Shown piece after piece: positions 1 through 37,697 of a DNA stretch of 37,697 bases; position 1 is the stretch's first letter; each line of letters opens with the position of its first letter. Origin of the DNA: Synergistaceae bacterium. Its GTDB lineage: Bacteria; Synergistota; Synergistia; Synergistales; Aminobacteriaceae. The stretch spans positions 1 through 37,697 of the forward strand of contig JAFSWW010000042.1 in assembly GCA_017444345.1 (NCBI GenBank). The letters are read 5' to 3'. The position numbers were made by a program, and so were the translations under genes. Under the pieces are notes generated by a model that saw nothing but the letters and a program-made list of their open reading frames with translations, was not told the DNA's origin and ran no database searches.

Positions 1-129
1 CATGTAGAAAATACGTTTTTGAAATTAAAACAGTGGCGAGGCATTGCAACCCGTTACGCTAAAAAATCATCGTCATTCATAGCTTCAGTTCAGATATGTG
101 CAATGTTTATGTGGCTTTATATATTATGA
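1..129 (+). CDS. IS5-family transposase, C-terminal fragment (cut by window edge)
   Basis: Reading frame 1 from the first base is open to a TGA at 127-129 and encodes 42 residues containing KQWRGIATRYAKK and, further on, FIASVQI..MFMWL. This is the typical C-terminus of IS5-family DDE transposases (the conserved R-W-R-x-I-x-T-R-Y block around the catalytic Glu region). The rest of the gene lies outside the window. It is the last gene of the insertion element that ends at about 138. Family assignment is by remembered motif, not by search. Confidence 0.8.
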   Translation, partial: HVENTFLKLKQWRGIATRYAKKSSSFIASVQICAMFMWLYIL

Positions 130-138
130 CGACACCGT
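1..138 (+). mobile_element. Right end of an IS5-family insertion sequence
   Basis: The element holds the transposase C-terminus (1-129) and ends a few bases after its stop codon. Read from outside in, the end would be GACGGTGTCGTC (complement of 127-138), a plausible terminal inverted repeat. It is followed directly by CTAG (139-142), which fits the YTAR target duplicated by IS5-type elements. From 139 onward the sequence reads at once as leucine-rich repeats in the + frame, so the junction is sharp. The other end and the second CTAG copy are outside the window, so element boundaries are inferred. Confidence 0.65.
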
Positions 139-3100
139 CTAGAAGAAATAAATTTAGAGGGCTGCGACTCACTAAGAAGATTATCTATCAGCGATACTAC
201 TTTAGAGTCATTGAGCCTGAAAGATTATAAATCGCTTGAAACCTTCAAAATAAATAATAATGTCGAAATGATTTCGCTTGATTTGAGCGGGTGTACTTCT
301 CTGAATGATTTAGGCCAGCTTAATTACAGTTACTCATATTATTATGATATTTGGAGTGATATATCTACAACATCATTTCCTCGTCTAGCTTACTTGAATT
401 TAAGCGGCTGCTCTTCACTGCCTGAATTATATATACGTTCTGTTAAAGAATTAAATATGTCGGGCTGTACAGCTTTAAAAAAATTGCATATACGTAATTA
501 TGAAACTAGATATTACGAACAAGCTCCAGAATCTTATAAAGATGTCTGCATGTATCCTGTCGAAAATTTAAATATTGAAGGCTGTTCTGCTTTAGAAGAT
601 TTATTAATTTATAGGTCTGCTCTAAAATCTCTCGAACTCAACGGCTTTGAGAATCTCTCACGAATCGAAGTATCTGCAAATTCTGAACTTGTTAGTGTAA
701 ATGCTGCTAACTGCATATCTATGGACAGGATAGATTGCGGAAATAATAAAAAATTAACAGATTTAAATATTAACGGCTGCTCAAATTTAAGAATACTTTA
801 TTGTAATAATAATAAACTTTCTAAACTTGATATAAGCTCATGCTCAAATCTTAAGACTCTTTACTGCTTTGATAATGAAATCGCATATCTTGATTTAGAC
901 AAAAATTTTTCACTTGAAGACAACTACGATAACGGCTATTATTTTAGAATAGACCAGAAAATCCATAACTTGAAGGCAAAACGAGTCGGTAAATTCTGGC
1001 AGATTGATTTTAAAGATTATATGCCGCTTGAGAAGGTCAAATACATCAACACGACTGATATAAGATTTTACGATGGAGCAAATAATTCTTACTGGAGTAA
1101 CGCCGCGTATTTTTCTTTTGATCCGTCTACAGGGATTATGCTGTTAAAATCTGACTTCCCCCCGGCAATGGTAGAATATCATTATCACACTCGTTCTAAT
1201 CCCTCAAATAAAGATATGAATGTTAGACTAGTACATAATCAAATTTATCCGTATGTTTTCATACATTCTAATTTTTATTCTCAAACTTTCAACGGGCATA
1301 TATATATTCATGACATTAGCAATAACGGCTATCTTCACTACACAAATACATTGATAAACGGAATAAAACAAGATTTAATTAACGAGCAATATATTAATGA
1401 TAACATACGCACTTTTTCCGGTATAAATTCATATTATTATGACATGAGCGGACTCACTGCTGACGGAAATTCACGCATAATCTTAACTGTTCAGCCAGAA
1501 GAACCCGGCATTGTAACATTCTCGATTCCTTCAAATCTTGGCCTAACTCTCGAAAATTTGAGCCGCGATAAATACGGCACTGCTTCAATATCAATTCCGA
1601 CTGTGAAATTAACTGATAATTCCTATCAGGCTTCGGCGGTCTTGATAGCTCCTGAGTCATATCCGGCCAGCTATAAAAATTTTCCGTCTGATAAATTCAA
1701 TCTCACTGTAACATTTATGAATAATAACGGCGATATAATTTCGACTGACAGAGATTTAATACTTCATGCTGCACCGGTCATGTTAATTCACGGACTACGT
1801 GGAAATATTGAAGGGACTTTTAACGTGAAAGGCGATTCAGGAATATTTTACGAGCTTACTAAGGCGGGCTATATTTCTAATGATGTCGATATAGGCGGCT
1901 GGGACTATGACGGAACACAAGGCCCGAATGATATTCTAGCAGATGATTATAACGGGCTATATTATGCAATCGGTAATAAACTTCTCAATTATAGAAATCG
2001 CGGGCTTGAATGCACAAGAGTTGATATAGTTGCTCACAGTATGGGCGGACTAATGGCGCGAAAATTTTTGCAGGAACCTGATAACGACTCAGACGACGGC
2101 AATAACCGCTCAATCTTAGCATATAAACAAGGCATGGTCAGAAGAGTTATAACTGTCGCGACTCCTCACAGGGGGAGTCCCTGGGCTCCAATATTGAGAT
2201 TAAAAGATAATTGGCTTCACTCTGGCTTGGATTTGGTTTTACATTTTATAAATGCATTATTAAATATCGCCGGCCAAACTTATTTAACAAATGATGCTGA
2301 GAGCGCGTATAGAGACCTTGAACCGGGTGCGCAAAATTATGGGTATCCTGAAAATGTGCCTATGCATTCAATATGTTCTGACGTAAGCAACGGGGATATT
2401 ATTTCAGCACTGGGACATGAAATTAATGCATCTGACCTCGCAGGACTCAAGCAAATGTTTAATTATTCCGGACATGATTTAATTGTCCCAGTAAGAAGCG
2501 CAGTGGGTGATTTCAAATCGCAATATACTAAAATTTTCAAGAGTAATGATGTCTGGGCTTACTCTCACATGGGAATTTGCGCACAAAAAGAAGTCGGCGA
2601 GAAAGTTGTAGAATTATTGCGCGGACCGGTTACTAATTTTCAAATCGGCGATTACGGCTCTAACGATGACAATTTAGAATTACCGGCTATCACAAAAGAA
2701 GACCTGCCAAACGCTACAAAAGGTGTTGAATATTATCACGCTCTGAATATAACTAATGTAAATTATATTTCTTTCTCGAGTCTCCCTAAAGGCTTAAAAT
2801 TTGACGGTTCAGAAGGCTTATATGCAATTACAGGCAAACCCGAAAAAATAGGCACTACAAAATTTACTATTACTGCTCATAATGACAACGGCCGAGTCTC
2901 TGAAGAATTCACTATTACAGTTTATGAAGGCGTATCAATCTCTACAACGAGTCTAAAAAATGGTGCTGTTGACAAGAAATACAGCGCGAAAATTAAATCA
3001 AAAGGTTCAAAGCCTATCACTTTCACCGCGCAAAATCTCCCCGACGGCTTGAGCATAAATTCAAACACTGGCGAAATTTCCGGGACTCCTTCTGTTTACG

Positions 3101-4380
3101 GCTCATTCCCATTAATTATTACGGCCAAGAATCCCAGTTCTGAAGCAAACATAAATATAAATCTCGTAATAAAACCTGTTGCCCCTAAAATTTCCGGTAA
3201 ACTCAACGCAGGGAGTCTTAATGAGCCCTATTCGTCAACTTTCACTCTTTCAAAGGGGAGTCAGCCGGTTACATGGACTCTTGAAGGAAATTTACCCGAT
3301 GGACTCTCTTTTGACGCGGAAAATGCAACGATTCACGGGACTCCGACTCAAGCATGTAAGAATTCAATTAAGATAATTGCTGCTAATGACAGCGGGACTG
3401 ATAAGAAATCTCTAACTCTCACAATCAAGGGAATCAAGCCTAAATTTTCCGGAAAATTTAACACGTTTACTCTCGGCAAATATGACTCGTCAAGTTTGAC
3501 TCTCTCACAGGGAAGCAAGCCCGTTACATTGAGTTATTCAGGAAATCTCCCGGCCGGTTTAGAATTTGATTCTGAAAGTTTGATTCTATCAGGGACTCCG
3601 ACAGAAATATGGAATAAAAGCATAAATATAACGGCCTCAAATGGAGCAGGAAAATTAACAAAATCCTTCAGGATACAAGTTAAAGGCACTGCCCCTAAAA
3701 TTTCAGTAAAGAGTCTCCCATCCGGTACAGTCGGAGAAGATTATAATTTCACTCTTAGTGCATCAGGAAGTCAGCCCATAACTTTTACTGCTGAAAATTT
3801 GCCGAGCGGTTTATACGTTGACGGCGATAAAATAACAGGTACACCGACTCAAACATGTAAAAAACAATCTGTAACAATAATTGCCGCGAATCCCGTCAAG
3901 ACAGTTAGAAAGAAGCTCAAAATCTCAATCTCTGCAAATTCTGCAAAAATTGACACTCAAGCAAATGACTCGGAACTTGAAGATGTTGCAGTAAATCAAG
4001 CTCCGTGGAATGACACGCCCGATTCTGAGCCAGCAAAAATAATTTTCGGCCAAGAACGCAATTTATCATCACTCAACACAAACAATATAAATATTTCCGG
4101 TGATTATGAGATTGCGGCAGTACTTCCTGAAATTCACGTAACTGAAAGCGGCCTATATGAAATCGATATCGAACTAAATAATAATATCAAGACGGGGGCA
4201 AAATTAATCTGGCTTGCTTGTCCCAAAAATATAATGCCTTCAGAAGATGATTTTATAGCAGAATTCTATGACGAGACAGGCGCAGAAATTAATCAAGTCC
4301 CGGCGAATCATAAAATCACGGTCTCTGCTTGGCTCAATAAGGGCGTTATTTATGAACCTGTTATCGCGGTGAATAATTAA
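139..4380 (+). CDS. Exported LRR / alpha-beta hydrolase (lipase) / Ig-like repeat protein, 5' end lost to an IS
   Basis: About 1,413 codons remain open. Order of domains: leucine-rich repeats of the L-x-L-x-GC-x-x-L type (139 to about 930); a region I do not recognise (930-1770); an alpha/beta hydrolase with IHGLRGN, nucleophile elbow AHSMGG (Ser codon 2038-2040), ATPHRGSP, GHDLIVP and SHMG as likely acid and histidine sites (1770-2630); five Ig-like He_PIG repeats, each with a LPxGL...GTP pattern (2680-3960); and a C-terminal beta-rich domain (4050-4380). The fold suggests a secreted or cell-surface lipase/esterase using repeats for adhesion. There is no signal peptide or credible start: the LRR frame runs upstream of the first possible start (TTG 211) straight into the IS at 138. 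The gene is therefore interrupted; the 5' part should lie beyond the IS. Whether the fragment is expressed is unknown. Confidence 0.8.
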   Translation, partial: LEEINLEGCDSLRRLSISDTTLESLSLKDYKSLETFKINNNVEMISLDLSGCTSLNDLGQLNYSYSYYYDIWSDISTTSFPRLAYLNLSGCSSLPELYIRSVKELNMSGCTALKKLHIRNYETRYYEQAPESYKDVCMYPVENLNIEGCSALEDLLIYRSALKSLELNGFENLSRIEVSANSELVSVNAANCISMDRIDCGNNKKLTDLNINGCSNLRILYCNNNKLSKLDISSCSNLKTLYCFDNEIAYLDLDKNFSLEDNYDNGYYFRIDQKIHNLKAKRVGKFWQIDFKDYMPLEKVKYINTTDIRFYDGANNSYWSNAAYFSFDPSTGIMLLKSDFPPAMVEYHYHTRSNPSNKDMNVRLVHNQIYPYVFIHSNFYSQTFNGHIYIHDISNNGYLHYTNTLINGIKQDLINEQYINDNIRTFSGINSYYYDMSGLTADGNSRIILTVQPEEPGIVTFSIPSNLGLTLENLSRDKYGTASISIPTVKLTDNSYQASAVLIAPESYPASYKNFPSDKFNLTVTFMNNNGDIISTDRDLILHAAPVMLIHGLRGNIEGTFNVKGDSGIFYELTKAGYISNDVDIGGWDYDGTQGPNDILADDYNGLYYAIGNKLLNYRNRGLECTRVDIVAHSMGGLMARKFLQEPDNDSDDGNNRSILAYKQGMVRRVITVATPHRGSPWAPILRLKDNWLHSGLDLVLHFINALLNIAGQTYLTNDAESAYRDLEPGAQNYGYPENVPMHSICSDVSNGDIISALGHEINASDLAGLKQMFNYSGHDLIVPVRSAVGDFKSQYTKIFKSNDVWAYSHMGICAQKEVGEKVVELLRGPVTNFQIGDYGSNDDNLELPAITKEDLPNATKGVEYYHALNITNVNYISFSSLPKGLKFDGSEGLYAITGKPEKIGTTKFTITAHNDNGRVSEEFTITVYEGVSISTTSLKNGAVDKKYSAKIKSKGSKPITFTAQNLPDGLSINSNTGEISGTPSVYGSFPLIITAKNPSSEANININLVIKPVAPKISGKLNAGSLNEPYSSTFTLSKGSQPVTWTLEGNLPDGLSFDAENATIHGTPTQACKNSIKIIAANDSGTDKKSLTLTIKGIKPKFSGKFNTFTLGKYDSSSLTLSQGSKPVTLSYSGNLPAGLEFDSESLILSGTPTEIWNKSINITASNGAGKLTKSFRIQVKGTAPKISVKSLPSGTVGEDYNFTLSASGSQPITFTAENLPSGLYVDGDKITGTPTQTCKKQSVTIIAANPVKTVRKKLKISISANSAKIDTQANDSELEDVAVNQAPWNDTPDSEPAKIIFGQERNLSSLNTNNINISGDYEIAAVLPEIHVTESGLYEIDIELNNNIKTGAKLIWLACPKNIMPSEDDFIAEFYDETGAEINQVPANHKITVSAWLNKGVIYEPVIAVNN

Positions 4381-4419
4381 TTAGTATTTCTACTGTTAAT
4401 AAATCCGAAAAATTACGTG

Positions 4420-4425
4420 TATAAT
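4420..4425 (+). promoter_or_regulatory. Candidate -10 box for the rimP-ribF operon
   Basis: A perfect TATAAT sits 40 bp after the stop of the LRR-lipase gene and about 95 bp before rimP, preceded by TG. No good -35 hexamer is visible. Transcription from here would include the hairpin at 4453-4486 in the leader. Confidence 0.45.
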
Positions 4426-4452
4426 TTGCATAATTTCATAGAGAAAACTGTG

Positions 4453-4486
4453 AAAGGAGTGGGAACAAAACCCTCTCCTTTCTTTT
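4453..4486 (+). terminator. Leader hairpin with T-rich tail upstream of rimP
   Basis: AAAGGAG (4453-4459) pairs with CTCCTTT (4475-4481), extended inward by GGG/CCC around an A-rich loop, and is followed by CTTTT. It could be a terminator for the upstream gene. It is also placed like the attenuator-type rimP leaders known upstream of rimP-nusA-infB operons, because the best -10 box lies before it. Confidence 0.55.
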
Positions 4487-4518
4487 ATGTATATATTATA
4501 TGTGAGAGTTATATTAAC

Positions 4519-5043
4519 ATGATGACAATAGAAAATTTTTTAGGACAAATTGATTTAATAGTTACTAAACTTGGCTATGAATGCGTACATGCCAGCATAA
4601 AAACTGAATTCGGCCGCCTCAAAGTTCAAGTATTAATTGACACGCTCGGAGGAATTAACGCCGGGGACTGCGAACTCGTTTCAGGACACGTTAATAAATT
4701 TCTCGACGAAAATCAAGATCTGCCATTTCTCAACAACGGCCGCTATTATCTCGAAGTAAGTTCACCCGGGATTGAGAGGCCATTATATAAAATCGCTGAT
4801 TATGTCAGATTTCAGGGCCGTGAAGCAAGAGTCAGACTCAATGAATTACTTGACGGACGCAAAACTTTCACGGGCGAAATTTTAAGAAGCGCAGATGATT
4901 CACAAGTTATTATGCTTTGTGATGGACATGATATACACATACCGTTTGAAATTATCAAAGGAGGAAATTTAATTTTTAGATTCGATGATGAGAAAGATAA
5001 TCACAAGCCCACTAAAACAAGAAACAGGAGGACGAAAAAATGA
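4519..5043 (+). CDS. rimP: Ribosome maturation factor RimP
   Basis: RimP is needed for maturation of the 30S subunit. The 174-residue product has the family layout: an N-terminal alpha/beta domain ending in the hallmark YLEVSSPGIERPL, then a small SH3-like C-terminal domain and a basic tail rich in Lys/Arg. A frame extends further upstream to 4417 but that part crosses the leader hairpin, so I take ATG 4519 (a second ATG follows at 4522); a weak GAGAG lies 10 bp before it. It is the first gene of the nusA operon and overlaps nusA by four bases (ATGA). Length and motif agree with the family. Confidence 0.93.
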   Translation: MMTIENFLGQIDLIVTKLGYECVHASIKTEFGRLKVQVLIDTLGGINAGDCELVSGHVNKFLDENQDLPFLNNGRYYLEVSSPGIERPLYKIADYVRFQGREARVRLNELLDGRKTFTGEILRSADDSQVIMLCDGHDIHIPFEIIKGGNLIFRFDDEKDNHKPTKTRNRRTKK

Positions 5044-6158
5044 AGCGCGCTATTATTGATGCTCCCGAGGCTGCTCCAAGACTCGATATAAATAGATTTA
5101 TTGAGACTCTCGCGGAAGAACGGGGACTTGATGTCGATGTAATAATTACTACTCTTGAGGCTGCTTTGTCTTCAGCTTACAAGAAATATCAAGCCGGCAA
5201 TCAAAATATAGAAATAAAAATAGATCGCGATTCAGGCGGCATAATTATTAATGAAATTCGCAATGTAGTTGAAAACGTAGAGAATCCCGACACAGAAATA
5301 ACTCTGAAGGACGCTCTTATGTATGATATTAACTCGGAAATCGGCGGCACTGTAAAAATTAGACGCAACCCCGCAGACTTTGGACGAATTGCAGCACAGA
5401 CAGCAAGACAAGTTATCACCCAGCGTCTAAGAGATGAAGAACGCAAAATTGTATTTAACGAGTTCGCTGATAAGGTCGGGGAATTAGTAACAGGCACTAT
5501 TTACAGGAATGAAGGCGATCAGACTATTATACAGCTTAGCGACAGGACCGACGGAGTTTTAACGCGTAAGGAAAAAATACCTAATGAACGTTATAATATC
5601 GGCTCAATGATGAAATTTTACGTGCTTGACGTTAAGCAGACAGCAAGAAGCCCTAAAATCATGCTTTCACGAACTCACCCGGGATTATTGCGCAAATTAA
5701 TGGAAGTGGAAATCCCCGAAATTCAGCAGGGTATTATCGAAATTAAAAGCATTGTACGTGATGCAGGTGCACGCGCTAAAGTCTCACTTGTTACGTTAGA
5801 TCCAAACGTTGACCCCGTCGGCGCATGTGTAGGCAATGGAGGCGCAAGAATTAAGGCAATCAGCAGCGCACTTAAAGGCGAAAAAATTGATGTAATTGTC
5901 TACACTGAAGACCCGTTAAATTATATCCGGGCTGCTTTATCTCCGGCTCAAATCGCAAAAGTTGAACCCGTCTTAGACACTGAACGCTCGGCCATAGCTT
6001 ATGTCTATCAGGATCAATTATCGCTCGCAATAGGAAAACTCGGGCAAAACGTGAGACTCGCCGCGAAATTAACAGGCTGGAAAATTGACATTAAAACTAT
6101 AGAGCCTGACAGAATGCCGACTCTAAAAGATATTTTCCATGACGTTTTCAATGAGTAG
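5040..6158 (+). CDS. nusA: Transcription termination/antitermination factor NusA
   Basis: NusA binds RNA polymerase and nascent RNA and controls pausing, termination and antitermination. The 372-residue protein has an N-terminal polymerase-binding domain, an S1 domain (around residues 135-200), a first KH domain containing GACVGNGGARIKAI (near residue 260), and a second KH domain with AIGKLGQNVRLAA (near residue 330). It stops soon after KH2, so it is the short form without the C-terminal acidic repeats of enterobacteria. A strong AGGAGG lies just before ATG 5040, inside the end of rimP. Its 3' end overlaps the next gene by 8 bases. Confidence 0.96.
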   Translation: MKRAIIDAPEAAPRLDINRFIETLAEERGLDVDVIITTLEAALSSAYKKYQAGNQNIEIKIDRDSGGIIINEIRNVVENVENPDTEITLKDALMYDINSEIGGTVKIRRNPADFGRIAAQTARQVITQRLRDEERKIVFNEFADKVGELVTGTIYRNEGDQTIIQLSDRTDGVLTRKEKIPNERYNIGSMMKFYVLDVKQTARSPKIMLSRTHPGLLRKLMEVEIPEIQQGIIEIKSIVRDAGARAKVSLVTLDPNVDPVGACVGNGGARIKAISSALKGEKIDVIVYTEDPLNYIRAALSPAQIAKVEPVLDTERSAIAYVYQDQLSLAIGKLGQNVRLAAKLTGWKIDIKTIEPDRMPTLKDIFHDVFNE

Positions 6159-6729
6159 TAAGCACATTCCCGCGAGATCTTGTGTTATTTGCCGGGCTAA
6201 AGGGACAAAGCGCGATTTAATTCGTATAGTCAAGAGTCCTGATAATTTAGCAGTAATTGACATTTCGGGCAAACTTCCGGGCAGAGGCTGCTATATCTGT
6301 CCGGACTCTGAATGCATTGACCGCGCTATAAAATCAGGAAATTTAGCACGTTCGCTCGGAGTTAATGAAATCGTCCCGGCTTTCTGGCAGGAATTAAGAG
6401 AACACGCTAAAAATTTTGTGCCTAATAGTAAATTAAAACTTTGCTCGATTCTGGGACTCGCTAGGAAGTCAGGCGCGTTATTGATAGGCTCTGACAATAT
6501 AGAAAATTTCAATCATAAAATTTTATTGATAGTTGCTCGTGACTGCTCAGACGGAATCAAAAAATTTGCTGAAGATAAGCAGGCATTATATCCCGATTTG
6601 AGCATTAAAGAATTATCGCAGACTGTAGGCTCTAAAGGCGGAGTGCAAATTATAGGGCTGCCATTGAGTTCAGGTTTTGCGAAAAAAATTTTTTCACTAA
6701 ATATCGAGAGGAGTACGCCATTTGAATAA
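6151..6729 (+). CDS. YlxR (DUF448) - L7Ae-like RNA-binding fusion protein
   Basis: The 192-residue product joins two proteins that are usually encoded separately between nusA and infB. Residues about 1-75 are a YlxR/DUF448 domain (RSCVICRAKG, then PGRGCYICPDSEC). Residues about 95-190 look like an L7Ae/L30e/YlxQ-type RNA-binding domain (SILGLARKSGALLIGSDN...LLIVARDCSDG). YlxR-type proteins are nucleoid or RNase P-linked regulators in some Firmicutes; the role here is inferred only from position. I choose ATG 6151, which overlaps the nusA stop by 8 bases; an in-frame ATG at 6139 is possible. It overlaps infB by 8 bases. Confidence 0.85.
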   Translation: MSSKHIPARSCVICRAKGTKRDLIRIVKSPDNLAVIDISGKLPGRGCYICPDSECIDRAIKSGNLARSLGVNEIVPAFWQELREHAKNFVPNSKLKLCSILGLARKSGALLIGSDNIENFNHKILLIVARDCSDGIKKFAEDKQALYPDLSIKELSQTVGSKGGVQIIGLPLSSGFAKKIFSLNIERSTPFE

Positions 6730-8737
6730 TAAAATAAGAATCTACGACTTGGCCAGAAAATTAAATAAATCTAATAAGGAATTATTAACCGTTTTGCAGC
6801 AGCTTGATGTACCTGTTAAATCTCATTCAAGCTCAATAGATGAAGACATAGCCCAGACTGTAGAGAATATCATAAACGAGGCCAGCGCAGAAAAGGCCGA
6901 ACGAGCCGGGAAGACTCCTAAATCTCAAGACAGAAACCGCGACAGGGACAAGAGACCGCAGAATAACTCCGAAAATTTTAGAAACCGTCCCGATAAACAA
7001 GATAGGCAAGAGAGACCAGAAAGACAAGAACGCCCGGATAAATTCTCACAGCAAAATTTTAAACACGAACGACGCGAAAAATTTAATCCCGAACGCAAAA
7101 AATTTGACAAGAGACCAGAGCCGCCAAAGACTCAGACTCAGAATCAAAATCAGACTCAAAATCAGACTCAAGAAAAGAAACCCGCGCCCGTTGTAATTAA
7201 GCCTGAACCCGTAAAGACTCCCGTTAAACTCGTCGAACGTCCCCCGATTATTACTGTTATGGGACATGTAGATCACGGCAAGACTACTTTATTAGACAAG
7301 ATACGCAATGCCAGTGTCGCAGCTCACGAGGCCGGAGGAATCACCCAGCACATAGGCGCATATGTCGTAATGCAGGATAATAAGCCTATAGTATTTCTTG
7401 ACACTCCCGGGCATGAGGCTTTTACTGAAATGAGAGCGAGGGGCGCAAATGTTACAGATATTGTAATTCTCGTAATCGGTGCTGATGATGGAGTCATGCC
7501 TCAAACTCGTGAAGCAATTTCACATATTAAGGCCGCAGGAGTCCCCCTAGTCGTCGCTATAAATAAAATCGATAAGCAGGGCGCAAAACCTGACAGAGTA
7601 AGGCAGCAATTATCAGAAATGGGAATTTACACAGAAGGCTGGGGCGGTGATGTCGGAGCCGTCGAAATTTCAGCAAAACAGGGAATCGGAGTCTCTGACT
7701 TGCTAGAAAGAGTCTTACTTGAAGCCGAAATGCAGGAGTTAAAGGCAAATCCTAAGGCAGATCCTGAAGGTGTAGTAATTGAAGCTAGACTCGATAAGGG
7801 TAAAGGCCCAGTCGCTACAGTTATTGTGAAGGACGGTACACTCAAAGCCGGCGACATAGTTTTATTTAAATCAACATGGGGCAAAACCCGCGCATTATTT
7901 GACTGGTCAGGCAAGGGAATCAAGGAAGCCGGGCCAAGCACACCCGTTGAAATTCTCGGACTCGGTGATGTTCCAAATCCGGGCGAATCTTTTAGAGTCG
8001 TCAAATCTGAACGTGAAGCAAGAGACGCTATTGACGCAGCAAAAATTTTAGAACGTGACTCAGCCGGTGAAAACAAGAAAGCATCTCTTGAAGATTTATA
8101 CTCGAATTTGCAGGAAGGACAATTACCGCATATAAATCTAGTTGTTAAGTGCGATGTACAGGGCTCACTTGAGGCACTTTGCGCAGTTCTTGAGAAATTA
8201 GCTACAAATGAAGTCGGAGTCTCTATAGTTCACAGGGGAGTCGGACGTATCGCAGAAAGTGATGTAATGCTTGCTTCTGCTTCTAATGCTATAATCGTGG
8301 GCTTTAACGTGAGGCCGGACTCAAATGCTAAGAGAATCGCCGAATTAAACGGTGTCGAGATAAGAATCTATAATGTAATTTATGACGTAATCGACGAAAT
8401 AAAAGCAGCTATGGGCGGACTATTAAAGCCGGTTCTACGTGAGGAGTCTCTCGGTGAAGTCGAAATCAGGCAAATTTACAGAGTTCCTAAAGTCGGCAAA
8501 GTTGCAGGCTCTCATGTAACACGGGGAGTCATAAAACGTACTGCAAAAGTTAGAATTATTCGCGACGGCATTGTAATATGGGACGGGCGTATAGCTTCAC
8601 TCAAGCATGAGAAGGACGAGGCGCGCGAAATTAAAGCCGGAATGGACTGCGGAGTCAGCTTTGAGGGATTCCAAGATTTTGAAGAGGGCGATATTCTCGA
8701 AGTCTATGACGTAATAGAGGAGAAGAGATCCCTATAA
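6722..8737 (+). CDS. infB: Translation initiation factor IF-2
   Basis: IF-2 is the GTPase that places initiator tRNA on the ribosome. The 671-residue protein has an IF2-N domain (residues 3-55, [18 protein letters not shown]), a low-complexity linker rich in Arg/Gln/Pro (about 60-165), and the GTPase domain from about 180 with [20 protein letters not shown] and NKIDK, then domains II-IV. It starts with TTG at 6722, positioned by GAGAGGAG eight bases upstream; this start overlaps the end of the YlxR-L7Ae gene. It is followed after one base by rbfA. Confidence 0.97.
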
Positions 8738-8738
8738 A

Positions 8739-9131
8739 ATGAGCAGTAATTTACGAATGGCAAGGATTAATAAGCAGTTACAGCGCGAAATTGCTTTAAT
8801 AATCGAGACCAGAATCAAGAAATCAAGCGTTAAAGGCACAATTATAACCGGTGTAGAATGTGCTAAGGATTTAGAGCGCGCAAAAGTTTTCTTTACGGCC
8901 CTAGAATATCGCAAATGTCCGGGGATTCTGCGTGATCTTAACGAGATCAAAGGCGCAATAAGAAGTCTTCTCGGTGAAAGCATAAAATTACGCCGAGTCC
9001 CTGAACTTGAATTCTTTATAGATGGCAGCAGCGAATACGGCGCAAAAATTGACAGCATTCTTGATAGATTAGGACTGATTGATCATGACGCAAGAAATAA
9101 TAACATGGACGAAAATGACGAATTTATTTAA
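8739..9131 (+). CDS. rbfA: Ribosome-binding factor A
   Basis: RbfA is a KH-fold factor that helps mature 16S rRNA in the 30S subunit. The 130-residue product has the usual N-terminus (RMARINKQLQREIALII) and the central AKVFFTAL strand, with PELEFFIDGS towards the end. GAGGAG before the infB stop serves as its ribosome binding site; the start lies one base after that stop. The last ~45 bases overlap the next gene, suggesting translational coupling. Confidence 0.93.
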   Translation: MSSNLRMARINKQLQREIALIIETRIKKSSVKGTIITGVECAKDLERAKVFFTALEYRKCPGILRDLNEIKGAIRSLLGESIKLRRVPELEFFIDGSSEYGAKIDSILDRLGLIDHDARNNNMDENDEFI

Positions 9132-10125
9132 TCACGATTTATTGAGCGCGTCAGAAATCCTGAAAAATTTTCAGAACTGGATTATATTCGCTCATAAGAA
9201 AATTGACGGGGACGCTGCCGGATCTGTCAGTGCTTTATTCACAATCGGGCAAAATCTCGGCAAAAATGTAAAGTGGCTCGGTTCTGATAAAGATTTGCCG
9301 CTGAGTTATAAATTTCTCGTGAACTCTGATAAATATATCTCGTGTGAGAGCTTAAATTTTAATGAGCCTGAAACGCTTTATATTTTCCTTGACTGTACAA
9401 ATGAAAGCCGCCCCAGTATTGAAGGATTTTCACGCGGAGAAAATATTAACTCGTTAAATATAGATCATCACGAGGATAATAATTTTTTTGCGCAAGTTAA
9501 TTGTGTTGATGGTAAAGCGTCTTCAACCTGCGAAATGCTTTATAGAGTATTCAAGGCCGGAGACTGGCAGATTACGCGCGAAATTGCCGAGAGTCTTTAC
9601 ACGGGGTTATTCACTGATACGGGGGGATTTATTTTCTCAAACACTCACAGTGAGTCGCATTTAATGGCCTCTGATTTGTTATCGCTGGGAGTCGACCCTT
9701 CACGCATTAGTGATTTAATCCTGAAAAATAAGACTCCTGAAAATTTCAAGTTATGGGCGCGAGCTTTTGAACGAGTCAAGATACTTGATAAGATTTTCGC
9801 GGTTTCTTACTTGTTAGCAAGCGATTTCAGGGAGACCGGAGCAGATTTAAGCGACACAACAGGACTTCCGGCGACTTTGATGACTTTGCGCGATGTAAAA
9901 TTTGCCGTTATGATTCATGAAGATATAAATAAAATAGTCCATGCCAGCTTTAGATCCTGTGAGGGCAGCCCGTTTAATGCGGGAGAAGTTGCGCGGTTAT
10001 TTGGCGGGGGCGGTCATGAACGTGCGGCGGGGGCGACTCTTGACGGCTCATTGAGTGAAGTAATTGACAAGATAGAAAATTTTTTGACCTGTAAATATCA
10101 TGAATGCTCTTGTATTAATAAATAA
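9085..10125 (+). CDS. nrnA: DHH-family nanoRNase / pAp phosphatase (NrnA-like)
   Basis: NrnA-type enzymes degrade 2-5 nt RNAs and dephosphorylate 3'-phosphoadenosine 5'-phosphate. The protein (about 346 residues) shows the DHH metal motifs in order: AHKKIDGDAAGS, IFLDCTN, IDHHEDN, and TGLFTDTGGFIFSNT, then a DHHA1 domain with GGGGHERAAGA. The first motif has I-D-G-D where D-x-D is usual. Start is uncertain: ATG 9085 follows AGGA at a good distance; ATG 9115 would also work, and TTG 9079 is possible. It overlaps rbfA, and its 3' end overlaps truB by 26 bases. Presence of nrnA between rbfA and truB is a common arrangement in Gram-positive-type operons. Confidence 0.9.
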   Translation: MTQEIITWTKMTNLFNHDLLSASEILKNFQNWIIFAHKKIDGDAAGSVSALFTIGQNLGKNVKWLGSDKDLPLSYKFLVNSDKYISCESLNFNEPETLYIFLDCTNESRPSIEGFSRGENINSLNIDHHEDNNFFAQVNCVDGKASSTCEMLYRVFKAGDWQITREIAESLYTGLFTDTGGFIFSNTHSESHLMASDLLSLGVDPSRISDLILKNKTPENFKLWARAFERVKILDKIFAVSYLLASDFRETGADLSDTTGLPATLMTLRDVKFAVMIHEDINKIVHASFRSCEGSPFNAGEVARLFGGGGHERAAGATLDGSLSEVIDKIENFLTCKYHECSCINK

Positions 10126-10981
10126 ACCTGTAAATATTCGGAGTTCCCAGTGTGTAGCAATGGTAAAAAAACAGCTTTACGGCGAAAGAGTCGGACATTC
10201 GGGAACTCTTGACTCTACTGCTTCAGGACTGTTAATTTTATTGACCGGCAAGGCAACTAGACTCAGCGATTATATTATGTCATTGCCTAAAGTTTACCGC
10301 GCTGTGATTCAATTCGGGGCTGAGACTGACACATGCGACTATTCAGGGGAATTTATAGAGTCTAAAGTATTCGCAAATCTTGACGATAAAATTTTGCTTG
10401 ACTCGTTATATAAATTTTCAGGCTGGAGAATGCAGAGCCCCCCGGCAATTTCTGCTGTTAAAATCGATGGGCAGCCGGCTTATAAACTCGCACGATCCGG
10501 ACAAAATCCCGAAATGAGAGCCCGGCCCGTTTTCTTTAGGGGAATAAATATAATATCGCCCTATAATTATGAGTCCGGGACTATTGAGCTTGAAATTTCT
10601 TGCGGACGAGGTACTTATATAAGGAGTCTTGCTCATGATTTAGGGCAGATTACAGGCTGCGGAGCTTATATTAAATCGCTTGTCAGGACTTCAACAGGAA
10701 ATTTTACGCTCGATAAAGCAAATAATCTTGATGACAAATTTACTTTTACGCCGTTGACTGAACTAGCAAAGAATTATACAAGCATTTATATATCAGAACG
10801 TGACTCTAAAAGTTTTCTTAATGGCATGAGCATATTAATACGCAATTATCAAAAAATTTCGCGGGGCTTGTCAGTCATGAGAGATAATATTATTTGTGTT
10901 GAGAGTGATTCGTTTATGGGATTCGGGATTTACGCGGGCTATGACTATATAAGGCCTTTAGTTAGTGTAATGAAAGAATGA
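10100..10981 (+). CDS. truB: tRNA pseudouridine-55 synthase TruB
   Basis: TruB makes pseudouridine 55 in the T-loop of tRNAs. The 293-residue protein begins with the family motif LVLINKP and has GHSGTLDSTASGLL, which carries the catalytic Asp in GTLD; the usual form is GHTGTLDPxAxGLL. Further motifs are KVYRA, PPAISAVKIDGQPAYKLAR and CGRGTYIRSLAHDLG. Length is normal for the bacterial enzyme. The start overlaps nrnA; no strong ribosome binding site is seen, consistent with coupled translation. Confidence 0.95.
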   Translation: MNALVLINKPVNIRSSQCVAMVKKQLYGERVGHSGTLDSTASGLLILLTGKATRLSDYIMSLPKVYRAVIQFGAETDTCDYSGEFIESKVFANLDDKILLDSLYKFSGWRMQSPPAISAVKIDGQPAYKLARSGQNPEMRARPVFFRGINIISPYNYESGTIELEISCGRGTYIRSLAHDLGQITGCGAYIKSLVRTSTGNFTLDKANNLDDKFTFTPLTELAKNYTSIYISERDSKSFLNGMSILIRNYQKISRGLSVMRDNIICVESDSFMGFGIYAGYDYIRPLVSVMKE

Positions 10982-10996
10982 GGGCTGTAATAAAAA

Positions 10997-11959
10997 ATGT
11001 TAATCACTATAGGAGCATTTGACGGCTTTCACAAAGGGCACCGGGAATTATTGAAAATTTGCGCGCAAAACTCAAATAATAATGACTGGGCTATAATCTC
11101 GTTTTCTCCATATCCGGCTGAATATCTCGGAAAAGTTAAGCACTCTTTATTTTCACTGAATGAGCGCGAATTAATTAGACTCGTTTTGAACGTTCCCAAA
11201 ATGTTTATATTGAAATTTGACGAGTCATTAAGAAATTTGACCCCGTTTGAATTCTGGCAATTGATTCGCAAAAAATTTAACGTTGACGGGCTTGTTATGG
11301 GAAGTGATTTTCTTTTCGGGCGGGATAATTCGGGCAGCGCGGACTCACTAAAGCAATTAGCAATCTCTGAGGGAATTAATAATATATTTATAGCTGATTT
11401 ACTGCAAAAGCCTTTATATTCGAGTTCGCTGGCTCGTGAGAAAATTTCACAGGGGAATATTTCGGGCGTAAATAAAATCTTAGGTTATCCGTTTTTCATG
11501 ATGGGCAGTGTAATTTCAGGAAATCAGCGAGGCCGGACAATGAATTATCCCACTGCTAATTTAAAATTTGCGGCAAATAAAATTATTCCTGAATTCGGCG
11601 TGTATTCTGTAGCTGTGCTTGTGAATAAAAAATTTTACCCCGGTGCTTTATCAATCGGCAATAATCCCACGTTTAAAGATATTAGCGGGACTCGTTCGGA
11701 AGTATATATACTTGACTTTGATAATGATATTTATAATCAGGAAATAATTATATTTTTATTAGGGCGTGTTCGTGATATAAAAGTTTTCGAGAATAAAGAC
11801 TCGTTAATTGCGCAGATAAATAAAGACGTTCAGGAATGCCGGAGAATTTATAACGAGTCATTGAGAGATTATCACACTAAAAATTTTCTCGATAAAGCAA
11901 GGGAATTTTACGCGAATAAAAATTTAATGCCTGATGTTATAGATTTATTTACGCACTAA
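10997..11959 (+). CDS. ribF: Bifunctional riboflavin kinase / FAD synthetase
   Basis: RibF converts riboflavin to FMN and then FAD. The 320-residue product has an N-terminal nucleotidyltransferase domain (ITIGAFDGFHKGHRELL; LVMGSDFLFGR) and a C-terminal riboflavin kinase domain (GRTMNYPTANL; FGVYSVAV; SIGNNPTF). The N-terminus starts directly at the IGxFDG strand, a little shorter than many homologues. It is the last gene of the rimP operon, 15 bases after truB. A decayed second copy of its last 79 bases follows the stop codon (11954-12029). Confidence 0.94.
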   Translation: MLITIGAFDGFHKGHRELLKICAQNSNNNDWAIISFSPYPAEYLGKVKHSLFSLNERELIRLVLNVPKMFILKFDESLRNLTPFEFWQLIRKKFNVDGLVMGSDFLFGRDNSGSADSLKQLAISEGINNIFIADLLQKPLYSSSLAREKISQGNISGVNKILGYPFFMMGSVISGNQRGRTMNYPTANLKFAANKIIPEFGVYSVAVLVNKKFYPGALSIGNNPTFKDISGTRSEVYILDFDNDIYNQEIIIFLLGRVRDIKVFENKDSLIAQINKDVQECRRIYNESLRDYHTKNFLDKAREFYANKNLMPDVIDLFTH

Positions 11960-12029
11960 AAATTTTCTTGATTCGCAAGAGAGATTTACGAGCATAAAAA
12001 TTTAATGCCTGATATTATTAATTTATAGC
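11875..12029 (+). repeat. Degenerate tandem duplication of the ribF 3' end
   Basis: The 79 bp from 11875 (CACTAAAAATTTTCTCGATA) recur at 11954 with the same order of blocks: AAAAATTTTC, GCAAG, TTTACG, then ATAAAAATTTAATGCCTGAT and a TTAT/ATTTAT end. The first copy is coding (ribF C-terminus); the ribF stop TAA is formed at the start of the second copy, which is outside the gene and has lost the frame. Confidence 0.75.
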
Positions 12030-12066
12030 AATAAAATATATCGCTGGCAATTACGGGCGAGGAAAA

Positions 12067-12103
12067 TGTGAGCAAAAATGTGAGAAAAACGGGTTTGCTC
12101 GCA
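12067..12103 (+). other. Hairpin in the ribF-tatD spacer
   Basis: TGTGAGCAAA (12067-12076) can pair with TTTGCTCGCA (12094-12103), with one G-T pair and a 17-base loop. A T-run appears only 14 bases later (after AAAAAA), so it is a poor intrinsic terminator; it may end the ribF operon or belong to a tatD leader. The rest of the spacer 12030-12157 is AT-rich with no gene. Confidence 0.35.
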
Positions 12104-12157
12104 TACAGGGAGTAAAAAATTTTTGTGTAATATTATGGAGCTGACAAATAAAATATT

Positions 12158-12931
12158 ATGATTTTAATAGATTCACATTGTCATATAAATTCGCAGGAGT
12201 TAAGACTCGATACTAGGGCTGTGATTTCTCGTGCTAGAGAGGCCGGAGTTAAAAAATTTATGAATGTCGGCTGTGATTATGAAGACAGCTGCGAGGCCGT
12301 TGCAATGGCTCATGATTTTGCGCAGTTCGGTCTATACGCGTCAATAGGCATTCACCCTCACGAGTCAGGTCGTTATGAGAGAGTCCCCGAAGAGTTTTAC
12401 TCGCTCATAAAGTCAGAAAGAGTCTTAGCAGTCGGAGAAATCGGCCTAGATTATCACTATAATCACTCAAGCAAAGAAGAGCAGCATAAAATGTTTATAT
12501 CGCAATTAGAATTTGCAGCCAGTGAAAAAATGCCGGTTATACTGCATATTCGTGAGGCCATGAACGACGCTATGAAAATTTTACGAGATTATAGAGATCT
12601 CAAATTATTATTTCACTGTTACAGCGGCGGATTTGAATTTCTTGACGAGGTTTTGAGCATGGACTCGCTTTTAGCATTCGGGGGGGCTTTGACTTGGACG
12701 GGCAAAAATAGCGATAATTTGAGAGAAGTATTTAAACGAGTTCCCATTCAAAATATTTTGCTTGAGACTGACTGCCCATATATGGCACCTGTTCCATTTC
12801 GTGGCAAAATTAACGAGCCTAGTTATATAAAATATGTATATGATAAAGCAGCCGAAATAAAAAACTTAAATATTTCAGATTTAGCTAATAAAATAGAGAT
12901 TAACGCAAAAAATTTCTTTAACTGGGAGTGA
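12158..12931 (+). CDS. tatD: TatD-family metal-dependent hydrolase (DNase)
   Basis: TatD proteins are TIM-barrel, metal-dependent nucleases. The 257-residue product has the family metal-binding motifs DSHCHIN near the N-terminus, SIGIHPHE, AVGEIGLDYHY, PVILHIREA, LFHCYSGG and LLETDCPYMAP near the C-terminus. Length is normal. The nearest GGAG is 17 bases upstream of ATG 12158, so the ribosome binding site is weak. It leads a three-gene operon with tgt and tsaC. Confidence 0.93.
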   Translation: MILIDSHCHINSQELRLDTRAVISRAREAGVKKFMNVGCDYEDSCEAVAMAHDFAQFGLYASIGIHPHESGRYERVPEEFYSLIKSERVLAVGEIGLDYHYNHSSKEEQHKMFISQLEFAASEKMPVILHIREAMNDAMKILRDYRDLKLLFHCYSGGFEFLDEVLSMDSLLAFGGALTWTGKNSDNLREVFKRVPIQNILLETDCPYMAPVPFRGKINEPSYIKYVYDKAAEIKNLNISDLANKIEINAKNFFNWE

Positions 12932-15026
<2,095 letters not shown>

Positions 15027-15040
15027 TATTAATTAATTTG

Positions 15041-15046
15041 TATAAT
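15041..15046 (+). promoter_or_regulatory. Candidate -10 box upstream of the zinc-ribbon/SH3 membrane protein
   Basis: TATAAT preceded by TG lies 57 bp before the start at 15103, in the AT-rich gap after tsaC. No convincing -35 box is present. It is the only good promoter-like site in this gap. Confidence 0.35.
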
Positions 15047-15102
15047 ATAATTTATTAGTATTTAGCAATTAGCAATCTGGAAGGAGTAAAGGCAATAAAA
15101 AA

Positions 15103-16905
15103 ATGAGCTGGATAATTTTAGCGTTGACATTAGGAGCAGCTATAACGTCAATAATTCACGGAGTATTTATGCTATTCGGATCGCTCACAGTAACAGGCGG
15201 CCCTCTCGTTGGTATACCTTCGACTCTTCTTGCAAGTTTACCCATAATTGCGGCTGTCTTTGCACTAATCGGCGGCATCATAGCATTCAATCAAAGCAAA
15301 TGGGGAGCGTTATTCTTGCTTTTAGCTGCTGGAATCTGCACGGCTGCACGAGATACTTGGCTTTATGCCGGACTCTATGTATTTGCGGGGCTGTTCTGCT
15401 TCTTTCTCAAGAAAAAACAGGACGATTACAGAGATTATTACGATGACGACGACGAATATAACGACGAAGAGCAAGAAAATTACAGGCGCGGTTATCGTGA
15501 GGGCGATGATTTCTATTATAATGACGATAATAATTATAGACCCCTCCACCCTCGCAGCAATAATATAAATCTTGATACACTTGATGACTCTTCAGAACTC
15601 GCAGATATTCAGCCGGTTATTAACGAGCCGCCGAAAATACAGCAGGGCAGGAAATCAAAAACTTGTCCATCATGCGGGATGACTGTAGCGCGTGAAGCGA
15701 GATTTTGCCCATCATGCGGAACTAAATTATTTGTTGTGCCTGATTTAAATCTTCAATCTAATAATAATTCAAATTCAAATCCAAATGAAGAAACCGGACT
15801 CACTGATATAATTAACACGCCGGAACAAACTCAGCAGGAAAATGATTTTATCAGCGAGCCGGAACAAGAACACGAAAGCGTAATAAATCCTGTAAATTCA
15901 AATATGAACGATGGTGATGAAATGAGCAGTGCAGGAGCTTTACCAAATTACAGAGTACTAGTTAACCCGGGCAGAAATAACAGAAATTATCAGTCAAGAA
16001 ATGACCCCGAAGAAGCCGCATCAACTTATCAGGAATTCAGCAGCTCCAAATATACAAAACGCGGCAAAGTTCGCAAGCGTTCACCTTTTAAGCGAATACT
16101 CGGCATTTTATTATTAGTCGGTGCAGTCGGAGGAGCTTTATATTTCCTGTTGAGTCTTAGAAAATTACCGCCGGGCGATTTACCCCCGATTGTAAGAACT
16201 GAAGTTATACCGCAAGTGCAAAGAAGACAGCATACACCCTCGAATTCTGAAGATGTAAGCATTGCCGAACCTGTAGAAAATTTAGTAGTTCAGGAAAATA
16301 TTTTGCCGAATTTCACACCTGACAGAACCCCGAAATCAGGCGTTATCACTGGCAACGGCGTAAATGTCCGCGCAGATCATTCTACAGGATCAGCAAGAGT
16401 AACAAGACTCAGCAGCGGCTCAAGAGTTGAAGTTTTTGACTCATGGACTGGGAGATCCGGAAATCTCAACGGCACATGGTATCATATAAGAACTAACGGG
16501 CGTGAAGGCTGGGTATACGGTCAATATATGCAGCCTATAGGAGGCGGACTCCCTGAAGGATATTCGAACGCGTTAATGAAATCATTCGGCAGTAACAAGA
16601 ATCAATTATTAGACTCGCTTGGCCAGCCTACAAAGAGTTCTAATACTTCAGCGGAATGGCCGGGTCTCACAGCTTCATTCAGGGGCGACGAGATAACCCG
16701 AATCAGAATCACCCAGTCTAAGCACGAGCTGCAAAACGGCCTAAAAGTGGGAATGAGTCAGACGGCTTTATTGCAGATTATGGGCTACCCTTCAAGCATG
16801 AGCAATCGAGTCATGAATTACAACGAAGGAAGCTCTACAGGTTTGAGCGTTCAGCTTGACAGGAATAACTCAATCACATCTATAACGCTCAACGAGATAA
16901 AATAA
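15103..16905 (+). CDS. Membrane protein with zinc ribbon, SH3b domain and two BamE/OmlA-like repeats
   Basis: The 600-residue protein has three or four N-terminal membrane segments (residues 1-105), an acidic Asp/Tyr-rich stretch (110-150), a double-CxxC zinc ribbon (TCPSCGMTVAREARFCPSCG, about 187-206), a long Asn/Glu linker, another membrane span (about 330-350, preceded by KRGKVRKRSPFKR), a bacterial SH3 domain (GVNVRADHS...WYHI...GWVYG, about 415-480), and two C-terminal segments resembling SmpA/OmlA/BamE repeats (DSLGQPTK; LKVGMSQTALLQIMGYPS). The C-terminal part is predicted outside the membrane and could bind cell wall. Function is unknown; the combination suggests an envelope sensor or assembly factor. 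AAGGAG lies 16 bases before the ATG. Monocistronic. Confidence 0.8.
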   Translation: MSWIILALTLGAAITSIIHGVFMLFGSLTVTGGPLVGIPSTLLASLPIIAAVFALIGGIIAFNQSKWGALFLLLAAGICTAARDTWLYAGLYVFAGLFCFFLKKKQDDYRDYYDDDDEYNDEEQENYRRGYREGDDFYYNDDNNYRPLHPRSNNINLDTLDDSSELADIQPVINEPPKIQQGRKSKTCPSCGMTVAREARFCPSCGTKLFVVPDLNLQSNNNSNSNPNEETGLTDIINTPEQTQQENDFISEPEQEHESVINPVNSNMNDGDEMSSAGALPNYRVLVNPGRNNRNYQSRNDPEEAASTYQEFSSSKYTKRGKVRKRSPFKRILGILLLVGAVGGALYFLLSLRKLPPGDLPPIVRTEVIPQVQRRQHTPSNSEDVSIAEPVENLVVQENILPNFTPDRTPKSGVITGNGVNVRADHSTGSARVTRLSSGSRVEVFDSWTGRSGNLNGTWYHIRTNGREGWVYGQYMQPIGGGLPEGYSNALMKSFGSNKNQLLDSLGQPTKSSNTSAEWPGLTASFRGDEITRIRITQSKHELQNGLKVGMSQTALLQIMGYPSSMSNRVMNYNEGSSTGLSVQLDRNNSITSITLNEIK

Positions 16906-16923
16906 TTAAGCAGCATAATAAAA

Positions 16924-16952
16924 TTCCCCCTGCACACAACACAGGGGGAATA
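16924..16952. terminator. Bidirectional intrinsic terminator
   Basis: ATTCCCCCTG (16924-16933) pairs perfectly with CAGGGGGAAT (16943-16952) around a 9-base loop. On the reverse strand it is followed by TTTTATTAT, ending gdhA; on the forward strand a weaker ATCTTTT tail ends the preceding gene. Confidence 0.85.
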
Positions 16953-16992
16953 ATCTTTTCACAAATTCACGAATTAATATACACTCTCAAGT

Positions 16993-18264
16993 CTATAAAA
17001 ATATTCCGCGCATTTCGAGAACATCGGCGACCCGTTGAATAGCTGCCATAGTTGCCGCACGTCTCATCTTTAAATGCTTTGCTTCGGCATAATCCCATAC
17101 GAGCCTAAAATTGCCCTTCATTATGTTCATGAGCTTGTTATTATATTCTTCTTCAGGCCAGAATTCGCCCTGTAGATTTTGCGCCCACTCGAAATAAGAG
17201 CCTATAACGCCACCCGAATTTGCGAGAAAATCAGGAATAATTACAACGCCCTTATCGTCAAGAATCTTATCACCGTCCGGAGTAATCGGCCCGTTTGCAC
17301 CCTCGACAATATATTTTGCTTTTACGCTGCCTGCTGTGTCGCGATTCAAGACTCCATCACGAGCGCAAGGGAATAAGAATTCAGCATCAGCAAATAATAC
17401 ATTGTCAATCTTTTCGCAGTTCCCGACCTTCTCGAATCCCTCAAGCAATTTTTTAGGGTGTGAGTGAATGGCTTCAAATGCCCGCCTTATATTAATGCCG
17501 TTCTCTGAATAATATGAGCCTGTTATATCGCTTATTGCAACAATTTTGACTCCGGCCTCGTTTAAACATTTTGCCGTAAAGCTTCCAACATTGCCGAATC
17601 CCTGAACAGCTGCTGTTACGTCATCGGGATTCTTGTCTAAAACTTTCATGAACTCAAGCCCGCATGTTGCAACGCCCCGGCCGGTTGCCTCATTACGTCC
17701 CTGACTGCCCCAGTATTTTATGGGCTTCCCAGTTAGGAGACTCGGCTCAAGTTTTCCGCGCATTTTGCTTATTGTGTCCATTATCCAGACCATTTCTTGG
17801 CCGCTCGTATTCATGTCAGGTGCGGGAACATCGCTCCAGTTGCCTACAATCGGTTCAATTCTTGCGCCATAAGTCCGTGAGATTCTTTCTTTCTCTTTCT
17901 TGGACAAATTAAGGGGATCGCAGCAAACTCCGCCCTTGCCGCCTCCGTAGGGAATTCCCGCAAGTGAACATTTCCACGTCATGAGCATAGCAAGAGCCTC
18001 GCATTCGTCCATATCGACTTCAGTATCGAATCTTATTCCGCCTTTGGAAGGGCCTAACGCTGTCGAGTGCTGAACCCTGTAACCGTCAAAGACATTCACG
18101 CTGCCGTCGTCCATTTCTACAGGTATTGAGACGTGAATCCTGCGCTCCGAGTGGCTCAAAATTGAGACAAGTTTTTCATCGAGTCCCATTTCGTCCGCTG
18201 CTCCATAAAATTCCTGAAGTGCCGTATCGAGTAATACATTAGAAGATTTTCGCCGTGCCTGCAT
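16993..18264 (-). CDS. gdhA: Glutamate dehydrogenase (Glu/Leu/Phe/Val family)
   Basis: The enzyme interconverts glutamate with 2-oxoglutarate and ammonia. The 423-residue length fits the hexameric class of about 420-430 residues. Motifs: GPSKGGIRFD, the Lys-containing PYGGGKGGV, DVPAPDMNT, ATGRGVATCG, and the Rossmann QGFGNVGS. The cofactor (NAD or NADP) cannot be fixed from motif reading. A GAAAGG ribosome binding site precedes the ATG, and a terminator separates it from pth upstream, so it likely has its own promoter. In amino-acid-fermenting anaerobes this enzyme is central to glutamate catabolism. Confidence 0.94.
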   Translation of the reverse strand: MQARRKSSNVLLDTALQEFYGAADEMGLDEKLVSILSHSERRIHVSIPVEMDDGSVNVFDGYRVQHSTALGPSKGGIRFDTEVDMDECEALAMLMTWKCSLAGIPYGGGKGGVCCDPLNLSKKEKERISRTYGARIEPIVGNWSDVPAPDMNTSGQEMVWIMDTISKMRGKLEPSLLTGKPIKYWGSQGRNEATGRGVATCGLEFMKVLDKNPDDVTAAVQGFGNVGSFTAKCLNEAGVKIVAISDITGSYYSENGINIRRAFEAIHSHPKKLLEGFEKVGNCEKIDNVLFADAEFLFPCARDGVLNRDTAGSVKAKYIVEGANGPITPDGDKILDDKGVVIIPDFLANSGGVIGSYFEWAQNLQGEFWPEEEYNNKLMNIMKGNFRLVWDYAEAKHLKMRRAATMAAIQRVADVLEMRGIFL

Positions 18265-18301
18265 TGTGTCATCATCCTTTCATAATGCCTATATAAATAA
18301 A

Positions 18302-18328
18302 ACCCTCCGGCTTATTTCTCCGAAGGGT
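18302..18328 (-). terminator. Intrinsic terminator of the rplY-pth operon
   Basis: On the reverse strand ACCCTTCGG pairs with CCGGAGGGT (one mismatch), followed by TTTTATTTAT. The pth stop codon (18312-18314) lies in the loop. Confidence 0.75.
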
Positions 18329-18869
18329 CAGCATTTATTAACGTCATAGCTTTCTGAATGTCCTTATCGAGCCATGTATTAATTGCTGATTCAGCCCGAT
18401 TTAATATATCCGGTAAATTCTCGCGCTCTTCAGTGCTCAAATGTCCCAGAACGTAATTAATCATGTCGCCCGGAGCTTTTCCGATTCCGATTCTGAGTCT
18501 GGGAATATGCAGATCTCCGAGTGCGCCTATTATTGACGCGAGCCCGTTATGACCTCCCGCACTGCCCTGCGCCCTGAGTCTCAATTTGCCATATGGAAGA
18601 GCCATATCATCATAAATTATTAATATATTCTCATGCTCGATCTTATAAAATTTTACAGCTTCACTCACTGAAAGGCCGCTGGCGTTCATATAAGTTAACG
18701 GCTTGAGAAATAATATATCACGCCACCGCCATGACTCAGCATTGAATTTGTGTGAAGGTTTGCCCAGTTCGTGATTTATGACAAAAAAGTCAATGCACTG
18801 CCAGCCCATATTATGACGGGTGAAGGCGTATTCAGTTCCGGGATTTCCAAGACCAGCTATGAGACGCAT
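18312..18869 (-). CDS. pth: Peptidyl-tRNA hydrolase
   Basis: Pth releases tRNA from prematurely dissociated peptidyl-tRNA. The 185-residue protein has the canonical LIAGLGNPG start, catalytic His in TRHNMGW, PLTYMNASG, IYDDMALP, and GSAGGHNGLASI. The start is 6 bases after the rplY stop and the two genes are clearly co-transcribed, as rplY(ctc)-pth is in many bacteria. The terminator overlaps its stop codon. Confidence 0.96.
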   Translation of the reverse strand: MRLIAGLGNPGTEYAFTRHNMGWQCIDFFVINHELGKPSHKFNAESWRWRDILFLKPLTYMNASGLSVSEAVKFYKIEHENILIIYDDMALPYGKLRLRAQGSAGGHNGLASIIGALGDLHIPRLRIGIGKAPGDMINYVLGHLSTEERENLPDILNRAESAINTWLDKDIQKAMTLINADPSEK

Positions 18870-18875
18870 AATAAA

Positions 18876-19553
18876 TTATTTTTTCTCCTTATCGTCTGAT
18901 TCGTCGCTCTCTTTGGCTGCTTTACCCTTTGCAACGACTTCAACATCAGCTGCTGCCGGTGCTTCTTCTTCAGGTGCTGCGTCCTCGACTCCGCGTGAAG
19001 TTACAACGATTGCGACAACTTCTTCAGGATCTGCCAAAGCTGCAACATTTTCGGGGAGCTTCAAATCTTTAACGTGAATAGCGTCGCCGATATTAAGCCC
19101 TGACACATCGACCGTGATAACATCGGGAATGCTCATCGGTAAAGTCTCGACTTCAAGCTCTCTAGCTGCTTCCAAGACTCCGCCGTCCTTAATGCCCTGT
19201 GATTCCTCGCGTCCTGTAACTTCAACGGGAATATTAACGGTAATTTTGCGGCCTCTGACTAAGTGCAAGAAGTCAATATGTAAGGGCATATCAGTTAAAG
19301 GGTGTCTCTGAGCTTCACGAATAATGCAAAGTTCCTCGCGTCCGTCCGGTAATTTCACGTTTAGACGAGTTGACTCCCATCTGCCTGCTAAGATTCTTTC
19401 AATCTCGCGCATGTTGACTTTACCCTTGATATTTTCTTTGATTTCCGGGCCGTAAATAATGCAAGGTACTTGTCCTGCACGTCTGATTCGTCCGTTCTCG
19501 CCTTTACCGGTTTTCTCACGGGACTCCATCACTAAAGTTACTATGTCTGCCAT
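18876..19553 (-). CDS. rplY: 50S ribosomal protein L25 (Ctc/TL5 type)
   Basis: L25 binds 5S rRNA. The 225-residue product is the long Ctc/TL5 form: N-terminal 5S-binding domain (TGKGENGRIRRAGQVPCIIYG) and a second beta domain (PVEVTGREESQG; LPMSIPDVITVDVSGL; GDAIHVKDLKLPE), then an acidic Ala/Glu/Lys tail. I place the start at ATG 19553 (MADIVTL), 12 bases after AAAGGAG; the frame extends 13 codons further upstream but without a binding site. It lies between the A-adding tRNA nucleotidyltransferase and pth. Confidence 0.94.
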   Translation of the reverse strand: MADIVTLVMESREKTGKGENGRIRRAGQVPCIIYGPEIKENIKGKVNMREIERILAGRWESTRLNVKLPDGREELCIIREAQRHPLTDMPLHIDFLHLVRGRKITVNIPVEVTGREESQGIKDGGVLEAARELEVETLPMSIPDVITVDVSGLNIGDAIHVKDLKLPENVAALADPEEVVAIVVTSRGVEDAAPEEEAPAAADVEVVAKGKAAKESDESDDKEKK

Positions 19554-19613
19554 GATAAAAATTTTCTCCTTTATGAATAAAATATTTTTCACGCACTATT
19601 ATAACAAATTAAA

Positions 19614-22259
19614 TCACTCTTTTTGCGGGTTAATATTTTCCTTGACAAAATTAATCTCATCTTCGAGCGATTTTATTTCACGGTCAATTATCGCAAGTTT
19701 GATATTTGCAAGCATTTCGCCGATTTCTTTACCCTTGAGTCCGAATTTCTGCAGATCCGCGCCAGTTAACCGGCCTTTATAAGTCATCCATAATTCCATA
19801 TGTTCAATTATAATGCGTCTTGCTTCAGGAGATTTTAACAGAGTCAGCCAGTAAACTAACGGGACGGGATCATAACTCTTAAAGAATAAATAAGCGTCTG
19901 AATTCTTGACACTTTTTTTATTCGCGCAAAATTTCTCGACGTTTGGCCACTGCATAAAACATTTTGTAAGCTGGTCGCGCTCGTTAGGGTTTAGATTCAT
20001 TCTGTCCATTGCTGAAAATCTTACTTCAGGTTTTGAATCAGTCAATATTACGGCCATCCCGATAAGCCATTTCATGCCCTTGAAATCTATTCCGTGATTC
20101 TGGACTTGGTGCAAAAAGTGATCCATTATTGCAAGCCGCCTCGATAATCCTATACCGACATATACGCCCGGAAATAACGACTCCCAGACTCCTAGATCGC
20201 GCATTCTGACAGCAATTTTGCGAAAACATGACTCCTTTGAGATTAATTCAAGCTCTGCACGCACTCTAGTTGTTGAGAGACATTCAAGCAAGCCGCCTTT
20301 AACTGTACTCTTAAGCAATCTTAACGTGTTATCTTCAAATGACATATTTAAACGCTGTTCGAGCCTTATTCCCCGCAAAACTCGTGAAGGATCTTCTACA
20401 AAGCTCAAATTATGAAGTATTCTCAATAATTTATCCTTCAAATCTGCACGCCCGCCGTAATTGTCAGTCAGAGTCCCCCAGTCGTCTTCACTTAGAGAAA
20501 TAGACATAGCATTAACTGTGAAATCACGCCGTCCGAGATCCTGTTTTAGTGAGTCGCTCTCAACAATCGGAGTCGCCGCCGCATATTCGTAAAATTCCCG
20601 TCTTGCTGTTGCCACGTCAACCTTCTCCCCGTCCGGAAATGTTATAGTCCCTGTTTTATACCGCCCGTGTAAAGTAGTCTTACAGCCCGGTTCATTCCAT
20701 GAAGTTACAAGTTTTTCCGCGTCGCCTTCTACAGAAATATCAATATCGACATTGTGAACTCCCATTAAAATATCCCGGACTGTACCGCCGACTAAATAAG
20801 CCTTCATGCCTAATTCTTGAGCCTTAGTGCCGACTCTCCGCAAAAGTGATAAAGTTTTCAAGCTAAAAGCCTCTTCCATCAAGTGAGCAACATTTTCAAC
20901 CCATAAAAAGCCGCTTGAGTCCCTCGATGTGTCATCTTCATTTGAGAGCGCGCCAGAATGATATAATGCCTTCAGTAAATCAGCCCGTGAAAGAGTGCCG
21001 ACTAACTTCCCATTTAAGGCAAGCACCGGCATTTTCTCAAATCCATATGTAGCCATCATTCTATGAGCTTCTTCTATTGAGGCTTCAGAGTTCAGGCTTA
21101 TAATTCCCTGAGTCATGAAATCTGAAATTTTTGCGCGGTCGAGTCCGTGTAAATGTGCCTTGTCTAAATCTTTGCGGGTCATCATTCCGACGACTTCACC
21201 ATTTGAGTCGGCAACTGGTAAAGACTTCATGCCAAATCTTAACATAGTTCGATAACCTTCGTCGACTCTTGCGTCAGGATTCACGGCTATAACGGGCGAT
21301 GTCATAATGTCAGCAACTTTTAATTTATTGGGAATTGCTGTAGAAAGTTTTAACTCTATTTCCTGCAAAATTTCTTGAGGCGATTTTGTTGTGTCAGAAA
21401 GAGTCGCGCTCCCTGCCTGATAATGTCCGCTGCCTCCATATTGTGAGAGAAATTCTTTAACATTCAAGAATCCCTGCATACTCCGAGCGATTATGTTAAT
21501 TTTTCTCCCGCCGTTATTTATTACAGCAATTGTAACATGAGACTCGCAAGATTCTTTTAGCTTATTCACGAACACTGACAAGCCCGAAACGTATTCTTGA
21601 GTCTCTGCCCATGTTAATAAAACTTTCGCACCGTTTATATAAATTTCGCGCGCGTTTTCTGCCATAGTATCAAGTAATTTCTTGTCCTCTGCTGACATGT
21701 CGGACTCAACCTGCGAAAGAATCCCCGACAAATCCGCACCGAGTTCACGCAAATAACTAATTGCCGCAATATCGCGCTCAGTCGTGGACTCATAAGTCAA
21801 TGCGCCAGTGTCGTCATAAATTCCATAAGCAAATAAAGTAGCTTCTTCGGGTGTAATTTCCTTGCGCTCGTTTAATAAATGCTCAAGTATCATTGTAGTA
21901 GCTGCCCCGATCGGCTCGTAAATTAATTCTTCAGCGGGTAAATCGTCCTGTGTTGCCGGGTGATGATCATATACGTGAACTGCGACATCTTGACGGCCTG
22001 CCAGTGCTGCAAATGCTCCGATTCGGGAACGTGAGCGCGTATCTGTAACTATCATTAATGTTACTTCATCAAGAGGGATTTTCTTAGGCTTTAAAATTTT
22101 AGCTGCCCATTGATGACCCTGACGAGCAAGAAATTCTTTAACTTTTCGACTCATTGAACCGGGCGGACAAATTACTGCGTCAGGATATAATTTTTGTATA
22201 GCGAACATGCTAGCAAGCGAGTCTAAATCTGTATTCAAATGACTTGTTATTAAATGCAT
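19614..22259 (-). CDS. A-adding-type tRNA nucleotidyltransferase with DHH and CBS domains
   Basis: The 881-residue protein has, in order, a DHH/DHHA1 phosphoesterase-like region (SHLNTDLDSLAS, TDTRSRSR, YDHHPATQDD, GSGHYQAGSA; 1-310), two CBS domains (about 315-435, LKVADIMTSPVIAV...), and a class II polymerase beta-type nucleotidyltransferase (about 465-700) with an intact motif A, YLVGGTVRDILMG followed by VDIDISVEG, and RRDFTVNAMS. In Aquifex and Deinococcus-type systems such enzymes add the terminal A to tRNA while a separate enzyme adds CC. The DHH region may act on RNA ends. GAGG precedes ATG 22259. It heads the operon with rplY and pth. Confidence 0.88.
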   Translation of the reverse strand: MHLITSHLNTDLDSLASMFAIQKLYPDAVICPPGSMSRKVKEFLARQGHQWAAKILKPKKIPLDEVTLMIVTDTRSRSRIGAFAALAGRQDVAVHVYDHHPATQDDLPAEELIYEPIGAATTMILEHLLNERKEITPEEATLFAYGIYDDTGALTYESTTERDIAAISYLRELGADLSGILSQVESDMSAEDKKLLDTMAENAREIYINGAKVLLTWAETQEYVSGLSVFVNKLKESCESHVTIAVINNGGRKINIIARSMQGFLNVKEFLSQYGGSGHYQAGSATLSDTTKSPQEILQEIELKLSTAIPNKLKVADIMTSPVIAVNPDARVDEGYRTMLRFGMKSLPVADSNGEVVGMMTRKDLDKAHLHGLDRAKISDFMTQGIISLNSEASIEEAHRMMATYGFEKMPVLALNGKLVGTLSRADLLKALYHSGALSNEDDTSRDSSGFLWVENVAHLMEEAFSLKTLSLLRRVGTKAQELGMKAYLVGGTVRDILMGVHNVDIDISVEGDAEKLVTSWNEPGCKTTLHGRYKTGTITFPDGEKVDVATARREFYEYAAATPIVESDSLKQDLGRRDFTVNAMSISLSEDDWGTLTDNYGGRADLKDKLLRILHNLSFVEDPSRVLRGIRLEQRLNMSFEDNTLRLLKSTVKGGLLECLSTTRVRAELELISKESCFRKIAVRMRDLGVWESLFPGVYVGIGLSRRLAIMDHFLHQVQNHGIDFKGMKWLIGMAVILTDSKPEVRFSAMDRMNLNPNERDQLTKCFMQWPNVEKFCANKKSVKNSDAYLFFKSYDPVPLVYWLTLLKSPEARRIIIEHMELWMTYKGRLTGADLQKFGLKGKEIGEMLANIKLAIIDREIKSLEDEINFVKENINPQKE

Positions 22260-22499
22260 GAGTCCTCATCTTCCCGTTTTAATAATTAATATAATATAAT
22301 CTGTTATAGCAATATAATAATATGAGAACGAGAAAATTAACAACGCAAAATTTCTTGTTATAGTGAACGACAAGGCGAATAATTACGGAAAATTTTTATT
22401 GTCAGCTTTATAAAGAACTCACAAAATATTATACTCATGAGTGCGAGATTCTTATAATGTGTTATAACATAAAAAATTTATAATGGAGCGATTTATATT
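22260..22499. other. AT-rich divergent promoter region
   Basis: This 240 bp gap separates the reverse nucleotidyltransferase operon from the forward vapD gene. It is very AT-rich, contains several TATAAT-like sites and the ACTCATGAGT palindrome. A 13-codon ATG frame at 22322-22363 is too short to support. Confidence 0.5.
22433..22458 (+). promoter_or_regulatory. Candidate vapD promoter with a palindromic operator
   Basis: ACTCATGAGT (22433-22442) is a perfect 10-bp palindrome located 10 bp before TATAAT (22453-22458), i.e. where a repressor would block the polymerase. The vapD ATG follows 42 bp later with GGAG as ribosome binding site. The operator role is inferred. Confidence 0.35.
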
Positions 22500-22790
22500 A
22501 TGTACGCTATTATATTTGATTTAAATATTTATGACCTAAAAAAAGAATACGGAGAGCCATATAATAGAGCTTATGACGAAATCAGACAAGAACTTGAAAG
22601 TGTAGGCTTTGAATGGACACAGGGCAGCGTTTATATTAATAAAGCTCAAAAAAATAGCTTGACGATCGTATATAAAGCTATAAATAGATTATCCGGTATA
22701 GACTGGTTTAAAAAAAGTGTAAGAGACATCAGAGCTTTTAAGGTTGAAGACTGGTCTGACTTCAGAGAAATAGTGAAGGACGGTCTGTAA
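22500..22790 (+). CDS. VapD-like endoribonuclease (Cas2-fold toxin family)
   Basis: The 96-residue protein matches VapD throughout: start [15 protein letters not shown], then [21 protein letters not shown] with GSVYIN, the family's conserved central block, and [16 protein letters not shown] near the end. VapD proteins are small ferredoxin-fold RNases related in structure to Cas2. They occur as toxins or as genes linked to virulence and persistence. There are no CRISPR repeats or cas genes here, so it is not Cas2. No antitoxin gene is visible on either side. GGAG lies 10 bases before the ATG. Intended RNA target is unknown. Confidence 0.88.
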
Positions 22791-22801
22791 TACTACAAAA
22801 A

Positions 22802-22829
22802 TTTTTTGCTCGTGATTTTATGCTATGAT
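22802..22829 (+). promoter_or_regulatory. Weak candidate hisC promoter
   Basis: TATGAT (22824-22829) lies 37 bp before hisC, with a T-run (TTTTTT, 22802-22807) at 16 bp spacing as the only -35-like element. Support is weak; read-through from vapD is also possible. Confidence 0.25.
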
Positions 22830-22865
22830 ATTGCAAAATTTTTATATGAAAGGTTTATTTACGTC

Positions 22866-23912
22866 ATGAGCAAATTTCTACACTCAAAATTTAAATCGCT
22901 TGATCCATATGACACCAGCGACGAACTCGAAAGCATGAAGGGTTATATACGCCTTAACACAAACGAGTCGCCGTTTATGCCTTCACCCCTCGCAATAGAA
23001 TACGCACATAAAGCAGCACAGGGACTAAATTATTATTCTGATCCTGACTGTAATTTACTAGCTGAAAAAATTTCCAGTATGCTTAATATAAAATCTTCAC
23101 AAATAATCTTCGGCAACGGGTCAGACGAAATATTAAATTTTATCTTCATGGGAATGTGTGAGAACGGCGCGGCATTTCCTGATATAACTTACTCATTTTA
23201 TAAGATACTCGCGAAATTTCACGGTGTAAATTATAAATTGATCCCGCTTAAGAATTTAAGAATTTGCCCTGATGATTATAAAAATTTGCAGTCACGAACT
23301 ATTTTTATAGCTAATCCGAACGCACCGACTGGACTCGCGCTTGAACTCGGCGAACTCGAAAAAATTATATTGCTTAATCCTGACAGCTTAATAATTATCG
23401 ATGAGGCTTATATTGATTTTGCGGACTCAGAAAGCGCAATTAAACTTGTCAATCAATATAATAATATAATAATCACTCGGACATTTTCAAAATCTCGTTC
23501 ACTGGCAGGGGGGCGGCTGGGTTTCTGCGTAACTAGTGAAGAAATTGCGAAAGATTTACGGGACATTAAGAATACTATTACACCGTATAATATAAACGCA
23601 ATGACTCAAGCTGCCGGACTGGGTTCACTTGAAGACGATGATTATTACAGGCAAAATATAAAAGCTATATGCACAGTAAGAGACGAGACTAAAATCAAAC
23701 TCCGAGAAATGGGCTTTACAGTTATGGACTCAGAGACAAATTTTTTATTTACTCGTCATGAAAGATTAACAGGCCAAGAAATTTTTAATTATTTAAAGCA
23801 GCACGGCATAATGATAAGATACTTTGCGAGTTTACCCGAATATAACCGCATAACAATCGGAACTAGTGAACAAATGCAGAAATTATTAACTTGTCTTGAT
23901 AATATCATATAA
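22866..23912 (+). CDS. hisC: Histidinol-phosphate aminotransferase (HisC-like, class I/II PLP enzyme)
   Basis: HisC transfers the amino group to imidazole-acetol phosphate in histidine synthesis; relatives act on aromatic or other amino acids. The ~348-residue protein has RLNTNESPF, YYSDPDCNLLAEKIS, FGNGSDEIL, ANPNAPTG, IIDEAYIDFA, the PLP-lysine motif RTFSKSRSLAGGRLGF and a C-terminal RYFASLPEYNRITIGT. ATG 22866 (MSKFLH) is chosen: AAAGG is 12 bases upstream and homologues start here; the frame extends 20 codons further without support. No other his genes are near, so substrate is not certain. A decayed copy of its 3' end follows. Confidence 0.9.
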   Translation: MSKFLHSKFKSLDPYDTSDELESMKGYIRLNTNESPFMPSPLAIEYAHKAAQGLNYYSDPDCNLLAEKISSMLNIKSSQIIFGNGSDEILNFIFMGMCENGAAFPDITYSFYKILAKFHGVNYKLIPLKNLRICPDDYKNLQSRTIFIANPNAPTGLALELGELEKIILLNPDSLIIIDEAYIDFADSESAIKLVNQYNNIIITRTFSKSRSLAGGRLGFCVTSEEIAKDLRDIKNTITPYNINAMTQAAGLGSLEDDDYYRQNIKAICTVRDETKIKLREMGFTVMDSETNFLFTRHERLTGQEIFNYLKQHGIMIRYFASLPEYNRITIGTSEQMQKLLTCLDNII

Positions 23913-24009
23913 AATTTTATTACTTCACGGCATAATATATATTTCGCTTGTTTACCGGAATTTAATAGAGGGAACTAGAAATTATTAACTCGTCTCGCAT
24001 AAAAATTTA
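23801..24009 (+). repeat. Degenerate duplication of the hisC 3' end
   Basis: Blocks from the hisC C-terminus recur in order after its stop: CACGGCATAAT at 23802 and 23926; CGAGTTTACCCGAATATAA versus CTTGTTTACCGGAATTTAA; GGAACTAG in both; GAAATTATTAAC then TGTC/CGTC at 23879 and 23978; then ATAAAA-TTTATTA. The second copy (about 23925-24009) carries deletions of about 25 bases in total, no long frame, and fills the gap between hisC and mnmE. Confidence 0.75.
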
Positions 24010-25338
24010 TTATTTGCCTACACAAAACCGGCTGAACATGGAGTCAAGTAATTCGTCCCCTGCGTCAAGGCCAAGCACCCGCAATAAATCGAGTCTTGCT
24101 GAATTCATGAGTCCCGCTGTGATGTCTTCTCCCATTGAATTAATTATTGATTCGCGTGATTCTTTCAGGGAGTCAAGCGCATTTGTAAGAGTCCTTAACT
24201 GCCCCGCGCTGGTATTCAATCCTGAAGATAATAACGAGTCTTTACATGCTATATCATAAATTAACGCTTTTAATTCTTGAATGCCCGTTAAATTCTTAGC
24301 TGATACAAAAATTTTTTTGCAACTTGAATTAATTTCGCGCGTTACTTGATTTAAATCTGACTTGTTAAATATTATTATGCTGCGATTGTTGAGCGAATCA
24401 ATAAAAATTTTTTCGTTATCATATAATTCACGCGACGAGTCAATCACATACAGGCAAATATCACTGTCATTAATTGCGTCTTGAGCGAGCTTTATTCCTT
24501 CTGACTCGATAATATTATCAGTCTCACGCAATCCCGCCGTGTCAGTTAATATAATGGGAACTCCGTTAATAATAATATTCTCGTTAATAATATCGCGGGT
24601 CGTTCCTGGAATATCTGTAACAATTGCGCGGTTTTTGCCGAGAAGTGCATTTAATAAAGACGACTTGCCGACATTCGGAGACCCTGCAATAACGACTCTG
24701 ACTCCCTGACTTAAGAGCATACCGGCCGAACAGCGGGAAATTAAATTCTCAAGCTCACAAATAACACTCTCAAGCCGTGATAAAATATCGTCCTCGTAGA
24801 TTTCACCCTCTGGGAAGTCTAAGCTAATTTCAATACTACCCTGAAGATTTAATATTTTGTCGTGAATCTCGTGTGTTAATCGCGATAATTCCCCGTTAAG
24901 AGTCCTTGCTGCTGCGTGAAGGGCTTCAATACTGCGGGAATTAATTATATTTAAGACTCCTTCAGCCTGCGATAAATCAATGCGTCCGTTAATAAAAGCT
25001 CGTCTAGTAAATTCTCCCGGTTCTGCTGACCTCGCGCCGTTTTTCAGCAATAAATCAAGGCATAATCTAGCAATTAATATACCGCCGTGAGTATGAATTT
25101 CTGCTAAATTTTCGCCGGTGTACGTGTTAGGAGCATAAAATCTCGCTGCTAAGACTCGATCTATAATATTCCCGGACTCGTCTAATAAATTCGTTAAATA
25201 TAATTTGCCAGATATATTAAAATCTTTGCGAGTTAAAATTTTTCCGGAAATAATAAAAGCGTCAGGGCCGGAGACTCGTATAATTGCGATTGCTCCTTCC
25301 CCTAACGCTGTAGAAATTGCCGCTATAGTATCATTCAC
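24010..25338 (-). CDS. mnmE: tRNA modification GTPase MnmE
   Basis: MnmE, with MnmG, builds the carboxymethylaminomethyl group on U34 of tRNAs. The 442-residue protein has the N-terminal domain (DTIAAISTALGEGAIAIIR, YTGENLAEIHTHGG, PGEFTRRAFINGR), a helical domain with inserted G domain (GSPNVGKSSLLN, TDIPGTTRD, DTAGLRE, NKSDL), and the terminal FCVGK that carries the catalytic-site Cys. The start is GTG 25338, whose bases overlap the stop of the upstream gene (GTGA); AAGGA lies just before. MnmG is not in this window. Confidence 0.95.
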   Translation of the reverse strand: MNDTIAAISTALGEGAIAIIRVSGPDAFIISGKILTRKDFNISGKLYLTNLLDESGNIIDRVLAARFYAPNTYTGENLAEIHTHGGILIARLCLDLLLKNGARSAEPGEFTRRAFINGRIDLSQAEGVLNIINSRSIEALHAAARTLNGELSRLTHEIHDKILNLQGSIEISLDFPEGEIYEDDILSRLESVICELENLISRCSAGMLLSQGVRVVIAGSPNVGKSSLLNALLGKNRAIVTDIPGTTRDIINENIIINGVPIILTDTAGLRETDNIIESEGIKLAQDAINDSDICLYVIDSSRELYDNEKIFIDSLNNRSIIIFNKSDLNQVTREINSSCKKIFVSAKNLTGIQELKALIYDIACKDSLLSSGLNTSAGQLRTLTNALDSLKESRESIINSMGEDITAGLMNSARLDLLRVLGLDAGDELLDSMFSRFCVGK

Positions 25339-26630
25339 GCGATTTGTTCCTTCAGCCAAGCCTCAGCACCTGCCCGGCTGTTTACTTTTCCTGTACCGAC
25401 TGCCATATCAAGCCCCTCAAGTAATTCACCGACTTTGCGGCCCGGTTTCATATTAAGAAGGGTCATTACTTCGCGGCCGGTCATATAACGTGAAGAGCCC
25501 TGAGTTTGTAACATTACACTATTAAATCTGCGTAAAACCTGCTTTAAATTCCATGAATTATTATCAAGTACATCAACATATTTGTCTGTAAATCCGCCCG
25601 CATCAGCAACAGATTTTGAGAACTGTAACGAGACTTCTACGGCCTCGCGCGAGAATTCCAAGACATCTTCACAGAATTTTTTTTCTGATACAGGCTCATA
25701 GAAAGTTTTATAGCTGTTAAGAGTCGCAATTACTTCGTCAATAGTCTCTGAAGGAATATTCCAACGTGTCATATAATCAGTAATTCGCCTGTCAGTAAGT
25801 TTTGTGCGGTCAGAGCCGTCAAGAGTCCTAGTTCCTATATGCTGAAATAGTCCAGCTAGTGCAAATGCTTCACTCTGCATTAATTTATTCGTGTCAAAAC
25901 GGGACTCAATAACTTGCAAAACTTTCATTACATGTTCATATAAATTGCTGTCTTTACCATCCGGAATATATTTCAAGTCGTCAAGCTCCTTCAAGAAATA
26001 TGGCAGTAATCTATAATCATTACACATTTTTATGAACCTGTGAGGCCGCCTGATAATACCCTTCATTATTTCGCGTCCCCAGCGTTCCTGTGGAATATCT
26101 TTCATTCTATCTGCGTGAACATCTAAAAATTTTCTCACGTCTGTATCAGTCTTCCAGAAAATATCCATCTCAAATTCAGCTGCAAAACGTAATATTCTCA
26201 AGATTCGCAACGGGTCAGACTCGATTAACTCAACATTATCCCCTGTGAGTCTGATAACTTTGTTGCGAATATCAAATCTTCCTCCGAACGGGTCAATCAT
26301 TCCGCCGTCTGAACGTATAGCAATGGCTTCAATGCTTAAATCACGGTTTGATAAATCTTCTTCTATTGTTGCACCTCTGAGACCGAACGCCCTGAAGGGA
26401 ACTCCGAGAATTTCACCGCGCAATGCAGGGAATGGCCCTCGTGAATCAACAGTACCATTGCCGAGAGCTTTTAATATTGAGTACATATCATCAGTATCTA
26501 CAGCAAGTGTAATAACATCAGGCTTCATACCCATTTCAAGCATTCTAACTGTGTCGCCTACAAGCCACGCTTTTGTGCCGGTTTCTTCGACCTTTTCAAG
26601 GACATCTAAATAATTTCGCAATGTATTCAT
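25335..26630 (-). CDS. tRNA nucleotidyltransferase/polyA-polymerase family protein with degenerate active site
   Basis: The 431-residue protein resembles class II CCA/polyA enzymes: NRDLSIEAIAIRSDG, IDPFGGRFDI, then the RNA-binding region ESDPLRILRILRFAAEF. But motif A is eroded: residues 22-45 read LVGDTVRMLEMG then PDVITLAV, where active enzymes have LVGGxVRDxLLG then DxDxxV. One metal-binding Asp (position 40) is Ile, and GG and RD are GD and RM. So CC addition is doubtful; an RNA-binding or regulatory role is possible. GAGGAG directly touches ATG 26630; a TTG three codons later would have ideal spacing. It is translationally coupled to mnmE. Confidence 0.8.
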   Translation of the reverse strand: MNTLRNYLDVLEKVEETGTKAWLVGDTVRMLEMGMKPDVITLAVDTDDMYSILKALGNGTVDSRGPFPALRGEILGVPFRAFGLRGATIEEDLSNRDLSIEAIAIRSDGGMIDPFGGRFDIRNKVIRLTGDNVELIESDPLRILRILRFAAEFEMDIFWKTDTDVRKFLDVHADRMKDIPQERWGREIMKGIIRRPHRFIKMCNDYRLLPYFLKELDDLKYIPDGKDSNLYEHVMKVLQVIESRFDTNKLMQSEAFALAGLFQHIGTRTLDGSDRTKLTDRRITDYMTRWNIPSETIDEVIATLNSYKTFYEPVSEKKFCEDVLEFSREAVEVSLQFSKSVADAGGFTDKYVDVLDNNSWNLKQVLRRFNSVMLQTQGSSRYMTGREVMTLLNMKPGRKVGELLEGLDMAVGTGKVNSRAGAEAWLKEQIA

Positions 26631-26675
26631 CTCCTCGTATAAGATAAAGAATTGGTTAAATTAAATATATAGATT

Positions 26676-27281
26676 TTAGCAAATTTTAGCTGCAAACTCA
26701 GCTATTTTAGCAGGTTCTATTTTTGCTGTATTAATACAAATATCGTAATTAGCTTTATCTCCCCATTTCTGACCTGTGTAGAACTCGTAGTAATCAGCTC
26801 TTGATTTATTAATTTGCTCGATTCTCTTGGTGAGTTCGCTCTCTGACATGCCCGCGCCCTTCTCGTAATCGTCTGAAATATTATTTTCCTGACAGCGTAA
26901 AATTTTGCTGGCCATATCCGAATATATAAATAATCTCAACGGCTTTAACTCGCGCAAAATATAATCTGCACCGCGTCCCACGATAATGCAGTCAGATTTT
27001 GAGGCCATTTCCTTAATTATATTATGCTGTTCCTGCTGGACTGATTGATTATAATCCGGAATCACTGCCCAGAAAGTTCGGCCCGTATGAATAGGGAACG
27101 GGATTATAGGCTTGTGTTCGGCGACATTCTGAACGTATTTTTCTGATAGGGAAGTGCGCTTTGCTATTTCTGAAATAATTTCGCGGTCATAGTAAGCCAC
27201 TTTGAGAATATCAGCAAGTTTTCGGCCGACTTCACGTCCCCCGCTGCCAAATTCCCGTCCTATCGTTATTATTCTGTTCAT
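26676..27281 (-). CDS. Cytidylate-kinase-like family protein
   Basis: The 201-residue protein has a P-loop, ITIGREFGSGGREVGRKLA, followed by YYDREIISEIA, GRGADYILRE, and an Arg-containing lid region (KRIEQINKSRADYYEFYTG), which fits the 'cytidylate kinase-like' nucleoside monophosphate kinase family found in many anaerobes. The true substrate is not known; it is not the canonical Cmk, which differs in its NMP-binding part. AGGAGGTG stands 9 bases before the ATG. It is transcribed alone or with the downstream nucleotidyltransferase gene (45 base gap). Confidence 0.85.
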   Translation of the reverse strand: MNRIITIGREFGSGGREVGRKLADILKVAYYDREIISEIAKRTSLSEKYVQNVAEHKPIIPFPIHTGRTFWAVIPDYNQSVQQEQHNIIKEMASKSDCIIVGRGADYILRELKPLRLFIYSDMASKILRCQENNISDDYEKGAGMSESELTKRIEQINKSRADYYEFYTGQKWGDKANYDICINTAKIEPAKIAEFAAKIC

Positions 27282-27395
27282 AAAAATTCACCTCCTGAAT
27301 TAGCGAATTTTAGCACAAAATTTTTTAATTCAAGAGAGTGAAATTCAGTATATTTGATTGATTGTAATTCTTTATTGATATTGCGTGAAAAATTT

Positions 27396-29420
27396 TTACC
27401 AGACTGCGACTCTTGACTCCGGAGCTAAATACATCCCATCGCCGGGCTTGATATCATAAGTCCCGTAAAATTCCGGGTATTGCTGAATAATTGCATTTAC
27501 TCGTATATATGGCAGGGCGTGAACGTCAAATTTTAATACATTGTCCATTCTCTCGCGGGTCTCTATTAACTTCCAGATTTTAGCGTACTGCCTGAAAAAT
27601 TTATCGTAATTAAAATCTTTATGCTGGGCTGCGATTCCTAACATTGCTTTAACTCCGGCCATGTCCGCTATAGTCTCAGTGTGAACGAGTGCGCCGTTAT
27701 AATTATTTCCGGAGTCATCGACTTTGAACGAGCTTAAATATTTTATGAGATTATTTGCGCGTTCCTGAAAATTTTTGAGATCTTGACTCGTCCACCATGT
27801 AATCATGTTGCCGGTCTTGTCAAATTGCGCCCCTCTTGTGTCAAATGCGTGCGACATTTCGTGGCCTATTACCATTCCTATACCTCCGAGTTTCTGCTCG
27901 TAGGACATTGAAGGATTATAGAAATCTCCGCCCAGAATCCCAGCTATTATATTAATAGAATTCTCCATAGGCTTGTAATAAGCATTAGCAACGGCAATAT
28001 CAGAAATCCATAAATCGTGATCTACTTTTGTGTTAATTCGCTCATAAAAATATTTCTTGACGTTAAATTTTTGCAGTGAGTCAAGTGCTTCTATTAATGT
28101 CCCATTAGGATTTATAGAAAGCTCCGAATAATCCACCCATTTATCAGGATATGCAGAATTCAGGCGCATTGAGTCAAGTTTTTCGATTGCTTTTGCTTGA
28201 GTTTGTTCAGAGAGCCATTTTTCAGACTTGAGCATTTCACGATAAAATTTTACGGTGTCGCGAATAATTTGCTCGATTTCTTGTTTAGTTGCCTCGCTGA
28301 CATATTTAGCGATATACATTTTTGACAACGGAACAGAGAGATGACCGTGTACAAAATCCGCAGCAATCTCGTTATCGGGCTTATTTCCTGTTATGCCGCT
28401 GCGTTCATTAGAAAGTTTCTGAAGCTCCCTATATGCCGGCTCGTCGATTTTACCCATGTAAGAATTTGCAAGATTCCTGATTAGATATGCCTTGATTAAA
28501 TTAACATTTTCGCTCGTGTATAAATCATTTAAAGCCTTGAGCCATTCGGGCTGCTGTAAATTCATTAAATTAGATTTTGCCGAGTGAGATTCTATAATAT
28601 CAGCATACGGAAAAATTTTTGACTTCTCGCGCAATTCCTGAATACTCAACGGGTTATAAGTCTTCTCGATTGCCTCAGGTGATTCAAGCTCGTTAACGTT
28701 CATCATGGACGGGGCAATTTTTGACTCGAACTCAAAGGCCATTGCTATAATTTCAGAAATTTTTGACTCGTCATAGCCTAAACGCTTAAGCATATATCTT
28801 GACACTGAGTCATTAAATTTTTTCGTGCGTTCTCCGTTCTTAGAAAGAGTCTTATATTCAGCAGAGTCGCCCAGTGATAAACCGGTCGGGGATAATTCGA
28901 GATTATAAGATTCTGAGTCCTTGTTATCGAGTCCGAGTCCGAAATCTGCTATAACTAGATTGTGATAAAAACTAGTCTCTGACATGAAAAATTTGCTTAA
29001 ATCATCAAGAGTCTTTATTGATTCAATTTCTTGAATTAATTCCGGTAAATTTCCAAGACCGTTTTTATTTCGTTTGTCCCAGTCAAGCCAGATCGAATAT
29101 AAATTTTTGACGAGTTCAGCATCATGGCCGGTCAAATTTTCATCAGTCATAATAGCGCGTAAATCTGCGTCAATTTCGTCCTGTAATTCAGTAAATGCCG
29201 CATTGCGTGAGTAACCGGGCTTGAGTTTTGCATTAACTAGCCATTCATGATTAATTGATCCGTAAAAATCATCTTTTAAGGCGGGATTATAATTTTTTGC
29301 TGCTCCGATTAAATTAGTATTAAGCCAGGGAGTCTGCCCGGCCTGTTCGCCTGCAAAAGCCCTGACTGTGAATAATGACATCATTATAAATAATGCCGCT
29401 AAAAATTTACTGCAATACAT
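27396..29420 (-). CDS. pepO: Exported M13-family (neprilysin/PepO) metalloendopeptidase
   Basis: The ~674-residue protein begins with a signal peptide (residues 1-24, MYCSKFLAALFIMMSLFTVR..AFAG) and then the M13 N-terminal region (DDFYGSINHEWL). The zinc site is GHEMSHAFD with the third ligand in ETIADMAG; the C-terminus APESRVAVW matches the family's ending. It probably degrades small peptides outside the cytoplasmic membrane. ATG 29420 is chosen because AGGAGG lies 11 bases upstream and the signal peptide starts there; the frame extends 16 codons further into the previous gene. It overlaps the propeller gene by 14 bases. Confidence 0.93.
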   Translation of the reverse strand: MYCSKFLAALFIMMSLFTVRAFAGEQAGQTPWLNTNLIGAAKNYNPALKDDFYGSINHEWLVNAKLKPGYSRNAAFTELQDEIDADLRAIMTDENLTGHDAELVKNLYSIWLDWDKRNKNGLGNLPELIQEIESIKTLDDLSKFFMSETSFYHNLVIADFGLGLDNKDSESYNLELSPTGLSLGDSAEYKTLSKNGERTKKFNDSVSRYMLKRLGYDESKISEIIAMAFEFESKIAPSMMNVNELESPEAIEKTYNPLSIQELREKSKIFPYADIIESHSAKSNLMNLQQPEWLKALNDLYTSENVNLIKAYLIRNLANSYMGKIDEPAYRELQKLSNERSGITGNKPDNEIAADFVHGHLSVPLSKMYIAKYVSEATKQEIEQIIRDTVKFYREMLKSEKWLSEQTQAKAIEKLDSMRLNSAYPDKWVDYSELSINPNGTLIEALDSLQKFNVKKYFYERINTKVDHDLWISDIAVANAYYKPMENSINIIAGILGGDFYNPSMSYEQKLGGIGMVIGHEMSHAFDTRGAQFDKTGNMITWWTSQDLKNFQERANNLIKYLSSFKVDDSGNNYNGALVHTETIADMAGVKAMLGIAAQHKDFNYDKFFRQYAKIWKLIETRERMDNVLKFDVHALPYIRVNAIIQQYPEFYGTYDIKPGDGMYLAPESRVAVW

Positions 29421-30447
29421 AAAGAGTGCTGCCTCCTGAAGCGTAAACAGTCCCGCCGTCCACTGCAATATGAGGATAAAGTCCGAGATTTACATTAAAT
29501 CTCACTGCGCCCGTATTCGCGTCGAGAACGTAAAGAGTCCCGCTTGAATTTGCCGCAAAAACAAGTCCGCCGGAAATTATAATATTGCTGCTGATTTCGC
29601 CGCCTGATTCTTTGCTTAAATCTGACTCCCATAAAATTTGGCCGTTTTTCTCGTTAAGTGCTGCGACTGATCCCCTGCCAGTTCCTACAACTACAAGATT
29701 ATTGCTTACTGCCGGAGAAGTTGTTACAACGTCAGAAACTTTTACATGCCATTGAGGGACAATACCTTTAATTTTTACAGACTGGACTGATCCGTCCCAA
29801 GCTGAGAAATAAACATTTCCATTTGCTACAACAGGTGTATTAACTGCACCGCCAGCACCGCCGCCGCCTGTTCTTTTTCCGTTATTAGGGGCGATAAAAT
29901 CAAGTTTTCCGTCATAACCTGCCAAGAATACACAGCCCTCACCATAACCGGGGGCGACTCGGACTCTCTGAATACCGCCGGCATATGTCCATAAAGTGCT
30001 GCCGTTTTTCGCGTCTACTGCGTATAAATTCCCGTCATCGCGTGTAAAGAATACCATTCCGCCGCCAACTGCTGCACCGTCGCTCATAGTTGACGAGACA
30101 CTATCAGACGTAACGGGGAGACTCTGCCAAATAAATGCGCCGTCGGAAATTCTCAAGCAAGTTACTACGCCTTCACCGTCCGCAAAAATTGCATTATTTC
30201 CGGAAATTACAGGAGTCCCTTTGATTGTATTCGCGACTCTATAGCTCCAGATCATTCGGCCGTTATTCTTGTTAATTGCTACGATGTCGCCTGTTTCTGT
30301 TCCGAATAAAATAGTGCTGCCGGAAATTGTAATCCCGCTTGTTATTGAACTCTGAACTTTAGAAATTTCTCTTGAACGTCCGGAAAATGCCGACGCTGCT
30401 GACACTACAAGAATTACTACTAATAAAGCTAATAAAAATTTTTTCAT
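29407..30447 (-). CDS. Exported PQQ-like beta-propeller repeat protein (BamB-like fold)
   Basis: The 346-residue protein starts with a signal peptide (MKKFLLALLVVILVVSAASA) and contains repeated blades with the PQQ/quinoprotein pattern: DIVAINKNNGRMIWSY, LYAVDAKNGSTLWTY, VAALNEKNGQILWES, LYVLDANTGAVRFNV. The repeats give a propeller of about seven or eight blades. It is translationally coupled to the M13 peptidase, so it may act as an envelope assembly or binding partner. PQQ cofactor use is not implied by the repeats. GAGGTG precedes ATG 30447; a terminator hairpin lies 30 bases upstream. Confidence 0.85.
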   Translation of the reverse strand: MKKFLLALLVVILVVSAASAFSGRSREISKVQSSITSGITISGSTILFGTETGDIVAINKNNGRMIWSYRVANTIKGTPVISGNNAIFADGEGVVTCLRISDGAFIWQSLPVTSDSVSSTMSDGAAVGGGMVFFTRDDGNLYAVDAKNGSTLWTYAGGIQRVRVAPGYGEGCVFLAGYDGKLDFIAPNNGKRTGGGGAGGAVNTPVVANGNVYFSAWDGSVQSVKIKGIVPQWHVKVSDVVTTSPAVSNNLVVVGTGRGSVAALNEKNGQILWESDLSKESGGEISSNIIISGGLVFAANSSGTLYVLDANTGAVRFNVNLGLYPHIAVDGGTVYASGGSTLYVLQ

Positions 30448-30476
30448 GATTATAAATTCACCTCGATAAAATTATA

Positions 30477-30497
30477 CCCCCCGATATAACCGGAGGG
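30477..30497 (-). terminator. Intrinsic terminator after the second binding-protein gene
   Basis: On the reverse strand CCCTCCG pairs with CGGGGGG (one G-T pair) with a 7-base loop, followed by TATAATTTT. It closes the proline-rich/binding-protein operon. The TATAATTTT tail could also serve the next gene as a -10 element. Confidence 0.7.
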
Positions 30498-30528
30498 CTA
30501 AGTGTAAATATGTAATTTTCTTGATTAT

Positions 30529-31305
30529 TTATTTTGCGGGAATTAATACAACTTGTTGATCGGCATCATAGGGATCTGAGAAATCCATAACTGCGGCGCG
30601 TTCTTCAGTCATAACTAATGCAGAACAAATCATATCGATTCGCCCAGTTTCGAGAGCTTCCGGCAATACTTCAAATCTATAATCTACCATGATTAATTCT
30701 TTGTCTAACTTTTTAGCAACTGCCGCGCAGAGTTCTACGTCAATCCCCGAAAATCCTTTAATTGTCCTGACTTCATACGGGGGGAATGCAGCCGCACAAC
30801 CGACCCATAATTTTCCGTTCTTGGCTCCGAGATTGAAATCAATAGCTGCCGGGTCAGGCTCTTCAACGTGAATATATTTCGAGATTATAGCCGCTAATGT
30901 GCCTTCTTCTTTTATCTCGACTAATGCTTTATTCACACTCTTGAGAAGTTCCTGATTTCCTTTCTTGACTGCGATCCCGTAATAACTGCTGTAAAGTGTT
31001 TCGGGCAAAATTTTAATAGCCTGCTCATTTGCCGTGAAAAATCTTGCAGGTGATTCGTCCATAACAACAGCGTCAACTTGGCCGACCTTGAGAGCTTCAA
31101 TTAATGCTGCTACATCTTCATAGACTAAAATATTATCTTGAGAATCTTTCAGCATTTCACGAATTAAACTCTCACCGACTGAGGCATTTTGCACACCTAC
31201 TTTTGAGGCTTTGAGGTCGTCAATTTTCGTAATTTCTGCAGACGAACAACCGGCGAATAGGGCTATTACTGCGAGAATTAATGCGATTCTAATAAATTTT
31301 TTCAT
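30529..31305 (-). CDS. Circularly permuted family-3 solute-binding lipoprotein (copy B)
   Basis: The 258-residue protein has a lipoprotein signal (LFAGC, Cys 20). The family-3 amino-acid-binding domain is in swapped order. Residues 26-146 match the usual C-terminal half (KIDDLKASKVGVQNAS; LKVGQVDAVVMDESPA; YYGIAVKKG; NKALVEIKEEGTLAAIISKY). After a ~18-residue linker (146-164), residues 165-258 match the usual N-terminal half (LWVGCAAAFPPYEV; GFSGIDVELCAAVAKKL; GRIDMICSALVMTEERAAVMD then FSDPY). It ends at the hinge after QVVLIPAK. Key ligand elements (the ERxxxMDFSDPY stretch, the VDAVVMD stretch) are kept, so binding is likely. AAGGAGG precedes ATG. No permease or ATPase gene is adjacent. 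Confidence 0.88.
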   Translation of the reverse strand: MKKFIRIALILAVIALFAGCSSAEITKIDDLKASKVGVQNASVGESLIREMLKDSQDNILVYEDVAALIEALKVGQVDAVVMDESPARFFTANEQAIKILPETLYSSYYGIAVKKGNQELLKSVNKALVEIKEEGTLAAIISKYIHVEEPDPAAIDFNLGAKNGKLWVGCAAAFPPYEVRTIKGFSGIDVELCAAVAKKLDKELIMVDYRFEVLPEALETGRIDMICSALVMTEERAAVMDFSDPYDADQQVVLIPAK

Positions 31306-31322
31306 GTTATAGAGTCCTCCTT

Positions 31323-31808
31323 CTAATAATAATAGCCTCTTCTCATCATTTCGCGGCGTTCACGTTCCCAGCGTTCCTGTTCTCTTCTTGCTCTGTCTCT
31401 GCGTTCGGCCTCTTCTATTCTGAGTCTGTTGCGTTCTTCGGGCGTTAAAGGTCTCATAGGACGAGGTGCGGGCGGGACTGGTCTAACTTCAGGATAATGA
31501 GTTCTCCCATCTGGCCTGACATATGGCGCAGGACGTGGAGGAATCGGAGTCGGCGGCACTGGACGCGGCGGGACTGGCTTAGGTACAGGACGGGGTAATG
31601 GACGCGGTTCGGGTCTCGGCACTGGACGCGGCAAAACTTGAGGCTGCTGAGGAGCTACAGGAACTACAGGCCTATATCTTACCGGAGGGGAAGGGGGCGG
31701 AACTACAGGCCTGGGAGCTTCTATAACAGTTGACGATTTTGCAAAACTTGTACCGGCTGTTAAAGTAGCTGCGAGTATAAAGAATGCTGCAAATTTCTTG
31801 AATCTCAA
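31323..31808 (-). CDS. Secreted proline-rich protein with charged C-terminus (copy B)
   Basis: The 161-residue product has a signal peptide (residues 1-23, ending TSFA), a region of Pro-x repeats (PRPVPRPEPRPLPRPVPKP..., about 30-120), and a helical Arg/Glu-rich tail ending GYYY. Starts with TTG 31808, spaced by AAGGAGG. It resembles the copy at 32645 in layout, not in detail. Pro-rich segments of this kind often span the cell wall or periplasm; role unknown. It is 17 bases upstream of binding-protein copy B. Confidence 0.8.
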   Translation of the reverse strand: MRFKKFAAFFILAATLTAGTSFAKSSTVIEAPRPVVPPPSPPVRYRPVVPVAPQQPQVLPRPVPRPEPRPLPRPVPKPVPPRPVPPTPIPPRPAPYVRPDGRTHYPEVRPVPPAPRPMRPLTPEERNRLRIEEAERRDRARREQERWERERREMMRRGYYY

Positions 31809-31834
31809 ATTAATAACCTCCTTATAAAATTTTA

Positions 31835-32629
31835 TTATTTCTTGTCAGCTGATTCCGGTTTATCAGCAAGCACTAAGATTACTTCTTGATCTGCATCATA
31901 AGGGTCGGAGAAGTCCATAACTTTTTCGCGCTCGTCTGAAATTGTGAACGCTGAACAAATCATATCGATTCGCCCTGATGAGAGAACTTCAGGCAAAATA
32001 TCAAACTTGCAATCAATTATAACAAGTTCCTTGTCTAATTTTTTCGCAATTTCCGCGCATAATTCGATGTCAATACCAGCAAATCCGCTTTCAGTCCTAA
32101 CCTCATAAGGCGGGAATACAGCAGAACAGCCAACCCAGAGTTTGCCGCCTTTCGCACCCTTGTTAAAATCAATCTCTGAAGGGTCAGGCTCTGCGTTTAT
32201 ATATTTCGCAACAATACGCGCTAAAGTTCCCTCGTCCTTAATCTCAATGAGTGCCTTGTTTACCTCGTCGCGGAGTTTATCACCCTTCTTGAATGCTATT
32301 CCGTAATAAAAGCTGTTTACAGGTTCGGGCAAAATTTTAAGTCCTTCAGTGTTAAGTAAAAAATATCGAGCTGGAGTCTCATCAAGAACTGCCGCATCAA
32401 TGAGTCCCATTTTTAGAGCGTTAATTAATTCCGAAACACTTTCATAAACGAGAATATTATCGGGTGAATCTTTTAGCATTTGGCTTATAATTGCATGAGC
32501 TGCTGAAGAATTCTCGACACCAACTTTTGCGCCCTTAAGATCGGCCACTGAAGAGACCCCGGCGAATGCTGCTCCGGCCATTATAGCAATCACAGCGAGT
32601 AATAATACAAATCTTGTAAATAATTTCAT
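31835..32629 (-). CDS. Circularly permuted family-3 solute-binding protein (copy A)
   Basis: The 264-residue protein is a close paralogue of the lipoprotein at 30529 and shows the same swapped order: residues 26-146 are the usual second half (VADLKGAKVGVENSS; LKMGLIDAAVLDETPARYF; YYGIAFKKG; NKALIEIKDEGTLARIVAKY), then a linker, then the usual first half (LWVGCSAVFPPYEV; GFAGIDIELCAEIAKKL; GRIDMICSAFTISDEREKVMD, FSDPY). Unlike copy B it has a standard signal peptide (ending AGAAFAG) and no lipobox Cys, so it should be released or differently held. GGGAGG precedes the ATG. It lies 15 bases after proline-rich copy A. Confidence 0.88.
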   Translation of the reverse strand: MKLFTRFVLLLAVIAIMAGAAFAGVSSVADLKGAKVGVENSSAAHAIISQMLKDSPDNILVYESVSELINALKMGLIDAAVLDETPARYFLLNTEGLKILPEPVNSFYYGIAFKKGDKLRDEVNKALIEIKDEGTLARIVAKYINAEPDPSEIDFNKGAKGGKLWVGCSAVFPPYEVRTESGFAGIDIELCAEIAKKLDKELVIIDCKFDILPEVLSSGRIDMICSAFTISDEREKVMDFSDPYDADQEVILVLADKPESADKK

Positions 32630-32644
32630 GTAAACCGGCCTCCC

Positions 32645-33070
32645 TTACTTGCGGTTATTCTTGATTATTTCGGTGAAGATTTCGCCCATGATTTCAGCTT
32701 CCCGGTCATGTCTGCGCTTGCGTTCCCAGTCACGTCGCATTTGTTCTTCATAGGCTCTGCGTTCAAATTCGCGTGCTTCCCATTCACGGCGCTCTCTTTC
32801 TCGGCGTTCGGCTTCCCAGCGCATTTGATCCCGTCTTGCCTGTTCTCTCAAATAATAATCATCAGGCGGAGGAGGCGGCGGAGGAACTGGCACAGGAACA
32901 GGAACAGGCCTATATCTTACCGGCGGAGGAGGCGGCGGGGGCGGAGGGACTGGCACAGGCCTATATCGCGGCGGTGGTGCTGAAATGTAAGCAGCTGAGG
33001 CAATCCCATAAACGCAAATAGAAAACATTGCGGCCAAGAAAAAAATTGCTGCTAATTTTTTGATTCTCAT
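32645..33070 (-). CDS. Secreted proline-rich protein with charged helical tail (copy A)
   Basis: The 141-residue protein has a signal peptide (residues 1-27, ending GIASAA), two runs of consecutive prolines alternating with RYRPVPV motifs (about 30-70), then a long Arg/Glu/Trp-rich helix (about 75-130, REQARRDQMRWEAERRE). AGGAGG lies 7 bases before ATG 33070. It is the first gene of the duplicated module [proline-rich + binding protein]. Function is unknown. The overlapping forward frames at 32708-33021 are only the complement of the proline codons. Confidence 0.8.
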   Translation of the reverse strand: MRIKKLAAIFFLAAMFSICVYGIASAAYISAPPPRYRPVPVPPPPPPPPPVRYRPVPVPVPVPPPPPPPDDYYLREQARRDQMRWEAERRERERREWEAREFERRAYEEQMRRDWERKRRHDREAEIMGEIFTEIIKNNRK

Positions 33071-33124
33071 GTTGACCTCCTAATTATATAAATATAAATA
33101 TTGATTATTGCAAGAAATTATATA

Positions 33125-33166
33125 CCCTCTCCCGCGCGAGTGAGTACAGCAAATTAACAGAGAGGG
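33125..33166 (-). terminator. Weak hairpin after the 65-codon gene
   Basis: CCCTCTC (33125-33131) pairs with GAGAGGG (33160-33166) around a 28-base loop that can form a small inner hairpin. The reverse-strand tail is TATAATTTC, so termination would be partial; transcription into the proline-rich/binding-protein genes is possible. Confidence 0.35.
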
Positions 33167-33184
33167 AATAATAATTACAGAAAG

Positions 33185-33382
33185 TTATACATACTGTTCG
33201 ATTTGATCATGAACGACGACGAGATTATTAAAATCTTCAATTTTAGGACGCTGCACCATTATGGGCTCTCTTACATGAATATATTGCGTGTCGACTCGCT
33301 TAATCGTGAATCCCCTTTCAAGACGGCTCGCAAATCCGCTAGTGTTTATTATGCTGCTGGTCTGCACAATTTGCATTGACAT
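33185..33382 (-). CDS. Small protein of unknown function
   Basis: The 65-residue product (MSMQIVQTSSIINTSG...) is not recognised. It has no signal peptide or membrane segment. A strong AAGGAGGGG lies 5 bases before the ATG, which supports it as a real gene. Ends with IEQYV. It lies just upstream of the duplicated proline-rich/binding-protein module on the same strand, divergent from the MATE gene; its promoter must lie in 33383-33450. Confidence 0.6.
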   Translation of the reverse strand: MSMQIVQTSSIINTSGFASRLERGFTIKRVDTQYIHVREPIMVQRPKIEDFNNLVVVHDQIEQYV

Positions 33383-33449
33383 ATTAACCCCTCCTTGAGT
33401 TATGAATTTATATATATTCTACACTAAAAAATTTCTTATGACTTCATAG

Positions 33450-33458
33450 TGATATAAT
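33450..33458 (+). promoter_or_regulatory. Extended -10 promoter of the MATE leader
   Basis: TGATATAAT matches the extended -10 consensus TGnTATAAT. Start of transcription would be near 33465, so the RNA would begin just before the structured leader. The -35 region is poor, as is usual with extended -10 sites. Confidence 0.6.
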
Positions 33459-33462
33459 ATTT

Positions 33463-33517
33463 TTGCTGTGCAGCATTCTTGCGTAAGTCCGAGCAACACG
33501 GGCAGACGCATTTTTTT
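33463..33517 (+). promoter_or_regulatory. Structured leader with terminator; candidate guanidine-IV (mepA) riboswitch
   Basis: The leader folds as TGCGT/ACGCA (33480-33484 with 33506-33510), internal loop, GTCCG/CGGGC (33487-33491 with 33499-33503) and loop AGCAACA, followed by seven T. The loop AGCAA can pair with TTGCT at 33463-33467, giving a pseudoknot. It contains ACACGGG, similar to ACGR motifs of guanidine aptamers, and precedes a MepA-type MATE exporter, the usual partner of the guanidine-IV (mepA motif) class. Assignment is from memory of the class; no alignment was run. The terminator itself is well supported. Confidence 0.5.
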
Positions 33518-33551
33518 GTGCCTCCCCGAACAAAATAGGAAGGTGTAAAAC

Positions 33552-34961
33552 TTGAATTCAAATGATTTTCTCGAACGCGAGCCGGTAAGCAAATTGCTTG
33601 TAAAATATTCAGTGCCGTTAATAATTTCTTTACTTGTTGCAGCATTATATAATATCGTCGATCAAATTTTTATAGCAAATGCCGGCTATTTAGGCTCAAA
33701 CGGGAACGCAGCAAATAATGTAGTATTCCCCTTGACTGTAATAGCCCTTGCTTTCACATTATTAATAGGCGACGGGGTTTGTGCTTTTGTGAGTATGAGT
33801 CTGGGCTCAAGAAATATCAAACAGGCCGGCGACAGTGTAGGGAGTGCGGCTTTACTCTCTTCAACAACGGGAATAATAATCGCTATAATTTATTATATTT
33901 TCCGTGAAGAGCTATTAACTTTTTTCGGCGGGAGAATTAACGACGAGACATTTAATTTTGCGCTTGAATACTTCACGTTTATAATTCCGGGGATTCCCTT
34001 TTATGTATTCGGCCAAGCAATGAATCCTATAATTTCAGCAGACGGCAGCCCGAATTATGTAATGTTCTCGACCTTAATGGGAGCTGGTATAAATATAATT
34101 CTTGATCCCGTGTTTATATTTATATTTCACTGGGGACTGATGGGAGCAGCACTCGCAACGATACTCGGACAAATTTTCACGGCGTTTATGTCGGCCCGCT
34201 ATATAGCATTTAACATGAAAGCTATAAAATTTTCACGCGAAAATCTTTCATACAACACAAAATTAATGCGTCGTTATCTGCCGCTTGGCATGTGCAGCTT
34301 TTTATCGCAAATTTCACTAGTTATCAGTGTCGCCGCTGTAAATCTCATGATCAAGAAATACGGTGCATTAGATAAAATTTTCAGTCAGCCTGAATATTCG
34401 CAAATTCCTATGGCAGTAATCGGCATAGTCATGAAATTCTTTCAAATTGTAATATCTATAGTCGTAGGACTCTCGGCAAGCTGTACACCTATAACAGGCT
34501 TTAACATGGGCGCGGGAAGACCTGACAGAGTCAAAAAATTATTTTCTCTGTTACTTGCTTGTGAAATAGTAATAGGCCTGATTGCGTTTATAATAGTTGA
34601 ATTATTCCCGGCAAAAATCGCTGATTTATTCGGAGCCTCAGGAGAAAGTTTTTATTATGCTGCTTTCACTGTAAAATGTTTCAGGACTTATTTGTGCCTG
34701 ATAGTTCTTGCTTGCGTGAATAAGGCGGCATTTATATTTATTCAAGCAATGGGAAGGCCGTATATTTCTGCGGGACTGTCAATTACTCGTGAAATAATTT
34801 TCGGAGCGGGCTTAACAATTTTGATGCCGTTATTCATGGGACTTGACGGCGTTTTATGGTCAATGCCTGCGAGCGATGGACTCACGTTTATAGTATCTCT
34901 TGCAGTAATAATCATGATTTATAAAGAATTAAGCCGGCCGGTTAATAATCTCGAATACTAA
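33552..34961 (+). CDS. MATE-family multidrug efflux transporter (MepA-like)
   Basis: The 469-residue protein shows about 12 membrane segments and matches the MepA branch of the MATE family: LLVKYSVPLIISLLVAALYN, VDQIFIAN, DGVCAFVSMSLGS, FGQAMNPIISADGSP, GFNMGAGRPDRV. It would export cationic compounds using a Na+ or H+ gradient. Start is TTG 33552 with AGGAAGGTG 7 bases upstream. Leader structure suggests ligand control by premature termination. If the leader is a guanidine riboswitch, the exporter may handle guanidine or guanidinium-bearing compounds; that part is inference. Confidence 0.92.
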   Translation: MNSNDFLEREPVSKLLVKYSVPLIISLLVAALYNIVDQIFIANAGYLGSNGNAANNVVFPLTVIALAFTLLIGDGVCAFVSMSLGSRNIKQAGDSVGSAALLSSTTGIIIAIIYYIFREELLTFFGGRINDETFNFALEYFTFIIPGIPFYVFGQAMNPIISADGSPNYVMFSTLMGAGINIILDPVFIFIFHWGLMGAALATILGQIFTAFMSARYIAFNMKAIKFSRENLSYNTKLMRRYLPLGMCSFLSQISLVISVAAVNLMIKKYGALDKIFSQPEYSQIPMAVIGIVMKFFQIVISIVVGLSASCTPITGFNMGAGRPDRVKKLFSLLLACEIVIGLIAFIIVELFPAKIADLFGASGESFYYAAFTVKCFRTYLCLIVLACVNKAAFIFIQAMGRPYISAGLSITREIIFGAGLTILMPLFMGLDGVLWSMPASDGLTFIVSLAVIIMIYKELSRPVNNLEY

Positions 34962-34970
34962 AAATTTTTT

Positions 34971-34996
34971 GCTCAGGACTCGCGCGGGTCTTGAGC
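34971..34996 (+). terminator. Hairpin after the MATE gene
   Basis: GCTCAGGAC (34971-34979) pairs with GTCTTGAGC (34988-34996), one G-T pair, 8-base GC-rich loop. It begins 9 bases after the MATE stop codon. There is no T-run after it on the forward strand, so it may be a 3'-end-protecting or weak terminator. The remaining spacer to 35178 holds nothing I recognise. Confidence 0.4.
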
Positions 34997-35178
34997 ATGT
35001 ATAATAATACATGAAGACATTAAAATTTTTTGCTTGTCAGGGCAATAAATATTATCGCTCAAACAAAATTATTTCTTAATCTGCCAGTAATAAAGCAATT
35101 ATAATAATTCACAATCACCCGCAAAAAATCTAATAAAGCATATAACACTAAAAATTTTACGCTTAAATTATAATTATC

Positions 35179-35207
35179 TTGACAAACTCGCAAAATTATC
35201 ATAAAGT
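35179..35207 (+). promoter_or_regulatory. Promoter of the DUF3793-flavodoxin operon
   Basis: TTGACA (35179-35184), a 17-base spacer, then TAAAGT (35202-35207). This is the best sigma-70-type promoter in the window. Expected transcription start is near 35214, giving a ~33-base leader. Confidence 0.75.
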
Positions 35208-35246
35208 TTTTATGCACAAACTAAAATTTTTACGAGAGAAAATATA

Positions 35247-35852
35247 ATGACAAATAAAAGCGTGAATTTAATACAAATTTTTATGGAACACACAAAGAAT
35301 TCTGACACTGAAAATTTTATCAGGAATATATTATTTTGTTTCGGAGCACCGACTATTAAGGGCTTAAAAGCTGCGTGCTTGATAAATTTCAGGCGTAATC
35401 AGGACGAAAATATGCGCTCAATCTGGAAATTAAACGCGTCTAAGTGGCTTGATTCGCTAGGTGTAGAATGGCTTTTACTGAATGAACACGAAAAATTTAA
35501 TAATAATGCTCTCGTTATGATTTATAGGCGTGAATTGCTTTCAAGGGCTTTAACATGTAAGAAGGCCTGCGAGATCTTAAAGAGTCAGGGCTACCCGGTG
35601 AATAATTTAGACTCGTGCTTAAAATGTTTATGCGAAAAATTTTGCTCAAGATTCCCGCATGAAATCGGCCTGTTTCTCGATTACCCGCCCGATGATGTTA
35701 AATGCTTTATGGAGAATAAACGCGCAAAAAATTTATTAAATCATACTTACTGGAAAGTTTACAGCAATAGTAATATCAAGAAGGCACGCCGGACTTACCG
35801 CAAATATAAGCGAGCAGAGTACGACGCAGCCCGAATGATTTTATCTTTATAG
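35247..35852 (+). CDS. DUF3793 family protein
   Basis: The 201-residue protein matches the DUF3793 family: an N-terminal NFIRNILFCFGAPTIKGLKAACLINF, the conserved FPHEIGLFLDYPPDDVKCFM in its second half, then TYWKVYSN and a basic C-terminus. No function is established for the family to my knowledge. It sits 14 bases upstream of a flavodoxin gene, an arrangement repeatedly seen in anaerobes, suggesting a redox or metal-linked role. No signal peptide or membrane segment, so cytosolic. Confidence 0.85.
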   Translation: MTNKSVNLIQIFMEHTKNSDTENFIRNILFCFGAPTIKGLKAACLINFRRNQDENMRSIWKLNASKWLDSLGVEWLLLNEHEKFNNNALVMIYRRELLSRALTCKKACEILKSQGYPVNNLDSCLKCLCEKFCSRFPHEIGLFLDYPPDDVKCFMENKRAKNLLNHTYWKVYSNSNIKKARRTYRKYKRAEYDAARMILSL

Positions 35853-35866
35853 GAGGTTATATTATC

Positions 35867-36286
35867 ATGGCAAAAGTTTTAATTGTCTACGTATCAACAA
35901 CAGGGAACACCGAGAAAATGGCCGATGCTATTTATGAAGGTGCTAAGGCAGCAGGTGCAGACGTAACTTGCAAGACAGTCGGGGACGCTTCAGTAAGTGA
36001 ACTCGCAAATTATGATGTAATAGCGTTCGGATCTCCCGCAATGGGCGCAGAAGTAATCGAGGAAGCAGAAATGGAACCGTTTTTCACGGAGGCAGCAAGC
36101 GCAATTAAGGGCAAAAAAGTTGCTGTATTCGGCTCATATGACTGGGGCGACGGCGAATGGCTCAGGACATGGGAAGACAGATGCAAAGAGGCAGGCGCAA
36201 ATGTTATCGCAAGCGTTAAAGCCCATCTCGAACCCGACGACGACGCTATTAAAGAATGCAAGGATTTCGGCGCAAAACTCGCATAA
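35867..36286 (+). CDS. Flavodoxin
   Basis: A small FMN electron carrier, 139 residues. The FMN phosphate loop is STTGNTEKMAD near the N-terminus, with SPAMGAEVIEEAEMEPF and FGSYDWGDGEW as the loops flanking the isoalloxazine ring, the latter typical of short-chain clostridial-type flavodoxins. Strong AGGAGG precedes ATG 35867. Co-transcribed with the DUF3793 gene. It may substitute for ferredoxin when iron is short; no Fur-type site was recognised. Confidence 0.93.
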   Translation: MAKVLIVYVSTTGNTEKMADAIYEGAKAAGADVTCKTVGDASVSELANYDVIAFGSPAMGAEVIEEAEMEPFFTEAASAIKGKKVAVFGSYDWGDGEWLRTWEDRCKEAGANVIASVKAHLEPDDDAIKECKDFGAKLA

Positions 36287-36296
36287 AAAAATTTTC

Positions 36297-36328
36297 GGCC
36301 TCCTGAGTATTAATTTATTCGGGAGGTC
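36297..36328. terminator. Bidirectional terminator between flavodoxin and the SGNH-like gene
   Basis: GGCCTCCTGA (36297-36306) pairs with TCGGGAGGTC (36319-36328) with a G-T pair or two. On the reverse strand the tail is GAAAATTTTTTTATGC; forward tail is weaker. The stop codon of the reverse gene (36310-36312) is inside the loop. Confidence 0.7.
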
Positions 36329-37248
36329 ATTAATCTTGTAAATTCTATACTTCCCAGCGTTGACAAATGAATATGATCTATAAATAATGACGGGTCAGAA
36401 TGTGAAAATTTATAGCCGGTCCCGGAAATATTGAGCCGGTTTATTAATTCTTGAGAGATAAAATATTTTGCTTCATTCTCGCGCAATAAATTTATATATT
36501 CCTGCATTATACTTGAATAAATGCCGCTGTTGATCGTGTCAAAAAATTTCGGAGTCTCTATAAACACTAGATTTATATTATGCTCGCGGCAAAGTTTTAT
36601 AATTTTCGTGATTGCTTCTTTCTGTAAATTATTAATATTGCCCGTGCCTGTTTGAGGGACTGGAGTAGAGTCAAGAATTTCGCGTGTAGTTCCTGAAAGA
36701 TTGCCGAGAGTCGCCCCCTTGTGATAGCGGTTTGCAACGAGTTTTTTATACAGCGGCCATAATAAAAATATATCATTACCAGACGAAATAAATAACTCCC
36801 ATGTTAGAGCTAAATAATTTTCTTGATTGCGCGTTATAGTTTGCCAAAGTGCAATTTTCAGGCTTAAGGGCGAGTCAAATATCATGCGTGACTCGGCGAG
36901 TTTTGACTCTTGAGCGGCTGAATATGCGTACATATCGAGATATAAATTTTTTATTGCTGTATTATGCTTGATTAAATATTCAATTACTAGTAATTCAAGA
37001 GTGGGATCAAAGCCGTTATAAGCAAGTATAAAAGAGTCTGGCCCAACTTTTTCGGCCTCATTTATATTTATTCCGCGTCCGAACATTGACGAGCCTATAT
37101 AAAGATTTGTTATCTCACCGAGTTTAGCAGCTTTATAAATCCCCTTGTCAATTTGCAAGCTCAACTCACACGAATAAATATTTTTTACAGCAAGAAAAGC
37201 TACACAAGCAAGTAACGCAAGAAATAATATTTTGATTCTCAGAGTCAT
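36310..37248 (-). CDS. Membrane-anchored SGNH-hydrolase-like protein
   Basis: The ~312-residue product has one N-terminal membrane anchor (KILFLALLACVAFLAV), then YIGSSMFGRGIN, resembling block I of SGNH/GDSL hydrolases with a GSS nucleophile, and a C-terminal DHIHLSTLGSIEF, the expected Asp-x-x-His block. Such single-span SGNH proteins (DltD, AlgX/AlgJ-like) work with MBOAT O-acyltransferases on envelope polymers; no MBOAT gene is visible here, so this is a guess. ATG 37248 is chosen because AAAGGTG is nine bases upstream; GTG 37260 overlaps that site. Could also be a general esterase. Confidence 0.65.
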   Translation of the reverse strand: MTLRIKILFLALLACVAFLAVKNIYSCELSLQIDKGIYKAAKLGEITNLYIGSSMFGRGININEAEKVGPDSFILAYNGFDPTLELLVIEYLIKHNTAIKNLYLDMYAYSAAQESKLAESRMIFDSPLSLKIALWQTITRNQENYLALTWELFISSGNDIFLLWPLYKKLVANRYHKGATLGNLSGTTREILDSTPVPQTGTGNINNLQKEAITKIIKLCREHNINLVFIETPKFFDTINSGIYSSIMQEYINLLRENEAKYFISQELINRLNISGTGYKFSHSDPSLFIDHIHLSTLGSIEFTRLMTSRIN

Positions 37249-37279
37249 TAAATAATTCACCTTTCATAATGCTATAATC

Positions 37280-37308
37280 ATTATAAATTTTCCGGGCAAT
37301 ATCAGCAA
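37280..37308 (-). promoter_or_regulatory. Promoter of the SGNH-like gene
   Basis: On the reverse strand TTGCTG (37303-37308), 17 bases, TATAAT (37280-37285), about 32 bases before the chosen ATG. Spacing is ideal and -10 perfect. Confidence 0.65.
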
Positions 37309-37485
37309 AAAATTTCATGAGAGAATGCAAGTTTTACTAATACATTTACTAATACAAAAAGTTAATCTAATTACAGTAATAGCAATAACTCACAGAGATA
37401 AAAATTTTCGTATCATTGCAATTTTTTTTATCGTGTTGATTCATAAAAAATTTTACGTGGAAAATAAAATTATTTGCTCCCTCAG
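37309..37485. other. AT-rich spacer without a supported gene
   Basis: No recognised protein, RNA gene or terminator here. On the reverse strand a frame runs from the window end through the tandem repeats to a stop at 37367-37369 but matches no family known to me and lacks a ribosome binding site. AAAATTTT occurs twice. Confidence 0.5.
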
Positions 37486-37677
37486 GCTTTGAATGAGTCC
37501 CACATTCGTATCGAGTATCACTGCCCGCCCGATAAAAATTTTTCAGCGCAATATTTGCCCATTTAGCTTTAAATGAATCCCCGTTCGTGTCGAGTATCAC
37601 CGCCGCCCGATAAAATTTTTTTAGCGCAATATTTACCCATTTAGCTTTAAATGAGTCCCTCGTTTGTGTCGAGTAGT
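37486..37677. repeat. Tandem 78-80 bp repeat, two full units and a partial third
   Basis: Units start with GCTTT(G/A)AATGA(G/A)TCC at 37486, 37566 and 37644 (spacing 80 and 78). Shared blocks: TCGAGTATCAC, GCCCGATAAAA, AGCGCAATATTT(G/A)CCCATTTA. Differences are scattered substitutions and 1-base indels in homopolymers. The third unit is cut by a poly-G run just after CGAGTA. Confidence 0.85.
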
Positions 37678-37695
37678 GGGGGGGGGGGGGGGGGG
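37678..37695. other. Homopolymer of 18 G at the window end
   Basis: Eighteen consecutive G replace the expected TCACCGCC continuation of the repeat and the window ends two bases later. Either a contig-end sequencing/assembly artefact or a real slippery G tract. Confidence 0.6.
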
Positions 37696-37697
37696 CG

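Follow-up and report, generated by a model that had tools for sequence, protein, structure and literature searches.

The window analysed here, the whole stretch of 37,697 nucleotides from a Synergistaceae bacterium, contains two neighbouring genes for proteins of the SBP_bac_3 family, and raises the question whether the two halves of these proteins stand in swapped order around an otherwise normal amino-acid-binding fold, as a sequence-only reading had claimed. Both genes lie on the minus strand. Protein 1 (258 aa, 30529..31305; ORF, PF00497, TIGR01096 and genome profile search) begins with a signal in which a possible lipobox, FAGC, can be recognized by eye, whereas protein 2 (264 aa, 31835..32629; ORF, profiles and AlphaFold2 model), with the same block order, has a signal that looks, also by eye, like one for signal peptidase I (AFA/G). 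The signal of protein 1 is followed by a block comprising lobe 2 and the C-terminal helices of lobe 1 (30861..31233, minus strand; TIGR01096 positions 123-250 at residues 25-145, PF00497 47-130 at 30871-31113), which is normally the last block of the family and comes first here. Then comes a linker joining the old termini, about HVEEPDPAAIDFNLGAKNG (30805..30860, minus strand; approximate limits, taken from the gap between the lobe blocks and the translation), and finally the N-terminal part of lobe 1 (30529..30804, minus strand; PF00497 3-92 at C42:30535-30804), normally the first block, which ends in the hinge strand.

The profile searches gave the same picture for both proteins. Each of them was matched by PF00497 (E 1.8e-31 and 1.7e-30) as two separate stretches, with whole-protein SBP_bac_3 scores of 109.1 and 105.9 bits, which pass the curated cut-off of 26.4. 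Positions 123-250 of the 250 positions of TIGR01096 fell on residues 25-145, i.e. the C-terminal half came first, and the N-terminal parts of family profiles (ArtJ 20-112, HisJ 23-118) fell on residues ~161-254. In the genome profile search PF00497 47-130 preceded 3-92 on the same strand. No single full-length collinear match was found for either protein with Pfam, TIGR01096 or the family profiles; the two partial matches in reversed order are what the sequence-only reading had predicted, and the gap of 17-18 residues between the two lobe blocks agrees with the linker of ~18 residues that it had placed between the old termini. The conventional block order of the family (N-terminal block of lobe 1, lobe 2, C-terminal helices) is thus not that of the window proteins, which are SBP_bac_3 (cluster F-IV) homologues and a topological variant of this family. 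They are 85-88% identical to their orthologues in a sister genome (locus L021), with dN/dS of 0.15 for protein 1 and 0.13 for protein 2, therefore the window genes are real and constrained by purifying selection. The two copies are 62.5% identical to each other, with a dN/dS of 0.125 at saturated dS.

The structure of protein 2 (residues 24-264) was predicted by AlphaFold2 from an alignment of 96 sequences, all of them permuted relatives. The model is a single compact bilobed domain (pLDDT 95.7, pTM 0.90), in which the first helix and strand of lobe 2 open the chain and a long strand (222-231), the family's hinge strand, closes it, so that the new ends are at the hinge, where the cut had been proposed to fall. 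The linker of ~18 residues (about 122-139) is ordered, confidently placed and joins the old ends. Sequential comparison by Foldseek with conventional family members gave TM-scores of only 0.34-0.5. With VIA-align, Bacillus subtilis OpuAC ranked first (Z 13.8, 208 aligned residues, 12% identity) in an alignment that was collinear over model residues 1-236, and conventional members reached Z values of 11.5 or less with ~170 aligned residues. Judged from this model, the window proteins are predicted to have the normal fold built from halves in swapped order. It could be argued that the halves pair between two molecules, forming a domain-swapped dimer with the conventional fold restored in trans. 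The lobes can indeed be separated, as domain 1 of TmArgBP, which was matched in the structure searches, has been solved alone (6gpc), but the compactness of the single-chain model with its ordered linker, together with the narrow length range (21-29 residues) in which the linker between the two pieces of lobe 1 is kept over all array units described below, makes such a dimer quite improbable.

The best-ranking structural match is itself a reported permutant: work published in 2008 (PMC2395249) linked glycine-betaine-binding proteins, OpuAC among them, by circular permutation with ProX and with molybdate-binding proteins. OpuAC (PDB 2B4L) resembles the window proteins in having a Type II bilobed fold with the same lobe order, but it belongs to another sequence family (12% identity, not PF00497) and has another ligand. 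Its family profile, PF04069, was not among the Pfam matches of the window proteins at E 0.01, thus the window proteins and OpuAC share topology only, without a family-level sequence relationship. A second natural circular permutant, TpMglB-2 (Tp0684) of Treponema pallidum, still binds its ligand and closes (PMC4990184). It differs from the proteins described here in having a Type I (cluster B) sugar-binding fold, in which the cut is inside the N lobe and creates an extra hinge crossing, and it is not an SBP_bac_3 protein; the family matches of the window proteins were all to Type II amino-acid-binding proteins, and none placed them in the TpMglB-2-like Type Ic (cluster Bc). Among the PDB sequence matches the best was GlnPQ (6H30), where the alignment spanned from lobe 2 of SBD1 to lobe 1 of SBD2, and the 60 best of these included no SBP_bac_3 chain that was conspicuously permuted.

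Do these proteins still bind an amino acid, and which importer do they serve? In the alignment of the permuted single-unit proteins the Arg of the TxxER-like motif was present in all 21 that have a residue at this position, and lobe 2 kept its Asp in 22 of 22, which bears out the earlier suggestion that the binding residues are retained. In GlnBP these two residues hold the amino-acid backbone. Apart from Arg, Asp and Thr, the site residues of the permuted proteins differ from those of GlnBP. The window pair are natural circular permutants of the amino-acid-binding fold of Type II (cluster F), and we consider it likely that they work as hinge-tethered receptors of amino acids for an ABC importer, a predicted function. 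The chain starts at the first strand of lobe 2 and passes through the C-terminal helices of lobe 1, the ordered linker of ~18 residues then joins the former ends, and the N-terminal part of lobe 1 follows, with the chain stopping on the hinge strand. The most likely ligand is an alpha-amino acid, which would be held between the lobes and passed on to an ABC importer of the GlnP/GlnQ type. Since the two new termini sit at the hinge, this is also where a lipid anchor, membrane domain or following unit would be attached, and, like the sequence-only reading, we infer an altered tethering geometry.

The window contains no permease or ATPase gene. The surroundings of the binding-protein pair consist of a tight gene set with two secreted proteins that are rich in proline and have an Arg/Glu-rich tail, both recognized as ORFs and both on the minus strand. 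One (31323..31808, kept in locus L021 of genome G016) lies between the two binding-protein genes, at distances of 17 and 26 bases, the other (32645..33070) is upstream of protein 2, 15 bases apart; a Pfam search returned no match for either. Proline-rich genes and binding-protein genes alternate, which suggests a duplicated two-gene module. This arrangement would suit orphan receptors, used in signalling or as scaffolds together with the adjacent proline-rich proteins and not as importer subunits; a sensory or scavenging role without transport may likewise be considered. Against this, the genes of the nearest relatives in the genome stand together with those of a permease and an ATPase, and it is common that orphan binding proteins share a permease, so we regard the orphan-receptor reading as unlikely, though it deserves some weight. 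Contig C105 carries a permuted binding protein, a permease and an ATPase in a row, the binding protein being a permuted relative of the window proteins (45% identity), and on contig C62 five permuted binding proteins are followed by a permease and an ATPase. Other permuted relatives form one chain with the membrane domain of an importer, which likewise speaks for transport. The importer reading therefore remains the preferred one: the window pair probably serves a permease encoded elsewhere, for which the C105 permease and ATPase would be the best candidate. An ABC ATPase encoded on C62 (L025:10991-12139, G000:C62) has a C-terminal region that weakly matches HATPase_c_2, below the cut-off, and looks by eye like a serine-kinase/anti-sigma domain. 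A similar-looking tail is present in the ATPase beside the fused permuted domain of genome G027.

The permuted arrangement is not a peculiarity of one locus. The sequence-only reading had spoken of two permutants, which is right for both window proteins but not as a limit, since the SBP_bac_3 genes found in the genome (2.33 Mb, 96% complete), 16 of them single and two of them long tandem-array genes, are all permuted. A survey of 188 Synergistota genomes with the permuted profile, at a cut-off of E 1e-38, found the same type in all 43 genomes of the genus and in another five genera of its family. One of the genera, g28, is represented by a single match (G089, 2.7e-45), and outside the family only one genome (G027), belonging to another family, had a match. 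Of the ORFs of the genus that carry both blocks, all but one have lobe 2 ahead of lobe 1. Elsewhere in the order the conventional arrangement is the rule. The same pair of lobe models placed lobe 1 ahead of lobe 2 in 26 ORFs, almost all of which come from Synergistota families other than this one, and in 28 more ORFs of family f4. Genus-mates retain some conventional members, e.g. L091:9844-10668, and G020:C1:269168-269806 is also conventional, to judge from its full-range profile match. An assembly artefact is ruled out, as permuted ORFs are intact in 43 genomes of the genus and the contigs carrying them reach 461 kb, and a match in Christensenellaceae (L022) proved to have conventional order. 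In a second genome of family f4 (L132:5822-6505, G132:C142) a permuted-type linker and lobe 1 are joined to a membrane domain, in a fragment that is cut or frameshifted near the contig end.

Besides single proteins, the permuted type occurs fused to the importer. G027 has a protein of 515 aa (L099) that combines one permuted unit with a membrane domain, and a further gene of this genome (L131:4989-7691, G027:C6) encodes a 901-aa chain that consists of a permuted binding domain, a membrane domain, an ABC ATPase and a further C-terminal region. The arrays contain 2 (L092:5376-7739), 3 (L087, L091), 4 (L089, L090) or 6 units (L023, L082-L085), the largest having 8 (L086, cut by the contig end) and 12 (L081, 3,252 aa). 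Where the contig end does not interfere, lobe 2 is first, lobe 1 is last, and ~265-295 further residues follow; in L023, the sole array scanned, Pfam identified this C-terminal tail as a BPD_transp_1 membrane domain, and an ATPase gene then follows. L082 has ~120 residues ahead of the first block. The giant importer genes L023:8055-13334 (G000:C114) and L081:3848-13603 (G005:C39) combine 6 and 12 permuted units, respectively, with one membrane-domain chain each. Similar genes are found upstream of both arrays of G000 (L023:5802-7355 and L024:6780-8318); the former matches the C-terminal domain of the iron-only hydrogenase large subunit and the latter starts with the same N-terminal sequence, and it is possible that they reflect a functional link or a shared duplication.

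The order of blocks is by itself ambiguous in the arrays, whose interior also reads lobe 1-lobe 2. One could therefore read them in the conventional register, with the half-domains at the ends as leftovers or as partners in a ring closure, and the permutation would be only apparent. We compared 62 triplets (lobe 2 of a unit, lobe 1 of the same permuted unit, lobe 2 of the next) from 15 arrays. Lobe-1 distances correlated with those of the preceding lobe 2 (r 0.84) and much less with those of the following one (r 0.31), the bootstrap difference of the two correlations being 0.53 (0.45-0.65), and cluster agreement, expressed as adjusted mutual information, was ~0.9 with the preceding and 0.35 with the following lobe 2. 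The linker within the permuted unit is tight, as mentioned above, whereas the inter-unit linker varies between 18 and 58 residues, conventional proteins having 7-25 residues there. It must be noted that such a correlation tells what is inherited together, and the structural claim rests on the models. A two-unit AlphaFold2 model of a natural protein, made with a 65-row alignment favouring by construction neither register, had a pLDDT of 91.7 and a pTM of 0.56, and was disordered only at residues 238-253, which is the inter-unit junction. Each of its permuted units matched OpuAC, with Z 14.5 for residues 258-489 and Z 13.8 for residues 7-239; those matches that ran across the junction, i.e. in the conventional register, had rmsd values of 13-17 A. 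All of this leaves the conventional register hardly any credit, and by the two-unit prediction the arrays are beads of permuted units.

Not all of the beads appear to be amino-acid receptors. Both Arg and Asp are present in only 21 of 74 array rows, on account of which many array units are predicted to bind something else or nothing. A recurring type, e.g. unit 2 of L023, carries His instead of the ligand-site Arg (13 of 74 array rows). In each of the triplets listed it is combined with one and the same lobe-2 type, and it probably has a different ligand.

The arrays also bear on how the permutation arose. Since the permuted block is the unit that is inherited together and duplicated, the arrays are amplifications made after permutation and not precursors of it, therefore they lend no support to an origin by tandem duplication and trimming, which had been proposed from the window alone. 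By analogy with GlnPQ-like tandems, a conventional tandem could feasibly have served as precursor. In a tree of the re-ordered sequences there were three permuted groups (the window/C105 type, the C62/C23 type, and the arrays with G027). In this quick tree the permuted rows did not all stand together but were separated by long conventional branches, and a single clade of all permuted groups was not rejected by the AU test (p 0.27).

Circular permutation of binding proteins has been engineered for biosensors and is natural in a few families. OpuAC is not known to form arrays. A known arrangement close to those described here is GlnPQ of Lactococcus lactis (6H30), in which the tandem SBD1-SBD2 is fused to the membrane domain (PMC8025302). 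It resembles the Synergistales proteins in carrying SBP_bac_3-type (cluster F-IV) tandem domains on the same type of membrane domain, but has two domains, each in conventional order, whereas the Synergistales proteins carry 1-12 permuted units. In the open-access literature we found no permuted SBP_bac_3 protein or lineage-wide use of one, nor any array in which more than two binding domains are fused. Permuted binding proteins were already known, OpuAC and TpMglB-2 being the nearest cases; a permuted SBP_bac_3 protein, its lineage-wide use and importer arrays of 3-12 units appear to be new, none having been found in the literature or among the PDB matches.

We tentatively propose, as a possibility somewhat short of an even chance, that nearly the whole SBP_bac_3 repertoire of this lineage turned into the hinge-cut permuted form, and that this topology allowed bead-like arrays of up to 12 units (3,252 aa) per importer chain, which would amount to up to 24 binding domains of mixed specificities per dimeric transporter, a receptor-array importer. 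The findings also call for caution in annotation, as a collinear profile or a sequential structure search splits or under-scores permuted proteins. In this lineage of uncultured gut Synergistales a single well-studied family is represented by dozens of permuted members next to conventional ones. The permuted ones occur alone, as one unit fused to a membrane domain, or in arrays of 2 to 12, which is a natural test of end rearrangement. It permits asking how ends located at the hinge alter closing, docking and tethering, and whether permutation enabled the receptor arrays.
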